The notes under the pieces are model-generated. The model was not told the DNA's origin. It saw only the letters and a program-made list of their open reading frames with translations, and did not search any database. Source: Natrinema salsiterrestre (lineage in GTDB: Archaea; Halobacteriota; Halobacteria; Halobacteriales; Natrialbaceae). Taken from it: a DNA stretch of 64,000 nt. The number at the start of each line of letters is the position of its first letter. Positions within the stretch are counted from its first letter, which is position 1. The stretch lies in contig NZ_JAMQOT010000001.1 of assembly GCF_029502005.1 (NCBI RefSeq), positions 620,001 to 684,000 on the forward strand. Direction: 5' to 3'. Position numbers and translations under genes: made by a program. This document shows positions 1 to 64,000 of the stretch, one piece after another.

Positions 1-518
1 GAGCCGTTATAATGATTATCGAACCCGATCCGTTCGAGACAGGACCCGAGGGTCCCGAGCACGCGACTACGTCGGCCCTCCGACCGAACGACGTCGGTCG
101 TGACGGAGCGTCGAAACGGGTGTGCCGACGTTCGCGGGTCGAGCAATGGATTATCGTCTGTTTGGGCACATCTATCCAACGGTGCCCGTGAGACGGTCGT
201 CCATTACGGGTACGGAAATAACGAGCAGGGTTGGAGCAGGGCTGCAAAGTGGGAAGGAACGGAGAGGTGTGGTCCGCTTCTGCCGGCAACACGGAACGGC
301 CACGCCCTCCCCAGCCGATTCACTCGCTCACTACGTTCGCTCACTCATCCCTCGCACAGCGTCGTCGACCGCCCTCGATAGCACTCGGGCGGCCGACAGC
401 GCGCGCCACCGCATATCGGTGGTCAGTCCGGGACGAGACGTCTCTCGCTCGTCTTGAGGCTACAGACCGCTCCTCGCGAGAGACGTTTGACAGCGTGGAT
501 TCGGCTCCGACTCAGCAG
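1..518. other. Gene-free leader of the window
   Basis: I see no convincing coding region here. Short open frames are arginine- and serine-rich and look like readings of non-coding GC-rich DNA. The stretch contains a low-complexity block (about 319-360) with a 9-base direct repeat, TCGCTCACT, at 324-332 and 337-345. The right end holds the 3' flank of the MFS gene on the minus strand. Confidence 0.6.
319..360. repeat. Short low-complexity block with TCGCTCACT direct repeats
   Basis: TCGCTCACT occurs at 324-332 and again at 337-345, a 13-base period, inside a pyrimidine-rich run. Blocks of this kind recur in intergenic DNA of many haloarchaeal genomes; that is a general recollection, not a search result. 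No function can be assigned. Confidence 0.45.
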
Positions 519-1691
519 TCAGTAGCCCAGCGAGAGGACGGCGTTCGTGACGATGATCACCAGCGAGAGCGCCATGATCCCCGAGAGCAGCCCGAACGCG
601 ACGGCCCAGCCGAAGAGATCGGCGGCCGAGCCGACGGCGACGCTGCCGGTCGCGCCGAGGGTCATGTAGACGGTCCGGACGAGTCCGAAGCCGAGGCCGC
701 GCTCGGAGTCGGAGAGGACGTCCATGAACCGCGACTGCAGCGGAGCACCCCAGGTCATCGCGATGCCGACGCAGACGACGCCGGCGACGGCCGCCGGGAG
801 CTCCCGACCGCCGACTAGCACCGCGAAGCCGACCACTCCCGACGACATCGTGATCGCGGCGGCGGCGTCGCGCGAGTAGCGGTCGGACAACGCGCCGATC
901 AGCGGCTGAACGCCCCCATTGACGAGGAAGTACAGCGAGAACAGGAGCCCGGCCGTCGTTCCCGGGAGTTCGTAGCCGACCTCGAGGAAGGTCGGGAGGA
1001 ACGACGCCGTCGCCTGCCAGGTGAACGCGCCCATCGCACAGAGCGCGGTCGTGTAGGTCACGCTGGGACGGGTCAGCAACCGAGAGAGGAGGGAGGGATC
1101 GATCTGGTCACGCATCCGTCGCTCGGGATAGCGCGGCTCCGTCGGCCGGGTTCGGAGGAAAAAGACGAGGACGATCGGAACCCCGACCGCCGTCCCGACG
1201 GCGATGGCCGCGCGCCAGCCGTACCGGTCGGCGGCGAGGGCAGCGAGTATCGGCGCGGCGAGGCCGGCGATCGGCGCGCCGGAGACGTGAATCCCGATCG
1301 CGCGTCCCGTCCGGTCGAACAGGCGGGTGAGCAGCGTCGTCGCGACGCTGTAGTGGAGTCCGGCCGCACCGCCGAGGACGATCGCGAAGAGCAAGAACGC
1401 GACGTAGGTCGGGGACACCGCGAGGAAGGCGCTCGCGACCGCCGTTCCGCCGATCGCGGCCAGAATAATCGCCCGTTCGCCGAATCGATCGCCGAGCAGT
1501 CCGCTCGGAAACTGCGAGAGCGCGTAGGCGGCCCACATGCCCGTCAGCGCCAGCCCGACCGCGCCGGTACTGACCGAAAACGTCTCGCCGATGTCGGGAA
1601 CGACCGGGCTGATCACCAGTCGGGCGGTCACCGTCACGAAGAACGCGCAGGTACAGAGAACGAGAACCGTATTCCTGTACGACCAGTTCAC
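519..1691 (-). CDS. MFS family transporter
   Basis: A 390-residue integral membrane protein with about 12 predicted transmembrane helices, the usual size for a major facilitator. The loop between helices 2 and 3 carries the family signature as GDRFGERAI (about residues 66-74), and the second half has the related GALSDRYSRD after the central cytoplasmic loop (about 190-205, rich in Arg and Asp). The substrate cannot be told; sequence style resembles the nitrate/sugar-phosphate-like or drug-exporter branches. The ATG at 1691 gives a hydrophobic first helix directly after a short MNWSYRN leader, so the start is credible. It is divergent from the recombination-type operon that starts at 1887, with about 195 bases between them, and there is no sign that the two are functionally linked. 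Confidence 0.88.
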   Translation of the reverse strand: MNWSYRNTVLVLCTCAFFVTVTARLVISPVVPDIGETFSVSTGAVGLALTGMWAAYALSQFPSGLLGDRFGERAIILAAIGGTAVASAFLAVSPTYVAFLLFAIVLGGAAGLHYSVATTLLTRLFDRTGRAIGIHVSGAPIAGLAAPILAALAADRYGWRAAIAVGTAVGVPIVLVFFLRTRPTEPRYPERRMRDQIDPSLLSRLLTRPSVTYTTALCAMGAFTWQATASFLPTFLEVGYELPGTTAGLLFSLYFLVNGGVQPLIGALSDRYSRDAAAAITMSSGVVGFAVLVGGRELPAAVAGVVCVGIAMTWGAPLQSRFMDVLSDSERGLGFGLVRTVYMTLGATGSVAVGSAADLFGWAVAFGLLSGIMALSLVIIVTNAVLSLGY

Positions 1692-1845
1692 TTACGGGTC
1701 GTTCGGGCACCGTCCGAAAAGCGGTTTCGATAGCGGTCGTCCGCGACGGTTACGGAACCGACAGCACGCGATCCCCGACCGATCCTCGAAACGACGCACT
1801 CCGGGTGTCGAGCGGAGCGACCGATCGGTCGCACGCTGTGCCCAC

Positions 1846-1854
1846 ATTTAAATA
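1846..1854 (+). promoter_or_regulatory. TATA-like element of the helicase/nuclease operon
   Basis: The AT-rich run ATTTAAATA lies 33-41 bases before the ATG at 1887, in otherwise GC-rich DNA. This is the expected place for an archaeal TATA box giving a short leader. A GGTGA at 1872-1876 could be the ribosome binding site. Confidence 0.5.
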
Positions 1855-1886
1855 GCAATTGCGTCATACTCGGTGACGTACAACCG

Positions 1887-4148
1887 ATGGCGTCTCCCTC
1901 GCCCGCGCTCGACGGAACCTGTAAGCTCCTCCCCGCTCCCGCGCCCAGCACCGACGTCTTCGCGACCGTCGCCGCCGAGTACGCCGCCCTCGCCGCGGAA
2001 CACGGGCCGCGGAACGTGCTGGTCCTGAAGCGGCATCCGGCTGGCCTCGAGTCGCTGACCGAGGCCCTAGCCGACGTCGAGCAGGCGGACGGCGGCCCCA
2101 GCTCGCCCCGGATCGAGTCCGTTCCGGAACACGCGTCGAAGACCATCGAGGAGTTCGATCCGACGCTGGACCGCCTCGAGTACGAGGAACGGATCGAGCT
2201 CATCTCGCTGGTGATCGACGGCGCGAGCCGGTCGGTGCCCGAGTATCTCGAGCGCGCCGGCGCCCACGAGAGTTTCTCGCGGGACGTCGGCCAGCTGCTG
2301 CTCGAGGCGACCCGACAGCGGATTCGCCTCGACGACCTCGCGGCCGACGTCCACGACTGTCTGGCCTTCCTGTACGCGATGAACGACCGGTTTCACGGCG
2401 AAATCGACGATCGCGGCTACGTCGAACGGGCGGACGTGATCCCGCGAGCGGTCGACCTGCTCGAAGCGGACGCGGACGGCCTCCGAGCCCGCGTGACAGC
2501 CTCCTTCGACGCCGTCCTCGCCGTCGAGTTCGAGGAGTACCGCGACCTCGACCGCCGGTATCTCGGGGCGCTCACGGGCGAGGCCGACCTCGTCTGTCTG
2601 GGCGAGCGCCACGCGAGCGTCGAGCGGACGCGCGTCGAGCCGGGTCCGATCGAGGAGGTGGCGACTGACGCGGGCCTCGAGGTCGAATCCCTCGATCCCG
2701 CATCCGGCGACGAAACCGCGGAAACGCCGCCACATCGGGCTATCACGCGATTCCTCGCCGCGGGCGAGTCCCCGGACCGAACCGACGGCTCCAGAGACGA
2801 CGCCGACGCAGCGAACGCGAATCCGACGGGCACCGCTCGACGCATCCGCACCGAAACCGCCCGCGAGCAGGTCCGAGCGGTCGCGACCGAAATCCAGTCG
2901 CTGTCCGACCGCCGCGACTGGTCCTACGACGAGTTCGCCGTCGCCGTCCCGCGAATCGAGCGGGTTCCCGAGACCAGACGACGACTCCGCGACGCCGGCG
3001 TCCCCACGGCGACGATCGGCACGCCCTCGCTGGCAGAGGACCCGGCGGTGAACGAACTCTATGCGGTCGCGACGCTCCAGTGCGAACGCGAGCGCGACGG
3101 CGACGCCCTCACGAAGATCGACGCCGCCGATGCCATTCGAGACCACCGAGCGTCGAGCGATCCGCGGGACGTCTCGCTGAACCGACTTCGGGCTCGAGTC
3201 CCGGACTTCTCGCCCGACCTGCTGACCGAAACCGCCGGCTCGAGCGTCCGTCGATCGCTCGAGCGCTGGATCCGGCGAACGAACCTGAAGGAACGAATCG
3301 CCGGGGAGGAGGACTGGATCGACGCCCGCGAACAGTACGCGGGCGTTCGGCGCGTCCTCGAGATCGCGCGATTCGTCGAGGAGACGGACCTCGTGGGGCC
3401 GGACTGGCAGGGCCTGCGCCGGATGCTCCGGCGGACGATCCAGTACGACGCGCCGTACGTCCACGCGGTCGAAACGCGGCCGCCGACCGGCGGCGTCACC
3501 GTCTGTGCCGTCGACGACCTGAAGTACGACTCCCGCAACGCCGTCTTCCTGCTGGACCTGATCGACGAGACCTACCCGGGCGAGCAGTTCCTCACGCAGC
3601 TCTTTCCGAGCGCGTGGCTCCGCGAGATGGGGGCGTATCCCGCGGTCACCGATCCGTCGATCGCGGATATCACGGGGACGTTCGAGACGGTCGACGCGGC
3701 TGCCGTCGGCGACCCCTTCGAGACCTACCACGCCCAGCGGGCCCGCCGTCGCCTCGCGCTCGCCGCTCGAGCGGCCGAACGCACCCTCTACTGTTGTTCG
3801 TACGAACGGGGATCCGGCGGTCTGCGCCGGACCTACGACGAATCGCGCTACCTGAAGCTCGTGGAATCGACGCCCGGATTGGGCTTCGAAGACGTCGATG
3901 CGACGGCCGGCGCGGCGATCCACGGCGAGACGAACGCGCTCGAGGCGCTGCTGGCCCAGCCCCGCGGCGAACTCGAGCGGGTGCTCCGGGAGGCCAGCAC
4001 CGGCGGCGAGGCCGATCTCGGGGAGACCGAAGCCCTCTTCGAGGAGATCGCGGTCGTGCTCGAAGCGGGCGATATCGACGACGAACTCGCCGACGCGGTC
4101 CGCTCGCAGTTCGAGTTCGCCGCGGGCGAGGTGGTTCGCGATGAGTGA
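1887..4148 (+). CDS. AddB/RecC-like inactivated helicase subunit (predicted)
   Basis: A 753-residue protein, first gene of a three-gene operon. Its layout recalls the helicase-like part of AddB: an N-terminal Rossmann-like start where a Walker A loop would sit but no GxGKT is present (residues 8-55), a helical middle, and a C-terminal segment (about 535-640) with LLDLIDETYPGEQFL and a Phe-Pro/Trp-Leu region like that of UvrD-fold domain 2 in AddB/RecC. No motif II DExQ or motif VI arginine is seen, so ATPase activity is not expected. By inference it scaffolds the helicase encoded by the third gene and may recognise DNA sequence or ends. Its stop overlaps the next start by 8 bases (ATG at 4141), indicating translational coupling. 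A low-complexity acidic insert lies near residues 290-315. Family assignment rests on architecture and neighbours, not on strong motifs. Confidence 0.72.
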   Translation: MASPSPALDGTCKLLPAPAPSTDVFATVAAEYAALAAEHGPRNVLVLKRHPAGLESLTEALADVEQADGGPSSPRIESVPEHASKTIEEFDPTLDRLEYEERIELISLVIDGASRSVPEYLERAGAHESFSRDVGQLLLEATRQRIRLDDLAADVHDCLAFLYAMNDRFHGEIDDRGYVERADVIPRAVDLLEADADGLRARVTASFDAVLAVEFEEYRDLDRRYLGALTGEADLVCLGERHASVERTRVEPGPIEEVATDAGLEVESLDPASGDETAETPPHRAITRFLAAGESPDRTDGSRDDADAANANPTGTARRIRTETAREQVRAVATEIQSLSDRRDWSYDEFAVAVPRIERVPETRRRLRDAGVPTATIGTPSLAEDPAVNELYAVATLQCERERDGDALTKIDAADAIRDHRASSDPRDVSLNRLRARVPDFSPDLLTETAGSSVRRSLERWIRRTNLKERIAGEEDWIDAREQYAGVRRVLEIARFVEETDLVGPDWQGLRRMLRRTIQYDAPYVHAVETRPPTGGVTVCAVDDLKYDSRNAVFLLDLIDETYPGEQFLTQLFPSAWLREMGAYPAVTDPSIADITGTFETVDAAAVGDPFETYHAQRARRRLALAARAAERTLYCCSYERGSGGLRRTYDESRYLKLVESTPGLGFEDVDATAGAAIHGETNALEALLAQPRGELERVLREASTGGEADLGETEALFEEIAVVLEAGDIDDELADAVRSQFEFAAGEVVRDE

Positions 4149-5199
4149 CGGCGCGGCGACACCACGCCTCGCCGTCGACGGCCTTCGAACGGCGCTTCAC
4201 TGTCCGCGGCGGTACGAATTCGCTCACGTCCACGGGCTCGACGGCAGCGACGACGACAGCGCCGTCGAGGACCGCGTCGCCCTCCTGCGGAGCGCTATTT
4301 GCGACGCGCTCCGGAGCGGCGAGACGGACCGCGAGTCGCTCGGCGACGCTGCGCGCGATCGCCTCGCGACGCTGTGGTCGGAGTACGACGAATCCTTCCA
4401 CTCCGTTACTCAGCGCCGCCACGAGCGACGCGTCCTCGAGGCGACGCTGGACGCCTACCTCGATCGAGTCGGCACCGACCACGCCGCGGGGGTCGAGCGA
4501 CTCGACGCCGATGCGGTCGGCGGCGAACTGATCGGACCGGAGCTGCCGCTCTCGAGTACGGTCGAGCTCCCGGAGCGGGACGAAGGAACCGAGCCCGCAC
4601 TCGAGAGGGAGGCGAAGGCGGTGACGATCGACGCGACGGTCGACTACGTCTGCGGCGACGGCTCGTCGCTCGTCGGCGTCCGGTTCGTGCCGACGCTCGC
4701 ACCGCTCGGCCGCCTGCGGTACCGTTCGGAGTGGGAGGGCGACGTCGCCGACCTCTTCACCGACCACTTCGACGGCGATTCGGACGCGTTCGAGCCGGAT
4801 CCGATCGGCTCGCTCTTCGAAACTGCGGTCGTCCTCGACGGGCTCCGCGACCTCCGGGACCGCCTCGAGCTCGGCGACCGGACCTGTCGCTACGTCCAGA
4901 TTCCGCTGGCCGATCGCTCGGGGACGGCGGTGAACTGGGTCCGGGATACCGTCGAAACGAGCCTCGAGGGCGTCGATCTCACCGACGTCTACGTCGATCA
5001 CCACACCTACGGCATGACGCACGATCATCGAAACGAAACCGTCGACGACCGGCTCGCGCGGGTCGCTTCGGGCCTGATTTCCGGCCCGTTCGACCCGTCC
5101 GACCGATGGGATCGGATCGCGGAACACGCCTGTCCGACCTGTGACTACACCGTCTGCTGTCAGGACTACATCGCCGGGGAGGTGCGGTTCGATGGGTGA
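4141..5199 (+). CDS. Iron-sulfur PD-(D/E)XK nuclease-like protein
   Basis: A 352-residue protein starting at the ATG that overlaps the previous gene. The N-terminus has LHCPRRYEFAHVHG (Cys about residue 20) and the C-terminus has CPTCDYTVCCQDY (about 332-344). Together these match the split cysteine pattern of the Fe-S-clamped nuclease domain of AddB and Cas4: one Cys near the start, three or more at the end. The core strand has an Asp in TIDATVDYV, but where the (D/E)xK should follow the sequence reads SLVGVRFVP, so the catalytic acid and lysine appear to be lost. The protein may therefore bind DNA or hold the complex together without cutting. The stop overlaps the next ATG by 8 bases. With the preceding gene it would make up a split AddB. 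The activity call is inference. Confidence 0.72.
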   Translation: MSDGAATPRLAVDGLRTALHCPRRYEFAHVHGLDGSDDDSAVEDRVALLRSAICDALRSGETDRESLGDAARDRLATLWSEYDESFHSVTQRRHERRVLEATLDAYLDRVGTDHAAGVERLDADAVGGELIGPELPLSSTVELPERDEGTEPALEREAKAVTIDATVDYVCGDGSSLVGVRFVPTLAPLGRLRYRSEWEGDVADLFTDHFDGDSDAFEPDPIGSLFETAVVLDGLRDLRDRLELGDRTCRYVQIPLADRSGTAVNWVRDTVETSLEGVDLTDVYVDHHTYGMTHDHRNETVDDRLARVASGLISGPFDPSDRWDRIAEHACPTCDYTVCCQDYIAGEVRFDG

Positions 5200-8100
5200 C
5201 GAATCGCGGCGGGACGGCGGGCGGGAACTCGAGCCGGGAGCCGATCCGGACGCGGACGCGTTCGACACGGCGGCGACCGCCGGTCTCGCGTCGGCCGACG
5301 AGATCGAGCCGAAAGGCAACCAGAAGGCGGTCATCGACAGCCGAGCGGCCTGTACGTCCGTCGACGCGGGTGCCGGCACCGGGAAGACGACGACGATGCT
5401 CGTCCGGATCGAGCGCGCCATCGAACGGGGCGAGGTCGATCCCGAGGACGTGCTCGTGTTGACGTTCGCGAACGAAGCCGCCGCGAGCATCCGAACGGCG
5501 GTCGCAGAGCGGCTCGATCCCGACGCGGCGGCGGCGATCGACGTCTACACCTACCACTCCTTCTGTTACCGGCTCGTCCGCGAGTACGCCTACTACCTCG
5601 GCTACTCGCCCGAGTTCGACGTCGTGACCGAACGAGACCGCCGTCGGATCATCGGCCGCCTGCTCGCAGAGAACGACTACGACTTCGCGGCCGCGTCGAC
5701 CCGCAACGACGGCTCGCCGACCGATCTCGTCGACGCGGTCGATCAGTTCGTTCAGGCGATGAGCCAGGAAGACATCACGCCCGACGACCTGCAGTCGGGG
5801 CTGCCGCCGGTTCGCACCCTCGAGCTGTGCAACGAGTTCGTTCTGTGGCTTGAGCGGACCGCCGGTGAGGACCTGTCCTTCGATAACGAGGCGCTGCGAT
5901 ATTTCAATCGGGAGTCGTACCTCGAGACGGCCCGGGAGTCGCTGGTCGATTACGGGAAGCTCGTCTCCTACTGTCGCGAGAAGATCGCGGAAGCGCCGGA
6001 CGCGTTCCGCGAGGACGAGCTGGTCCGAGACATCGATCGCTACCTCCGGGTGCTCCAGGAGTGCGTCACGAACACGATCGAAGCGCTGTCGCTGGACGAC
6101 CGGACGACGAAACACCTGCCGCGGGCCCTGTTCGGCAACGAAATCTGGGGCACCGCCACGAGCCGGATCGAACAGACGCCCTTCGGTCGGCTGAAACACT
6201 ACGTCGAGTTCCTCCGGCTGGCCCGCCACTACGCCGACGTCTACGCCGACTATCACGACCACCTCGAGGCCGAGCGGACGATGGACTTCGACGGGCTGGT
6301 GCGGACGGCGACCGGGTTACTGGACGAGGACGGAGTCGCCAGCGAAATCACGGACCAGTGGACGCAGGTCTACTGCGACGAGTTCCAGGACACCGACGCG
6401 ACCCAGTTCTCGCTGCTCACCGAACTCACGGACGGCCCCGACCGGCCGGACCTGCTCGCGATCGGCGACAAGGATCAGGCGATCTACGGCTGGCGCGGGA
6501 CCGACCGCGAGGGGCTGGATCGGCTGGCCGACGCCTACGACGACCACGAGGCGATCGAACTCGAGCTCAACTTCCGCTCGCGACAGGAGATCCTGGACCT
6601 GACCAACGCCTGCGACTACGGGCCGCAGTCGTCGAAAACGCTGCGAGAGGACGGTCGGACGGCCGGCACCTACGACGAGGAGGAGCCGCCGGATCGCGTC
6701 GTCAAAGTCGAGAGCGAGGCGGTCCCCCAGTCGACGTCCGAACAGGTCGCGACGACGGTCTCGCGGCTGCTCAACGGCGAGGCCGAAAACGTTCCCCGGC
6801 GGTCGCTGGGCGACATCGCGGTCATCGTCCGGACCAACCGCCACGCACAGGCGGTCGCGGCGGACCTGCGGGACCTGCAGATCCCCTACGAAATATCGGG
6901 ATCGCCACGCGGCGAGATCGCACCGGGGATTCGGACGGTGCTGTCGTATCTCCGAGTACTCGTCGACCCGGACGCGGACGCCCATCTCCGCCGCGTGTTG
7001 CTCTATCGCTACCGGCTCACCGAGGGGGACCTCGCGACGCTCCAGCGGCTCGACGGCTCGCTGTACGACGCCGTAACGGACGCCGATCCGGCTGCGCTCG
7101 AGCTCGAGCAGCCCGGCCGGGTCGAGACGGTCCGAAATCACCTCGCGGAACTCGAACGCGTTCGGGACGTCTACCCGCTCTCGGGCGTTATTCGTCGGTT
7201 CCGGGAACTCACCCGGATCGAGTGGTTTTGCTCGAGCGAGGAGCGCGCTCAGTTCGACCGGCTCGAGCGGTTCGTCGAGGCGTACAACTCCGACGGCGTC
7301 GTCCAGTCGCTGTCGGCCGAGTTCGTCGAGGCGTTGGAACAGACCCTCCGGAGCGGAGGGAGCGACCGGACTCGCGGGACGCGATCCGCGGACAGCGTCG
7401 ATATCATGACGGTCCACCAGGCCAAAGGCCTCGAGTTCGACACGGTTCTCGTCCCCTACCTCTCGGACGAGGAGTGGTGCGTCGACGGGGATTACGTCGA
7501 ACGGGCCCGGTACCGACTGCTGGCTGCGACGCTCGACGACGAGATCGAGTCGCCGTTGCTCGCCGACCTCGCCGCCGAACGGGTCGGCGAGGAGTGGCGG
7601 GTGCTCCACGTGGCGCTCACGCGGGCCGAGAACCACCTGTTCGTGTTCGGCTCCGAGTACGAATACGACGGCGCGGACGACGAACTCGCGGCGTCGACGG
7701 CCGAGGCCTGCCTCGCGAGCGACATCGAGTGGTCGGTGACCGGTCAGCGAATGGACCTCTGGTCGTCGCTGACCGAGAGTTTCGAGCACGTCAGGGAGAC
7801 GTATCCCGAAACGGTGGTCGATCGGACGGACGAGATCGCCGCCTCGGCCGGCGAGAGTCCGGGCACGATCACCTACTACGCCGACTACGAGGATCGGCCC
7901 GTCGAGCCCCTCGAGACGCGCGAGGCGATCGAGACGGTCCACCGGCTGGGCCGGCTGCTCCGGAACGGCACGCTGTTGCCGGCCGCCGATGCCGCGAGCG
8001 CGGGGGTTCCCAAGGACGAATCCGACGATCGAGCGGGGACAGCGACGCGGGTTCCCAGCGGCCGTCGCTCCTCCGCGCTGGCGACTGAGACGGTCCGGTT

Positions 8101-8944
8101 CCCCGTCGAGACGCTCGCGACTGCGACCGAACTCCCCGTCGCGATGCGCCACAGCTACTCCGCGATGGACACCCACGACACCTGCGCCCGAAAACACTAC
8201 CTCGATCACGTCGTTCGGGCGATCGACGATCCGCTCGAGTCGATGGAGGCGGACGGGACGGACGTGGCGGGCGCGTCGACACCCGACGACTCGGCGTCGC
8301 GAATCGTCGGCACGGTCTTCCACGACGTCGCCGAGGAGGCCTTCCACCGCGAGTACGGGACCCGAGAGGCGTGGCGCGAGGCCGCCCTGCGCCAGCTCAC
8401 CGCACGCGACTTGCTCGCACACCGCGAGGGTGTCCTCGCCTGCATCGACCGCTACTTCGAAGCGAGCGCACCCGGGGTCGATCGGCCGGTCGCCGAGTTG
8501 GACGCCGTCGCCGCGGAGTTGCCGTTCTCCCTCTCGGACGTGGCCGGCGTGACGGGAGACGTCGTCGGCTACGTCGACTCGATCAGGCGGCTCCCGGACG
8601 GCGGGCTCGCGGTCCTCGACTACAAGGCCACCGCGGGCCGGATCGACCCAGAAGACGCCGTCCAGCTGTCGCTCTACCTGCGAGCCTGCGAGGACCGGTT
8701 CGAGGAGCCGATCGCGGCCGTCGGCTACGTCTACGTCGGCGACGTCGACGGCCCTCGCGTCGACCTCCTCGAGCCGGACGAGCTCCCGTCGTGGGACTCG
8801 GTGCTCGAGACGCTCGCGGCGGTCGACGAGCCGTCGTTCGCGGAGACGACGCCGGGCGACCACTGCGAGTACTGTCCGCATCGATCGCTCGGGTGTGGAC
8901 CGGAGGAGTACTCGCCCGAGGGCGACGCGGCGGGTGACGACTGA
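5192..8944 (+). CDS. UvrD/Rep-type (AddA-like) helicase fused to an Fe-S exonuclease domain
   Basis: A 1250-residue SF1A helicase-nuclease. Helicase motifs are intact: Q motif in KGNQKAVID, motif I GAGTGKTTTM (60-69), motif II CDEFQDTDATQ, motif III AIGDKDQAIYGWRG, motif IV ELNFRSR, motif V TVHQAKGLEFD and motif VI HVALTRAENHLF. The last about 280 residues form a RecB-family nuclease with GDVVGYVDS, VLDYKATAG (catalytic Asp and Lys) and QLSLYLRAC. This domain also has an Fe-S type cysteine set: DTCARKHYLDH at its start and CEYCPHRSLGCG at the end. The ATG at 5192 is chosen because it overlaps the upstream stop. It should unwind and degrade DNA ends in double-strand-break repair, probably in complex with the two upstream products. 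The gene converges on the folate gene, ending 112 bases from it. Confidence 0.9.
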   Translation: MGDESRRDGGRELEPGADPDADAFDTAATAGLASADEIEPKGNQKAVIDSRAACTSVDAGAGTGKTTTMLVRIERAIERGEVDPEDVLVLTFANEAAASIRTAVAERLDPDAAAAIDVYTYHSFCYRLVREYAYYLGYSPEFDVVTERDRRRIIGRLLAENDYDFAAASTRNDGSPTDLVDAVDQFVQAMSQEDITPDDLQSGLPPVRTLELCNEFVLWLERTAGEDLSFDNEALRYFNRESYLETARESLVDYGKLVSYCREKIAEAPDAFREDELVRDIDRYLRVLQECVTNTIEALSLDDRTTKHLPRALFGNEIWGTATSRIEQTPFGRLKHYVEFLRLARHYADVYADYHDHLEAERTMDFDGLVRTATGLLDEDGVASEITDQWTQVYCDEFQDTDATQFSLLTELTDGPDRPDLLAIGDKDQAIYGWRGTDREGLDRLADAYDDHEAIELELNFRSRQEILDLTNACDYGPQSSKTLREDGRTAGTYDEEEPPDRVVKVESEAVPQSTSEQVATTVSRLLNGEAENVPRRSLGDIAVIVRTNRHAQAVAADLRDLQIPYEISGSPRGEIAPGIRTVLSYLRVLVDPDADAHLRRVLLYRYRLTEGDLATLQRLDGSLYDAVTDADPAALELEQPGRVETVRNHLAELERVRDVYPLSGVIRRFRELTRIEWFCSSEERAQFDRLERFVEAYNSDGVVQSLSAEFVEALEQTLRSGGSDRTRGTRSADSVDIMTVHQAKGLEFDTVLVPYLSDEEWCVDGDYVERARYRLLAATLDDEIESPLLADLAAERVGEEWRVLHVALTRAENHLFVFGSEYEYDGADDELAASTAEACLASDIEWSVTGQRMDLWSSLTESFEHVRETYPETVVDRTDEIAASAGESPGTITYYADYEDRPVEPLETREAIETVHRLGRLLRNGTLLPAADAASAGVPKDESDDRAGTATRVPSGRRSSALATETVRFPVETLATATELPVAMRHSYSAMDTHDTCARKHYLDHVVRAIDDPLESMEADGTDVAGASTPDDSASRIVGTVFHDVAEEAFHREYGTREAWREAALRQLTARDLLAHREGVLACIDRYFEASAPGVDRPVAELDAVAAELPFSLSDVAGVTGDVVGYVDSIRRLPDGGLAVLDYKATAGRIDPEDAVQLSLYLRACEDRFEEPIAAVGYVYVGDVDGPRVDLLEPDELPSWDSVLETLAAVDEPSFAETTPGDHCEYCPHRSLGCGPEEYSPEGDAAGDD

Positions 8945-9056
8945 CGGAGATCCGAACTCGGGGCAGGCGGAGGGATGCGTCCCGCTCCGTACGGATTGAG
9001 TCACGGAGGAACGGACGACGAGCGAGACGGCTGCGAAACCCGGACTTCGACGACAC

Positions 9057-11648
9057 CTACGACTCCCAGGCGAACCGGTCCGGATCGCGTGCCGCCAGCG
9101 CCGTCCGGACCGCGGCGACGTTCTCGGGGACGTCGTGGACGCGGACGAGGTCCGCCCCGCGGTCGGCCGCGAGGGCGCTCGCCGCGACGGTCGCCTCGAG
9201 TCGCTCGCCGCCATCGCGGCCGACTTGTGCGAACATTGACTTGTGAGAGTGGCCGAAGAGGACCGGACAGCCCAGCGCGTGGAGCTCGTCGATCCGGTCG
9301 AGGAGCTCGAAGTTCTCGCTGGCTGACTTGCCGAACCCGATGCCGGGGTCGACGATGATCTGGCTCCGGTCGAGCCCGGCCTTCTGGGCCAGCAGGATGC
9401 GTTCGGAGAGCTGGTCGATCACGTCCGCGACGACGTCGTCGTACTCGATATCGCGGTCGGGCACGACCGGCGCGTCGATGCTGTGCATCACCACCAGCCC
9501 GGCGTCGTGCTCGGCGGCGACGAACCGCATCTCGGGATCCTCGAGCCCCGAGACGTCGTTGATGATATCGGCCCCTGCCTCGAGCGCGGCGTCGGCGACG
9601 GCGGCTCTGCGCGTGTCGACCGAAATCAGCGCGTCGAGGTCGGCGATCCGTTCGATGACCGGAACCACGCGGTCGAGTTCCTCCTCGACCGAGACCGGGT
9701 CCGCCCCGGGCCGGGTCGATTCCCCGCCGACGTCGATCACGTCGGCGTCCGCCTCGACCATCGCCTCCGCCCGGGCCACCGCGTCCTCGAGAGCGTCGTA
9801 CTCGCCGCCGTCGTGGAAGCTGTCCGGCGTGACGTTCAGAATCCCCATCACGGCCGTCCGGTCGGTCCAGGGGTAGTCCGGGCCGCTCGAGTCGGCGGCC
9901 GTCCAGCCGGGAGCGGCGGACGGACCGGCGGATCGATCGGGCGCGTCCGGACTCACGTCCGTCCCGTCGCCGTCGGCGCTCGATTCGTCGCCGATGGTAC
10001 CTCCGTCGTCGGTATCGAGCGCGAGCGTGTCCCGCAACGCCCGAGCGACGTCCGCGAGTCCGTCCGGTCGGGACCGATCGTCGAGGGCCTCGACGAGCGC
10101 GTCGAACTGGGCCCGGGTTCCCATCAGAACGACGTCGACCGTTTCCTCGTCGCGCTCGAGCCCGGAGAGAGCACACTCACCGCCGAGGCGCAGCAGTTCC
10201 TCCTTCACCACGGTCGCCTGCGGGTCTCGGAGCGTCGTTCTGACGACCCGATGGACGGCGTCGCCGTCCAGTCGCTCGACGTCGTCCGCGGCGACGTTGG
10301 CCTCCTCGAGCGCGTCGCGGGCGTCCGAGAGGTCGCGGATGTGCTTCGGGACGTCGGTGCGAGTCCACCGCGACCGGGCCTCCGCGACCGCGTACAGCGA
10401 GCCGGTGACGAGCACGCAATCGTCGCTCCCGGCGTCCGCGAGGGCGGTGGCGAGGGCGTCCTGCACCGCGGCCTCGGTGCGGACCGTTCCCGCGCCGGCG
10501 TCGGTGAAGACTTCTGCGAGGACGTCCCGATCCTCGGCGCGTTCGAGGCCCGGTTCGGTCGCGAGGACGGTGTCAGGGGTCGGCAGCATCGCCGCCATTT
10601 CGCGGTGGTCCTTGTCGTGCATCGCGCCGATGACGAGGTGGAGACGGTCGTAGTCGTACGTCTCGAGCGTCTCGGCGAGGCCCTCGCAGGCACCCGGGTT
10701 GTGTGCACCGTCCAACACGACCAGCGGCTCGGTGTCGAGCACCTCGAAGCGGCCCGGCCAGTGAGCGCTGCGCAACCCGCGTTCGAGGTCCGCGTCCGAA
10801 ACGTCGCCGACCTGTCGGGCGAGGACGGCCGCGATGCCGGCGTTTTCGGCCTGGTGTTCGCCCAGCAGCGGGATCCGCGTCTCGAGGTCCCAGCCGTCGG
10901 CGTCGATCGAGACGGCGGCCTCGGTGTGGTTCGTCCGTCCGTCGTAGGCGACTCGTACCGCCGGCTGCGACCCGTCGGCGTCCCCCTCGTCCGTCCGGGT
11001 TCCGACAGTTACCACGTCGCCGGCGACGTCGCGGATCGCCTCGAGCGCGCTTCCGGTGACGCCCGTCACGAGCGGTGCGTCAGCGGGGGCGACGTGGGCC
11101 TTGTCGCAGGCGATCTCCTCGACGGTGTCGCCGAGAATCCCCGTGTGCTCGAGGGTCACGCTCGTCACCGCGCTGGCAACCGGATCGACGACGCTCGTGG
11201 CGTCGTACTTGCCGCCGATGCCGACCTCGAGGACGGCGACGTCGACGTCCTCGCGGCCGAACTGCCACAGCGCCATCCCGGTCATCGTCTCGAAGAAGGT
11301 CGGGGATTCCCCGTCTGCACCGCGCTCCGTCACGTACTCTCGAGCGGCCGCGACGTACTCGCAGACCGCCCCTCGCGGAATCTTCCGGCCGTCGACGCGG
11401 ATCCGCTCGCGGAGGTCGTCGAGATGCGGCGAGGTGTAGAGGCCGACGGAGTAGCCGGCCTCCCGCAGGGTCCGCTCGAGCATTCGAGCCGTGCTCCCCT
11501 TGCCGTTGGAGCCGGCGATCTGGACGAAGTCGACGTCCTCGTGGGGGTCCTCGAGGTGGGCCAGCAGCCGGGCCGTCGACTCCGTACCCGGCTTCGGGCG
11601 GAACCGCCGCAGATCGAAAAGGAAGTCCGCCGCCTCGTGATACTCCAT
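9057..11648 (-). CDS. folCP: Bifunctional folylpolyglutamate synthase / dihydropteroate synthase
   Basis: An 863-residue fusion. Residues 1-430 are FolC/MurE-like ligase with the P-loop AGSNGKGST (45-53) and the ligase helix VLDGAHNPGA. Residues about 440-570 hold an extra domain with ECALSGLERDEE and DVVLMGTRAQFD, similar to the N-terminal extension found on some DHPS proteins. From Met601 the FolP barrel begins with MGILNVTPDSFHDGGEY, then DVGGESTRPGA, IINDVSGL, DPGIGFGKS and a FGHSHKSMF loop. It makes dihydropteroate from pABA and the pterin diphosphate and then adds glutamate. The ATG at 11648 was preferred over upstream codons because the ligase homology starts at once (MEYHEAADFLF). A very acidic linker (about 570-595) joins the halves. 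The FolC-FolP fusion is known in haloarchaea; no other folate gene is adjacent. Confidence 0.95.
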   Translation of the reverse strand: MEYHEAADFLFDLRRFRPKPGTESTARLLAHLEDPHEDVDFVQIAGSNGKGSTARMLERTLREAGYSVGLYTSPHLDDLRERIRVDGRKIPRGAVCEYVAAAREYVTERGADGESPTFFETMTGMALWQFGREDVDVAVLEVGIGGKYDATSVVDPVASAVTSVTLEHTGILGDTVEEIACDKAHVAPADAPLVTGVTGSALEAIRDVAGDVVTVGTRTDEGDADGSQPAVRVAYDGRTNHTEAAVSIDADGWDLETRIPLLGEHQAENAGIAAVLARQVGDVSDADLERGLRSAHWPGRFEVLDTEPLVVLDGAHNPGACEGLAETLETYDYDRLHLVIGAMHDKDHREMAAMLPTPDTVLATEPGLERAEDRDVLAEVFTDAGAGTVRTEAAVQDALATALADAGSDDCVLVTGSLYAVAEARSRWTRTDVPKHIRDLSDARDALEEANVAADDVERLDGDAVHRVVRTTLRDPQATVVKEELLRLGGECALSGLERDEETVDVVLMGTRAQFDALVEALDDRSRPDGLADVARALRDTLALDTDDGGTIGDESSADGDGTDVSPDAPDRSAGPSAAPGWTAADSSGPDYPWTDRTAVMGILNVTPDSFHDGGEYDALEDAVARAEAMVEADADVIDVGGESTRPGADPVSVEEELDRVVPVIERIADLDALISVDTRRAAVADAALEAGADIINDVSGLEDPEMRFVAAEHDAGLVVMHSIDAPVVPDRDIEYDDVVADVIDQLSERILLAQKAGLDRSQIIVDPGIGFGKSASENFELLDRIDELHALGCPVLFGHSHKSMFAQVGRDGGERLEATVAASALAADRGADLVRVHDVPENVAAVRTALAARDPDRFAWES

Positions 11649-11799
11649 ATGGGTATCAGAGTGGCCGATCGTTTTAGAGTATTCCGTTCCGTTTCGTTTC
11701 CCTCGCTCGCCCGGTCGCGTACCGCCGCCGTCCGTCGGCGACGCCCTATATGTTCGGGAGAACACCGACCACGTCGGAGCCCGTCGGTTCGATCACGCC

Positions 11800-11815
11800 T
11801 TTAGGCGAACCTAAA
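11800..11815 (+). promoter_or_regulatory. Iron-box-like inverted repeat (DtxR-type operator candidate)
   Basis: TTTAGGCGAACCTAAA is an inverted repeat with perfect 6-base arms (TTTAGG/CCTAAA) and a 4-base centre. It fits the TTAGG-N4-CCTAA pattern of DtxR-family operators, whose haloarchaeal versions (SirR/Idr) control iron and manganese genes. It ends 20 bases before the cupin ATG at 11836 and overlaps the only AT-rich element there, so a bound repressor would block transcription. A GGAG ribosome site follows at 11825-11828. Confidence 0.55.
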
Positions 11816-11835
11816 TCGCCCGAAGGAGACCACCC

Positions 11836-12207
11836 ATGCCAGCAACCGATTTCGACACCGACCGAGCGTACGACGAGGATAGATTCGGCACGCGGCCCGT
11901 GTTCCGAAGCGACCGCATGAAGGTCGTTCTCGGCTACTTCGAGCCGGGGCAGTTCATCCCGGTCCACGCACCCGACAGCGACGTCGCGATCTGCGTCCGC
12001 TCCGGGACCGGCGTCGTTCGCGAGGGCGAGACGGAGCACATCGTCGGTCCCGACGACGTCGTCGTGGTCGAAGCCGGCGTCGACCGGGGGATCCGGGCCG
12101 ACGAAGCGGAGCGGCTCGAGGCCCTGCTCACGACCAGCCCGCCGCCGACCGACGCCGAACACGAACCGGTTCGGGACGGACTCGAGCGCGGCGTCTTCGA
12201 TCCCTGA
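11836..12207 (+). CDS. Small single-domain cupin protein
   Basis: A 123-residue protein with one cupin barrel. The first cupin motif is degenerate: EPGQFIPVHAPDSDVAICV has one clear His where the family usually has HxH(x)nE. Motif 2 is the stretch DDVVVVEAGVDRGIRADEA, where the usual PxGxxH is replaced, so metal binding may be weak or use other residues. No enzyme activity can be read from it. It stands alone: folCP diverges on its left and a small membrane gene converges on its right. The palindrome at 11800-11815 suggests control by iron or manganese, which is the best functional hint. Confidence 0.85.
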   Translation: MPATDFDTDRAYDEDRFGTRPVFRSDRMKVVLGYFEPGQFIPVHAPDSDVAICVRSGTGVVREGETEHIVGPDDVVVVEAGVDRGIRADEAERLEALLTTSPPPTDAEHEPVRDGLERGVFDP

Positions 12208-12379
12208 GCCGGCGATTCGATCGCGCCCGTGTCTCGGCCGGCTCTCGAGAACGATATCGGCACTCGACGTCCAGCGCGTGACCAGCCATCGATAGCTAAC
12301 AGACTGCAAAACCGACACGCCGTCTATCCGAAACGGCCACACCGGTTTCTGGGGGACTCGAGGACGCAATCGACGAATA

Positions 12380-12622
12380 TCACGCACCCTGCAGTCCGCT
12401 CGGTGGCCGGAAGTACAGCCCGTCGAACAAGGCGATAGCCGCGATGGCGACACCGCCGAGAAGCGTCGTCTGGGCGGAGAGATCGAGGAAATAACCGGCG
12501 AGCCAGGCGACGGCGAAGGCCGCCGGAATCAGACCGAGCAGGAGATCGTATCGGTCGATCGTCGACAGGCGATCGGCGACTCGCGCAACCGTCTCGATTC
12601 CAGTGACGTCTCTCCGGATCAT
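12380..12622 (-). CDS. Small two-helix membrane protein, unknown function
   Basis: An 80-residue protein with a charged N-terminus (MIRRDVTGIETVARVADRL) followed by two hydrophobic helices, LLLGLIPAAFAVAWLAGYF (about 27-46) and TTLLGGVAIAAIALFDGLYF (about 51-71). Codon use matches the neighbourhood. It is of a type common in haloarchaea, but I do not recognise a named family. The gene lies downstream of the ABC ATPase gene on the same strand with about 190 bases between them, so co-transcription is possible but not shown. Confidence 0.72.
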   Translation of the reverse strand: MIRRDVTGIETVARVADRLSTIDRYDLLLGLIPAAFAVAWLAGYFLDLSAQTTLLGGVAIAAIALFDGLYFRPPSGLQGA

Positions 12623-12811
12623 CGATTCTCACCTCCGGACGTGCGTATGATCGCGATCCACTAAAATATAGTGGAATCAAGGGCCACAGAAGAGAGCTAC
12701 GTTCCGTTCGAGCGTTTTCAGACGGTTTCGTCGAACACGGCGTCGTGGTCTTCGATCTCGTCCGTGGCGTTCGGAACCGGTTCGACCGACCAGTGGAACT
12801 CGACGGAGCTC

Positions 12812-13594
12812 TCACTCCGTGGCGCGTTCCGTCGCCAGCCCGTCCTCGCCGGGGTCGCGGGTGATCTCGAGGAAGGCGTCCTCCAAGCTGCGGGCGTCGC
12901 CGGTTTCGGCGCGGGATTTGAGCGTCTCGGGGTCGCCCTCGGCGACGAGTTCGCCGTCGTGGAGGACGCCGATCTCGTCGGCCAGTTCGTCGACGACGGG
13001 GAGGATGTGCGTCGAGAGGAAGATCGTCATCTCCCGATCCGCGAGGTCGGCGATGGTGTCGCGCATCGTCCGGGCGGCGCGGGGATCGAGCCCGCTCGTG
13101 GGTTCGTCGAGGAAGGCCACGTCGGGTTCGTGCAGGACCGCCTGAATGACGCCGACTTTCTGGCGCATCCCCTTCGAATAGTCCTCGATGCGCTTGTTCG
13201 CGTCCTCGAGCAGGTCGAAGCGCTCGAGCAGCGAGTCGATGCGCTCGCCGGCCGCGTCGTCGGGCATGTCCCGCAGGCCGGCGGCGTACTCGAGCTGTTC
13301 CCGACCGGAGAGCTCGTCGTAGACCGGCGGGTCCTCGGGCAGGTACCCGATGTGCGGGGTGACCGACTCGCGGTCCGCGATCGAGTGACCCGCGACGCGG
13401 GCAGTCCCGGCAGTCGGCCTCGTCAGCGTCGTCAGCATTCGCATCGTGGTCGTCTTCCCCGCGCCGTTCGGCCCGAGGAACCCGTAGACCGTGCCGCGCT
13501 CGACGGCCATCGTCAGGTCCGAGACGGCGGTCGTCTCGCCGTAGCGTTTGGTCAGTCCGTCGGTTTCGATGGCGGGGGCGTCGACAGGGCTCAT
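12812..13594 (-). CDS. ABC transporter ATP-binding protein
   Basis: A 260-residue ATPase of the CcmA/DrrA (ABC-2 exporter) class. Walker A is LGPNGAGKTTTMRML (about 36-50), the ABC signature is EDYSKGMRQKVG, and Walker B plus the catalytic Glu is VAFLDEPTSGLDPRA, followed by the H-loop in FLSTHILPVVDEL. The ATG at 13594 gives MSPVDAPAIETDGL; an upstream ATG at 13633 would add 13 residues of no obvious homology. The permease partner is divergent at 13790, so the two half-transporter genes share a 195-base promoter region. The cargo is unknown; this class usually exports drugs, lipids or polysaccharide, or acts in Na+ efflux. Confidence 0.92.
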   Translation of the reverse strand: MSPVDAPAIETDGLTKRYGETTAVSDLTMAVERGTVYGFLGPNGAGKTTTMRMLTTLTRPTAGTARVAGHSIADRESVTPHIGYLPEDPPVYDELSGREQLEYAAGLRDMPDDAAGERIDSLLERFDLLEDANKRIEDYSKGMRQKVGVIQAVLHEPDVAFLDEPTSGLDPRAARTMRDTIADLADREMTIFLSTHILPVVDELADEIGVLHDGELVAEGDPETLKSRAETGDARSLEDAFLEITRDPGEDGLATERATE

Positions 13595-13778
13595 GGGGTC
13601 TCCTTCGATCGATTCCAAGTAAAGGTATGTCATTTTTGTATCTCATTTCGACGCCTCTCGCGGTGAGACCGCTTTCGACAGGTCGGAACGAATGACAGAC
13701 ATCCAAACAGTTTACTGGCAGCGTACCGCGGATCCGAGTATGCACCCCGTCTCCCACGACATCTCGCGACCGAACGGC

Positions 13779-13784
13779 GGTGAT
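13779..13784 (+). promoter_or_regulatory. Strong ribosome binding site deciding a GTG start
   Basis: GGTGAT at 13779-13784 is fully complementary to the 3' end of archaeal 16S rRNA (anti-SD AUCACCUCC). It sits five bases before the GTG at 13790, supporting that GTG as the start of the permease. Confidence 0.6.
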
Positions 13785-13789
13785 CGGTA

Positions 13790-15457
13790 GTGACGCGCGT
13801 TCCGATCGCTGCCGGCATCGCCGGAACGGAGGTTCGGCGGACGGCTCGAGCGGTCGCCGGGAACCGGACCAAGCTCCTCCTGATGGCGGTAGCCGGGCTG
13901 TTCATGCTCGGCCCGGTCACCGCGGTCGGCCTGCTCGTGGTTCCGGAACTGGGTGAACGGGCCGCCGCAGGGGCGCTCGCTCCGGACGTCGCGACGACGG
14001 TAACGGAGATCGCTACAGGCGGCGTCGCACTGTTCTGGGTGTTTCTCGTCGTCATGGCAGTCATGCGGACGGTAACGGCGGTCGCGAACGTGGACGAACC
14101 CGCCTTCATCCTGTTGTCCGCGTCGGTTCGGAACACCGTCGTCGGCGTCGTGGCCGCGGAAATCGCGTTCTTCGCCCTCTGGCTCGCGGTGCCGACGGTA
14201 CTCGTCGCCGCCGCGTTCGCGTACGGTGCGGGGACCGTGCTCCCCGTGATCGTCGCACCGCTGCTGATCGGGCTGGTCCTGTCTACCGCCGTTCCCGTCG
14301 GATTCACCGTCGGCGTCTGGATCCGCCACCTGATCACCGTCTACGAGCCGATCGCCCGGTATCGAACGGTGCTGTTCGCCGCGTTCTGGCTCGCGTACTT
14401 CGGTGCGATCGCGACCGGACGGCTCGACGCGATCACGGGGACGCTGTTTTCCGCGTTACAGGCCAGCCCGCTCGGTTGGCCCGGCCACCTCCTGTTGCTC
14501 GGGATTCCCGGTATCGATCCGTCGCCGACCGGAATCGCGGGCGCGGTCGTCGGCTCGGCGCTCGTCACCGGGCTCGCGATGGCAGTCGGAATCCCGTCCG
14601 CGAGACGCCACTGGTTCGCGGACCCGGCGCGCACCGACGACGAGGAACTCGACGAGGAGACCTCGTCCGATCGACTGAGCGGCCTCCTCTCGGGGAGGGT
14701 CTCGCGACCGGTCCGGACGGTAACGGTAACGGCGATTCGGCGGAGCAAACGCGCCCCGATCCGACTCGCGTACGTCGGCTACCCGCTGTTCGGCGCGCTC
14801 GGATTCGTCCAGCAGATCATCGAACTGGGGACGATACCCCCGTTCATGGCCGCGGTGTTCTCCCTGTACGTCGTCTGGGCGGCCGGTGCCCTGTTCACGC
14901 TCAACCCCCTCGGCGATCTCGGACCCGCCCTCCCCGCCGTCGTGACGTCCTCGATCACCGGCCGACAGGCGATTCGCGGTCGACTACTGGCCGGCGCGCT
15001 GATCGGCCTCCCGTTCGCACTCGTCCTCCCGCTCGTCATGGGGCTCGTCAGCCCGCTCTCGCTCGAGCGGACCGCCGCCCTCGCGGCCGGAACACTCGTC
15101 GGAACCGTCCTCACGCCGGCGCTCGCGTCCGGGATCGGCTCGCTGTTTCCGCGGTTCGGCAGCGTCAACGTGACCAACAACCGCGAGGCCGTGATGCCGA
15201 GCAAGACGGCGTTCCTCGTCTACTCGCTCGCGATCCTCCTCCCCGCGGTCGCCGCGGCCGTCCTGTACCTCGAGGCCCCCGAGGCGATCGCCGGACTGAT
15301 CGCGACGGTGTCGGCGTGGTCGCCGACGCCCGAACTGACGGTCTCCGCCCGCGCGATCGCCGTCGGCGCGTGGACCGTCCTGATCGGCGGGCTCGCTGCC
15401 CCGTACGTCTCCTATCGCTACGCCGTCGAGCGGTTCGATTGGTACGCACTCGAGTGA
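13790..15457 (+). CDS. ABC transporter permease, large 12-helix type
   Basis: A 555-residue membrane protein with about 12 hydrophobic segments, in two halves separated by a polar acidic loop (about 279-300, DDEELDEETSSDR). The N-terminus (VTRVPIAAGIAGTEVRR) is cytoplasmic and positively charged. A conserved-looking loop TNNREAVMPSKTAFLVYSL lies near 463-481. This fits the large permease that haloarchaea pair with a CcmA-type ATPase, here divergently encoded just upstream. The start is GTG, backed by GGTGAT five bases before it. Function: export with the ATPase at 12812-13594; the substrate cannot be told from the sequence. Confidence 0.82.
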   Translation: MTRVPIAAGIAGTEVRRTARAVAGNRTKLLLMAVAGLFMLGPVTAVGLLVVPELGERAAAGALAPDVATTVTEIATGGVALFWVFLVVMAVMRTVTAVANVDEPAFILLSASVRNTVVGVVAAEIAFFALWLAVPTVLVAAAFAYGAGTVLPVIVAPLLIGLVLSTAVPVGFTVGVWIRHLITVYEPIARYRTVLFAAFWLAYFGAIATGRLDAITGTLFSALQASPLGWPGHLLLLGIPGIDPSPTGIAGAVVGSALVTGLAMAVGIPSARRHWFADPARTDDEELDEETSSDRLSGLLSGRVSRPVRTVTVTAIRRSKRAPIRLAYVGYPLFGALGFVQQIIELGTIPPFMAAVFSLYVVWAAGALFTLNPLGDLGPALPAVVTSSITGRQAIRGRLLAGALIGLPFALVLPLVMGLVSPLSLERTAALAAGTLVGTVLTPALASGIGSLFPRFGSVNVTNNREAVMPSKTAFLVYSLAILLPAVAAAVLYLEAPEAIAGLIATVSAWSPTPELTVSARAIAVGAWTVLIGGLAAPYVSYRYAVERFDWYALE

Positions 15458-15602
15458 GTCGACGAGGCCGAAGAGATGATCGCTACCACGCAGAGGCCGC
15501 GTTCCGACCGGCGATAGACCTGCAGAAGCGAGGGCCACGACCACTCCGGCGGGACGCTCGAAACCCGTATTTCTATACAGCCGGGATCACAGACTATTGG
15601 TC

Positions 15603-16829
15603 ATGACTTCGATACCCGTCTCGGAGATCCTCGTCGGGGTGTATCTCGGCCTCCTCGCGGGCATATTTCCGGCGTTCATCGCGTTCTCTATCGGCTTCGG
15701 TTTCAAATACTTTACAAACGTCACGGTCCCCGGACTCGGGGTCGTCGTCCTCGGCGCCGGGTTAGCCGGTATCTCCGGGGGGTTGATGGGGCTGATGGAT
15801 CCCGCGTTGGCCGAGAGCTGGACCGGCATCGTCGCCGTGCTGGTCGTCCTGATGGCGTGTCTCTGGGCGCACAGTCAGGGCGACAAACTCGGAACGGCGA
15901 CGCCGCGGAAACTCACGCTCAAGTCGCTTCGCGAGAGCAAACTCTCGACGGATCTGGCCGAACGGGTCGATTCGTACGGTCAGATTCGCATCCGCCCGAT
16001 CGGGGACGTCCACGACGTCGAGGGCTACCCGCCCCTCCCGGACGACGTGCGCGAGGAGATCTACACCGGATCGTGGCGGTTCCCGGCCGACCTCCCGCTC
16101 GCGGAGCTGGAAGCCCGCCTCGAGGAGCGGCTGCTCACCGACTACGAACTGGCGGACGTCTCCGTCACGATCGATCGGAAGGGACGGGCCCAGATCGCCG
16201 CCGCGCCGAGTGCGGCCGGCCTCTCGCGTCGCGTTCCGGCCGGGAAACGGGCCGTCTCGATTCGGACGCTCCTCCCGACGGGTATCGCACGCGGAGACAT
16301 CGTAACGATCGCGCTGCCGGACGGCGAGGTCACCGGGCCGGTCGTGGGTGCGCACACGATCGGCGTCGAAGACTCGACGGAACCGCCGGAAGACGAAGAG
16401 AGCGACGAGATACCGGCCGACCTCGATGCGCCAACTCCGACGTTGAAAGCACCCACGACGACGGGCGGAGAGGGGCGTGTGACGGTGGCGGTACCCCTCG
16501 ACGAGGCGCGGCGCGTCATCGCGACCGAGTTCGCCAGGATCACCGTCCACTCGCGGGGCAAACAGCGGGAGTACGAAGCCATCGGCGTGCTCAAACGGGA
16601 CGGGAACGGGTTCCGAAAGGTGACGGTCGGTGAGGGAAGCGCGCTCGTCGGAGACACCATCGGCGCGGCGCGGATCCGGGACAACTACGGCGTCGCCGTC
16701 CTGGCGATCCGGCGGCTCTCGGAACGCATCGTCGCACCGCGCGGCGTGACCGAACTGAACGCCGGCGACTCGTTGATCGTCGTCGGCAAGCGTCCCCGAC
16801 TCGAGGCGTTCGAGGAGGTGGCGGCGTGA
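15603..16829 (+). CDS. TrkA-C domain membrane protein (first of a pair)
   Basis: A 408-residue protein: three N-terminal helices (about 8-28, 38-62 and 72-88), a cytosolic region with a winged or beta-rich module (RIRPIGDVHDVEGYPPLPD onward), an acidic linker (about 258-285, EDEESDEIPADLD), and a C-terminal RCK_C/TrkA-C domain (about 320-405, ending AGDSLIVVGKRPRLEAFEE). RCK_C domains sense ligands and gate K+ channels or transporters, so a role in ion homeostasis is likely; no pore helix with a TVGYG filter is present. The ATG at 15603 is preferred to a TTG two codons earlier. The stop overlaps the next gene's GTG by four bases (GTGA). Confidence 0.85.
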   Translation: MTSIPVSEILVGVYLGLLAGIFPAFIAFSIGFGFKYFTNVTVPGLGVVVLGAGLAGISGGLMGLMDPALAESWTGIVAVLVVLMACLWAHSQGDKLGTATPRKLTLKSLRESKLSTDLAERVDSYGQIRIRPIGDVHDVEGYPPLPDDVREEIYTGSWRFPADLPLAELEARLEERLLTDYELADVSVTIDRKGRAQIAAAPSAAGLSRRVPAGKRAVSIRTLLPTGIARGDIVTIALPDGEVTGPVVGAHTIGVEDSTEPPEDEESDEIPADLDAPTPTLKAPTTTGGEGRVTVAVPLDEARRVIATEFARITVHSRGKQREYEAIGVLKRDGNGFRKVTVGEGSALVGDTIGAARIRDNYGVAVLAIRRLSERIVAPRGVTELNAGDSLIVVGKRPRLEAFEEVAA

Positions 16830-18067
16830 GCCTCGCCGCGTCGCTGTTCGGGCATCCGGTCGTCGAAGCGGTGGTTCACATCGGCGGATTGGCGCTTCTC
16901 GCGGGCGTCGTGACGGCGATTTCGGCCTTCGTCTATCGCGTCAGAGCGCGGACGCAGTTCCCCGAGGGACCGACGCTGATCCTCGGGCTGGGTGCCGTCG
17001 CGATCTACCTCAACACGCGGCTCATCTTCGTCCAGTTCATCGGCAACACCGGGGACCCGCTGACGGTCAGCGAGGCGCTGCTCAACATTTCGGTGTTCGT
17101 CACGGCCGGGATCGCGTCGTACGGCGGCCGGTACGCCGGCGACAGCATCGGCACGTCGGAACGGCTCAACTGGGGGATGTTCCAGCCGGATTTCAACCCG
17201 ATCGTCCGTGCCGTCGGTCGGTTTATCACCGTGACGCTCCCCGAGGAGATCGACGACATCGACGGCTACGACCCCGTCCGGGACGAGACGAAGCGAGCGA
17301 TCGCGGGGGAGACCCTCGAGTTTCCGCGCGGCCTGACGGTCGGGGACCTGCAATCGCAGCTCACGGCTCGACTCAAGGAGGACCACGACGTCGGCTACGT
17401 CGACGTGGACCTCGCCGCCGACGGCACCGTCGAGTTCCTCGCGGTGGGACAGCGCGCCGCCGGTATCGGACCGACGCTCCCGCCGAATTCCGCGGCGGTC
17501 GCCGTGCGAGCGGATCCGCCGTTCAGTGCGACGGCCGGCGACACCGTCCAGCTCTGGCGGACCGATAGCGACGGGGGACAAACCCGACTCGGGACGGCCG
17601 AGCTCCGGGCGAGCGTCGACGACGTGACCACGGTCGCCACCGACGAGGCGGTCGCGAAAAAAGTCGATCCGGCCGTCGACTACCGCCTGATGACGCTGGC
17701 GGCGGATTCACACGCCGATCGGGAGTTCGCCGCGATGCTCCGCCGCGGGGACGAGACGATGAGCGTATTCGACGTCTCCGCCGAGAGCGTGCTCGTCGGC
17801 GTCTCCGTCGCCGCCCTCGACGCGACGATCATCGCGGTTCGAGCGGTCGGCGGCGACGTGGACACGATTCCGAAGCGCGACCGAGTCATTCAGGCCGGCG
17901 AGCAGCTGTTTGCGATCGGGCGTCCCGACACCCTCCGGAAGTTGGACGCGGCGAGCGGCGTCCGGTCGGTCGCCGAGAGCGAGACGCCACCGGCCGCCGG
18001 CAGCGCTATCGACTGGGACTCCGATACCACCGCGGATCGGGACGCGCTGACCTACGACGGGGAGTAG
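16826..18067 (+). CDS. TrkA-C domain membrane protein (second of a pair)
   Basis: A 413-residue paralogue of the preceding protein, starting at a GTG inside the GTGA overlap, so translation is probably coupled. It repeats the same plan: three helices (about 15-38, 50-68 and 75-95), then a segment with DIDGYDPVRDETKRAIAGE that aligns with the GYPPLPDDVREEIYTG of gene one, then a basic/acidic middle, then an RCK_C domain (about 300-390, ending VIQAGEQLFAIGRPDTL). The likely product is the second subunit of one hetero-oligomeric membrane complex. No transporter gene (TrkH or channel) is adjacent. Function is inferred from the domain only. Confidence 0.85.
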   Translation: MSLAASLFGHPVVEAVVHIGGLALLAGVVTAISAFVYRVRARTQFPEGPTLILGLGAVAIYLNTRLIFVQFIGNTGDPLTVSEALLNISVFVTAGIASYGGRYAGDSIGTSERLNWGMFQPDFNPIVRAVGRFITVTLPEEIDDIDGYDPVRDETKRAIAGETLEFPRGLTVGDLQSQLTARLKEDHDVGYVDVDLAADGTVEFLAVGQRAAGIGPTLPPNSAAVAVRADPPFSATAGDTVQLWRTDSDGGQTRLGTAELRASVDDVTTVATDEAVAKKVDPAVDYRLMTLAADSHADREFAAMLRRGDETMSVFDVSAESVLVGVSVAALDATIIAVRAVGGDVDTIPKRDRVIQAGEQLFAIGRPDTLRKLDAASGVRSVAESETPPAAGSAIDWDSDTTADRDALTYDGE

Positions 18068-18131
18068 ATCACAGTTCGATCGAGACGGTCGCAGGTGAGT
18101 CGATTGCGCTTCGCGACCCCCCGCGACGATC

Positions 18132-19286
18132 CTACCGCTCCGAAGCGGGTATCCACTCCCCGTTCGCGTAGTTCTCGACCGAGAGCGATTCGACCGAAAA
18201 CGCGTCCATCGAAACGGTCGAGGTCGCGTTCGTCGAACTCGAGCCGTTTCCGTCGCCGGTATCGGTGCTGTTGCCGTCGCCACCGCCGGAGTCGGGACCT
18301 CCGACCGTTCGCTCGAGGATCGTCCCCCCGTCGCCGACCGCGACGTCGTAGGTCGAGCCGCTCGCGACGCCCGACAGCTTCGATTCGAGATCGGTTTCGT
18401 AGGCCGTCCACTGGCCCGCCGACTGGCGCTCGTAGATCGCACCGCCGTCGCCGGCCGCCAGCCCGCCCTCGCCGTCGCGGTCGACGGCGCGGATGGCCCG
18501 TCGGTCGTCGTCGACGACGTGAGGCGTCCAGCGAAAGCCGTCGTAGCGGTAGATGATCCCGGATCCCGCGGCGACGTTGACGTCTCGCTCGCCCTGGCTC
18601 GCGAGGTCGAAGAACGCACCGCCGGCGAAGCCGATACCGATCTGCTCCCACGTCTCGCCGCCGTCGGTCGTCTCGCCGACGAACTGGCTCGTCGTGGCGA
18701 CGTGGCCCGCCTCGCGATCGTAGCAATCGATGCCGGGGATCGTCGACCCGCCGCCGGGTTTGACGACCTCGTTGTACTGCATCGCACCGCTGTCCTGGCG
18801 GACCCCGACGAGGAGTTCGCCCGAGCCGTTGACGAAGTAGACGCGCTCGTTCTCGCCGGCCGATCCGCGGACGGCGCAGTCCTCCCAGGTGCTCGTCTTG
18901 CCGTTCGGCGCGGAGTAGTTGGTCAGCGTTCGCGTTTCGACGTCGTACTCGCCGATGACGCCGCTCCCGCCGACGAACCAGACCGCTCTGCCGTCGTCTG
19001 TGGCATCGATTCCGGTCAGGCGACGACTCCGCGCCTGCGGGCCGTAGTCGACGACTTTCTGCCAGTCGCCACCGACTCGAGCGACGACGTCGCCGTTCGC
19101 ACCGGCCGCGAACGGGCCAGCGGCGGTGTCGACCGCGTCGTTGAGCGACTTCCCGGTCGGCGACTCGACCTGCTGCCACTCGGTGTCGTTCGATTGCGCA
19201 GTCGCCGCCGAACCGACCGTGAGAACGCCGGCAGCAGTCGATGCGGTCGCCAGCCGAAGGACGTCGCGTCGGGTTCGTTGAGTCAT
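18132..19286 (-). CDS. Tat-exported beta-propeller protein
   Basis: A 384-residue secreted protein. The N-terminus has a twin-arginine signal (TQRTRRDVLRLATAS, then a hydrophobic stretch to about residue 30, AATAQS). The body has repeated short motifs of the YCF48/BNR propeller type: WQQVESPTG, GGDWQKVVDYG, DGGETWEQIGIG, DGFRWTPHVV, SAGQWTAYETD. A Ser/Gly/Asp-rich linker (about 320-345) leads to a short C-terminal segment. No lipobox, so probably free or wall-associated. Start ATG 19286 chosen because the Tat signal begins there. Role unknown; propellers of this type often serve as binding scaffolds. It sits downstream of carB on the same strand with a 138-base gap that contains its own AT-rich promoter-like element near 19320. 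Confidence 0.85.
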   Translation of the reverse strand: MTQRTRRDVLRLATASTAAGVLTVGSAATAQSNDTEWQQVESPTGKSLNDAVDTAAGPFAAGANGDVVARVGGDWQKVVDYGPQARSRRLTGIDATDDGRAVWFVGGSGVIGEYDVETRTLTNYSAPNGKTSTWEDCAVRGSAGENERVYFVNGSGELLVGVRQDSGAMQYNEVVKPGGGSTIPGIDCYDREAGHVATTSQFVGETTDGGETWEQIGIGFAGGAFFDLASQGERDVNVAAGSGIIYRYDGFRWTPHVVDDDRRAIRAVDRDGEGGLAAGDGGAIYERQSAGQWTAYETDLESKLSGVASGSTYDVAVGDGGTILERTVGGPDSGGGDGNSTDTGDGNGSSSTNATSTVSMDAFSVESLSVENYANGEWIPASER

Positions 19287-19424
19287 GGGTACTCGACACC
19301 CGCGATACCGCTCGAGCCGATAAAAGACCACGAGATATTGTAGATGGCTATAGCTAGCGGTTCGAGACTTCGACGAAGAGACGATCCGAGGGGGCGACGA
19401 TCGGGTCCGAGCCTGCGACGCGGG

Positions 19425-22400
19425 TTACTCGGACGTGCCCCACTCGGCGGCGTGCTTCGGGCGATCGGAGACCGACTGGACCTCGAGTTCCCCGTCGAAG
19501 GTATCGAGGGCCTCGACGTAGGCCTCGGCGCTGGCGACGGTCGACAGGTACGGGATCTCCTCCTCGACGGCCATCTCGAGGCTGTCGCGGTCGCGGCTGA
19601 CGACGAAGTCGACCTCGTTCTCGCGGATCGCCTGCGGGACGTCGTCGAAGTCGGCCACCTCGAAGTGGTTCTCGAAGCCGTCGACGTCGAGGTCGACCAC
19701 CGCGGTGCCCTCGCTGACGGCGTTGTCGGCGGCCTGCTGGGCCTTCCAGTAGGCCGTACCGAACTCGCTGGCCGTGCCCATGACCTCGCCGGTGGACTTC
19801 ATCTCCGGCCCGAGGCGCGGGTCCGAGCCCGGCAGGCGGTCGAACGGCAGGACGACCTCCTTGATCGAGGTGTGATCGGGGATCTGCTCGTCGACCTCGA
19901 GGCTGCTGAGCGTCTCGCCGGCCATGACCTGCGCCGCGAGCTTGGCGATCGGGACGCCCGTCGCCTTGGAGACGAACGGGACGGTACGCGAGGAACGGGG
20001 GTTGGCCTCGAGCACGTACACTTCGCCGTCGCGGACGGCCAGCTGGACGTTCAGCAGGCCCTTGGTCTTCAGCGCCGACGCGATATCTTCGGTGACCTCG
20101 CGGACGCGCTCGAGCGTGTCCTCGTCGAGCGAGCGCGGCGGGATCATGCAGGCCGAGTCGCCGGAGTGGACGCCCGCGCTCTCGACGTGTTCCATGATGC
20201 CGCCGATGAGTATCGTGCGGCCGTCGGAGACCGCGTCCACGTCGAGCTCGACCGCGTCCTCGAGGAAGTCGTCCACGAGGATCGGCTTGTCGGGCGCGAC
20301 GCGGACCGCTTCCTCGATGTACGTCTGCAGCTCCTCGTCGTCGTAGACGACGTCCATCGCGCGACCGCCCAGCACGTAGGAGGGGCGGACGAGGACGGGG
20401 TAGCCGATGTCGTGGGCGAGCTCGAGGGCTTCTTCCTCCGAGACCGCCGTGCCGCCCTCGGGCTGGGCGATGCCCAGTTCGTCCATGAGGGCGTTGAAGC
20501 GGTCGCGGTCCTCCGCGAGGTCCATCGCCTCGACGGAGGTCCCCATGACCTCGCAGTCGAGCCCGCGGCGCTCGAGTTCGTCCTCGAGCGGTTCGCCGAT
20601 GTTGACGGAGGTCTGGCCGCCGAACTGGACCATCACGCCGTCGGCACCGGTCGCCTCGGCGACGTCGGCGACCTCTTCGGCGGTGATGGGTTCGAAGAAC
20701 AGACCGTCGGAGGTGTCGTAGTCCGTCGAGACGGTCTCGGGGTTGTTGTTCACGACGTAGGCGTCGATCCCGAGGTCGCGCAGCGCGCGGACCGCGTGGA
20801 CCGAACAGTAGTCGAACTCGACGCCCTGCCCGATACGGATCGGGCCGCCGCCGACGACGATCACGCTCTCGATGTCGCGGTCGACCTCGAGTTCGCCCGC
20901 GGCGGCGTCGCCCAGCAGCGGGCCGGACTCGAACTCGGACTTGCGCGAGGAGTAGTAGTACGGCGTCTCGGCCTCGAACTCGCCCGCGCAGGTGTCGACC
21001 TGTTTGTAGGTGCGGCCGGGAACGTCCGTCTCGACGGTGTCGACGTCAGCGCCGGCGGCGGACGCGATCGTCGCGTTGGTGTGGCCGGCGATCGCGGCCT
21101 CGGTGAAGTCGCCCTCCTGGGCGGCGAGCGTCGAGTCCGCGATGCGCTTGTACCGCTCGGTGTACCACTCGAAGATGCCCGTCAGCTCCTGGACCTCCTC
21201 GACGGAGTACCCGCGTTCGAAGGCCTCGAACATCGCATAGGGGCGGTCGGGCGACGGGCGCACGAGGTACTGCTCCTCGAGTTCCGCGTCGCTGAGTTCG
21301 GCCCAGTCGACGTCGGGTTCGTACTCGCTCGAGCGGAGCGCCTTGAGGAGGGACTCCTCGAACGTGCGGCCGATGGCCATCGCCTCGCCGGTCGATTTCA
21401 TCGCCGTCGTCAGCTCGAAGTCGACGTCGTCGAACTTGTCGATGGGCCAGCGCGGGACCTTCGTCACCACGTAGTCGATGGCGGGCTCGAAGGCGGCGGT
21501 CGTCTCGCCCGTGATCTCGTTCGTGATCTCGTGGAGGCGCTTGCCGAGCGCGACCTTGGCGGTCACGCGGGCGATCGGATACCCCGTCGCCTTCGACGCG
21601 AGTGCGGACGAGCGGGAGACGCGCGGGTTGACCTCGACGACGCGGTACTCGCCGCCGGGGGTGCCGTCGTCGCGCCAGGCGAACTGGATGTTACAGCCGC
21701 CCTGAATGCCGAGTTCGCGGATGACGTCGAGCGCGGCGGTGCGCATCTCCTGGTGGCCCTCGTCGGGGACGATCTGGGAGGGCGTGACGACCGTCGACTC
21801 GCCCGTGTGGATCCCCATCGGGTCGATGTTCTCCATGTTGCAGATGATGATACACGAGTCGTCGGCGTCGCGCATCACTTCGTACTCGTACTCGACCCAG
21901 CCGGCGATCGACTCGGTGATGAGCACCTCGCTGTTGCGAGAGAGGCGCAGTCCCTTGCGAACGCGGCGGAGGAGTTCGTCCATCTCGCCGACGACGCCGG
22001 AGCCGGAACCGCCCAGCGTGTAGGTCGTTCGGGCGATGACCGGCAGCCCGCCGACCTCGTCGACGGCGGCCTGTACGCGTTCCTTCAGGTCCTCCTCGGT
22101 CATGTCGGCGACCGACTCACCCTCCTCGAGCGAGATCGTGGTCGACGCGGGGACCGGCTGCCCGATCTTCTCCATGCGCTGGCGGAAGAGGTCGCGGTCT
22201 TCGGTCGCGTAGATCGTGTCCAGGGGCGTGCCCATGATGTCGACGTCGTACTCCTCCAGGACGCCCTCCTCGGCCAGTTCGGCGGTGACGTTCAGGCCGG
22301 TCTGGCCCCCAAGTCCGGCGATGACGCCGTCCGGGTTCTCCTCGCGGATGATCTCGGCGATGGCGTCGGTCGTGATCGGCTCGATGTAGACCTCGTCGGC

Positions 22401-22601
22401 CATCTCCGGATCCGTCATGATCGTCGCCGGGTTCGAGTTCACGAGGACGACGCGAGCGCCTTCCTCCTGCAGGGCTCGGCAGGCCTGCGCGCCCGAGTAG
22501 TCGAATTCGGCGGCCTGTCCGATCTGGATCGGGCCGCTCCCGATCAACAGGATCGTGCGCCCGTCGCCCGTCTCGGCGTCTGTGGCGGTGTCCGTGCTCA
22601 T
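19425..22601 (-). CDS. carB: Carbamoyl-phosphate synthase large subunit
   Basis: 1058 residues, the normal length of CarB. It starts with the family's DGRTILLIGSGPIQIGQAAE motif (residues about 14-33), whose second copy, SVIVVGGGPIRIGQGVEFD, opens the second synthetase half near 585. Each half has ATP-grasp features, for example GGSGSGVVGEMDEL (half 1) and EANPRSSRTVPFVSKATGV (half 2). The C-terminal about 130 residues form the allosteric MGS-like domain. It makes carbamoyl phosphate from glutamine-derived ammonia, bicarbonate and 2 ATP for arginine and pyrimidines. The ATG at 22601 begins MSTDTATD. The glutaminase subunit carA is not adjacent. Divergent from the histidine kinase gene at 22869. 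Confidence 0.97.
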   Translation of the reverse strand: MSTDTATDAETGDGRTILLIGSGPIQIGQAAEFDYSGAQACRALQEEGARVVLVNSNPATIMTDPEMADEVYIEPITTDAIAEIIREENPDGVIAGLGGQTGLNVTAELAEEGVLEEYDVDIMGTPLDTIYATEDRDLFRQRMEKIGQPVPASTTISLEEGESVADMTEEDLKERVQAAVDEVGGLPVIARTTYTLGGSGSGVVGEMDELLRRVRKGLRLSRNSEVLITESIAGWVEYEYEVMRDADDSCIIICNMENIDPMGIHTGESTVVTPSQIVPDEGHQEMRTAALDVIRELGIQGGCNIQFAWRDDGTPGGEYRVVEVNPRVSRSSALASKATGYPIARVTAKVALGKRLHEITNEITGETTAAFEPAIDYVVTKVPRWPIDKFDDVDFELTTAMKSTGEAMAIGRTFEESLLKALRSSEYEPDVDWAELSDAELEEQYLVRPSPDRPYAMFEAFERGYSVEEVQELTGIFEWYTERYKRIADSTLAAQEGDFTEAAIAGHTNATIASAAGADVDTVETDVPGRTYKQVDTCAGEFEAETPYYYSSRKSEFESGPLLGDAAAGELEVDRDIESVIVVGGGPIRIGQGVEFDYCSVHAVRALRDLGIDAYVVNNNPETVSTDYDTSDGLFFEPITAEEVADVAEATGADGVMVQFGGQTSVNIGEPLEDELERRGLDCEVMGTSVEAMDLAEDRDRFNALMDELGIAQPEGGTAVSEEEALELAHDIGYPVLVRPSYVLGGRAMDVVYDDEELQTYIEEAVRVAPDKPILVDDFLEDAVELDVDAVSDGRTILIGGIMEHVESAGVHSGDSACMIPPRSLDEDTLERVREVTEDIASALKTKGLLNVQLAVRDGEVYVLEANPRSSRTVPFVSKATGVPIAKLAAQVMAGETLSSLEVDEQIPDHTSIKEVVLPFDRLPGSDPRLGPEMKSTGEVMGTASEFGTAYWKAQQAADNAVSEGTAVVDLDVDGFENHFEVADFDDVPQAIRENEVDFVVSRDRDSLEMAVEEEIPYLSTVASAEAYVEALDTFDGELEVQSVSDRPKHAAEWGTSE

Positions 22602-22631
22602 TTGTCTTGTCGAATCGGAGTTCGCACATCG

Positions 22632-22637
22632 TAATAA
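22632..22637 (-). promoter_or_regulatory. TATA-like box of carB
   Basis: On the minus strand TTATTA lies 31-36 bases before the carB ATG at 22601. That predicts a leader of only a few bases. Confidence 0.45.
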
Positions 22638-22671
22638 GCCCCACGATACAGTACGAATCTCGAAACGGCTT

Positions 22672-22684
22672 TTCGAAATTCGAA
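22672..22684. promoter_or_regulatory. TTCGAA-A-TTCGAA repeat in the carB/kinase divergent region
   Basis: Two copies of the self-complementary hexamer TTCGAA are separated by one A, about 71 bases upstream of carB and 185 upstream of the kinase gene. It could be an operator for either gene, but no family can be assigned. Confidence 0.25.
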
Positions 22685-22868
22685 CTCCAGACGGCAGGAA
22701 CCGCTCCGAATCACCCCGAGTTCCCCGGATAGCCGCCGCTCCCAGCGGTTGGTTGTGGATTTCACCCACGGCGTGGGAACGGAGGAATCCGACGTTGGGG
22801 CCGGATATAACCGCGTTCCGTGGCCACACATCTTATGTCGACTCGTTCCGTCTCTTCGGATAACCTAG

Positions 22869-25304
22869 ATGACTGCGTCCGGATCTATCCGTTTCCAGCG
22901 GCCCACTACCGTCATCTACGCCGACCCGGACCCGGAAGACCGCCGACGAACCGTCGACGGACTCGAGTCGGCCGCCGACGGACTCACGGTCGACCCAGTC
23001 GCGACGCCGGCCGAGCTCCGTCACGCGCTCGCGAACGCGGACGACCGTGCGTGTGTCGTCATCGAATATCAGTTTCCAGAGACCGATGCGCTCGCACTCT
23101 ACGAACGGCTTCGAACCGACGATACCGCTGACCTCCCGTTCCTGCTCTACACTGCTACCGGCGACGAGCGACTCGCCAGCGACGCCGTAACGGCCGGTCT
23201 GTCGGGATACGTTCCGAAGGGACTCGAGGACTCGATCGAACGGCTACTCGCGCAGGTTCGGATGGCAACCGACGACCCGGTGCGGGCGACCGAAGCGGGG
23301 GCGGACGTCGACCGATCGCGGCCGACGACAGAGCGACGAACGCTTCGGGCCGAACGCGACCGGTACGCCGCGCTCTTCGAACACAGTCCAGATCCGACGA
23401 TCCTGGTCAGGGCAGCCGAATCCGAACGGGTCGTCGACGTCAACCCCGAATTCGAGGCGACGTTCGGGTACGACCGGACGGACGTCGCCAGGGAATCGAT
23501 CGACGACCTGCTCGTGCCGGACGACGACGAACCGGTGTGTATCACCGAGAGCGTCGGCCTCGAGACGGTCGTGACGGCCGCCGTCGAGCGATTGACCGCC
23601 GACGGACGACGGGATTTCTTCCTGCGAGGCTTCGCCGTCGAAATCGACGGCGAGGTTTACGAGTACGTGATCTACACCGACATCAGCGAGCAGAAACGCC
23701 GGGAACGCGAACTCGAGCGCTACCGAACCCTCGTGGATACGGTCGGCGACCCGATGTACATCCTCGACGACGACGGGCGGATCGAGATGGCCAACGACGC
23801 GATGGCGGACGCCCTCGGGACGACTCGCACCGACCTCGTCGGCACTCGGCCCGCGAACTACATGTCGGCCGAGGACGTCCGACGGGCGAGGGAAACGCTG
23901 TCCCGGATTCTCGCCGACGAGGATCGGACGTGGGGGACCTTCGAGATGGAGTTTGACCCGCTCGACGGCGACGCGTTTCTCGTCGAGAACAACGTCGCAC
24001 CGCTGCTCGAGGACGGCACGTTCACCGGCAGCGTCGGTGCCATCCGCGATATCAGCGACCGCACGGCGCGCGAGCGACGGATCCGCCGCCTCCACGAGGG
24101 GACCAGACGGCTCATGGCCGCGGAAAGCGCCGAAGAGGTCGCCCGCGTCGCGACCGAGATCGCCCGCGACGCGCTCTCGCTCGATATCAACAGCATCCAC
24201 CTGTACGAGAAGTCCACCTCTCGCCCCGTCCCGGAGGGCGAGGAGAGCGCCGCGGCCGATCCGAGCACCGATCCATCACAGCAACGCGGCGTTCTCGCTC
24301 CGGTCGCGATGACCGACGAGACGGAGGCGCTGCTGGGCACGGTCCCGACGATCGGGCCCGGCAACAGCATCGCCTGGGACGCCTTCGAAGCCGGCGAAAC
24401 GATCGTTCACGGCGACGTCCGCCGCGCGGGGAACGTTCGCAATCCCGAGACGCCGATCCGCAGCGAGGCCCACATCCCGCTCGGCGAGGAGGGGATCTTC
24501 ATCATCAGTTCGACGACGCCGAACGACTTCGACCCGGAGACGATCACCCTCGCGCGGATCCTCGCGGCCAACGTCGAAGCCGCGCTCGAGCGCGCCCGCC
24601 GCGAGGACGAACTCGCCACCCGCACCGCCGAACTCGAGCGCCAGAACGACCGGCTCGACGCCTTCGCGAGTACCGTCTCCCACGACCTCCGGAACCCGCT
24701 CACGCTCGCCGCGGGTCACCTCGAGAATCTCGAGGCCCACGTCGACAGCGAGGGCGAACGATACCGCGAGGAGATCGGGTGGGCGCTCGACCGGATGGAC
24801 GACCTCATCGAGAACGTCCTCGCGCTCGCGCGGAGCGGGCAACGGCTGACCGACACGGCACGGATCGAGCTCGACGACGTCGTCGACCACGCTCACCGGA
24901 CCGTCGACCCGACCCTCGATCTCGTCCGGACGGACCCGTTGCCCACGGTCGAGGCCGACGAGGACCGTCTGCTCGTCCTCTTCGAGAACCTGTTCCGGAA
25001 CGCCCTCGAGCACGCCGGGACCGACGTCACGATCACGATCGAGGCGACCGACGACGGGTTCGCGATCGCCGACGACGGCCCGGGCGTGCCGGCGAGCAAG
25101 CGGGACGCGATCCTCGAGTCGGGGTACAGCACGTCCCCCGACGGTACCGGCTTCGGGCTCGCGATCGTCTCCGAGGTCGTCGACGCCCACGGCTGGGCGA
25201 TCACCGTCGGTGAGAGCGACGCGGGCGGGCTCCGGTTCGATATCTCGACGGCGGACGAGCACGGGTCTGGCGTCGCGACTACCGCAGTTCAGGACCGACG
25301 GTAA
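22869..25304 (+). CDS. Multi-domain sensor histidine kinase (receiver-like, PAS-PAS, GAF, HisKA, HATPase)
   Basis: 811 residues with no transmembrane helix, so a cytosolic sensor. Order: receiver-like domain (13-130), PAS 1 (about 155-270), PAS 2 (about 285-400, EMANDAMADALGTTRTDLVG), GAF (about 415-585), coiled linker, then HisKA with the phospho-accepting His at about 605 in STVSHDLRNPLTLAAGH, and HATPase with the N box LFRNALEHAG (about 708-717), DDGPGVP and GTGFGLAIVSEV. In the receiver the residue that should be the phospho-accepting Asp is Glu (VVIEYQFPETD), so it may be constitutive or non-phosphorylated. No response regulator is next to it. Signals for PAS and GAF cannot be told from sequence. 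Confidence 0.92.
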   Translation: MTASGSIRFQRPTTVIYADPDPEDRRRTVDGLESAADGLTVDPVATPAELRHALANADDRACVVIEYQFPETDALALYERLRTDDTADLPFLLYTATGDERLASDAVTAGLSGYVPKGLEDSIERLLAQVRMATDDPVRATEAGADVDRSRPTTERRTLRAERDRYAALFEHSPDPTILVRAAESERVVDVNPEFEATFGYDRTDVARESIDDLLVPDDDEPVCITESVGLETVVTAAVERLTADGRRDFFLRGFAVEIDGEVYEYVIYTDISEQKRRERELERYRTLVDTVGDPMYILDDDGRIEMANDAMADALGTTRTDLVGTRPANYMSAEDVRRARETLSRILADEDRTWGTFEMEFDPLDGDAFLVENNVAPLLEDGTFTGSVGAIRDISDRTARERRIRRLHEGTRRLMAAESAEEVARVATEIARDALSLDINSIHLYEKSTSRPVPEGEESAAADPSTDPSQQRGVLAPVAMTDETEALLGTVPTIGPGNSIAWDAFEAGETIVHGDVRRAGNVRNPETPIRSEAHIPLGEEGIFIISSTTPNDFDPETITLARILAANVEAALERARREDELATRTAELERQNDRLDAFASTVSHDLRNPLTLAAGHLENLEAHVDSEGERYREEIGWALDRMDDLIENVLALARSGQRLTDTARIELDDVVDHAHRTVDPTLDLVRTDPLPTVEADEDRLLVLFENLFRNALEHAGTDVTITIEATDDGFAIADDGPGVPASKRDAILESGYSTSPDGTGFGLAIVSEVVDAHGWAITVGESDAGGLRFDISTADEHGSGVATTAVQDRR

Positions 25305-25328
25305 CGGAGGGGAACGGGACGAAGACGC

Positions 25329-25694
25329 TCATCGACGCCTCCCTGACTCGGGCTCGAAGACAGCGGTGAGCGATCGACCGAGTTCGGTGTGGGAGAGCCG
25401 ATAGCAAATGAACGGCCCAGAGACGACCAATAGCGTGGCGATCTGGGCCCAACCGAGCCGCGTCATCGGGAGTTCCCCGCCCGTCGTACGGGCCATCTGG
25501 GGGAAGACGGCGCGATAGAGCGACTGCAGTTGGGGTGCGGTCAGTAGCCTGAAGCAGGCGGTACCGACGAACGCGAGCGGGAGCGACTCGACCGCGAAGC
25601 GCTGGAACGGCCGGTTTCCACGCAGTTCCGTGCGGTTCAGCGACGACGCGACCGGCAGGTGGTGGCGGGGATCGCATGAAAATCCGCTCAGCAA
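25329..25694 (-). CDS. Possible small membrane protein with an unclear start
   Basis: The C-terminal 90 residues look protein-like: two hydrophobic stretches, LPLAFVGTACFRLLTAP and IATLLVVSGPFICYRL, with a charged tail ending FEPESGRRR. No ATG or GTG fits; the TTG at 25694 gives 121 residues, the first 30 of which look non-coding. An ATG inside the second half would give only about 55 residues. It may be a real weakly expressed gene, a remnant of a longer gene, or chance. It follows the DUF5815 gene on the same strand. Confidence 0.35.
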   Translation of the reverse strand: MLSGFSCDPRHHLPVASSLNRTELRGNRPFQRFAVESLPLAFVGTACFRLLTAPQLQSLYRAVFPQMARTTGGELPMTRLGWAQIATLLVVSGPFICYRLSHTELGRSLTAVFEPESGRRR

Positions 25695-25723
25695 CGCTAC
25701 CGAGAGCCGACCGAATCGAGCCG

Positions 25724-26260
25724 CTAGATCGGCTGGTCGTGCTCGCTCTCGAACTCCCGTTCTCGTCGGTACTGCTCGACGAACTCCGCGACGTCGAACT
25801 CGAGCATCTGGGATTCGAACTCCGAAACGGCGGTGTCGTCGTCGGCGTGACTGACCGCGTGCTCCATGAGTTCGACGACGAGTTCGACGACGATCTCGTG
25901 GAGCCGTCTGGCGTCGAACGCGGTCATCCACAACAGCGTGTAGCCGACGGCACCGTCGTCGCTCGCGTCGTGGACGGCGACGTCCTCGGGGAACTCCTCG
26001 AGGACGACCCCCATCAGGTGGGGCGTCCCGAACTGTTCGAACTCGTCGTCGGTGTCGATCGTCTCCTGCAGGACGGCGACGAGCGATTCCGGGAAAAAGC
26101 GCGACGGCGGGTGGACGTCCGTCACGACGGCGTGGGTCTCGCCGCAGGAACAGGTGTACTCGCGCATCCCCAGATCGATCTCGTGGGGGTCGACGGACTC
26201 CCCGCAGGGAAGCTCGAGTCGATGACCATCGCCGGAACCCGACGCGGTGGGTTCTACCAT
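25724..26260 (-). CDS. DUF5815 family protein, haloarchaeal, unknown function
   Basis: 178 residues. The start of the conserved part, RLELPCGESVDPHEIDLGMR, and the zinc-ribbon-like YTCSCGETHAVV (two Cys plus an upstream Cys) identify the family as I remember it. The rest is acidic and mostly helical, with VVELVVELMEHAVSHADDD near 120-140. ATG 26260 (MVEPTASGSGDG) is preferred to one 9 codons upstream. Function unknown; the Cys/His cluster suggests metal binding. It stands between the kinase and a small zinc-ribbon membrane protein. Confidence 0.82.
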   Translation of the reverse strand: MVEPTASGSGDGHRLELPCGESVDPHEIDLGMREYTCSCGETHAVVTDVHPPSRFFPESLVAVLQETIDTDDEFEQFGTPHLMGVVLEEFPEDVAVHDASDDGAVGYTLLWMTAFDARRLHEIVVELVVELMEHAVSHADDDTAVSEFESQMLEFDVAEFVEQYRREREFESEHDQPI

Positions 26261-26346
26261 TGCCGGTAGTTCGATTGGACCGGGCATAAGGGCGACGAAT
26301 CGGGGAAACCGACCTGTGATACGTCCGCTCGGCAGCCGATTCGGAG

Positions 26347-26622
26347 TCAGGTATCGCTATCGGCACCGAGCGACACGTTGCAGCGCTTACAACGTTCGCG
26401 ATTGGGTTCGTTCCGTGTACCACACTCGGAACAGTTCCTCCGAGCGGATGGAGTCGTATCGTCACCAAAAATTGCCATATGTCCGATGAGAACGAGGCCC
26501 GCGAGCGCGAGGAGCCCTCCCGGCCCGCCAGCCAAGCCGGACACCAGAAGGAGACGCGCTGCAAACGCCAGTAGCGGGATACCGATGATCGGATACAGCA
26601 TTTCTTTCGATATTTCGAACAT
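26347..26622 (-). CDS. Small membrane protein with C-terminal zinc ribbon
   Basis: 91 residues: two hydrophobic helices (YPIIGIPLLAFAARLLLV and GLLALAGLVLIGHMAIF, about 10-52), then a zinc-ribbon tail with CSECGTRNEPNRERCKRC (four cysteines in two CxxC pairs). Such domains bind zinc and often mediate protein or nucleic-acid contacts. AT-rich sequence upstream (26623-26680) holds its promoter, TTATATCATAATTTG-like on the minus strand. Function unknown. Confidence 0.8.
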   Translation of the reverse strand: MFEISKEMLYPIIGIPLLAFAARLLLVSGLAGGPGGLLALAGLVLIGHMAIFGDDTTPSARRNCSECGTRNEPNRERCKRCNVSLGADSDT

Positions 26623-26802
26623 ATTTTTACAAATTATGATATAAGAATAAAATTTACTGTTTAGTTATCTATCGCGACGGATATTCGCGTCGGTGCCCCA
26701 GTCAGCGATTCTATGGGTACCGAAGGGAGAAGAAGTCCCGCCTCCGACACGGGGAAGCGTTTGGACGACGAGAATCGTGGCCAGAGAACGAGCCGCTGTG
26801 GC

Positions 26803-27213
26803 TTACGGCCAGTCGTCGCGGACCTGCTCCGCGTCGTCCTCGTCCTCGTCGGCGCGGGTCGCCAGGATCCAGTCGGCCGCCTCGGCGGCGTCCTCGACGG
26901 CGAGGTACTCCCAGCCGACCTCGTCGGCCAACTGTTCGTCCTCCTCGCTGGCCCCGATGTAGACGTAGCGGTCGGTGTCGAACTGATCTTTGACGCCCTC
27001 GAGGCTCTCGGCCTTCCCGCGCGGGCCGGAGAAGAAGTCCTGTCGAATGCGGTTCTTCCGCGTGAAGTTCGTCACCACGTAGGTCGGTTTCTCGGAGACG
27101 ACGCCGATGTACTCTGTCCAGCCTCTGGCGTCCTCGAACACGCGCTCGGGCGAGGCGACCTCTTTGAGCGCCTCGAGCTCGAACGCCAGCGTCATGTCGC
27201 TATCGCCGTTCAT
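26803..27213 (-). CDS. Conserved haloarchaeal protein of unknown function
   Basis: 136 residues, soluble and acidic. Conserved-looking segments include ERVFEDARGWTEYIGVVS, TYVVTNFTRKNRIRQDF and a C-terminal acidic tail (DEDEDDAEQVRDDWP). The middle, RYVYIGASEEDEQLADEVG, looks like an alpha/beta fold end. I recall this as a widespread haloarchaeal family, but cannot name it with certainty. An internal ATG at 27195 (MTLAFELE) is an alternative start. It lies next to the amber-interrupted small gene on the same strand. Confidence 0.78.
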   Translation of the reverse strand: MNGDSDMTLAFELEALKEVASPERVFEDARGWTEYIGVVSEKPTYVVTNFTRKNRIRQDFFSGPRGKAESLEGVKDQFDTDRYVYIGASEEDEQLADEVGWEYLAVEDAAEAADWILATRADEDEDDAEQVRDDWP

Positions 27214-27288
27214 ACGTCATCGAACGCGTGCAGTCCGGAAAACGACTTCGATACGGGCAGCGCTCAACGGACGGCGGGACCGACCGTC

Positions 27289-27516
27289 TCACTCCCGTTC
27301 GACGCGGTAGTAGTCCGTGAAGACGATGACTTCGCCCGGTTCGAGATCAGGCGTTGGATCCGATACGCGGTGATCGCCCGTGACGGCGTCGTAGAACGCT
27401 TCATACGTCTCCAAATCGAGCTAATCGACGTGCCGAACGGTCGCGCTCGCCGGAACCGACTCGACGCGCTCGAGGGCCAGCGACCGGCGGCGGAGTTCGC
27501 TCGCTGCCATGTTCAT
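27289..27516 (-). pseudogene. Small gene interrupted by an in-frame amber codon
   Basis: From the ATG at 27516 the frame reads MNMAASELRRRSLALERVES and on to TVRHVD, then TAG at 27421-27423, and then continues without further stops as LDLETYEAFYDAVTGD through LEPGEVIVFTDYYRVERE to a TGA at 27289. Both halves have good haloarchaeal codon use and the second half reads like a genuine small acidic protein, so a single nonsense change in a 75-residue gene is the simplest reading. An AT-rich box lies 25-31 bases upstream, so the promoter seems intact. A sequencing error or two separate tiny genes are alternatives. No known family recognised. Confidence 0.6.
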
Positions 27517-27540
27517 TGTTACCGAATGCCTCACACTGTC

Positions 27541-27547
27541 TTAATAG
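27541..27547 (-). promoter_or_regulatory. TATA-like box of the amber-interrupted gene
   Basis: The minus strand reads CTATTAA about 25-31 bases before the ATG at 27516, the normal spacing for a leaderless haloarchaeal transcript. Confidence 0.45.
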
Positions 27548-27723
27548 TTCCGCCGCGCGAACGGGACGACCACGGTCGAGAGTCAGTCACTGAATCCGAC
27601 GATATCGCGATGGAGACAGTATCGAGAACAGACAATCGGTACTGAACACTGCGAGACGGTGGGGATAGTGACGCGACGAAGCGGAGAAACGAACCGTTCG
27701 ACCGGTGCCGCGGGTCCTGTGAA

Positions 27724-28962
27724 CTACTGCTCCTGGGGTGGTGCGAGCTCGTCGAGATCGACGGACTGCTCGAGCAGGACGTCGGCCTGATCGGCGACGA
27801 CGCGCTGTTCGCGCATCAGCTGTTTGAACTTGCTCTGGGGCGAGAGATCGCCGATGAGGACGCCGCCGACGATCCTGCCGTCCTTGAACGCGATGCGCCG
27901 CCACTCGGTGTCGCTGTAGCGGCGCTCGGCATGTTCGTCGCCGAGGGTCGGATGCCCGAAGGAGAGGAAGGGGAAGTCGAAGTGCGTGATGGAGTACGAA
28001 GAGACCCACTGGAACCCTTCGGCTTCCTCGTCGGCGGCCATGTTGACCGCGGCGACGCGACCCTGTTCCTTGGCCGAGCCCCACGAGCCGTTCTGGCCGC
28101 GTTCGCCGAGCAGGACGTCGTAGAACTGGGTGAGGTCGCCCGCCGCGTAGACGTCGTCGACGTTCGTCTGCATGTACTCGTCGACGACGATCCCGTTGTC
28201 CTGCTCGATGCCGGCTCCGCGGAGGAACTCGGTGTTGAAGGTGAGCCCGATCGCGGCCCCGACGAAGTCACATTCGTAGCGATCGCCGTTGGGATCGACC
28301 GCGGCGGTAACGTGATTATCGTCGTCGACCTCGAAGTGATCGACGCCGCTGTCGAAGACGGGTTCGACGCCGACCTCTCGCATGCCCTCGTGCATGATCT
28401 CCGCACCGTCCTCGGATAGCGCGTATCGCCACCATCGGTCGCCACGCATCAGGTAGTCGGCTTCGATACCCTGTGCGCCACAGACGGCCGCGAAGTCGAT
28501 GCCGAGCAGACCGGCACCGACGATGACCCCCTTGTCCGCGCGTTCCGCGTGCTCGCGGATCCCGCGGGCGTCTTCGAACGTCCAGAAATGGTGAATCCCA
28601 TCGGCGTCGCTGTTCTCGACGGGGAGCTGTGTCGGCGTCCCGCCGGTCGCGACGAGCAGTTTGTCGTAGGGAATTTCGCCGCTCTCGTGCGTGTGTACGA
28701 CCTTCCCGTCGGTGTCGACGCTCGTCACATAGGTGTTCAGCGAGAGCTCGATGTCTCGGTCCGCGTACCAGTCCTCGTCGTGGATCGAGATGGGGGCTTC
28801 CGGAAGTTTTCCTTTCGCGTGTTCCTTGATGAGAATCCGATTATACAGTGGCTCCCCCTCATCGGTGATGACGGTAATCTTCGCATCCGGGTCTTCCTCC
28901 CGGAGGGTCTCGGCCGCCGAACTACCCGAGATCCCGTCACCGATGATGACGTACTGAGTCAT
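27724..28962 (-). CDS. FAD-dependent pyridine nucleotide oxidoreductase
   Basis: 412 residues with the class-I Pyr_redox fold. FAD-binding GxGxxG-type start MTQYVIIGDGISGSSAAETL (1-20), the middle NAD(P)H-binding motif GVIVGAGLLGIDFAAVC (about 144-160), and the second FAD motif VDDVYAAGDLTQFYD (about 262-276). The Cys pair of thioredoxin reductases is absent. The shape is that of NirB N-terminal / rubredoxin-reductase-like enzymes, often paired with an electron carrier, which is not encoded nearby. ATG at 28962 with a TTTAA box at 28986-28990 supports a leaderless transcript. Partner unknown. Confidence 0.9.
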   Translation of the reverse strand: MTQYVIIGDGISGSSAAETLREEDPDAKITVITDEGEPLYNRILIKEHAKGKLPEAPISIHDEDWYADRDIELSLNTYVTSVDTDGKVVHTHESGEIPYDKLLVATGGTPTQLPVENSDADGIHHFWTFEDARGIREHAERADKGVIVGAGLLGIDFAAVCGAQGIEADYLMRGDRWWRYALSEDGAEIMHEGMREVGVEPVFDSGVDHFEVDDDNHVTAAVDPNGDRYECDFVGAAIGLTFNTEFLRGAGIEQDNGIVVDEYMQTNVDDVYAAGDLTQFYDVLLGERGQNGSWGSAKEQGRVAAVNMAADEEAEGFQWVSSYSITHFDFPFLSFGHPTLGDEHAERRYSDTEWRRIAFKDGRIVGGVLIGDLSPQSKFKQLMREQRVVADQADVLLEQSVDLDELAPPQEQ

Positions 28963-28985
28963 ATCCGGATCGTTCGTAATGCGGG

Positions 28986-28990
28986 TTAAA
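28986..28990 (-). promoter_or_regulatory. TATA-like box of the FAD oxidoreductase
   Basis: Minus-strand TTTAA lies 24-28 bases before the ATG at 28962 in a GC-rich surrounding, as expected for a leaderless promoter. Confidence 0.45.
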
Positions 28991-29253
28991 GTGGGTTGCT
29001 ATCTCGTCTATCTTGCCGGACCGGGTGCTATGATACAACGATCGTAAACTAAACACCGAATATGTTCACTAATGTGTACTGCAGACGGATATTTCGGCAC
29101 CGTTTCTCGAAAGAGCAACGTTTGCTGCCATCTCCGACGCCGAGTCTCAAAGGCGGGTACCGAACCCCATTTCACGATATATGAGACCGAGAGACGTGCT
29201 GACTACCATCGTTGTCCGAACCGTTCTTCAGTGTCTACTCCCAAGGCAGAGGC

Positions 29254-29802
29254 ATGAAACTCCGTCAGAACGCCAAGCACTTCGCCTACCGGAAGTCACT
29301 CGAGACGCCGGGAATCCGCTCGGTCGCCAAGTCGGGACTCGTCAGACTCCACACCAAGATCTTCACCGGCAAGGCCGATCCGGCCCACGCCGACGATCGG
29401 AAAGCCCACCTCGACGGGCTCTTCGACGCGACGATGGACGCCTACCTGCGGGCGCTCCAGGAGGGCTATTCCGAAGCCGAGGCCCGCGAGATCACGCACA
29501 TCCAGGCCAACTTCGACTTCTACAACCACGGCTGGACCGAGATGATGGAGTTCCCGGCGGACGAACTCGAGGAGCACTACGACCGCTACGGCGAGTTCTT
29601 CGATCGGTGGGACGTCACGATCGCCGAGCCGCTCGGCCAGTTCGCGCCACCGGAGGGGCTTCCCGAGGCACCATCGACTCCCGAAAAGCTCGAGAATCCC
29701 GACCATCCCCACGCGGAGGGCGGCTTCGCCGACGACGTCTACGTCGAGACCGAAGACGGCGAGCTCGTGGTGGGCGGTCGCGAATCGACCGACTCCGACT
29801 GA
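29254..29802 (+). CDS. DUF6149 family protein, haloarchaeal, unknown function
   Basis: 182 residues. Start MKLRQNAKHFAYRKSLETPG and the run THIQANFDFYNHGWTEMMEF (about 83-102) are the parts I associate with DUF6149. It is mostly helical, with a Pro/Glu-rich tail (about 133-155). No signal peptide or membrane helix. The ATG at 29254 is preferred to one 14 codons upstream. It is transcribed away from the FAD oxidoreductase, with about 290 bases between that contain AT-rich promoter material but no gene. Function unknown. Confidence 0.8.
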   Translation: MKLRQNAKHFAYRKSLETPGIRSVAKSGLVRLHTKIFTGKADPAHADDRKAHLDGLFDATMDAYLRALQEGYSEAEAREITHIQANFDFYNHGWTEMMEFPADELEEHYDRYGEFFDRWDVTIAEPLGQFAPPEGLPEAPSTPEKLENPDHPHAEGGFADDVYVETEDGELVVGGRESTDSD

Positions 29803-30075
29803 CGAGGGCGGGAGCGACCGCTCGATTGTGGGTGACGCCAGGGCCAGACACGCGCTCGTCGACTGACTCGAGACCTCGATTCCGATGGCGACACGTCCCA
29901 CGCCGAGTTCGGGTCCGGAGCGGCGGGCATCGCACGCGGAGGCGTTGACTGCTCGCGGCGGCGTCGGTTCGTGACGGGTGGTGGTGTGCTCGAGGCCGTA
30001 GCCGACGACTGGCGGACGGTCTCGGAATCCACCGACGCAATACGTAGTGATTCGGCGGAAACGCGGGCGATTTCC

Positions 30076-31419
30076 TCAGAGCCAGGGCGGTTTGGCGTAC
30101 TCCGCCGTCGCCTGCGACTCGGGCCAGATGATCTCCTGTACTCCGTCGCCGTCGTCGTCTTCCTGCCACTGCAGGTACACGACGTCGGGATCGTCGCTGT
30201 TGTACACGAGATCGTGGGGGTAGTCGTGGTCCCGGTCGTAGAACTCGACCGTGCCGGAACTACCGGTGAAGCTCATGCCCTCGAGGGCCCCGACGAGTTC
30301 CTCGGAGTCGAGCGTGCCAGTGGTTCTGACGGCCTCGGCGAACATGGCGACCGCATCGTACGAGTGGTAGCCCGTGTAAACGGGATTCGCTCCGTTGAAG
30401 GTGTCTTGATATCGCTGCACGAACGGTTGAGTCTTCTCGGTACGCGTACTCTGTGCGGTCGCGCTGCTCTGAGTGACACCGTACCGGCAGGCACCGTTCG
30501 TCGCCTCGTAGTACGACGGGAGTTGCATCGGGACGTGGATCCCGCCGAAGGCGAACGGCCGCGGCTCGGGGGTGACCCAGTCCAGCAGCGCGGCCGTCCC
30601 GGTGTGGGCAGTCGTGATAAAGGCCGCATCCGCTCCCTGCTCCTCGACTTCGTCGTAAATCGCCGAAAAATCGTCCGTTGCCGGCGGATATCGTCGTTCC
30701 ATGGCGATATCGATCCCCGTATCGGCGAGCTGATTCTGGTACACGTTCCACGGTTGTTCGGTCCACTCGTAGTCCTCCGCGAGGACGGCAATGGAGTTCC
30801 AGCCCATATCGGCGGCCATATCGTCCACGAAGTCAACCTGCATCCGCCCGAGATCGTAGTCGTTGTTCGGACCCGCACGGAAGTGGTACTTGTACTCCTC
30901 GTACTGCTCTTTCACCAGTCGGCTCGCCGCCGTCGTCGCCGCGCCGGACGTGAGATGGATCGTCTCCTGTTCGGCGATGTCGTCCATGATGTTCATGAGC
31001 GCCTCGCTGGCGAAGACGCCCACCGTGACGTCGGCCCCCTCCTCGAGAACCAGTCGCTGATACTGACGGCGGGCCTCGAGGGGACTGCCATTCGTGTCGC
31101 CGACGACCAGTTCGACATCTTTGCCGTCGATGCCGTCGTTCTCGTTGAGTTCATCGACGGCGACCTGTGTGCCGCGGACGATCGATCGCCCGATGAAGTC
31201 GCTGTCCGGGTTCGGTGCCAGAACGCCGATCGTGACCGCCTCCTCACTGCCGCCGCTCCCCCCGAGGGAACCGACAGTATCCATACACCCCGCTAAGGTG
31301 ACGCCCGCCGCCCCGCCCGCCGTCGTCTTGAGCAGTCGTCGCCGTCCGATCCCGGTCCGCAGACCACTGCTCCCGGACGGATCGTCCGGTTGAGACGAAA
31401 TACCATTGCTCTCATACAT
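30076..31419 (-). CDS. Tat lipoprotein solute-binding protein, branched-chain amino acid/urea type
   Basis: 447 residues. Twin-arginine signal GIGRRRLLKTTAGGAAG followed by the lipobox TLAGC with the lipid-carrying Cys at 45, so the mature protein is anchored outside the cell. The body is a periplasmic-binding type I fold: VTIGVLAPNPDSDFIG at the start, VELVVGDTNGSPLEARRQYQ, YKYHFRAGPNNDYDLG and PVYTGYHSYDAVAMFAEAV in lobe 2. The closest classes are urea/short-chain amide (FmdD/UrtA) and LivK. No permease or ATPase genes are nearby, so it is an orphan receptor in this window. Start: the ATG at 31419 precedes the Tat motif by 25 residues, a normal haloarchaeal length. Confidence 0.92.
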   Translation of the reverse strand: MYESNGISSQPDDPSGSSGLRTGIGRRRLLKTTAGGAAGVTLAGCMDTVGSLGGSGGSEEAVTIGVLAPNPDSDFIGRSIVRGTQVAVDELNENDGIDGKDVELVVGDTNGSPLEARRQYQRLVLEEGADVTVGVFASEALMNIMDDIAEQETIHLTSGAATTAASRLVKEQYEEYKYHFRAGPNNDYDLGRMQVDFVDDMAADMGWNSIAVLAEDYEWTEQPWNVYQNQLADTGIDIAMERRYPPATDDFSAIYDEVEEQGADAAFITTAHTGTAALLDWVTPEPRPFAFGGIHVPMQLPSYYEATNGACRYGVTQSSATAQSTRTEKTQPFVQRYQDTFNGANPVYTGYHSYDAVAMFAEAVRTTGTLDSEELVGALEGMSFTGSSGTVEFYDRDHDYPHDLVYNSDDPDVVYLQWQEDDDGDGVQEIIWPESQATAEYAKPPWL

Positions 31420-31896
31420 TCTATCCAGACTGTCCCGGCTTAGACTGGTTAACAGTTGCGGATAGGTCCCAAAGGGTTACCACTGAATTAAATGATGGCG
31501 AGTGTCGGAGATCACAGCCGCGACCACGAGAGAAGCGACTGTCGTCGCGACACGGACGTCGGAAACCGATTCGAGGACCGCGACGTGCTAAACGGTCGAC
31601 AGCGGTATCGTCCGACCTGACGACAGGTCCCCATCGGATTGACGTACTCGGTCGTCGCGCGTCTGGCCGGCCAGTTCGTCTGTCGAACGTTACTTCGCAG
31701 CCGTCTTCTCACTACTGGCCGTAGCGAAGGTGGACGGGTTCCGTACCACGGATAGTTGTCATCATACTAATTTTTGAATGACTGTATGAAAATAGGGCCC
31801 CGCTGTGAGCAAAGATGCTCCACCGTCCCCCGATTATCAGCTCCGATAACCGTGGCTGACAATTTATGTAGTGACGAACGTACGCGTCTTCTATCC
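31420..31896. other. 477-base intergenic stretch
   Basis: It separates the minus-strand receptor gene from the plus-strand transducer gene. I see promoter material at both ends (AT-rich runs near 31480-31500 and 31860-31870) and no persuasive gene. Short open frames inside are arginine-rich and lack good starts. Confidence 0.5.
31861..31868 (+). promoter_or_regulatory. TATA-like box of the chemotaxis transducer
   Basis: AATTTATG lies 29-36 bases before the ATG at 31897. This predicts a very short leader. Confidence 0.45.
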
Positions 31897-34800
31897 ATGG
31901 ATTTCGCTCGACGATTGGTGCCGAAAGCTATCCGACGCAGGTACGCGGTCAAATTCGGGATCGCGTTGCTCATACTCGGGTTATCTGTCGGCCTGATTGG
32001 ATACGGTGCAACGGGGGCAATTTCGAACCAGGTGGAGGATCGAGTCGAGACCGAACACGCGTCTGCAGCCGGGCAAGAAGCACAGAGCGTGCAGATGTGG
32101 AACGAACAGAACGAACACACGATCGGGATGATGACCCGGTCGGACGTCGTTGCCAGTGACGATCCGGCAGCGATCCAACAACGCTTCCTCGACTGGGAAG
32201 AGCATCTGGACGCCGACACGTTCGATATCTCCTACGTCGACGTGAGCGACGGGACGATAACCGCGAGTACCAACGATGCGTACCGCGGCGCGTCGACGAG
32301 CGAACTCGAAAACATTCCCAGCGACGCGTACTCGAACGCCACCGCGAACGTCCCGTGGGTTTCCGACGCCTACATCACAGCGGGCGAGTTCGGCCAGGAC
32401 ACCACCGTGATTAGCTACGTCCAGCTCTCGGCCGAAAACGAGGACCGAGCAGTCGTCTACACCGCCGACCTCGAGGCGTACGCGAACCAGCTTCAGGACG
32501 GGACGGGTGTGACGACGATGATCGTCGACGGCGACGACGAGATCATGCTCGACAACGCCGACTACGGCGGCGAAGCGAACCACGGGGAAGAAGCGGATCA
32601 CGGTCACGGGACCTTCGGCCACACGTATGCCGGCGACACCGACCTGCTCACTTCGGCACGAACCGAGGGGGCGACCACTCAGCGAACCGATACATCGGCG
32701 TTGGCGTTCGAAAACGACGCCTACGGCTTCGGGAGCAGTGGTGAGGACGAATACGTCACGAGTTCCGCCCGCGTGTTCGGAACCGACTGGGTCGTCGTGA
32801 CCCACGAGCCGGCCAGTCAGGCGCTCGGGTTCGTCACCACGATCAACGAGTACGGTAACATCGCGACGCTCCTCGGAATTCTCATGATCGGTGCGATCGG
32901 TGCCGTCCTCGGTCGAAACACCGCCGTCTCGATCGACCGACTCACCGACAAGGCCAGCCAGATGGAGGAGGGGAACCTTGAGGTCGACCTCGAAACCAAG
33001 CGGATCGACAATATCGGCCGGCTCTACGAGGGCTTCGACTCGATGCGCGTCGCACTCCGCGAACAGATCGAAGAGGCCGAAGCCGCCCGCGAGGAGGCCG
33101 AACGCGAGCGCGAACGCGTCCAGGAGATCAACGACCACCTCCAGGACAAAGCCGCCGAGTACTGTGCGGTCATGGCCAGCGCTGCCGACGGCGATCTCAC
33201 CGCGCGCGCGAACGTCGAAAGCGACAACGAGCAGATGCAACAGATCGGCGAGGACTTCAACGACATGCTCGACGAGATCGAGCAGACCATCGCCGAGCTC
33301 AACCGGTTCGCGACCGACGTCGCGACCGCCTCCGAGCAGGTGACCGCCTCGAGCGAGGAGGTCCGCTCTGCCTCCCAGCAGGTCACGGAGTCGATTCAGG
33401 AGATTTCCGACGGCGCGGACCGACAGAACGAGTCGCTCCAGTCGGTCAACCAGGAGATGAGCGGCCTCTCGACGACGACCGAGGAGATCGCCGCGTCCTC
33501 GAACGAGGTCGCCGATATCGCCGAACGGACCGTCGATACCGGGAAGGAAGGGCAGGAAGCCGCCCAGGCGGCGATCACCGCGATGGACGAGATCGAAGTC
33601 GAGGCCGGCGACGCCGTCGACGAGATGCGCCGGCTCGAAGAGGAAGTCCAGCAGATCGACGAACTGATCAATACGATTTCCGAGATCGCCCGCCAGACCA
33701 ACATGCTGGCGCTGAACGCCAACATCGAGGCCTCCCGCTCCGCGGGCGGCAGCGAGGACGAAGGGTTCTCCGTCGTCGCGAAGGAGGTCAAGGCGCTCTC
33801 CGAGGACGTCGCGGACGCGGCCGACGAGGCCGAGGACCGGCTCGAGGCGATCCGCGAACGGACCGAGCAGTCCGCCGCCGAGGTCGAGGGAACGAGTACC
33901 GACATCGAGAACGCGAGCGAGCAGGTCCAGGACGCGGTGAACGCACTCGAGCGGATCGCCGAACTCGCCCAGGAGACGAACGTGGGCGTCCAGGAGATCT
34001 CCGCGGCGACCGAAGAGCAGGCGGCCTCCACGCAGGAGGTCGTCGCGATGGTCGACGACGCGGCGACGATCTCCGAGGAGACGACGTCGGAAGCCGAAAA
34101 CGTCGCGGCCGCCGCCGAAGAGCAGACCACTGCACTGACCGAGGTCACGAAGTCCGCCTCGAGCCTCTCCGAACAGGCGTCACAGCTGTCCGAAGCGCTC
34201 GATCGGTTCGACACCGACATCGATCAGGCGGAGATCGAACTCGAGGGAACGTTCGACGCGGACGTGGACGCGACCGGGTCACAGTTCGAAATCGATGCGG
34301 ACGCCGACGCGGCCGATCAGGATGGCGGGATTACCTTCGATGCGGACGCCGAAAGCGATCAGGATGATTCGGCGGACACGCTCACGCTCGAGGATGAGCC
34401 GGGCGATGACGCGCTCGAAGGCGAGGATAGTTCGGCTGCGGATACCGCCGTCGAAAGCCAACCGGCGGGCGATTCGGTGACCGACAGTCGAGACGACGAA
34501 ATCGGTGCGGAGGAGATCCTCGGCATCGAGGAACGCGAGGACGACGCTTCCGGTGCGGCAGCGTCGATCGGGGACGTCGAAACCGATACGACGGACGCGA
34601 TCGCGGAGGCCGAGGAAAGCGACGAGTCGACCGCTCAACCGCTCGGGGCGGTTGACGACGGGAACGAAGCGGACGCGGACGACGAACCGGCCGCTCAACC
34701 GCTCGGACCGGTCGGCGACGAGGACGACGCCGATACGGACGACGAACCGGCCGCCGAGCCGCTCGGGCCCGTCGATGGCGACGAAGACGACACTGACGAC

Positions 34801-34944
34801 GCGGGCGACGACTCGGCCGCTCAACCGCTCGAGCCCGTCGACGAGGGGGACGACGCCGACACGGACGACGACGGAACCGACAGCGATGACGACGGAACCG
34901 ACAGCGATGACGTGTTCACGTTCGGTACGACGAACGACGAATAA
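31897..34944 (+). CDS. Methyl-accepting chemotaxis transducer (halobacterial Htr type)
   Basis: 1015 residues. Order: N-terminal helix (about 15-37), extracellular sensor region (about 38-315, dCache/sCache-like with acidic loops), second helix (about 318-342), HAMP (about 343-395), long coiled coil, and the conserved signalling hairpin with ARQTNMLALNANIEASRSA (about 597-615). Multiple Glu/Gln pairs in the flanking helices are candidate methylation sites. Residues 798-1015 form an unusual acidic, repetitive tail with near-repeats of AAQPLGPV. It should relay an extracellular signal to CheA and the archaellum. ATG 31897 is preferred because the basic region plus first helix starts there. No che gene is adjacent. 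Ligand unknown. Confidence 0.94.
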   Translation: MDFARRLVPKAIRRRYAVKFGIALLILGLSVGLIGYGATGAISNQVEDRVETEHASAAGQEAQSVQMWNEQNEHTIGMMTRSDVVASDDPAAIQQRFLDWEEHLDADTFDISYVDVSDGTITASTNDAYRGASTSELENIPSDAYSNATANVPWVSDAYITAGEFGQDTTVISYVQLSAENEDRAVVYTADLEAYANQLQDGTGVTTMIVDGDDEIMLDNADYGGEANHGEEADHGHGTFGHTYAGDTDLLTSARTEGATTQRTDTSALAFENDAYGFGSSGEDEYVTSSARVFGTDWVVVTHEPASQALGFVTTINEYGNIATLLGILMIGAIGAVLGRNTAVSIDRLTDKASQMEEGNLEVDLETKRIDNIGRLYEGFDSMRVALREQIEEAEAAREEAERERERVQEINDHLQDKAAEYCAVMASAADGDLTARANVESDNEQMQQIGEDFNDMLDEIEQTIAELNRFATDVATASEQVTASSEEVRSASQQVTESIQEISDGADRQNESLQSVNQEMSGLSTTTEEIAASSNEVADIAERTVDTGKEGQEAAQAAITAMDEIEVEAGDAVDEMRRLEEEVQQIDELINTISEIARQTNMLALNANIEASRSAGGSEDEGFSVVAKEVKALSEDVADAADEAEDRLEAIRERTEQSAAEVEGTSTDIENASEQVQDAVNALERIAELAQETNVGVQEISAATEEQAASTQEVVAMVDDAATISEETTSEAENVAAAAEEQTTALTEVTKSASSLSEQASQLSEALDRFDTDIDQAEIELEGTFDADVDATGSQFEIDADADAADQDGGITFDADAESDQDDSADTLTLEDEPGDDALEGEDSSAADTAVESQPAGDSVTDSRDDEIGAEEILGIEEREDDASGAAASIGDVETDTTDAIAEAEESDESTAQPLGAVDDGNEADADDEPAAQPLGPVGDEDDADTDDEPAAEPLGPVDGDEDDTDDAGDDSAAQPLEPVDEGDDADTDDDGTDSDDDGTDSDDVFTFGTTNDE
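34585..34860 (+). repeat. In-gene repeats encoding acidic AAQPLGPV-like units
   Basis: Within the transducer tail the protein has four near-copies of TAQPLGAV, AAQPLGPV, AAEPLGPV and AAQPLEPV, each followed by a run of Asp/Glu. The DNA shows matching near-repeats of about 60 bases, such as CGGCCGCTCAACCGCTCG. A typical sign of repeat expansion or recombination. Confidence 0.7.
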
Positions 34945-35075
34945 CTGGACCGGCAATTCCAGATAGACTGACCGCTGGCGGTTCGGCTCGCGTCGGACCG
35001 GCGACGGCCGTTCGGTGTGCGATATCGCCGGTGTCGTTCGCTACCTTTTTGCCTGCCGTCTGGGAAGGATTCGAC

Positions 35076-35954
35076 ATGCTTACCGTGCGGGCACCTGCGA
35101 CGAGTGCGAACCTCGGGAGTGGCTTCGACGTCTTCGGCCTCGCTCTCGGAACGCCCGCCGACGTCGTCCGGGTCGAACGCGCCCCGGAGACGACGATTAC
35201 GGTGACCGGCGCTGGCAGCGAGTACATCCCGGAAGACCCGGAGAAGAACACCGTCGGCGCGGTCGCGGAGGCGCTCGACGCCCCGGCACGCATCCGGATC
35301 GACAAGGGCGTTCGTCCGTCCTCGGGACTGGGATCCTCGGCCGCGAGCGCGGCCGCCGCCGCCGTCGCACTGAACGCCCTCTACGATCGCGGCCGCTCCC
35401 GAAAGGAACTCGTCCCCGTCGCCGCCGAGGGCGAGGCGCTCGTCTCCGGAGAAGCACACGCGGACAACGTCGCGCCCTCTCTCCTCGGCGGCTTCACCGT
35501 CGCCACCGACGACAACGTCACGCAGGTCGACGCGTCCGTCCCCGTCGTCGCCTGTCTCCCCGAGATCTCCGTGTCCACGCGCGACGCACGCGGCATCGTC
35601 CCCGACTCGGCCACGATGGACGAAGTCGTCACGACCGTCGGCAACGCCGCGACGCTAACCGTCGGCATGACGCGAGACGATCCCGAACTCGTCGGCAAAG
35701 GGATGACCGACGAGATCGTCACGCCCGAGCGCACCAAGCTCATCGACGGCTACGAGGGCGTTCGCGAGGCCGCCCTCGAGGCGGGCGCGACAGGCGTGAC
35801 GGTCAGCGGCGCGGGGCCGGGGATCCTCGCGGTCTGTCACCGGCGCGACCAGCGAGCGATCGCCTCGGCTATGGTCGACGCCTTCGACGCGGCCGGCGTC
35901 GAGAGTCGGGCGTATCAGACCGCTATCGGGCAGGGCGCGACGCTGTATCGCTGA
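35076..35954 (+). CDS. thrB: Homoserine kinase
   Basis: 292 residues, normal for ThrB of the GHMP kinase family. It opens with LTVRAPATSANLGSGFDVFG, has the ATP-binding PSSGLGSSAASAAAAA (about 84-99) and the C-terminal GATGVTVSGAGPGILAVC. It phosphorylates L-homoserine on the way to threonine. The ATG at 35076 sits 26-35 bases after a TACCTTTTTG run, so a leaderless transcript is likely; an upstream ATG at 35031 would add 15 residues that fit no homology. The next gene starts only four bases after its stop, so they probably form one transcript. Confidence 0.95.
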   Translation: MLTVRAPATSANLGSGFDVFGLALGTPADVVRVERAPETTITVTGAGSEYIPEDPEKNTVGAVAEALDAPARIRIDKGVRPSSGLGSSAASAAAAAVALNALYDRGRSRKELVPVAAEGEALVSGEAHADNVAPSLLGGFTVATDDNVTQVDASVPVVACLPEISVSTRDARGIVPDSATMDEVVTTVGNAATLTVGMTRDDPELVGKGMTDEIVTPERTKLIDGYEGVREAALEAGATGVTVSGAGPGILAVCHRRDQRAIASAMVDAFDAAGVESRAYQTAIGQGATLYR

Positions 35955-35958
35955 GTCC

Positions 35959-36300
35959 ATGGGCCTGACGTCTGACGGTATCCTCGCCGTCGTCGCGCTG
36001 GGAGCGTTCGCCGGCGGTCTCGCCGTCGCGGGCACACCGCTCTCGGTCTCGTTTCTCGCGATCGGTGGCCTCGGAACGCTCGCCTTCGAGGCCGTTGCGT
36101 TCAGTCACAGCGAGACGGTCCGTCACTACTGGGAGCGACCGGCCGTTCAAGCAGTCAGTCTCGCAGGCGCGTTCGCAATCGCCGGCGTGGGAGTCATCGT
36201 CGCACCGTCGCGTCTCCTCTCGGCGGGGATCGGCGCGCTAGGAGCGTACCTCGTCGTCCTCGCGGTCGTTGCGAGTGCTCGGTTGGAACTCAATAACTGA
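35959..36300 (+). CDS. Small membrane protein, unknown function
   Basis: 113 residues with about four hydrophobic helices: ILAVVALGAFAGGLAVAG, LSVSFLAIGGLGTLAFEAVA, AVSLAGAFAIAGVGVIVA and IGALGAYLVVLAVVASA. A short polar loop, FSHSETVRHYWERPAVQ, separates the two pairs. It follows thrB by four bases, so it is co-transcribed with it. I do not recognise a family; a link to threonine metabolism is only suggested by the operon. Confidence 0.75.
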   Translation: MGLTSDGILAVVALGAFAGGLAVAGTPLSVSFLAIGGLGTLAFEAVAFSHSETVRHYWERPAVQAVSLAGAFAIAGVGVIVAPSRLLSAGIGALGAYLVVLAVVASARLELNN

Positions 36301-36387
36301 CCGTCACCGCCTCGAAATTTCGGACAGTCAAACGTGGTAGACGCTACCTACGGTGCCGTTATACGGCATATACCTAGCGTATTCGAC

Positions 36388-36393
36388 CTATAA
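36388..36393 (+). promoter_or_regulatory. TATA-like box of the pilin-like gene
   Basis: CTATAA lies 32-37 bases upstream of the ATG at 36425, in an AT-rich stretch (36355-36425). It supports 36425 as the start rather than the GTG at 36479. Confidence 0.45.
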
Positions 36394-36424
36394 CTATCGA
36401 TGAATTTCAGGTCTCCGCTTACAA

Positions 36425-37948
36425 ATGGGGGACCAGTTTCGATGCGGCTGGAGAGGTGAGAGACGAAACGACGGCTCGGTGAGAAACGGGTCGTGTTTGA
36501 CGACGGGGAGTACCAGCGACCGGGGACAGGCTCACGTACTTGGGTTAGTCCTTCTCATCGGAGCGGTCACCGCTGCAAGCGTAGGGATACTCGTTTTCGG
36601 TTCAGCCGGTCTCCACACGCAGCAGACGACCATCGAAACCGAATACGCCGAACAATCGATGCTCGAGTTCGCACACAGTACGACAACTGTCGCCACTAAT
36701 CGCGGTCCGTCGGACGTTTCGCTCGGACCGTTCGACCACGGCCACGTAGAGATGCGGAGCGATACCGGCCGTGTGAACGTTACGTACACCAACGATTCGG
36801 GAGAAACTGAGGTGCTATACGACGAGCAGTTAGGAGCGTTGCTGTATTCTAACGACGATACCGAGATCGCCTATCAAGGAGGCGGCGTCTGGCGGTCTGA
36901 CGGTACCGGATCCACGATGGTCTCCGCACCCGGCATCGAATACCGTGAGGGGACGCTAACGTTCCCAATCGTTCACCTTGCTGGTGACCGAGTCGGCGGA
37001 ACTACCGTCGACGGAACCGTCCGACGGACAGCCGCCCCGAAACGGATTGATCTCGACGACCGATGGAACAGTGATCGGGGGAGCGTCGCGGTTCGGATCG
37101 ATATTGAGAGCGAGTACTGCGGCGCATGGGAGCGGGAACTCGAGGAAACGATCACGGGGAGCGTGATAGAGCGATGCGAAGAGGGGGAGGCACAGCGCGT
37201 TCGGATTCGACTGATCAACCCGGCCGGGCACAGCAGAGCGTTCGACAGCGCCGTCATCGGCGAAACAGTCACAGCCGGCTTCGACGAGAGCACGGGCGCG
37301 CGCCCGATCGACGGGGACGTGAACGCCGGTACCATCGACGAGTGGATGGTCAATGGAACGGTATCCGACGAGAACTACGACTATCCCTCGGCTGACGAGG
37401 AAATCGACAATGCTCTCGAAGCGTGCGACGAGTTCGAGACGATAGACGAGGACGTCACCGAGCCCGGGGTTCACTGCGTCGACGAGATCGATGGCAGCCA
37501 CGACTTCGACACGTCCAACGGTGACATAGACGTCGTGGTCCGGGACTCGTTCGACCTATCGTCCGGTACCAGCAACCTCGACGTCGAGGGGGATAACGAC
37601 CTCACGATCTACGCCGACACGGACCTCGAAGTCGGGGGGAACACCGAGATCGGAAACGAATCCGATCCCGCGGGGACGCGACTCGTCTTCTCCTCGGAAG
37701 CCACCGTACAGATGGTCCGTGGTACCCCCGAAATCAGGGCGCTGATCTACGCGCCGGACTCGACCGTAGACATCGGCGGAACGCCGACCATCGTGGGAAC
37801 CGTCGTCGGCGAGGAGGTCGAAATCGACGACGTCGCCGTCGAGATTCGCCACGACGGCAGCCTCGAGCAACTCGATTTGATTCCCGGAGCCGGGCCACCA
37901 GTCAGGTACGCCGAGTTCACCGCCTCCGACCTCGAACTCGACGACTGA
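36425..37948 (+). CDS. Large pilin-like surface protein (DUF7289/DUF7305 type)
   Basis: 507 residues. After a 33-residue leader the sequence has RGQAHVLGLVLLIGAVTAA, which fits an archaeal prepilin (type III) signal: cleavage after Gly34 by the PibD-like peptidase would leave the hydrophobic helix as the assembly domain. The rest is acidic and beta-rich. Residues about 390-480 have LTIYADTDLEVGGNTEIG and ALIYAPDSTVDIGGTPTIVG, a pattern of repeated strands seen in pilus-associated DUF7305 proteins. It contains several Cys (about 222, 236, 332, 351), unusual for a haloarchaeon. Probably an extracellular adhesin or pilus tip-like component. No other pilus gene is close. Start chosen by promoter spacing. 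Confidence 0.75.
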   Translation: MGDQFRCGWRGERRNDGSVRNGSCLTTGSTSDRGQAHVLGLVLLIGAVTAASVGILVFGSAGLHTQQTTIETEYAEQSMLEFAHSTTTVATNRGPSDVSLGPFDHGHVEMRSDTGRVNVTYTNDSGETEVLYDEQLGALLYSNDDTEIAYQGGGVWRSDGTGSTMVSAPGIEYREGTLTFPIVHLAGDRVGGTTVDGTVRRTAAPKRIDLDDRWNSDRGSVAVRIDIESEYCGAWERELEETITGSVIERCEEGEAQRVRIRLINPAGHSRAFDSAVIGETVTAGFDESTGARPIDGDVNAGTIDEWMVNGTVSDENYDYPSADEEIDNALEACDEFETIDEDVTEPGVHCVDEIDGSHDFDTSNGDIDVVVRDSFDLSSGTSNLDVEGDNDLTIYADTDLEVGGNTEIGNESDPAGTRLVFSSEATVQMVRGTPEIRALIYAPDSTVDIGGTPTIVGTVVGEEVEIDDVAVEIRHDGSLEQLDLIPGAGPPVRYAEFTASDLELDD

Positions 37949-38287
37949 CTCGCCGTCACCGCCCCTCCGCTGTCGTCTCCGAGCTCGAGTTCGACGATCG
38001 ATCCGCAGTCGACACCGATCCGACTGTTCGACGCGGACGACCCGGTAGTACTACGGCCTCTCTGCGACGGTCCGCCACGTCAGCCGTGTATCCGCGGGAG
38101 AACGTCGGTCTTCGCCCGTCGGACGGTTGCCGGTACCGTCGATAGGCTCGTGGAAACGCTGTCCGGGAGCGGACCGTACGGCACTGACGAAACGGCAGTC
38201 GGGACACGGCAGACGCACAAACCGAGCGTGCTTGCTGATCAGTCGCAGTTCTGGGGCATCAGAAAACGGGCACAGGTCGTGTGTCAG
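37949..38287. other. 339-base intergenic stretch
   Basis: It lies between the plus-strand pilin-like gene and the 3' end of the minus-strand pdxS. I see no good gene. A minus-strand frame (about 37956-38207) is rich in Arg and Ser and has no recognisable protein features, so it is not called. Confidence 0.5.
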
Positions 38288-39196
38288 TTAGACGCCGCGA
38301 CCCTGCATCTTCTCGTCTTCGGGGAGGTCGGCGTTCGCGTCGCCTTTCATCCCCTTGCCGAGGTTCTTCGAGATCTCCGCGAGCGTCTCGGGTTCGTCCC
38401 AGTTGTTCGTCGCCTGGACGATCGCGTCGGCCATCTCGGGCGGGTTCTCCGCGCCGAAGATCCCGCTGCCGACGAAGATGCCGTCGCACTCGTGGTGCAT
38501 CATGAGCGCAGCGTCGGCGGGCGTCGCGATACCGCCCGCAGCGAAGTTGACGACGGGGAGCCGTCCCATCTCGGCGGTTTCGTGAACGAGCTCCGCGGGG
38601 GCCTCGATCTCGCGCGCGAAGGCCTCGCGCTCCTCGTGGCTCATGCCCTCGAGCTTTCGGATCGCGCCCTTGATCGTCCGCTGGTGGTGGACCGCCTGAT
38701 TCACGTCGCCGGTGCCGGCCTCGCCCTTCGTCCGGATCATCGCCGCGCCCTCGTCGATCCGGCGGAGCGCCTCGCCGAGGTCGCGCGCGCCACAGACGAA
38801 CGGCGCGGTGAAGTCGCGCTTGTCGATGTGGTAGGCGTCGTCCGCGGGCGTGAGCACCTCGCTCTCGTCGATCATGTCCACGCCGACGGCCTCGAGGATC
38901 TGGGCCTCCTTCGTGTGGCCGATACGGGATTTCCCCATGACGGGGATCGAGACCGAGTCGACGATCTCCTCGACGTCGGCGGGGTCGGCCATCCGGGCGA
39001 CGCCGCCGCGCTTGCGGATGTCCGCCGGAACGGCTTCCAGCGCCATCACCGCGACCGCGCCCGCTTCCTCCGCGATGCGAGCCTGCTCCTCGTCGACGAC
39101 GTCCATGATTACCCCGCCTTTCTGCATGCGGGCGAACCCGCGCTTGACGAGATCGGTCCCGCGTCGCAGTTCCTCGAGATCGGTGTTGTCGGCCAT
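38288..39196 (-). CDS. pdxS: Pyridoxal 5'-phosphate synthase lyase subunit
   Basis: 302 residues of the PdxS/SNZ (beta/alpha)8 family. Recognisable stretches: [20 protein letters not shown] with the active-site Asp, the Schiff-base Lys in [13 protein letters not shown], the second Lys in [18 protein letters not shown], and the phosphate-binding [16 protein letters not shown] near the C-terminus. It condenses ribose 5-phosphate, glyceraldehyde 3-phosphate and ammonia to PLP, normally with the glutaminase PdxT. PdxT is not next to it here. ATG at 39196. It is a single-gene unit. Confidence 0.96.
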
Positions 39197-39387
39197 ACTG
39201 CGCGCTTAGGAGTCGCCGCACTTACGCGTGTTCTTTGGGGACGGTTCGGCCGGGAGAGTCGAACTCGTCCGGCGAAGCCCCCGAACCAGTCACCGCTGGT
39301 GCGGCGGAGACGAACGGGACGCCGGGGAACCGTCGCTCGCATCGATAACCGCTACTGTTTTGCGGATTCCGTCCGTCGCGCCGGACA

Positions 39388-40101
39388 ATGACCGCGTCGT
39401 CTCGGATGGCAGACCGCGAGCAGCCCGCTGACGACTCGCTCCCGTCGTACCTCGCCCCGTTACCGACGACGCTCGAGGACCTGGGACTCCGGTTCGCGTG
39501 GCTCGTCGTCGCGATCAACCTCGTGGGGACGGCCTTCGGGTTCTGGTACTACTCGGCGCAGTTCTCTCGAACTGCACCCGCGCTGTGGCCCTGGGTGCCG
39601 GACAGTCCGCTCGCGACGCTGTTCGTCGCGCTGGCGATCGGAGCGTGGAAACTCGGTCGCGAGCAACCGTGGCTCACCGCGCTGGCCTTTTTCGGGAACA
39701 TCGTCCTCGGCCTCTGGACGCCGTACACGCTGCTCGCGTTCGCGGATTCCTACGCGTACCTCCATCCCGCGATGTACCAGTTCCTCTTCTGGAGCCACCT
39801 CGCGATGGTCGTCCAGGCCTTCGTCCTCCACCGGATCAGCGACTTCCCGGTGTGGGCAGTCGCCGTCGCCGCCGTCTGGTACTGGAGCAACCTGATCGTC
39901 GACTACTTCGTCCCCATCGTCGGAGAACCCCACCACACGATCATACCCGTCGCGCGGGAGACGCCCGTGTTCCTCGCGGCCGACGCGCTCGGCGTAATCG
40001 CCGCCGGCGAAGTGACGTTCGTCCTGCTGGCGCTGTTTCTCGCGCTCGCGACTCGCGTCAAAAAGTGCGAGCCGACGCGACGACGCGCCGCGAGCGAGTG
40101 A
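39388..40101 (+). CDS. DUF1405 family membrane protein
   Basis: 237 residues with about six hydrophobic helices: FAWLVVAINLVGTAFGFWYY, SPLATLFVALAIGAW, TALAFFGNIVLGLWTPYTLL, FLFWSHLAMVVQAFVLH, VWAVAVAAVWYWSNLIVDYF and ADALGVIAAGEVTFVLLALF. The pattern of FGFWYY near the start and a YYWSNLxxDY-type segment near the end fits DUF1405. Function unknown. Alternative starts: ATG at 39406. It is divergent from pdxS and converges on valS. Confidence 0.85.
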   Translation: MTASSRMADREQPADDSLPSYLAPLPTTLEDLGLRFAWLVVAINLVGTAFGFWYYSAQFSRTAPALWPWVPDSPLATLFVALAIGAWKLGREQPWLTALAFFGNIVLGLWTPYTLLAFADSYAYLHPAMYQFLFWSHLAMVVQAFVLHRISDFPVWAVAVAAVWYWSNLIVDYFVPIVGEPHHTIIPVARETPVFLAADALGVIAAGEVTFVLLALFLALATRVKKCEPTRRRAASE

Positions 40102-40163
40102 AAACGGACCGGCACGCGTCTCCGAGAACGGTAAAACCCGATCGAACCGTCGACCGCGGGTCG

Positions 40164-42827
40164 CTACTCGAGGATGACGACCGCCGACTCGGTCTCGATC
40201 ATCTCGCCGTCGCCCGAGTAGGTGCGCTCGAGTTCGACCTCGAAGAGCTCGTCTGCGAGTTCCTCGCCGGCGACTCGAAGCACGCCTTCCTCTTCGTCGA
40301 TCTCGTACTCGCCGCTCTCGATGCCGGCGTCGATCTCGCCGACCTTCGACCCGAATTTCGGACCGAGCGTCGAGTAATCGAGGTCGATCTCGGCGACCTC
40401 GGTCGTGATCTCCGGCTGTTCCGCGAGCACCGTGAGCTCCTGCACGTGCATCACGTGCTGGATGGCGTCCTCGAAGCCCTCGATGGAACCGTAGACGGCC
40501 ACCGACTCGAGATCGGCGTTCAGCGGCAGCTGGTTCTCGCTCTTGTAGCGTCGCAGCGCCGAGATGACCTCCATGGCGGTCTCGCCGGCCTCGAGGTCGG
40601 CCTCGTAGCCCTGCGGGGCGGGCCAGTCGCGGACGTGGATGCTGCTCTCGTCGAGGTCTGCGCCGTCGTTGACGTAGACTGCTTGCCATATCTCCTCCGT
40701 CGCGTGGGGCAGGAAGGGGGCCCACAGCTCGAGGAACGTTCGGTGCGCGGTCCGCAGCGCGTACTGCGTCGAGGGGTTGTCCTCGCGGGTCTTGGCGATC
40801 TCGAGGTAGTCGTCACAGAACGTGTTCCAGAAGAAGGTCCGCAGGCGGTCGCGGGCCTTCGCGAACTCGTAGTCCTCGAGGTGGGCGGTCAGATCCGCGA
40901 CGGCGTCGTCCAGCTCGGCGAGGAGCCAGCGGTCGATCGCCTCGAGCTCCGCGGGCTCGTCGGGGTGGGCGGGCGCGAGCGTGTCGACGAGCTTCGAGGC
41001 GTTCCAGAGCTTGCGCAGGAGTTTCTCGCCGGCGGTCAGGTCCTTCTCCTGATACGGGAAGTCGTCGCCGACGGCGGCGCTGGCGGCCCAGAACCGGACG
41101 GCGTCGACGGGATACTCGGACAACACTTTGTCGGGTTCGACGACGTTGCCCCGCGATTTGGACATCTTCTCGCGGTTCTCGTCGAGGACGTGGCCGTTGA
41201 TCATCGTCGCGTCGAAGGGTACCTCGCCCGTGTGCTCGTAGCACTTGACGATGGTGTGGAACAGCCAGAACGAGATGATGTCGTGGCCCTGCGGCCGCAG
41301 GTCGAAGGGGTAGAGCTCGGGGTTGTCCATCGTGAACGACTCGCTCTCGGCGTCCCAGTCCCAGCCGGCGTTGATCAGCGGCGTCAGCGAGGAGGTCGCC
41401 CACGTGTCGAAGACGTCCTCTTCCGGAACGAACTCGCCGTGGCCGCATTCGGGGCAGCTGTCGACCGGTGGCTCGTCGCTCAACGGATCGACCGGCAGCG
41501 CCTCCCGTTCGGCCATGATCGGCTCGTCGCAGTCCCCGCAGTACCAGACCGGGAACGGAATCCCCGAGTCGCGCTGGCGCGAGATCAGCCAGTCCCACTC
41601 GAGCCCTTCGATCCAGTGCTCGTAACGGGAGAACATCTTCTCGGGGTACCAGTCCATCTCCCGGCCGGCCTCGAGGTACTCCTCCTTGTGGTCGAGGATC
41701 TCGACGTACCACTGCTTGGAGACGCGGTACTCGACGGCGGTGTCGCAGCGTTCGTGGACCTGCACCGCGTGGGTGATCTCCCGGCGGTCGCGCAGGTAGC
41801 CCTCGTCCTCGAGGTCCTCGACGATCGCCTCGCGGGCCTCTTCGGTGGACATGCCCTCGTAGTCGCCGGCGAGGTCGGTCATCGTCGCGGACTCGTCGAT
41901 GGCCACCCGAAGCGGGAGGTCGTGAGCCTGGTACCACTCGATGTCGTTCTGGTCGCCGAAGGTACAGCACATGACGACGCCGCTTCCCTTCTCCATGTCG
42001 ACGCGCTCGTCCTCGATGATCGGCACCTCGTGGCCGAAGATCGGAATGCGAGCGGTCTCGCCGACGAGATCCTGATTGTCCTCGTCGTCGGGATGGACGA
42101 AGACGGAGACACAAGCCGGGATGAGTTCCGGTCGCGTCGTGGAGATGACGAACTCCTCGCGCGGTGCGTCCGAACTAGCCAGTTCGAACGCGATGTCGTT
42201 GAAGTGCGAGCCGCGCTCGTCGTCTTCCATCTCGACCTGCGAGATGGCCGTCTCGCAGTCGGGACACCAGATCGCGGGCGCTTTCTTGCGGTACTCCCGT
42301 CCCTTCTCGTGGAGGTCGAGGAATGAGAGCTGCGAGATCCGCTGGACGCGGGGTTCGATCGTCTTGTAGGTGTTGTTCCAGTCGATCGAGGTCCCGAGGT
42401 CCTGCATCTTCTCCGTGAACTCGTCCTCGTACTCCTGACAGACCTCGCGACAGAGTTCCTGAAACTCCCGGCGCTCGTAGTCCTGATGGCGGATGTCCAG
42501 TTCGGACTCGGTCAACCGCTCGCTCGCGATCCCGTTGTCGTCGTACCCGAACGGAAAGAGCACGTCGCCGTCGTGCATCCGCTGGAACCGCGCGGCGAAG
42601 TCCTGCAGCGTCGAGCCGTAGAGGTGACCCATGTGTAGGCTGCCCGAGACCGTCGGCGGCGGCGTGTCGATCGAATAGACGGTGTTCGGGTCCCGTTTCT
42701 CGTCGCCGTCGTAGGCGTAGACGTCCGCGTCGATCCAGCGCTGCTGCCAGCGGGATTCGACCGTTTCGGGGTCGTAGCCGCCCTCGAGGCTGGGTTCGTC
42801 TTCGTGCTCGGGCGCGTCCATGCTCAT
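40164..42827 (-). CDS. valS: Valyl-tRNA synthetase
   Basis: 887 residues, normal for a class Ia ValRS. HIGH-type site PPTVSGSLHMGHLYG (about 50-64), editing domain, and the KMSKS loop as REKMSKSRGNVVEP (about 549-562). The adjoining zinc-ribbon-like motif CPDCETAIS (about 182) and CGDCDEPI plus CPECGHGEF are in the connective region. It charges tRNA-Val and edits Thr. Two ATGs (42827 and 42821) are equally good. No typical C-terminal coiled-coil arm is obvious; the C-terminus has ELFEVELERTYSG and ends soon after. The reading frame stays open upstream but with no homology. Confidence 0.97.
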   Translation of the reverse strand: MSMDAPEHEDEPSLEGGYDPETVESRWQQRWIDADVYAYDGDEKRDPNTVYSIDTPPPTVSGSLHMGHLYGSTLQDFAARFQRMHDGDVLFPFGYDDNGIASERLTESELDIRHQDYERREFQELCREVCQEYEDEFTEKMQDLGTSIDWNNTYKTIEPRVQRISQLSFLDLHEKGREYRKKAPAIWCPDCETAISQVEMEDDERGSHFNDIAFELASSDAPREEFVISTTRPELIPACVSVFVHPDDEDNQDLVGETARIPIFGHEVPIIEDERVDMEKGSGVVMCCTFGDQNDIEWYQAHDLPLRVAIDESATMTDLAGDYEGMSTEEAREAIVEDLEDEGYLRDRREITHAVQVHERCDTAVEYRVSKQWYVEILDHKEEYLEAGREMDWYPEKMFSRYEHWIEGLEWDWLISRQRDSGIPFPVWYCGDCDEPIMAEREALPVDPLSDEPPVDSCPECGHGEFVPEEDVFDTWATSSLTPLINAGWDWDAESESFTMDNPELYPFDLRPQGHDIISFWLFHTIVKCYEHTGEVPFDATMINGHVLDENREKMSKSRGNVVEPDKVLSEYPVDAVRFWAASAAVGDDFPYQEKDLTAGEKLLRKLWNASKLVDTLAPAHPDEPAELEAIDRWLLAELDDAVADLTAHLEDYEFAKARDRLRTFFWNTFCDDYLEIAKTREDNPSTQYALRTAHRTFLELWAPFLPHATEEIWQAVYVNDGADLDESSIHVRDWPAPQGYEADLEAGETAMEVISALRRYKSENQLPLNADLESVAVYGSIEGFEDAIQHVMHVQELTVLAEQPEITTEVAEIDLDYSTLGPKFGSKVGEIDAGIESGEYEIDEEEGVLRVAGEELADELFEVELERTYSGDGEMIETESAVVILE

Positions 42828-43526
42828 GCTCTCACCGCCCGTCGCGGGCGTGATCGGTGCGTCGTCGTCCGGAAGTGGGGGTACGTATCGTCCATAGAGC
42901 GGTCGTTGCTCGGTGAATACTGGTCGGCGACAATACATCCGTCGAAACGGGGTAGAGATGTGGGGCTACAGCGCCCCTACGAAAACGGTGCCAAACGGGG
43001 CGTCGTAGCGGACGAACCCGGCTGCAACGGAGACTGGCATATCCGTCACTTGGCTCGGCGCCCGTGATAGCCCTTTCGTCGTGATACGGAGTTTCGGACG
43101 GACGCGCTCGAGTCCCGCTGCGAGTGACGACCCGCGGGGACGACCCGACGATACGTGCTGGACTCGCGTACCGGAGGCCTTTTGTAGCGATAGCAGCGAA
43201 TGGCACGTAGACGGCACGGTCTGGCAACACCTTTCAGCTCGCGTGGTTTCCACGTGTGTTACCGTTGACGGACCTACCCCGTCTCTCTAATACTGTCGAG
43301 CGACAGCTCCCGTCGTCCGGAAGACCCCGAATCGATAGCGTCAGGTGCGATCGCTGACTTCCTGGCAGTTTTGTGTGGGTGAACCGATCCTGCGAGCGTG
43401 TCTTTTCGCAGTACGTACGCGGAGCAACGCTGGCGCTCGGTACGGTGAGCCAGGTTCGATATTCCACATCAAAGCCCCACCTCGAGGACCGAGACGCAGT
43501 GCGCCGAGGGGATAGGGTGGGGTCGT
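42828..43526. other. 699-base gene-free stretch
   Basis: Between valS and the next minus-strand gene. I examined both strands for tRNA arms, SRP RNA, RNase P RNA and good small proteins and found none that stands up. Several short frames are Arg/Ser-rich readings of GC-rich DNA. It probably holds the valS promoter at its left end and the 3' end of the HFX_2341-type gene at its right end. An undetected short RNA cannot be ruled out. Confidence 0.5.
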
Positions 43527-44429
43527 TTACTTCCCAGTGTCGTCGGAGTGGGCTCGCACCCACAGTTCGCCGATCCGGGAGAGTCGGGTACGATACGACT
43601 TGCCGTGTTCCTCGCGCTCGATATAGCCTTTGCCGCCGGGACCCAGCCGATCGACGTTGTAGATGACTTTCGATCGGAAGCTGTCGGTGTACTCCTCGTT
43701 CAGCTCGCGGGCCAGCGACTCCGCGAGCTCCGAAACGGAGTCGAACTCGCCGTCTTCCCCGAGCTTGTAGAGAATGAGTTCCTCGAAGGGCTTGACGTTC
43801 GAGAAGGAAGCGACCGGCAACTCGACGATGTGTTTGCCGTCGATCTCCTTCGCGCCGATGGTCGTCCCTCGCTCGTCGAACTCGTCCAGGAGGTCGCGTG
43901 CGCTCTCGAGGCGACTCTCGATCCGGTCGTCCTCGAGTCCGTCCTCGTCCGTGCTGAGGTCCTCGAGCAGCGCGATCTGTTCGCGCAGTTCCTCGGCGAG
44001 TTCGGTCTCGAGGTACTTCTCGGGAGCGGTGTAGTAGGTGTGGATCCCCTCGCGGTCCTCCTGGCGTTCGACCATCAGCGAGTGGGCGGCGTTGGCGAAG
44101 GCGAAGCTCACGGTCCGGGGCATCGCGGCGACGTTGACCCAGACTTCGTTGCCCGAATCGAGTTCCGCGGTGATGAGCTCGTAGGCTTGCTCGAAGGCAT
44201 CGTCGTAATCGTAGACGTCCTCGAGGACGAACCGCTCCGTCTGGGCACCCAGCAAGTTCTTGAAGTCCGTCTCGAGTTTCTTCGAGAGATGGCGCGAGTA
44301 TTCGACGTTGGCCTCGCTGCCGACGGCCCCCTCGAGGAGAATGACGCTGTCGACGTCGATCTGATCGCGCACCAGCGGCGCGATCAGCCGGTCGTAGTCG
44401 AACCCGACCGGGACGATGTGTGTTTGCAT
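43527..44429 (-). CDS. HFX_2341/DUF6293 family regulator (CARF-like domain plus wHTH)
   Basis: 300 residues. The N-terminal half (1-165) is Rossmann-like: MQTHIVPVGFDYDRLIAPL, a VEYSRHLSKKLETDF helix, YELITAELDSGNEVWVNVAA and MPRTVSFAFANAAH. The strand-turn VWVNVAAMPRTVS stands in the place where CARF and Csa3-type proteins have the ligand-binding GGT/GGxR loop. The C-terminal half (about 215-295) is a winged helix with EELILYKLGEDGEFDSVSEL and SKVIYNVDRLGPGGKGYI. The protein should be a ligand-responsive transcription factor. HFX_2341-type proteins are typical of haloarchaea. No CRISPR or cas gene is in the window, so its signal and targets are unknown. Confidence 0.82.
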   Translation of the reverse strand: MQTHIVPVGFDYDRLIAPLVRDQIDVDSVILLEGAVGSEANVEYSRHLSKKLETDFKNLLGAQTERFVLEDVYDYDDAFEQAYELITAELDSGNEVWVNVAAMPRTVSFAFANAAHSLMVERQEDREGIHTYYTAPEKYLETELAEELREQIALLEDLSTDEDGLEDDRIESRLESARDLLDEFDERGTTIGAKEIDGKHIVELPVASFSNVKPFEELILYKLGEDGEFDSVSELAESLARELNEEYTDSFRSKVIYNVDRLGPGGKGYIEREEHGKSYRTRLSRIGELWVRAHSDDTGK

Positions 44430-44542
44430 GGGCGACAGTTAGGTGGGGCCGGTACAAAACCCCTCGAATCGTCGGCCGGGACCGATGATCGGAGCGGCGG
44501 GCTCGAGCGTCGAGGACTGAGACGAACTGCGCCAGTCGGCGC

Positions 44543-46717
44543 TCACTCGTCGGCCGCGTCTCGCAGGATCGATCCCGGGCTGTCGACCACCGTCACGACG
44601 AGTTTCCGCTGGGCGGCGCGGAGGTGCTCGTGGAACGTCGCGGGAGAGATCTCCAGCCGGTCGGCGATCTCCTCGCCGGTGCTCACTCGGGGCCACTCGA
44701 AGAAGCCGGCGTAGTAGGCCGTCTCGAGCACCGTTCGCTGTCGATCTGTCAGCGCCTGCGAGAGGTGGTCCTGAATCCGATCGATGGACTGGGTAGCGGG
44801 AGTGATCTGCCGCCTGGCGACGTTTTCCGCGCCGGGATACACCTGCTGGATCGCCGCGGTCACGGCGCGGACGTCCGTCCGCCGCGGGAGATGAACCGTC
44901 ATCGTGTAATCGCCGTCCTCGAGGACGGCCTGTTCGACGTACCCGCCGTGGTCGGCGACGGCCGAGAACATCGGCGGCGACGTGATCTTGAGTTCGAAGG
45001 TGACGGTGTCGTCAGACTCGTCGAGGACGGTCACCTCGTCCCAGTGCGGCACCTGGTCGACGAGCCGCTCGAAGGCCGGCAGCGCCGCGGGGGTCGTCGT
45101 TCCGTACTCGAGAAACCGGTCCTCGGCAATTCGGACGACTCGGTCGAATCGGATTCGTTCGTCAGTCGGCGGGGCGTCGAAGAGTTCGAACGCGTTTCGA
45201 ATCTCGTAGTCGAGTTCGATCAGATCGTCGCTGACGAGCGCGCGCTTCCGGTCGCGAGCGGCGATGGCGTGGCCGAGGATATCGCCGAGCTGGCCGATGA
45301 CGTCGCGGGTGTCTCCCTCGAAGACCGCCGGATTCGCACTCGTCAGCCCGAGGGCGCCGTACAGCGTTCCCTCGTGGGTGATGGGAATCGCAGCGGCGGA
45401 CCGGTAGCCGTGTTCGCGGGCGTCGTCCCGCCACGGCTCGAAGTCCGGATCGGTGAAGACGTCCGTCGAGACCTGCATCGACTGGGTCCGGATCGCCCGA
45501 CCGAACGGACCCCGGCCCGCCGGGTCGTCCGGGTCCGTCGAGAGCGGAATCGCCTCGACGTATCCGTCGACACCCGCTTCGACGCGGTTCCGAATATCGC
45601 CGGTCTTCGCATCGACTGCGGCCACGAACGCGAACTCGTACTCCGAAAACCCGGCGAGCGTTTCGCAGGTTACCCGTTCGAGTTCCTCGCGGGTCGATCC
45701 CTCGACGACGGCGGCGGTGATCTCGTGAACGACGTCGGTGACCCCTTCGAGGGTGGTCCGTCGGTCGCGCTGGCACTCGAGCTCCCGTTTCAGGCGTCGA
45801 TTCTCCGCCTCGAGAGTCCGTTCGTACGCCTTCCGGTGAGAGACGTCGGACAGGTGGACGGCGAGCCCGATCTCGGTGGGGAACAGGCGCGCCTCGAGCC
45901 AGGACGACGTCGGTTCGTGATATTCCTCGACGGCGATCGGGCGCTGGAGGGACAGCGCGCGGTCGTGAGCCGCATCGAACGGCGACGCGGGCGAGGGAAC
46001 GGATTCCGCGTCCACGGATTCGGTCGGTTCGACGGGGTAGGATCGATCGTCGTCGACGCCGAGCAACTCGGCGGCGCGGTCGTTGAGAAACGTATACCGG
46101 CAGTCGGTGTCGAGGGTGTAGAACCCGCCCGCGTGGTGCACCAGTAGCTCGCGTGGCGCGGGCGTCCGAGCCGTCGACTGATCAGCCGTCCGGTCAGGAG
46201 CCGCAGCAGTAGTCGGCGCGCGATCGGCGGGTTCGCGGTCCGGAGAGGACGATTCAGTCGAGGAACTGGCGGCTGCCCGTACGGTTCCGGCGATCCGATC
46301 CGGTTCCGCGGGATCCTCGAGCCGTCGAAACTGGTGCGTACACGGGAGCGATTCGCCGCCGGACGTCGCGAGCGGGGCCTCGAGCGTAATGGCGGCCTCG
46401 GCCGGTGGCACTGTCTGGTCTCCCGTCTCGGAGTCGGTGTCAGTCGATCCGGGACCGATCGACGATAGCGTTCGAACCAGCTCCTCGACGCTGTCAGCGG
46501 TGTCCTCGGCAAACACCATCGAAACGTGCTCGCCGAGCAAGGCGTCTCGCTCGTAGCCGGTCAGCGCGGTCATTCCGTCGTCGACGGCGGCGAACCGATA
46601 CTGCGAGTCGAGTTCGTACGCTCCGCTGTCGACCGTCGAACTCGGCCACAACCGGTCGATCACGTCGCCGCCGTCTGCGATCGGATCGGGTTCGTTCCAA
46701 TGCCAGTGCTTGCCCAT
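44543..46717 (-). CDS. PAS-GAF regulator with Bat-type HTH (bacterio-opsin activator family)
   Basis: 724 residues, no membrane helix. PAS 1 (about 25-110, FAAVDDGMTALTGYERDALLG), PAS 2 (about 200-300, FTLDTDCRYTFLNDRAAELLG-like), coiled coil (ENRRLKRELECQRD), GAF (about 330-490, ETLAGFSEYEFAFVAAVDAK), the Bat-specific beta module (about 500-650) and the HTH_10 domain (about 660-715) with LTDRQRTVLETAYYAGFFEW and EEIADRLEISPATFHEHLRA. Such proteins act as transcription factors that sense redox or small molecules. ATG 46717 is preferred over one 19 codons upstream because it begins the conserved MGKHWHWNEPD region. Target genes unknown. Confidence 0.92.
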   Translation of the reverse strand: MGKHWHWNEPDPIADGGDVIDRLWPSSTVDSGAYELDSQYRFAAVDDGMTALTGYERDALLGEHVSMVFAEDTADSVEELVRTLSSIGPGSTDTDSETGDQTVPPAEAAITLEAPLATSGGESLPCTHQFRRLEDPAEPDRIAGTVRAAASSSTESSSPDREPADRAPTTAAAPDRTADQSTARTPAPRELLVHHAGGFYTLDTDCRYTFLNDRAAELLGVDDDRSYPVEPTESVDAESVPSPASPFDAAHDRALSLQRPIAVEEYHEPTSSWLEARLFPTEIGLAVHLSDVSHRKAYERTLEAENRRLKRELECQRDRRTTLEGVTDVVHEITAAVVEGSTREELERVTCETLAGFSEYEFAFVAAVDAKTGDIRNRVEAGVDGYVEAIPLSTDPDDPAGRGPFGRAIRTQSMQVSTDVFTDPDFEPWRDDAREHGYRSAAAIPITHEGTLYGALGLTSANPAVFEGDTRDVIGQLGDILGHAIAARDRKRALVSDDLIELDYEIRNAFELFDAPPTDERIRFDRVVRIAEDRFLEYGTTTPAALPAFERLVDQVPHWDEVTVLDESDDTVTFELKITSPPMFSAVADHGGYVEQAVLEDGDYTMTVHLPRRTDVRAVTAAIQQVYPGAENVARRQITPATQSIDRIQDHLSQALTDRQRTVLETAYYAGFFEWPRVSTGEEIADRLEISPATFHEHLRAAQRKLVVTVVDSPGSILRDAADE

Positions 46718-46876
46718 GGCATACCCAACAATCACCCCGGTATAAACACACCGGTAATGTGTTATTTCGAACATCTCGCGGAAGAGAACGAACTGGGCCG
46801 GTTTCGGTCGACTGCACGGCAGCAGCGGGCGGTCAACGGGCCGATCCGCTGTCAGTCCGGACGGCGCAGTACGAAA

Positions 46877-47533
46877 TCACTCCGGCTCCGTGGAATCGTC
46901 CCGACCCTCGAGGTCGAGTCCCCGGAACAGGTCGACGACCGCCTCGCGGTCGCGGGCGGGATCGACGTCGAGTGCGGCCGCGAGCACGTCCGCGCCGTCG
47001 GGGGCCTCGAGCGGCAACACGCCGCCGGCCATGACGTAGGCGTCGCCGGCGGGCCAGACGGCGACGTGGGCTTCGGCGTCGATCGTCGCGGGGTCGGTGT
47101 CGGTATCAGTCCCGCCGTCGGCCGCTACCCCAGAATCAGTCGGATACGCGATCTCGAACACGGTGAGATGGCCGATAGAACCGTCCGGCCGGTCGATGAA
47201 CTCGCTCGCACGTTCGTCGCCGACTGCGATACCGTCCGCCTCGAGCGTCTCGACGAACCCCTCGCGAGCGTTCGGGGCGGCCGTCTCGAGCGCGTCGGCC
47301 GCCGAGAGCCCGACGACGGACAGCGGCGGGGAGAATCGCAGGTCCACGGTGAACAGCGATCGTGCCGGAATCTCGCCGTCGTCGCGGAGCCGCTCGAGCG
47401 CGTCGCCGGTCGCTCGGTGTTCGAAGACGGTCGTCTCGGCGGTGATCGTCGCCAGAGAGAGGCTGCGTTCGTCCGTTCGGCCGCCGTGGCGATGCCAGTC
47501 GTCGGCGAGCGCGGGCGGCAGCTCGATAGCCAT
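46877..47533 (-). CDS. Conserved haloarchaeal protein of unknown function
   Basis: 218 residues, soluble, very acidic. N-terminus MAIELPPALADDWHRHGGRT; the middle has RSLFTVDLRFSPPLSVVG and SADALETAAPNAREGFVE; a low-complexity insert ADGGTDTDTDPATID splits a domain that ends AYVMAGGVLPLEAP. I cannot name the family or suggest an activity. The gene has normal haloarchaeal codon use and its own start (ATG 47533). It is the next gene downstream of the symporter on the minus strand, with a 51-base gap, so co-transcription is possible. Confidence 0.8.
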   Translation of the reverse strand: MAIELPPALADDWHRHGGRTDERSLSLATITAETTVFEHRATGDALERLRDDGEIPARSLFTVDLRFSPPLSVVGLSAADALETAAPNAREGFVETLEADGIAVGDERASEFIDRPDGSIGHLTVFEIAYPTDSGVAADGGTDTDTDPATIDAEAHVAVWPAGDAYVMAGGVLPLEAPDGADVLAAALDVDPARDREAVVDLFRGLDLEGRDDSTEPE

Positions 47534-47584
47534 TGGCAGCGCGTATGCGATCGGGGCCGTTCAGCGTGGCGGTTTCCGGTCCGG

Positions 47585-49060
47585 TCAGTCCGCACCCGGC
47601 TGGTCGAAATAGATTGCGCGGCGCTCGGCGGCAGCCGGCGAGGTCACGAGCGACACGACGACGGTGACGACGAGGCCGAGGCCCATGCCGACGAGACCGG
47701 CGGACCAGCCGAGGTACGAGCCCGGAACGACGGCGACGAAGAGACTCGAGATGTAGAACAGCTGACTGACGAGGACGCCGGCGGTAATGCCGGCACGCGT
47801 AATCGTGCGCCAGTAGAGTGCGAGCACGACCGGTAGTGCGAGCTGTGCGAAGCCGCTGAACGCGGCGTCGCCGAGCTCGAACAGCGTCGCCGGTCGCTGC
47901 AGGCTGGCGACGAACGCCGCGCTCGCGAAGACCACGACGCCACCGCGGGCCAGCAGGTCCTCCCGCCGGTCGGAGAGGTCCCGCTCCACGAACGGTCGGT
48001 AGAGGTCTCGCGTGAAGTACGACGACCCCGACAGCAGCATCGAGTCCGAGGAGGACATCATCGCGGCCATCGCGCCGGCGATGACGAGCGCGGCGAACCA
48101 GGTCGGAGTGAATTCGGCGAGCACGGCGGGCAGGACGTTGCCACCTTCCGGAACTGCCACCTCGAGGCCGGCGGCCCACGCACCGAGCATGAACGAGGGG
48201 ACGAAGAGGAGCACACAGAGGATCGGCCAGAGGACGAACGACCGCTTGAGGACGGTTTCGGATCCCGCGGCGAAAAAGCGCTGGTTGACCTGCGGGAACA
48301 TCGCGACGCCGAAGCCGATCACGATCGCCGTCGAGAGCATCCACTGCGGCGTGTAGTAGCCGCTTCCGAGCGAGAGGAACTGGCTAGTGTCCGGGTTCGA
48401 CGCCAGCGCCTCGGTCGCAGCGCCGGGGCCACCGACGGCCGCGAGCACCCACAGGAGCGCGACCCAGGTGGTCACGAGCATGAACGTGCCCTGCAGCGTA
48501 TCGGTCCAGGCGATCCCGCGCATCCCGGCGACGACGACGTAGAGGATCATGAACGCGGTGATCAGCCCGGCCCCGGCGGCGTAGGGGACCGCGCCGTCGG
48601 TCAGGGCCTCGAGCGCGGTGCCGGCCCCGACCTGCTGGAGCATGACGTAGGGGAAGAGCCACAGCAGGCTGACGACGGCGACGAGGCCGCGGAGCCATCG
48701 GGAACCGAAGCGATCGCCCAGCATCTCGCCGAGCGTCACGTAGCCGTAGCGCTGACCGAGCAGCCACTGTTTGTACCCGACGACGTACCAGAGGACGGCG
48801 AAGATGATACCGTCCATGAGGCCCATGACCAGGATCCACTCGGGACCCTGCGCGTAGGCGATGTTCGGGCCGGCGAAGAAGGTAAACGCGGACAGCAGCG
48901 TCGCGAAGGTGGTAAAGAGCAGGACGACCGTTCCGAGCGTTCGGCTCGCGAGGTAGAAGTCCTCGGCCGTGCGGTCGGTCAGTCGGTAGGCGATCAGGCC
49001 GACCGCGAGCGCGATCACGAGGTAGCCGACGATTATACCCAACTGGAGCGCGACGCTCAC
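47585..49060 (-). CDS. Sodium:solute symporter (SSF family)
   Basis: 491 residues with 13 or so helices. Family features: the N-terminal helix VALQLGIIVGYLVIALAVGL, a second stretch DFYLASRTLGTVVLLFTTFA, and APAMAAMMSSSDSMLLSGSS (about 333-352), which contains the Na+-binding helix 8 signature. The substrate class is unclear; it looks like the pantothenate/proline-type group. The start is GTG at 49060 within the GTGA overlap with the upstream gene, so translation is coupled to it. The DUF3311 partner protein upstream is a typical companion in bacteria and archaea. Confidence 0.92.
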   Translation of the reverse strand: MSVALQLGIIVGYLVIALAVGLIAYRLTDRTAEDFYLASRTLGTVVLLFTTFATLLSAFTFFAGPNIAYAQGPEWILVMGLMDGIIFAVLWYVVGYKQWLLGQRYGYVTLGEMLGDRFGSRWLRGLVAVVSLLWLFPYVMLQQVGAGTALEALTDGAVPYAAGAGLITAFMILYVVVAGMRGIAWTDTLQGTFMLVTTWVALLWVLAAVGGPGAATEALASNPDTSQFLSLGSGYYTPQWMLSTAIVIGFGVAMFPQVNQRFFAAGSETVLKRSFVLWPILCVLLFVPSFMLGAWAAGLEVAVPEGGNVLPAVLAEFTPTWFAALVIAGAMAAMMSSSDSMLLSGSSYFTRDLYRPFVERDLSDRREDLLARGGVVVFASAAFVASLQRPATLFELGDAAFSGFAQLALPVVLALYWRTITRAGITAGVLVSQLFYISSLFVAVVPGSYLGWSAGLVGMGLGLVVTVVVSLVTSPAAAERRAIYFDQPGAD

Positions 49061-49338
49061 GGCGACTCACCCTCCGGTCGCGTCTCTCGAGTCGGCTCGG
49101 CGCGGTCCGGACTCGAGGATGCGTCACCGCCACCATCGCGTTCGATGCCGATTCCCCAGGCGCGCTGCGTGAAGACCCAAAACACGACGGACACCGCCCC
49201 CATCCAGCCGACGTGCCACCAGAGCCAGATCGGTAGTCCGGCGACGACGATCGCCGAGCCCCACAGGAACCACGGGATCGCGAGTCCGGCGAGGACGACA
49301 CCGACCGCGACCCACAGCCCCAGTTCGTTCCGGCGCAT
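49057..49338 (-). CDS. DUF3311 family small membrane protein
   Basis: 93 residues with two hydrophobic helices: LGLWVAVGVVLAGLAIPWFLW (about 6-26) and VGWMGAVSVVFWVFTQRAW (about 43-61), plus an acidic-polar tail. DUF3311 genes commonly precede a sodium:solute symporter and probably serve as a small accessory subunit. The four-base GTGA overlap with the symporter fits that. ATG at 49338 (MRRNELGLW) chosen because it begins the hydrophobic core; an ATG at 49407 would add a long polar leader. Confidence 0.82.
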   Translation of the reverse strand: MRRNELGLWVAVGVVLAGLAIPWFLWGSAIVVAGLPIWLWWHVGWMGAVSVVFWVFTQRAWGIGIERDGGGDASSSPDRAEPTRETRPEGESP

Positions 49339-49513
49339 GTCCGATCCTTCGTCCCGAGGTGGGTAATTCTTACTATTCGAAGGTCGATATCGAAGAGATT
49401 TATTCATCGATGCGGAGCCGCGCTTCCGTAACGCGGTTTCGATAGCTAAAGTCGCTCTTTCACCGAGGAAAAAGCGTATATGTGTTTGTCAGCGAATATG
49501 AATCGAACCCACT

Positions 49514-50320
49514 ATGGCTCGTCTCTTCCCCTTTCGCTCCGAGACGGCCGTCGAAGAGGGCCAGCCGCGCGTCGTCGACCTCGAGGGCGAGGACGCCGAC
49601 GCGGTGTTCGGCGCGCTCTCGTCGACGACGGCCCGACAGATCTACTCGCGGCTCGACGACGACCCCGGGACCCCCAGCGACGTCGCCGACGCGATCGACT
49701 CCTCGATTCAGAACGTCCGCTACCACCTCGAGAAGCTCGAGGACGCGGGGCTCGTCGAGGTCGTCGACACGTGGTACTCCTCCCGCGGCAACGAGATGAG
49801 CGTCTACTCGACGACCGACGGACCCCTGATCGTGACGAGCGACGAGTCTCGGGCGACGCGGTTGAAGGAAGCGCTCTCGCGATTGATCGGGGGGATCGGC
49901 GCGCTCGCGGGCGGAAGCCTGCTGGTCCAGTACACCCTCACGCGGTGGCTCGGCCCGAGCGGGTCGATGTCGGCGAACAGCGGCGCACAGTCTGACGGGG
50001 CAGGAGGCGGGGACGGCAGCGGGTCCAGTGACGGCTCGACGACCGAAACGACGGAGGAGGCCGACGACTACACGGTCACCGATGTCGGTGAAAACGATAC
50101 GACGAGCGCCGACGACGGCGGCAGCGGGGATGCACTCGCGACCGATCAGGCACGAGACGGGGGCAGCGAGGGCGTCCAGAACGCCAGCGACGGGGGCGCG
50201 GAGGCCGCGGAAGCGGTGCTCGAGACGGTCCCGCCGGGGCTGCTGTTCTTCCTCGGTGGGCTGGCCGTCCTGCTCGCAGTGGTCTGCTACTGGTACTGGT
50301 ACCGGCCGGCCTACCGCTGA
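49514..50320 (+). CDS. Membrane-tethered winged-helix regulator
   Basis: 268 residues. Residues 20-100 form an ArsR-like wHTH: FGALSSTTARQIYSRLDDDP, DVADAIDSSIQNVRYHLEKL and DAGLVEVVDTWYSSRGNEMS. Two hydrophobic segments follow: GGIGALAGGSLLVQYTLTRW (about 118-138) and GLLFFLGGLAVLLAVVCYWY (about 242-261). Between them lies a Ser/Gly/Asp-rich linker of about 100 residues. The plan is a DNA-binding domain anchored to the membrane with a flexible, probably external loop. It may sense something outside and act on a nearby promoter. It is convergent with the propeller lipoprotein gene; the two coding regions overlap by 10 bases at their 3' ends. Confidence 0.85.
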   Translation: MARLFPFRSETAVEEGQPRVVDLEGEDADAVFGALSSTTARQIYSRLDDDPGTPSDVADAIDSSIQNVRYHLEKLEDAGLVEVVDTWYSSRGNEMSVYSTTDGPLIVTSDESRATRLKEALSRLIGGIGALAGGSLLVQYTLTRWLGPSGSMSANSGAQSDGAGGGDGSGSSDGSTTETTEEADDYTVTDVGENDTTSADDGGSGDALATDQARDGGSEGVQNASDGGAEAAEAVLETVPPGLLFFLGGLAVLLAVVCYWYWYRPAYR

Positions 50321-51519
50321 TCGGGTACGTCACCGAGGGCCGCGAGACCGCGGATGCTGCTGGTCGTATAAAATACGGCCCCATCGACCAGTACCGGTGG
50401 TACCGTCATGCTGTGGGCCCAATCCAATACGTGGTGCCAGCGCATCTCTCCCGATTCGCGATCGAACACGCTGATCGTCTTCGTCCCGGGTGAGAATTCG
50501 GGGTCGTCGATCGGGAACACGACCGTTTCGGTTCCAACACAGATCCCCGGATTGTACACTGGAGCGTTGCGGCGCCATCGTTCCGTTCCGGTTTCGCTGT
50601 CGACTGCGACGGCGCCGGACTCGCTGGTAACGAACACGGTACCGTCGTCGGCGGCAACCGACTGAGGGATTACATCTTCGGTCTCGTCAAACGAATAGAG
50701 TTCGCGGCGACGGTCGCCGGTTTCCCTGTCGTAGACGACGAGCGTTTGGTCGTCGGAGACGATCACTCCGTCCTGGATCGCGACGGGCGCGGCGATCTCG
50801 AATGCGGACGTGAGTTCGCTCCGCCAGCGCTCCGTGCCGTCCTTTAGCGAGACGGCGACGAGAGACGGCGCTCCATCCACCTTCCCCACAGCGAACACGC
50901 GCCCGTCGTACACTGCAGGCGAACGGGCAAGTTGGCGTACCGTGTCGGTTTCCCAGCGTTTCTCCCCGTTCGCTGCCCTGAACGCTTCGATACCACCGGT
51001 GGAAGCAACCAGTACGGTCCCGGTGGCTTCGTCTGCGACGAGCAGTTCCGACGAATCGGGTCCGTTTGTTGGTTCCGTCCATATCCGCTCGCCCGTTTGA
51101 GGATCGAGTGCAACGAGTTCTGTATCGTACGCTACGAAAAATCGATCGTTGAGGACAGCAGTCCCGTGGTCCCCGCTAGCGTTGAGTGTGGTTCGCCACT
51201 GTTCGGTGCCGTCCTGTGCGTCGAGTGCGATCGCACTCCCGTCGTTGCTGGGGTCGAAATTCGTTATGTATACTGTTCCGTCGGAAACCACAGGTTGCCA
51301 GCGTGTGAAGACCTCCGACGTCCATGCCAAATTCCCCTGCGATGGAGCGGATACGTTCGTTGCGAACGTATTCGCTTCGTCTGCTCCGTACTGTGTCCAC
51401 GCTCCTGTGGGAACGTCCGGCAGGGGCGTGTCCGAGTGTGACGACGAGAGCATTGAGAGACAACCCGAGAGTGTACTCGCGCCGACAATCGCTGCCGACA
51501 GGAAATCTCTTCTTTTCAT
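50311..51519 (-). CDS. PQQ-type beta-propeller Tat lipoprotein
   Basis: 402 residues. Tat-lipoprotein start MKRRDFLSAAIVGASTLSGC with the lipobox Cys at 20. The body has at least seven repeats of the PQQ_2 sort, each with a G-x-x-x-W core: DGTEQWRTTL, TGERIWTEP, NGEKRWETD, DGTERWRSEL, TGDRRRELYS, TGTERWRRNA and SGEMRWHHVL. It is anchored to the outer face and likely serves as a binding or assembly platform, like BamB-type proteins, though enzyme function (PQQ-dependent) is not supported by catalytic residues. The ATG at 51519 has TTAATATT-like sequence just upstream, so it is leaderless. Codon use is a little AT-richer than the core genes. Confidence 0.9.
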   Translation of the reverse strand: MKRRDFLSAAIVGASTLSGCLSMLSSSHSDTPLPDVPTGAWTQYGADEANTFATNVSAPSQGNLAWTSEVFTRWQPVVSDGTVYITNFDPSNDGSAIALDAQDGTEQWRTTLNASGDHGTAVLNDRFFVAYDTELVALDPQTGERIWTEPTNGPDSSELLVADEATGTVLVASTGGIEAFRAANGEKRWETDTVRQLARSPAVYDGRVFAVGKVDGAPSLVAVSLKDGTERWRSELTSAFEIAAPVAIQDGVIVSDDQTLVVYDRETGDRRRELYSFDETEDVIPQSVAADDGTVFVTSESGAVAVDSETGTERWRRNAPVYNPGICVGTETVVFPIDDPEFSPGTKTISVFDRESGEMRWHHVLDWAHSMTVPPVLVDGAVFYTTSSIRGLAALGDVPDQR

Positions 51520-51604
51520 ATTTAGATTACAATATTAATTTTATTATTGTATTCTGATGTGGTGATCGTCAGGCGATCCAAGACGTCACCGCATCGGGTC
51601 GTGG

Positions 51605-52933
51605 CTACAGTTGGTTGATCGCTCCGCGAGAGTAGGCCCCGGTGAACCACATACCGGAGTACGTCGAATGTTCGACGATGTCGTCCCAGTCGTCACGGTT
51701 GTTGGGGCCGTTATTGACGATCGTCTCGTAGACCTGTTCGGAATAATACGACGAATCATTCGCCACCGTCTTGCAAGCTTCTTCCATCGAACCATCCCAC
51801 TGTGGGCTCTCTGTTCCCCTATTGAATTCGTCGATGAGATCCTTTGATGTATCGTCGGCGTCTTCCCAGTTGTCGCGTACGAACTTCGCGTACGCTTCAT
51901 GGATCGTACCTTGGGTGTCCAGTACTTGCGGGCCGATCGCGCCGGTGTGTAGAGGCTGAGACATATCCTGCAGGAAGTGGAAGGATGCCCCAAGCTCGTC
52001 GACATCGGTGAAGAGAGTATCTGCCCTTTTCCAGTGCTCTTGGGCATCCCGTGGTGCTGCCCCTGTGACTTCTACCTCGAGCAGGGAGATACCTGGCGGC
52101 AAGACTCTGCGGAGAAGTCCGTCGACTTCGAACTCCTCTCCTCCCGGAACGTACATGTGATGGGGGCTCGCCGAATCGTCGATGTCTCGGATCGCTTTCC
52201 GGACCTCCTCCTCAATCGTATCAGGGGAGATATCGACCAAATCGAATCTATCGCCCAGAGACATCCAATCGTCAGAACAGACTTTACATTTTTGATCCCA
52301 GTTGTCGGGATCGGTTGATGCTTCTTTGTAGTCAACGTTCCATCTCTCAGTATCTATATCGAGGTCCGTGCCCTCGATTGCAGCGACAGCCATATTCTCG
52401 TGGATCGACCCGGCGTGCATCGGTTGGATCTTCGGCTCAGCCTCCTGCCGCAAGCCAGCACTCACACTTTCGGCAACACTTTTGCCGGCATCTTTTCCGC
52501 TGTTTGATTCGTCCATCGCCATCGTGTCCAGTCCGGTCTCAGTCTCCTGTAGTGGACGGACTGTGGGGTCAGCGAGGTGGTACGTGAGCTCTCGCTCGTT
52601 TTGTTCGTCCCGTTCGAGTTCCACCTTGTAGGTCGAACGCAGCTCGTCGACTGCTTCCTGTTTCCGCTGAGTTGCTTTCGTGCTCGCGGGCGATTTCGTC
52701 AACAGCTCGTCGATTCTGTCGCGATCGACGGACAGCAACCACCACAGGTGGCCGACAGCATCCCGGACATCGTCTCCTACTGTTTTGTACTCGAAGTCGT
52801 ACGGCGGCTCCAAGGGTGTCTCCGTCGTGCCCTGTCTGGTCTCCGCGCTACCGAGCCCAGCAGCACTTGCGACGGCCGCGGTGCTGCCAATCGTCTTCAA
52901 GACACTTCGCCTGGAGAGTTTTTGCGATCGCAT
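51605..52933 (-). CDS. Tat-exported zinc-dependent phospholipase C-like protein
   Basis: 442 residues with a Tat signal, KLSRRSVLKTIGSTAAVASAA. The candidate zinc-site motifs follow the order of bacterial Zn-dependent phospholipase C (and S1/P1 nuclease): GSIHENMAVAAI (about 178-189), SPHHMYVPGGEE (about 253-264), SFHFLQDMSQPLHTGAI (about 314-330) and GTIHEAYAKFVRD (about 337-349). Compared with Bacillus cereus PLC the final HxxxE zinc pair reads HEAYA, so the usual Glu is shifted or missing. Probable extracellular esterase/phospholipase; the true substrate is unknown. The gene and its flanks are AT-richer than the neighbours, suggesting recent acquisition. Start ATG 52933 has an AT-rich promoter behind it. 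Confidence 0.78.
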   Translation of the reverse strand: MRSQKLSRRSVLKTIGSTAAVASAAGLGSAETRQGTTETPLEPPYDFEYKTVGDDVRDAVGHLWWLLSVDRDRIDELLTKSPASTKATQRKQEAVDELRSTYKVELERDEQNERELTYHLADPTVRPLQETETGLDTMAMDESNSGKDAGKSVAESVSAGLRQEAEPKIQPMHAGSIHENMAVAAIEGTDLDIDTERWNVDYKEASTDPDNWDQKCKVCSDDWMSLGDRFDLVDISPDTIEEEVRKAIRDIDDSASPHHMYVPGGEEFEVDGLLRRVLPPGISLLEVEVTGAAPRDAQEHWKRADTLFTDVDELGASFHFLQDMSQPLHTGAIGPQVLDTQGTIHEAYAKFVRDNWEDADDTSKDLIDEFNRGTESPQWDGSMEEACKTVANDSSYYSEQVYETIVNNGPNNRDDWDDIVEHSTYSGMWFTGAYSRGAINQL

Positions 52934-53285
52934 ACATCATAGAAAATTGAATTTTTGATAGATATAATTATCGGTATTGGATATTATTTAAACAAATAAA
53001 CATCGGTTTAAGACATAGGTCGTCTGAAGACACCGGGATCAGTTCTCCGCTATAGTCGTCTCTATAGGCTGGCGTCTGAGAACGGGACAGGAGGGAAACA
53101 CAATACGGGCTACTCGTAATGCATTCGGTTCGTTCGAGGGCTTTTATTCGACTGCCGCTCGTACGGACCGAGGAAATCTCGCGGTTTCGGAACTTGTGAT
53201 ATCCGACCGGAATCTGTTCCAAGAGATGCCGGTTGTCGTCCACGCATCGAGGAGTGGACTCGCGGTGAGACATACCATCTCGCAA
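52934..53285. other. AT-rich gene-poor stretch
   Basis: 52934-53010 is strikingly AT-rich for this genome and probably carries the promoter of the phospholipase-like gene (TATATCTATC on the minus strand). I see no convincing gene. A minus-strand frame at 52968-53285 is cysteine- and serine-rich with no domain features. Confidence 0.5.
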
Positions 53286-53513
53286 TCACCCGTCACTCCC
53301 GTCCCGACGCTTGTCGTACTCGACATCGACGAGGGCGGCGCCGGTTCGAGTCCGGTCTGCGTAGCTGCCTAACGACACACTGTCGTCAGTAGGCGAAGTG
53401 CTCTGGTAGGACATGCCGTTGTCGATGAGATAGACGCGTGTCTCGAATTCATCGCCTCCGAACCGCAGTTCCTGTTCTGATACTCGAAATCCCCAGATGG
53501 GCGAGAACGCCAC
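53286..53513 (-). CDS. Possible small protein or gene remnant
   Basis: 75 residues from a GTG. The second half (FETRVYLIDNGMSYQSTSPT to SLGSYADRTRTGAALVDVEY) reads like a beta-rich protein with normal codon use, and the C-terminus DKRRDGSDG is plausible. The only available start is GTG at 53513; the frame stays open upstream to a TAA near 53562. No family recognised. It could be a real short gene, or the 3' end of a decayed one. Confidence 0.35.
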   Translation of the reverse strand: MAFSPIWGFRVSEQELRFGGDEFETRVYLIDNGMSYQSTSPTDDSVSLGSYADRTRTGAALVDVEYDKRRDGSDG

Positions 53514-53775
53514 CGCAAGCGATTGACGACGCCCGATAGAGAAACGCTTTGGAAACGATTACGCGGTCGATGGGGAGTAATAAACCCGACCCGATTCAAT
53601 CAGTATACAACGAAGGTGTCCATGAGGCAGACAGGCGCTCGAGTTATCGGATTCGGACCGCGAGCAACACCCGCGGCGGTCAACAGCTATTTGCCCCCCA
53701 CGGACGAAATCGTATATAAACCGGTCTCTGTACGCGGCTCCCGCGTCACCGCCCCCTCCCGGGGACAGATCTCCC
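53514..53775. other. Intergenic region before dnaG
   Basis: No gene seen. It contains TATA-like material for dnaG (TATATAAAC at about 53713-53721, roughly 55-63 bases before the ATG) and the start of the minus-strand candidate at 53513. Confidence 0.45.
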
Positions 53776-55266
53776 ATGGAAGACACTTCGAAATACCTCA
53801 TTCACGCAACCGTCACGGCTGACGGGGTCGTCGAGCGGAGCGACGTCGTCGGCGCGATCTTCGGCCAGACCGAAGGCCTGCTCGGCGACGACCTCGATCT
53901 CCGCGATCTCCGCCAGTCCGGGAAAGTCGGCCGTATCGACGTCGAAATCGCAAGTACTGGCGGCCAGTCCCACGGCCAGGTCACCATCGCGACCAGCCTC
54001 GACAAAGTCGAAACCGCCACCCTCGCCGCCTCTCTCGAGACGATCACCCGCGTCGGTCCCTGTCGAGCCGACCTCGAGGTGGACGAGATCGAGGACGTCC
54101 GAGCGGCGAAGCGGAAGGAAGTCGTCGACCGCGCGAAGGAACTGCTCCGAACGGGGTTCGACGACACGATAATGTCCTCCGAAGAGATCCTCGCGGAGGT
54201 CCGCCAGCACGTCCGCGTCGAGGACATCACCGAGTACGAGGGACTGCCGGCCGGCCCTCGAGTCACGGACAGCGACGCCATCATCGTCGTCGAGGGCCGC
54301 TCCGACGTCCTCACCATGCTCAAGTACGGCATCAAGAACGCGATCGCGGTCGAAGGGACGAACGTCCCCGACGCGGTGGCCGAACTGACCCGTCACCGGA
54401 CGGTCACCGCCTTCCTCGACGGCGACCGCGGCGGCGACCTCATCCTCGAGGAGCTCGCCCAGGTCGGCGACATCGATTACGTCGCGTTCGCCCCCGCCGA
54501 CAACTCCGTGGAGGACTTAGACCACCACGAGCTGTTCGCCGCGCTTCGCAACAAGGTCCCCTACGAGACCGTCTCGGAGCTGAACGAACCGCGCGAGGCC
54601 GTCGCCGCGACGGACGGCAGTACGACGCCGGCACCGCCGCCGTCCGAGCCCAGAGCCGCCTCCCCCAAGACGATCGACGAGGAGCCCGAACAGTCCGACT
54701 CGGATTCGGACGGTGCGGAGGCGTCGACCGCCGACTCGAGGACGGAGCGCGTGGCGACTGAAACGGGTAGTACGGCCACGGCGGCCGAGTCCGGCGACGG
54801 ACACACGGCGAAAGCGAAGACCGAACGAGCGGACGCGACCGACGCGCAGTCACCGACCCGCTCCGCCGACGAGTTCGACGGGGAGTCGGCCGAGCACGAC
54901 GGCACCGCGTCGGAGCGACAGTCCGACGCCGCGGGAGACGCCGATCGCGGTCCCGAAACCGTCTACGGTCACGCGAACGCCATCATCAGAGACGGTACCG
55001 ACCGCGTTCGGTTCCTCGATGCGGACGCGGAGCCGATCGACGAGAGCGTCGCGTCCGACGCCGACGCCGCCCTCGAGTCCCTGGAGACGGTCCCGACGAC
55101 GGTCGTCCTGGACGACATTCTGGGCCAGCGGCTGCTCGATCTGGCGGCCGATCGCGGCGTCGACCGGATCATCGCCCGGTCCCTCGGGCAGTTCACCAAA
55201 CGGCCGACCGGCGTGCAGATCCACGCGGTCGACGATATCGCCGAGCGACCGCCGAACGCGGGCTGA
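53776..55266 (+). CDS. dnaG: Archaeal DnaG primase-like protein
   Basis: 496 residues. N-terminal archaeal DnaG domain from residue 1 (MEDTSKYLIHATVTADGVVE), then TOPRIM with SDAIIVVEGRSDVLTMLKY (about 165-183), acidic metal site TAFLDGDRGGDLILEEL (about 212-228). A low-complexity Ser/Ala/Asp/Glu linker (about 275-395) leads to a C-terminal domain (about 395-490) with YGHANAIIRDGTDRVRFLD. Archaeal DnaG is linked with the exosome (RNA processing) and has primase activity in vitro; in haloarchaea it is essential in most views. The linker is long even for haloarchaea. Confidence 0.96.
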   Translation: MEDTSKYLIHATVTADGVVERSDVVGAIFGQTEGLLGDDLDLRDLRQSGKVGRIDVEIASTGGQSHGQVTIATSLDKVETATLAASLETITRVGPCRADLEVDEIEDVRAAKRKEVVDRAKELLRTGFDDTIMSSEEILAEVRQHVRVEDITEYEGLPAGPRVTDSDAIIVVEGRSDVLTMLKYGIKNAIAVEGTNVPDAVAELTRHRTVTAFLDGDRGGDLILEELAQVGDIDYVAFAPADNSVEDLDHHELFAALRNKVPYETVSELNEPREAVAATDGSTTPAPPPSEPRAASPKTIDEEPEQSDSDSDGAEASTADSRTERVATETGSTATAAESGDGHTAKAKTERADATDAQSPTRSADEFDGESAEHDGTASERQSDAAGDADRGPETVYGHANAIIRDGTDRVRFLDADAEPIDESVASDADAALESLETVPTTVVLDDILGQRLLDLAADRGVDRIIARSLGQFTKRPTGVQIHAVDDIAERPPNAG

Positions 55267-55337
55267 GCGACGACCGATTCCCAGCGGCTGGTACCGGTCC
55301 GGGTCGTTGATATACGTTCGGTGCCGAGCGATTCCCA

Positions 55338-55541
55338 ATGACACCACCGCCAACGGCTGCGCTCGCGCTCCTCGGTGGCTGGGCACTGCTGACCCTCTGG
55401 GCGACGACGACCGTTGCCGCCGCGCAGTCGCGAGCCGACGATGATCTCGAGATCGCCGTCCCCGAACCGCAACGCGATCGATCGGACGACCGATCGACCA
55501 CTGATTCCTCGAGGGGATCCTTCTCCGCCGCGGACGACTGA
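55338..55541 (+). CDS. Possible small membrane protein
   Basis: 67 residues: an N-terminal hydrophobic helix (TAALALLGGWALLTLWATTTVAAA, about 6-28) and an acidic tail (DDDLEIAVPEPQRDRSDD). The codon use is normal. It lies 71 bases after dnaG, preceded by TTGATATACG (TATA-like, about 25-30 bases upstream). Too short for family assignment. Confidence 0.45.
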   Translation: MTPPPTAALALLGGWALLTLWATTTVAAAQSRADDDLEIAVPEPQRDRSDDRSTTDSSRGSFSAADD

Positions 55542-55557
55542 GCGGACGGCACCGCGC

Positions 55558-56538
55558 TCAGTCGGTCCGACGGCGTCGATCGACCGTCGACGGATCGATC
55601 CGGAACGCGTTCAGATTCGCGTCGACGAGCCGGTCCGTCGAACAGTCGGCGTTGACGACGATCGTCCGGCCGTCGCGCTCGAGTGACCCGGTGCGGACGG
55701 TGTCGACGCCGGTATCGGCGTCGTCGAGCGCGGCACGGACGCGATCGGTTGAGAGTCGATCCGGATCGCCGACGAGGCCGTATTGAAGGACAGTTCGGTC
55801 GCTCTCCTCGCGAACCGTCGCTCCCGCGCCGATCGCATCGACGGCGCCGACGAGGGGCGCGAACGGACTCGATTCCGCCGCGAGGACGGTCGACAGGACG
55901 TCGCTGCTCGCCGGACCGAGGGCGACCGCGGTGATCGCGTCGCCGTCGAGCACTCGCTCGAGGTGACGGGTTGCGGCGGGCGTGGTTCGGCGGTCGCGGC
56001 TCGTCGCGGTCGCCTCGCGAACGCCGAGACGGGCGTCGACGGTTTCGAGAGCGGTTCCGGGGCCGTACCCGAGAACGATAGTCGACCCTCGGTGTCCGAC
56101 CGCGACTCGTCCGTCGCCGGAGACGAACCGCTCGAAATTCGCCCGCGAACCGGCGGCCGCGAACGACCGCTCGCGGAGTTCGTACCGGATCGCATCGGCA
56201 TCGAACGAGCCCGTCGCGATCACCGTCCCCGCCACGAGTCGGTCGCCGGCGATTCCGCCGGTTCCCGTTACGGCGTCGATATCGGCGAGCGAGACGGCAC
56301 CGAGCCGCTGATCGAGGAGCCTAACGTACGGTTCGAGTCTCCCGGGAACCCCGGCAGCGCCGATCGCGGTCCGGTTTGCACTGACGGATAGTGTGGTCGG
56401 GGCGGAGACGGTCCTCGCGGGCCGTGCTCGCTTCCGTCGGGCAGACTGCGCAGTCCCTGCGAGCGAGCGACCGGCGAGCGCGATGCTTCCGGCGACCGCT
56501 CCCGTGATCGTTCGAACGATCGATCGTCTCGAGACCAT
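55558..56538 (-). CDS. Tat-exported protein of unknown function
   Basis: 326 residues. The start has a twin-arginine signal, SRRSIVRTITGAVAGSIAL, with a cleavable region near residue 30 (LAGTAQS). The body is alanine/valine/arginine-rich, beta-alpha, with few aromatic residues and no catalytic motif I can identify: for example GDRLVAGTVIATGSFDADAI and VSGDGRVAVGHRGSTIVLGY. It is exported or cell-wall bound. Only seen as an unnamed haloarchaeal protein. It lies downstream of the DUF92 gene on the same strand with about 115 bases between. Confidence 0.7.
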   Translation of the reverse strand: MVSRRSIVRTITGAVAGSIALAGRSLAGTAQSARRKRARPARTVSAPTTLSVSANRTAIGAAGVPGRLEPYVRLLDQRLGAVSLADIDAVTGTGGIAGDRLVAGTVIATGSFDADAIRYELRERSFAAAGSRANFERFVSGDGRVAVGHRGSTIVLGYGPGTALETVDARLGVREATATSRDRRTTPAATRHLERVLDGDAITAVALGPASSDVLSTVLAAESSPFAPLVGAVDAIGAGATVREESDRTVLQYGLVGDPDRLSTDRVRAALDDADTGVDTVRTGSLERDGRTIVVNADCSTDRLVDANLNAFRIDPSTVDRRRRTD

Positions 56539-56654
56539 AGGTTTCCATCTCGGTCGGTCGAATAAAAACCGGGTCGGCGTTTTCCGGTTCGGAAAGCGGC
56601 GATGGCGGCGGCGGAATCGCGATAGATCTCGGCGTACGTCGGAGAGCCGGTCGC

Positions 56655-57980
56655 TCAGCCCAGCATGGCAACCGACAGCACCAGTATCGCGCAGGCGAGC
56701 GCCCCCGACAGCGTGGCGAGGAAATTCACGCCCTGATTCCCCAGGAGAGAGCCCTCGAGCGTCGCGCCGAGCAGGCTGTCGACGGTCATTCCGACGACGC
56801 CGGCGGTGGCGATGATCGCCGCACCGACGAAGTCGACCGGCGGAAAGAGCCCGTACGCGATGCCGGCGACGACGCTCGCCCCGGCGATGCCGACGAGTTC
56901 GCCCTGCCAGGTGACGCCGCCGTCGGTCCCGGGATCGACCGGCTCGAGGGTCGTGATCAGTCGCGGCTGATCGAACACGCTGCCGATCTCGCTCGAGAGG
57001 GTGTCGCTCATCGCGGTCGCGATCGAGCCGGCGAAGGCGAAGAGGAACAGTTCGGGCTCGCGGGGCAGGAGGCCGGCGTCGCTGGCGGCGTAGCCGAGCA
57101 CTGCGACGAGCGCGACGGCGGCGTTCCCGAGGACGTTGCCGCTCCCGCGCGCGCCGTTGTTGTCCTCCGCGACGCCGAGGGCCTGCTTGCGGTCGTAGCG
57201 GAACTTCGTCGAGAGGCCGCCGATGGCGAAAAAGGACAGCAGGACGACGAACCAGCCGTAGCCGCCGAGGACGATGGTCAGCAGCCCGAGTAACACCCCA
57301 GTGAGCATCCCCGCGACGGAGGCCGTCTCGAGGGCGTACGACGCGTACCCGAACCCGACCGTGATCGCGAGTGCGAGGCCGACCTCGGTCGCACCGGTGG
57401 CCGGCTCGAGTTCCGCGAGCAGCCAGAGCAGGAGGCCGACCGAGAGGACGACGATCGGATCGTCCGACCGCAACAGCACGTCGCGGAGGAGCGCGGCGAG
57501 CAGTGCGCCGCTGGCGGCCAGGAAGACGAGCGTCGGCAGTATCGACGCGACGGCGGTCCCGAGGAGCCAGTGGGTGAGCACCTGTCCGACGACGGCCGCC
57601 GCGGTCGCCGCGAGGCAGAACCCGGCGACGCGGACGACCGAATCGTCCGTTCGCAGTCGGAGGAGTTGCTCGCCGAAGTTGCCGTAGCCGACGAGCAGTA
57701 TCGTCCCCACGAAGACGGCGACCGGCATCGACGCCGCGGTCGCCATGAGACCGAGGGCGACCCCCGCGAGGACGAAGGTGATGAGGCCGTAGAGCCGCGA
57801 GTCTTCGTAATCGCCGGGGTACGCGAGGAGATCGAAGACGGGGCCGTCGGTGACGACGTAGGCACCCAGCAGGACGACACCGGCGAGCGCGGCACCCACC
57901 CGGGGACCGAAGAGCGGAACGGCGAGCGAGAGCGTACAGAGGATCGCGAACACGCCGGCTCGCCGAACGGGTGCAGTCAC
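56655..57980 (-). CDS. DUF92 family integral membrane protein (candidate polyprenyl-phosphate kinase)
   Basis: 441 residues with about 13 hydrophobic helices, in two halves. The C-terminal half (about 215-441) has the DUF92 core: GGLSTKFRYDRKQALGVAED, RGSGNVLGNAAVALVAVLGY, AMSDTLSSEIGSVFDQPRL and GMTVDSLLGATLEGSLLGNQ. The plant and cyanobacterial relative VTE6 is a phytyl-phosphate kinase, so a CTP-dependent prenyl-phosphate kinase is the best functional guess. Next to two cis-prenyltransferase-type genes, a role in making the lipid carrier for glycosylation is likely. The N-terminal half is a second membrane module of unknown role. Divergent from the degenerate cis-prenyltransferase gene. 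Confidence 0.85.
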   Translation of the reverse strand: MTAPVRRAGVFAILCTLSLAVPLFGPRVGAALAGVVLLGAYVVTDGPVFDLLAYPGDYEDSRLYGLITFVLAGVALGLMATAASMPVAVFVGTILLVGYGNFGEQLLRLRTDDSVVRVAGFCLAATAAAVVGQVLTHWLLGTAVASILPTLVFLAASGALLAALLRDVLLRSDDPIVVLSVGLLLWLLAELEPATGATEVGLALAITVGFGYASYALETASVAGMLTGVLLGLLTIVLGGYGWFVVLLSFFAIGGLSTKFRYDRKQALGVAEDNNGARGSGNVLGNAAVALVAVLGYAASDAGLLPREPELFLFAFAGSIATAMSDTLSSEIGSVFDQPRLITTLEPVDPGTDGGVTWQGELVGIAGASVVAGIAYGLFPPVDFVGAAIIATAGVVGMTVDSLLGATLEGSLLGNQGVNFLATLSGALACAILVLSVAMLG

Positions 57981-58142
57981 GATTATCGATGCTTTTCTGT
58001 GGCGTTTACTTCAAGCTTCGTGAACCAGCCTCGAGCCGATTTTCACCACCTTCAGGCGATTGAAACGGTATTTTATCGTCTACGCCGGTGTCGAACGGTT
58101 GGACCCGTAACCGGTATACTGTCGGCCGGGAAAGTCACGAGC

Positions 58143-58748
58143 GTGGGACTGTACGAACGGTATCTGGCCCTCCGAATCCGCCGTCACGAGGCCGACCCGC
58201 CCGATCACGTCGCGCTCGTGATCACCGAGCGCGACCTGCTGGAACAGGGAGCCTACGAGACGCTCACCCGCTTTTTCGAGTGGGCCGTCGAGTACGCCTC
58301 ACAGATCACGGTCTACGTGAGCGTGCTCGACGCGGCGGCGGTGCCGCCCCTCCAGCGCGAACTCGAGACGATCGACGCGCCGCGGCCGATCGCCGTTCGC
58401 GGACCGGAGGACAGGGCGCGAGCCGACGCACCGATCCGGATCGGGATCGGTCTCGGCGGCAAACACGAGTTCACCAGCGCGGTCCAGACGCTCGCCGAAC
58501 GCGTCGATGCGGGCGAGCTCGACCCGGACGAGATCGACGACGAGCACGTCGAGGAGCACCTCGTCTTCCCGTCGGAGCCGGACCTGGTGATCAAGACCGG
58601 CGCGGAACGCCTCTCGGACTTCATGATCTGGCAGTCGGTCTACTCGGAGCTGTACTTCACCGACGTGAACTGGCGTGACTTCCGCAAGCGGGACTTTCTG
58701 CGTGCGGTTCGGGAATACTGCAATCGATCGCGACGGTACGGTCGCTAG
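58143..58748 (+). CDS. Degenerate cis-prenyltransferase homologue (predicted inactive subunit)
   Basis: 201 residues from a GTG. It aligns along its length with the neighbouring synthase, but catalytic residues are gone: HVALVITERDLLEQGAYETL replaces HVAVIQDGNRRYARRQGDDA (no DGN), and VIKTGAERLSDFMIWQSVYS replaces LIIRTGGDERTSNFLPWHAN. The dimer-forming end, FTDVNWRDFRKRDFLRAVREY, is kept. That pattern is what is known for the non-catalytic partner (Nus1/NgBR) of heteromeric cis-prenyltransferases in eukaryotes, and two-subunit enzymes have also been reported in Methanosarcina. Its stop shares the bases CTAG with the stop of the active synthase on the other strand. The function as a partner is inference. 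Confidence 0.85.
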   Translation: MGLYERYLALRIRRHEADPPDHVALVITERDLLEQGAYETLTRFFEWAVEYASQITVYVSVLDAAAVPPLQRELETIDAPRPIAVRGPEDRARADAPIRIGIGLGGKHEFTSAVQTLAERVDAGELDPDEIDDEHVEEHLVFPSEPDLVIKTGAERLSDFMIWQSVYSELYFTDVNWRDFRKRDFLRAVREYCNRSRRYGR

Positions 58749-59677
58749 TCGGCGATCCGGCTGCTCGAGTCGCCCGTCTCGAGCTCCTCGGCGTCGGGTC
58801 GTTCGGTCGACGGAAGCGAGTCGCGAAAGCGGTCGACGACCGAGCGGGCTTCGGCGAGCTCCGGTTCGCTGATGGCGCCCAGCAGGGCCAGCGCACGCCG
58901 CGCCCGCGTCCGCCGCCAGGATTCCTCGCGGTATTCGTACGTGCGGATTCCCCGGAGGAAGTCGGCTTTCGAGAACTCCGGCCAGTAGGGCGTACAGAAG
59001 AAGACGGCCGCTTCGTTGCCGTTCGCGTGCCAGGGGAGGAAGTTCGAGGTGCGCTCGTCGCCGCCGGTCCGAATGATGAGGTCGACGTCGCGCACCGGCT
59101 GATCGTACAGGCGGCGTTCGATGTCCTCGACGCCGATGTCGTCGGGCTCGAGATCGCCGTCAGCGACGCCTTCGGCGACCCCGCGGGTTGCGTTGAGGAG
59201 CCGCGACCGGCCGCCGTACGCGAGCGCGATGTTCAGGACGAACTGATCGTAGCCTCGAGTCCGGCGCTCGGCGTAGTCGACCGCATCCCGGACCCGCTCC
59301 GGGAGCATGTCGGTCTCGCCGATCGCGCGAATACAGACTTCGTTCTCGTGGACGCGATCGGCCTCCGCGAACTCGCGGAGTTTCTCGCAGAGGAGATCGA
59401 ACAGGGCCTCGTTTTCTTCCGCCGGGCGTTCGAAGTTCTCCGTCGAGAACGCGTACAGCGTCAGTTCCTCGACGCCGATGTCCTGACACCACTCGAGCAC
59501 GCGCTCGGTCGTCTGGGCACCGGCGCGGTGCCCGTCGTGTGCGTCGTCGCCCTGTCTCCGAGCGTACCGTCGGTTCCCGTCCTGAATCACCGCGACGTGG
59601 GTCGGTGCGCCGGAGATTTCCCTGGAGAGCAGGCGCTCGTATGCCGCGTCGACGCGCTGACGGAGCCACCGCTTCAT
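58745..59677 (-). CDS. uppS: Cis-prenyltransferase (undecaprenyl/dolichyl diphosphate synthase family)
   Basis: 310 residues. The signature HVAVIQDGNRRYARRQGDDA (about 27-46, catalytic Asp33), LTLYAFSTENFERP (about 72-85), LNIALAYGGRSRLLNAT, and the diphosphate-binding LIIRTGGDERTSNFLPWHAN (about 195-215) are all intact. It adds cis-isoprene units to make the polyprenyl carrier for protein glycosylation and lipid-linked intermediates. The final 45 residues are a haloarchaeal extension rich in Arg, Glu and Ser. ATG 59677 is clear (MKRWLRQRVDAAY). Partner candidate: the degenerate paralogue that meets it tail to tail. Confidence 0.95.
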   Translation of the reverse strand: MKRWLRQRVDAAYERLLSREISGAPTHVAVIQDGNRRYARRQGDDAHDGHRAGAQTTERVLEWCQDIGVEELTLYAFSTENFERPAEENEALFDLLCEKLREFAEADRVHENEVCIRAIGETDMLPERVRDAVDYAERRTRGYDQFVLNIALAYGGRSRLLNATRGVAEGVADGDLEPDDIGVEDIERRLYDQPVRDVDLIIRTGGDERTSNFLPWHANGNEAAVFFCTPYWPEFSKADFLRGIRTYEYREESWRRTRARRALALLGAISEPELAEARSVVDRFRDSLPSTERPDAEELETGDSSSRIAD

Positions 59678-59834
59678 TACTCGACGTAAAGTCAGCGGCG
59701 ACTATGTGTCTTGTGTGTGATGAAGTGCCATCGAAACGGAGCGGGGCGCTCCCGATGAATTCCCGTCGAACGACGGGTCGTGCGCGCTCTCGGAATCGTG
59801 ACGGCTATGAGTCCGGCGGTGCTCGAACCCGACA

Positions 59835-60254
59835 ATGGCAGACGCGAACTCCGACGCGCTCGACGAGGATCTCTACCAGCGCACCAAGGCACTGCTCGAG
59901 CCCGGCGACATCGCCCTCAACGGGGCGGTCGTCCACACCGACTACGACGGGCAGGAAGACATCAAGATGATGCAGGCGACGATCGACGTCGGCGACGTCA
60001 TCGCCGAGCACTCCGGGCACGACCCGACCGACTGCTACGTCTACTCGGGCAACGACGACCCCGACTTCTCCTCGAATCAGCATCAGGGCCTGACCCTCGA
60101 GGACGAGGAATTCGTCTGGGAGTGTCAGCAACTGCTCCGAGAGGGCAGCTTCGACATCGTCATCTACTACGAGGCGAGCGCGGACCACGAAGCGATTCTC
60201 GAGGACGTTCGGGAACTGGGCTTCGACGTGACCGGCGTCGAAGGGGAGGACTAG
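59835..60254 (+). CDS. DUF5778 family protein, haloarchaeal, unknown function
   Basis: 139 residues, acidic and soluble. It carries the features I associate with DUF5778: LYQRTKALLEPGDIALNGAV, HSGHDPTDCYVYSGNDDPDF and FVWECQQLLREGSFDIVIYY. The predicted fold is alpha/beta. Function unknown. It stands alone between uppS and the heme operon, and has its own start ATG 59835 with a CAAAGC-type leader that is not clearly a promoter. Confidence 0.82.
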   Translation: MADANSDALDEDLYQRTKALLEPGDIALNGAVVHTDYDGQEDIKMMQATIDVGDVIAEHSGHDPTDCYVYSGNDDPDFSSNQHQGLTLEDEEFVWECQQLLREGSFDIVIYYEASADHEAILEDVRELGFDVTGVEGED

Positions 60255-60466
60255 TTCGGACGCGGCGAGGGCTGTCGCTCCGTCCTCGTCCCGTCGGTAC
60301 CGCCCGGACGAGAACCGCTGTCGCCGCGTGAATCGGCGGGTAGACGATCGTCGACGGGGTTCAGCGGGATTCGCCGGGATTCGTCGGGGGCATTCGAGCG
60401 GACACCGGACGGCGTTCGGGAACCGTCTCCGGTCTGCTTATACTGTGGCAGTCCCGAGAGCCTCGT

Positions 60467-61567
60467 ATGAGCACGGACGTCGACCTCACGGAACGCGAGC
60501 GGGCGGTCGTCAACGCCTTTCAGGGCGGATTTCCCGTCGTGGAACGGCCGTTCGAGCCGGCCGCGGACGCCATGCGCGACCGCGGGGTCGACATCGACGC
60601 GTCGGAACTGCTCGAGATCGTTCGGGACCTCGACGAGCGGGGCGTCCTCTCCCGATTCGGGTCGCTCGTGAACGCCCAGGAGATCGGCGGCGCGGCGACG
60701 CTCGTCGCCATGCATGCCCCCGACGACCGGTTCGACGAGATCGTCGAGCGGGTCAACGACCGCCGCGAGGTGGCCCACAACTATGAGCGCGAACATCCGC
60801 ACCTGAACGTCTGGTTCGTCGTGAGCGTCGCCGACGGCGAGGCGCGAACCGCGAGCGACCGCATCGAGGAGGTACTGGCCGAAATCGAAGCCGAAACGGG
60901 ACAGGCAACGTACAACCTGCCCAAACAGCAGGAGTTCCGCGTCGAAGCCAAGTTCTACGTCGACGGGCCGTTCGACGGCGACGGGGACCCCGACGCCGCC
61001 GGAATCGACTGTACCGAACTCGGACCGGACGTCTCGCCGACCGACGAGTCCGCGCTCTCGCCGGCCGAACGGGACCTCGTCCTCGAGATCCAGGACGGCT
61101 TCCCCCCGACCGAAACGCCGTACGCGGACGTCGCCGAGGCGGTCGGGCGGGACGTCGAGTGGGTGCTCGAGACGATCGCCCGATTCGATCGCGAGGGGAA
61201 GATTCGGCGGATCGGCGTCGTGCCGAACCACTACGCGCTGGGCTACACGGAGAACGGAATGACGGTCTGGAACGTCCCGGACGAGGTCGTTCCCGAGGTC
61301 GGCCCCGACGTCGCCTCGCTGCCGTTCGTGACGCACTGTTACCGCCGGCCGCGCCACGAGGGGGTCTGGCCGTACAACTTCTTCGCGATGACCCACGGTC
61401 GCAGCGAAGCGGAGAGCCAGCGGCGCATCGAACGGGTTCGCGAGACCATGAGCGAGCACTGGGACGTGGCCGACGAGGACTGGGACTCGCTGTTTTCGAC
61501 GCAGATATTGAAGAAGACCGGGATTCGGCTGGCAGAGCGCGCCGACGCGAACACGAGAGAGCGGTGA
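60467..61567 (+). CDS. ahbAB: Siroheme decarboxylase, fused AhbA-AhbB
   Basis: 366 residues made of two Lrp/AsnC-like halves. Half one (about 5-170) starts LTERERAVVNAFQGGFPVVE and has RGVLSRFGSLVNAQEIGG and EVAHNYEREHPHLNVWFVVS. Half two (about 195-355) starts LSPAERDLVLEIQDGFPPTE and has EGKIRRIGVVPNHYALGYT and CYRRPRHEGVWPYNFFAMTH. The pattern of a wHTH plus RAM domain without a free DNA-binding role, with His/Asn/Trp-rich ends, marks the AhbA/AhbB pair that removes two acetate carboxyls from siroheme in the alternative heme pathway. Here the subunits are a single chain. The next gene makes the siroheme precursor. Confidence 0.9.
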   Translation: MSTDVDLTERERAVVNAFQGGFPVVERPFEPAADAMRDRGVDIDASELLEIVRDLDERGVLSRFGSLVNAQEIGGAATLVAMHAPDDRFDEIVERVNDRREVAHNYEREHPHLNVWFVVSVADGEARTASDRIEEVLAEIEAETGQATYNLPKQQEFRVEAKFYVDGPFDGDGDPDAAGIDCTELGPDVSPTDESALSPAERDLVLEIQDGFPPTETPYADVAEAVGRDVEWVLETIARFDREGKIRRIGVVPNHYALGYTENGMTVWNVPDEVVPEVGPDVASLPFVTHCYRRPRHEGVWPYNFFAMTHGRSEAESQRRIERVRETMSEHWDVADEDWDSLFSTQILKKTGIRLAERADANTRER

Positions 61568-61595
61568 CATCGGATAGTCGACTCGACCGACCACA

Positions 61596-62252
61596 ATGAT
61601 CCCACTACTGCACGATTTCACGGACGCGACGGTGCTCGTCGTCGGCGGCGGTCCGGTCGGAGCCCGGAAAGCGCGACGGTTCGCCCGCGAGGCGCAGGTC
61701 GTCGTCGTCAGCCCCGCCTTCGCAGATCGGGACTTCGGCGAGGCCGAACTGATTCGTGCCGCACCGACGGCCGACGAGGTCCCGGCGTGGCTCGAGCGAA
61801 CGACGCCCGCGCTGGTCGTCGCCGCGACGGACGACGAGGCGATCAACGAGGCCGTCGCCGATGCGGCCCGCGACCGAGGCGTCCTCGTCAATCGGGCGGA
61901 TCGGTCGGGGGAGCGCGAGGCCGACAGCGTCGTCGTTCCCGCAACCGTGCGCGAGGATCCGGTGACCGTCGCGGTCGCGACCGGCGGGACGGCACCCGCG
62001 CTGAGCAAGCATCTCCGGCAGGAACTCGAGGAGACGCTCGACGGGGCCGGCGAGATGGCACGGGTCTGTGCGGGACTTCGCGAGGAGCTCAAGGCGCGTG
62101 ACGTGGCGGTCGACCGACGCCGGGAGATCGTTACGGACGTCGTCAATTCTCCGGATGTTTGGACAGCTTTACGTACGGGTACTTCCAACTGTCCGCAAGT
62201 GATCGAGGACGTGCTCGGCGAGGAACTGGCAACCGAGGGGGATCAGCCGTGA
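61596..62252 (+). CDS. Precorrin-2 dehydrogenase / sirohydrochlorin ferrochelatase-type protein
   Basis: 218 residues. NAD-binding start TVLVVGGGPVGARKARRFAR (about 10-29), then VVVSPAFADRDFGEAELI, LVVAATDDEAINEAVADAAR and VNRADRSGEREADSVVVPAT. This is the CysG-N/Met8p/SirC fold that oxidises precorrin-2 to sirohydrochlorin, and may also insert iron. The C-terminal helix (MARVCAGLREELKARDVAVDRR) fits the family. Siroheme made from this feeds AhbA-AhbB. The start at ATG 61596 lies 28 bases after the decarboxylase stop; its own stop shares the A of TGATG with hemA, so the three genes are one operon. Confidence 0.94.
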   Translation: MIPLLHDFTDATVLVVGGGPVGARKARRFAREAQVVVVSPAFADRDFGEAELIRAAPTADEVPAWLERTTPALVVAATDDEAINEAVADAARDRGVLVNRADRSGEREADSVVVPATVREDPVTVAVATGGTAPALSKHLRQELEETLDGAGEMARVCAGLREELKARDVAVDRRREIVTDVVNSPDVWTALRTGTSNCPQVIEDVLGEELATEGDQP

Positions 62253-63598
62253 TGTCGACCGGGGTCGTGACTGCCGGGCGAGTGACCCACAGGAGTGGCA
62301 CCGTCGACCAGCTGGCCGCCGTCAGCCCCGAGAGTCAGGACGCCGCGGTCGCGGAACTCCTGACAGTTCCCGACATCGAGGAGGCGTACGTCCTCTCGAC
62401 GTGCAATCGGGTCGAGGCGTACGTCGTCGGCTCGGACCACGCCGTCGGCCGCGCCGCCCTCGAGGAGTTTTTCGCCGGTGTCGACGACGAAGCCATCGTG
62501 ACGACCGACCACGACGACAGTCTCCGGCATCTGCTTCGGGTGGCCGCCGGGCTCGAATCAGTGATCCTCGGCGAGGATCAGATCATCGGTCAGGTCCGGA
62601 CCGCCTACGAGGACGCCCGCGACGCCGACGGCATCGGCTCGATGCTCGAGTCGGCCGTCACGAAGGCGATCCACGTCGGCGAGCGGGCCCGTACCGAGAC
62701 CGCGATCAACGAAGGTGTCGTGTCGCTCGGCTCGGCTGCGACGCGACGCGTTGCAAAAGAGATCGACCTCGAGGGAGCGGTCTCTCTGGTCGTCGGGGCC
62801 GGCGAGATGGGGCAACTCGCCGCGCGCAGTCTGGCCGCGGCCGGCGTCGACGAACTCGTCGTCGCCAACCGAACCGTCGCCCACGCGGACCATCTCGTCG
62901 ACGACGTTACGGACGAGACCGGCGTCACGGCGAGGGCCGTGCCGCTCGAGGCGCTCGACACCGTCGCGACCCGTGCCGACGTCGTCGTGGCGGCGACCGG
63001 TAGCGAGGAACCGGTACTCGAGCGTCGCCATCTCGCGGACGGCGACGCGACCGGAGCCGAGCCGGAGCAGGTGGTCGTCGACCTCGGGCAACCCCGCGAC
63101 GTCGCCCCGACGGCGACCGCGCTGCCCTCGGTGTGCGTCTTCGATCTCGACGACCTCGAGTCGATCACCGACGAGACCCGCGAGCAGCGAGCCGACGCCG
63201 CTCGCGAGGTCGAGGCGATTATCGATCGCGAGTTCGACCTGCTCTGTGAACAGTACAAGCGGGCCCGCGCCGACGAGGCGATCGCGGCGATGTACGAATC
63301 GGCCGAGCGGATCAAGGAACGGGAGGTCGACACCGCGCTGTCACACTTCGACGGCGAGGTGACCGAGAGCCAGCGCGAGGTCGTCGAATCGATGGCCGAC
63401 TCGCTGGTCAACCAGTTGCTCGCTCCCCCGACGAAGAGTCTGCGGGAGGCGGCCGCCGAAGACGACTGGAGTACGATCCACACTGCACTCCAGCTGTTCA
63501 ATCCGGAGTTCGACGCGGAGGACGGCGCATTCGCACCGCCCACAGCCGTCACCGGCGCGAACGGCGAGGCGGGGATCGGCGCGACCGACGACGATTGA
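62252..63598 (+). CDS. hemA: Glutamyl-tRNA reductase
   Basis: 448 residues. N-terminal catalytic domain with AYVLSTCNRVEAYVVG (active-site Cys about 50), substrate-binding LRHLLRVAAGLESVILGEDQ (about 91-110), the NADPH domain with VSLVVGAGEMGQLAARSLAA (about 178-197) and the C-terminal dimer helix with CEQYKRARADEAIAAMYESA. It reduces glutamyl-tRNA to glutamate-1-semialdehyde, the first committed step of tetrapyrrole synthesis in archaea. The ATG at 62252 overlaps the previous stop by one base (TGATG). A short acidic tail ends the protein. hemL is not in the window. Confidence 0.97.
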   Translation: MSTGVVTAGRVTHRSGTVDQLAAVSPESQDAAVAELLTVPDIEEAYVLSTCNRVEAYVVGSDHAVGRAALEEFFAGVDDEAIVTTDHDDSLRHLLRVAAGLESVILGEDQIIGQVRTAYEDARDADGIGSMLESAVTKAIHVGERARTETAINEGVVSLGSAATRRVAKEIDLEGAVSLVVGAGEMGQLAARSLAAAGVDELVVANRTVAHADHLVDDVTDETGVTARAVPLEALDTVATRADVVVAATGSEEPVLERRHLADGDATGAEPEQVVVDLGQPRDVAPTATALPSVCVFDLDDLESITDETREQRADAAREVEAIIDREFDLLCEQYKRARADEAIAAMYESAERIKEREVDTALSHFDGEVTESQREVVESMADSLVNQLLAPPTKSLREAAAEDDWSTIHTALQLFNPEFDAEDGAFAPPTAVTGANGEAGIGATDDD

Positions 63599-63757
63599 TC
63601 GGAGCGCGACGCTCGAGCGATACGACCGATTTTCGGACGATTCGACTCGATAGTCAGCGTACCGTTCGGTATCGGGTTCTGCAGTTACGCAACGCGGCCG
63701 AATAGAACGTCGCAGAGCCGCCGCACTCACTGCAGAGTCAGCCGCGTCGAAGCCGTA

Positions 63758-64000
63758 TTATCGATTCGGCGCGCCGTACTCGACGTGGACCGTGGGGACG
63801 CTCGAGGAATCGGGCGCTTCGGTCCCGTTCCAGTCGACGAGCCGGACGTTCGCCATCTGGCCGGAGAAGCGGAATCGCTGGACGCCGACGTCGATCGCAC
63901 CCTCGGCGACGCCGCCGGCGACGACCGTTCCCTCGGCGACGGGATCGTCGGCGAGCATCTCGAGATCGCCGTCGACGGCGATCTCGTAGTTCGACGGAAC
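63758..64000 (-). CDS. Partial gene at the window edge, unknown protein
   Basis: The minus-strand frame is open from the window end to a TAA at 63758. The visible 80 C-terminal residues are beta-rich: NYEIAVDGDLEMLADDPVAE, AIDVGVQRFRFSGQMANVRL and DWNGTEAPDSSSVPTVHVEY. No family recognised; the N-terminus is outside. The 159-base gap to hemA has no gene. Confidence 0.6.
   Translation of the reverse strand, partial: VPSNYEIAVDGDLEMLADDPVAEGTVVAGGVAEGAIDVGVQRFRFSGQMANVRLVDWNGTEAPDSSSVPTVHVEYGAPNR

Follow-up and report, generated by a model that had tools for sequence, protein, structure and literature searches.

In humans, cis-prenyltransferase (CPT) activity is divided between the catalytic chain DHDDS, which has no C-terminal RXG motif, and NgBR (NUS1), a helper whose C-terminus carries RXG and one further residue (the human protein ends RLGK). 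NgBR touches the substrate and the catalytic arginines of DHDDS through its RXG backbone and its terminal carboxylate, and not through the side chain of its last residue (PMC7573591). In the bacterial homodimeric UppS, on the other hand, a single chain carries both RXG and the catalytic loop. Among archaea, the proteins MM_0618 and MM_1083 of Methanosarcina mazei are described as a heteromeric CPT forming C45-50 products (Emi et al. 2019, as presented in PMC8131916). For the membrane protein family DUF92 a study from 2015 reported a remote similarity to cytidylyltransferases, and both the genomic context shared with uppS and an isoprenoid kinase step were already proposed for archaea in that study (PMC5898192). 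Furthermore, VTE6 has been described as a phytyl-P kinase (PMC10849223).

The window, i.e. the whole analysed stretch of 64,000 nucleotides from Natrinema salsiterrestre, encodes a probable two-subunit architecture like that of M. mazei, which belongs to the same phylum, next to a DUF92 protein (Table 1). The first-pass annotation had described these as a cluster of three neighbouring genes. Their neighbourhood and coordinates were confirmed. They do not form an operon, the DUF92 and helper genes being divergent and the helper and CPT genes convergent. The convergent arrangement does not imply co-expression of the two subunits; it is conserved among relatives, the 4-bp overlap of their genes is not. 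A scan of the 162-bp spacer for sigma-70-type promoters, a model unsuited to archaea, gave no match. Among the genes that flank the trio are that of the archaeal DnaG and, at the opposite end, one for a siroheme decarboxylase. Adjoining DUF92, a 326-aa protein with a signal-like N-terminus (window positions 55558-56538, minus strand) had no match in Pfam or NCBIfam. The nearest named relatives are Natrinema spp., with 95% identity in the helper.

Table 1. Features of the CPT locus in the window (positions counted from the first nucleotide of the window).
Feature	Position	Strand	Remark
DUF92 integral membrane protein, 441 aa	56655-57980	-	PF01940 match
Divergent spacer between DUF92 and helper gene, 162 bp	57981-58142		
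Helper, degenerate cis-prenyltransferase homologue, NgBR/Nus1-like, 201 aa	58143-58748	+	GTG start
Codons of the helper C-terminal tail NRSRRYGR, with RXG	58722-58745	+	read from sequence
CTAG common to both convergent TAG stop codons	58745-58748		4-bp overlap
CPT, catalytic cis-prenyltransferase subunit, DHDDS/UppS-like, 310 aa	58745-59677	-	

The catalytic subunit matches PF01255 with an E-value of 2e-67 (residues 31-252) and scores 232.8 bits against TIGR00055. Its catalytic motifs, which are the same as those of the bacterial UppS, are all present (DGNRRYA, FSTEN, RTGG..R.SNF and YGGR), in agreement with the earlier description of the protein as active-site complete. They are invariant or nearly so in relatives, DGNRR being found in 67 of 67 catalytic chains and FSTEN and R..SNF in 59 to 65 of these. 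At the place where the bacterial homodimers carry RXG, however, the protein reads RE.SWRR, which is followed by a C-terminal extension of about 55 residues, and RXG was absent from the homologous place of the catalytic chains. Four matches to a regular expression for RXG in catalytic chains were rejected as they represent RRG at a non-homologous site in the later extension. The CPT profile aligned with the human DHDDS chain 6z1n_A over profile positions 4-291 (3.6e-57), a match that reaches farther toward the C-terminus of CPT than those to the bacterial enzymes and takes in part of the extension.

A full catalytic copy was detected in all haloarchaeal genomes searched (n=145) but one, the draft G072, in which only the helper and no full-length catalytic CPT was detected, possibly due to an assembly gap. 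Four haloarchaeal genomes (G061, G068, G098 and G105) encode a second full catalytic copy elsewhere, and one haloarchaeon encodes a divergent third PF01255 protein (G002:C1:478925-479599, E=2e-29) within an open frame of 622 aa.

In the helper, the match to PF01255 is confined to the C-terminal half (E=5.7e-26; residues 94-197 in a 198-aa translation that starts at position 58152). Nevertheless, a profile of 30 haloarchaeal helpers aligned with human NUS1 chains over positions 16-202 of 202 (E=5.6e-6). The AlphaFold model of the helper (pLDDT 83) was matched by Foldseek to cis-prenyltransferases in general, and the NgBR chain was not among the 50 matches listed for it. The catalytic motif DGN is absent from every helper sequence examined, so that the designation as a catalytically degenerate homologue was appropriate.

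The helper of the window ends R-Y-G-R-stop, and in an alignment with E. coli UppS the RXG motifs of the two proteins coincide. In 206 of 206 sequences, a set in which some entries are the same genome fetched twice and 81 members (61 haloarchaeal, 20 from other families) were picked by homology alone, the helper C-terminus consists of RXG (KXG once) and exactly one residue. This last residue is variable (R, Q, E, K, T, A, L or S), which matches the contacts of NgBR, where the backbone of RXG and the carboxylate at the terminus are involved. In contrast to NgBR with its transmembrane anchor, no N-terminal membrane segment is evident from the sequence of the approximately 201-aa archaeal helper. 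In place of the catalytic loop a VITE-like motif is located in haloarchaeal helpers (57 of 61) and in human NgBR; its use as a shared derived character was weighed and dismissed, since the same pattern finds it in only 1 of 20 other archaeal helpers. The helpers at three loci of the genus g20 (L125-L127) carry insertions of variable length near residue 90, and neither CPT nor DUF92 is encoded near the helper at these loci.

The locus thus encodes a catalytic chain with a full active site and a protein of the same fold that has no catalytic loop, and RXG occurs on the latter only. Catalytic loop and RXG, which UppS combines in a single chain, are divided here between two proteins in the same way as in DHDDS and NgBR. 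Based on the protein sequences, CPT and its degenerate homologue are very probably the catalytic and the accessory subunit of one heteromeric cis-prenyltransferase. The heteromeric enzyme proposed in the first-pass annotation is supported by the divided RXG motif, the exact C-terminus of the helper, the co-occurrence of both genes, their common descent with Methanosarcina-like copies and their convergent order. In such a complex IPP and the primer, an allylic diphosphate, would be bound by the catalytic chain. No catalytic loop would come from the helper; instead its RXG-x tail would cross the dimer interface and complete the substrate site of its partner. The product would presumably be a long polyprenyl diphosphate, the precursor of a dolichol-type carrier for N-glycosylation. 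If so, the mechanism of the tail, which is disrupted in a human NUS1 disorder, could be dissected in genetically tractable haloarchaea such as Haloferax.

Since RXG is also found in active homodimers, its presence in the helper alone is no proof of a heteromer. CPT might work as a homodimer while the degenerate protein plays a separate, e.g. regulatory, role, as purification of human DHDDS can yield a homodimer, which NgBR stimulates (PMC7573591), and as the genes of helper and CPT are sometimes unlinked. However, the catalytic chain has no RXG at the conserved place while the helper keeps both RXG and a fixed terminus, the helper occurs in every haloarchaeal genome searched, and helper and CPT have been lost together in the family f17 (see below). 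Taking this into account, a homodimeric CPT appears very improbable. A CPT that regained RXG in a helper-less genome was not found, the only helper-less family, f17, having no CPT.

The helper was detected in 145 of 145 haloarchaeal genomes, representing 58 genera, and in 194 of the 197 genomes of the phylum. Exactly two PF01255 matches, CPT and helper, are present in the source genome; together with the universality of the helper in haloarchaea and the near-universality of the catalytic copy this indicates that the pair is not a chance combination. In a maximum-likelihood tree the helpers (100/100) and the catalytic subunits (98/91) formed separate clades, and the bacterial homodimeric UppS formed a branch of its own (99/92). 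Each of the two archaeal clades contains a window protein together with copies from Methanosarcina-like genomes, and the monophyly that speaks for common descent with the characterised archaeal subunits refers to these copies. The label Methanosarcina-like is derived from a near-identical paralogue of the MM_0014/MA1831 type in the genome G266. Third paralogues of the MM_0014 type fall outside the helper and the catalytic clade, and the one in G266 (L239) ends with GG, not with RXG and one residue. The two-subunit CPT, for which biochemistry had been reported in a single methanogen, is hereby extended to essentially the whole archaeal phylum. In the papers covered here we found no experiment on a haloarchaeal pair, and neither this near-universality nor the exact-terminus signature nor the tracking of the helper by DUF92, some of which may be contained in the primary report from 2019.

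The conservation of the trio in haloarchaea had been suggested as a check along with the first-pass annotation. Genomes are related, and the following counts are thus not independent. In addition to the universal presence of the helper, its gene is linked to DUF92 in 124 of 145 haloarchaeal genomes, always divergently, and to CPT in 111 of 145, where the two genes converge in 111 of 111 cases; helper and CPT are unlinked in the remaining 34 of 145. Outside the haloarchaea, the linkage of helper and DUF92 occurs in nine families in the divergent orientation only, and helper and CPT converge in 10 of 10 linked loci fetched from other families. Among the haloarchaeal genomes with a broken trio, the linkage of helper and DUF92 persists in 15 and that of helper and CPT in 2. 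The DUF92 gene tracks the helper gene, not the catalytic gene.

This arrangement distinguishes the locus from those of the Methanosarcina-like genomes. In the window the genes of both subunits are convergent neighbours and DUF92 lies beside the helper, whereas no CPT was found near the helper at the Methanosarcina-like loci L130 and L131 and the helper was unlinked to DUF92 in the Methanosarcina-like genomes searched. The linkage of helper and DUF92 is missing in many families, including all scorable genomes of the Methanosarcina-like family f12. Two drafts of the family f29 (G234 and G257; 86-88% complete) have a helper and no DUF92 match.

Three genomes of the family f17 (G151, G160 and G169) were found to encode neither CPT nor helper nor STT3/AglB and to have kept DUF92. 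These genomes are drafts of 86-91% completeness, in which single absences mean little; since the same three genes are absent from all three, incompleteness is unlikely to be the cause. Sulfolobus acidocaldarius, which served as control, encodes CPT and STT3 and has no DUF92 match. The losses in f17 and the gene content of Sulfolobus thus reveal that CPT and helper travel with N-glycosylation and that DUF92 does not. The role in glycosylation that had been claimed for the CPT pair is indirectly supported, as the genomes that lost CPT and helper are also without STT3/AglB. The presence of DUF92, however, does not coincide with that of the CPT/glycosylation pathway in either f17 or Sulfolobus.

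The DUF92 protein matches PF01940 with an E-value of 1e-58 (residues 206-427) and 199.1 bits, well above the family cut-off of 27.5, which places it in the DUF92/VTE6/arCOG02245 family, VTE6 presumably being a member of DUF92. It differs from the family by an extra N-terminal domain and by the linkage of its gene to the helper instead of the catalytic gene. The C-terminal domain (approximately residues 206-441) is conserved, whereas the helical N-terminal domain is poorly conserved and has no Pfam match. K265, D326, E331, D353, D401, N415 and N419 are invariant in haloarchaea; the invariance of the acidic residues D326, D353 and D401 refers to the haloarchaeal DUF92 set. Such a number of invariant acidic and polar residues in the C-terminal domain is as expected of an enzyme. 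The predicted model is mostly helical (pLDDT 87). Its comparison with PDB folds returned nothing significant, and a kinase fold is thus neither confirmed nor excluded; sequence and profile searches yielded chance matches only. An internal duplication of N- and C-terminal half was considered and was unsupported by hhalign.

With regard to its putative chemistry, we see an even chance that DUF92 is a VTE6-type kinase in the membrane which phosphorylates prenyl phosphates and is not restricted to the carrier used in glycosylation. It may supply or recycle prenyl diphosphate. The first-pass annotation had assigned to DUF92 the activation of the dolichol-like carrier for S-layer glycosylation. This function would fit the strong gene linkage in haloarchaea, the kinase activity described for VTE6 and the published idea of an archaeal kinase. 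In addition, the sole PF01148 match in the genome reads, by eye, like a CDP-archaeol synthase, so no rival dolichol kinase of PF01148 was found there. The CPT product, however, is already a diphosphate, and forming the carrier monophosphate requires a phosphatase, not a kinase. Taking furthermore into account that DUF92 is retained in the three f17 genomes without CPT, helper and STT3 and is missing from Sulfolobus despite CPT and STT3, the activation of the carrier by DUF92 seems doubtful and a role as a dedicated dolichol kinase unlikely. The question of DUF92 is thereby narrowed to a protein whose gene is partnered with that of the helper and whose role must extend beyond N-glycosylation.

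The linkage might also be inherited synteny without functional meaning, since the arrangement is old, lies amid housekeeping genes and is missing in the many families mentioned above. We regard this as no more probable than the activation of the carrier, because the linkage occurs in the nine non-haloarchaeal families in one orientation only and CPT breaks away more often than DUF92. Still less probable is that DUF92 mainly provides a docking site at the membrane for the soluble helper, in place of the transmembrane anchor that NgBR has. The shortness of the helper, its lack of an evident membrane segment and the excess of haloarchaea keeping helper and DUF92 without CPT (n=15) over the reverse (n=2) speak for such docking; the many invariant, enzyme-like charged residues of DUF92 and its persistence without helper in f17 speak against it. 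A combination of both functions, in which DUF92 and helper represent an ancient unit and the kinase docks on the helper and channels fresh or recycled allylic diphosphate into CPT, is similarly speculative. If this were true, the helper would be an adaptor at the membrane that links the supply of primer with the elongation of the chain. Among the f17 loci (L248-L250), the DUF92 gene of L248 is located directly after a gene that reads as a TATA-binding protein.
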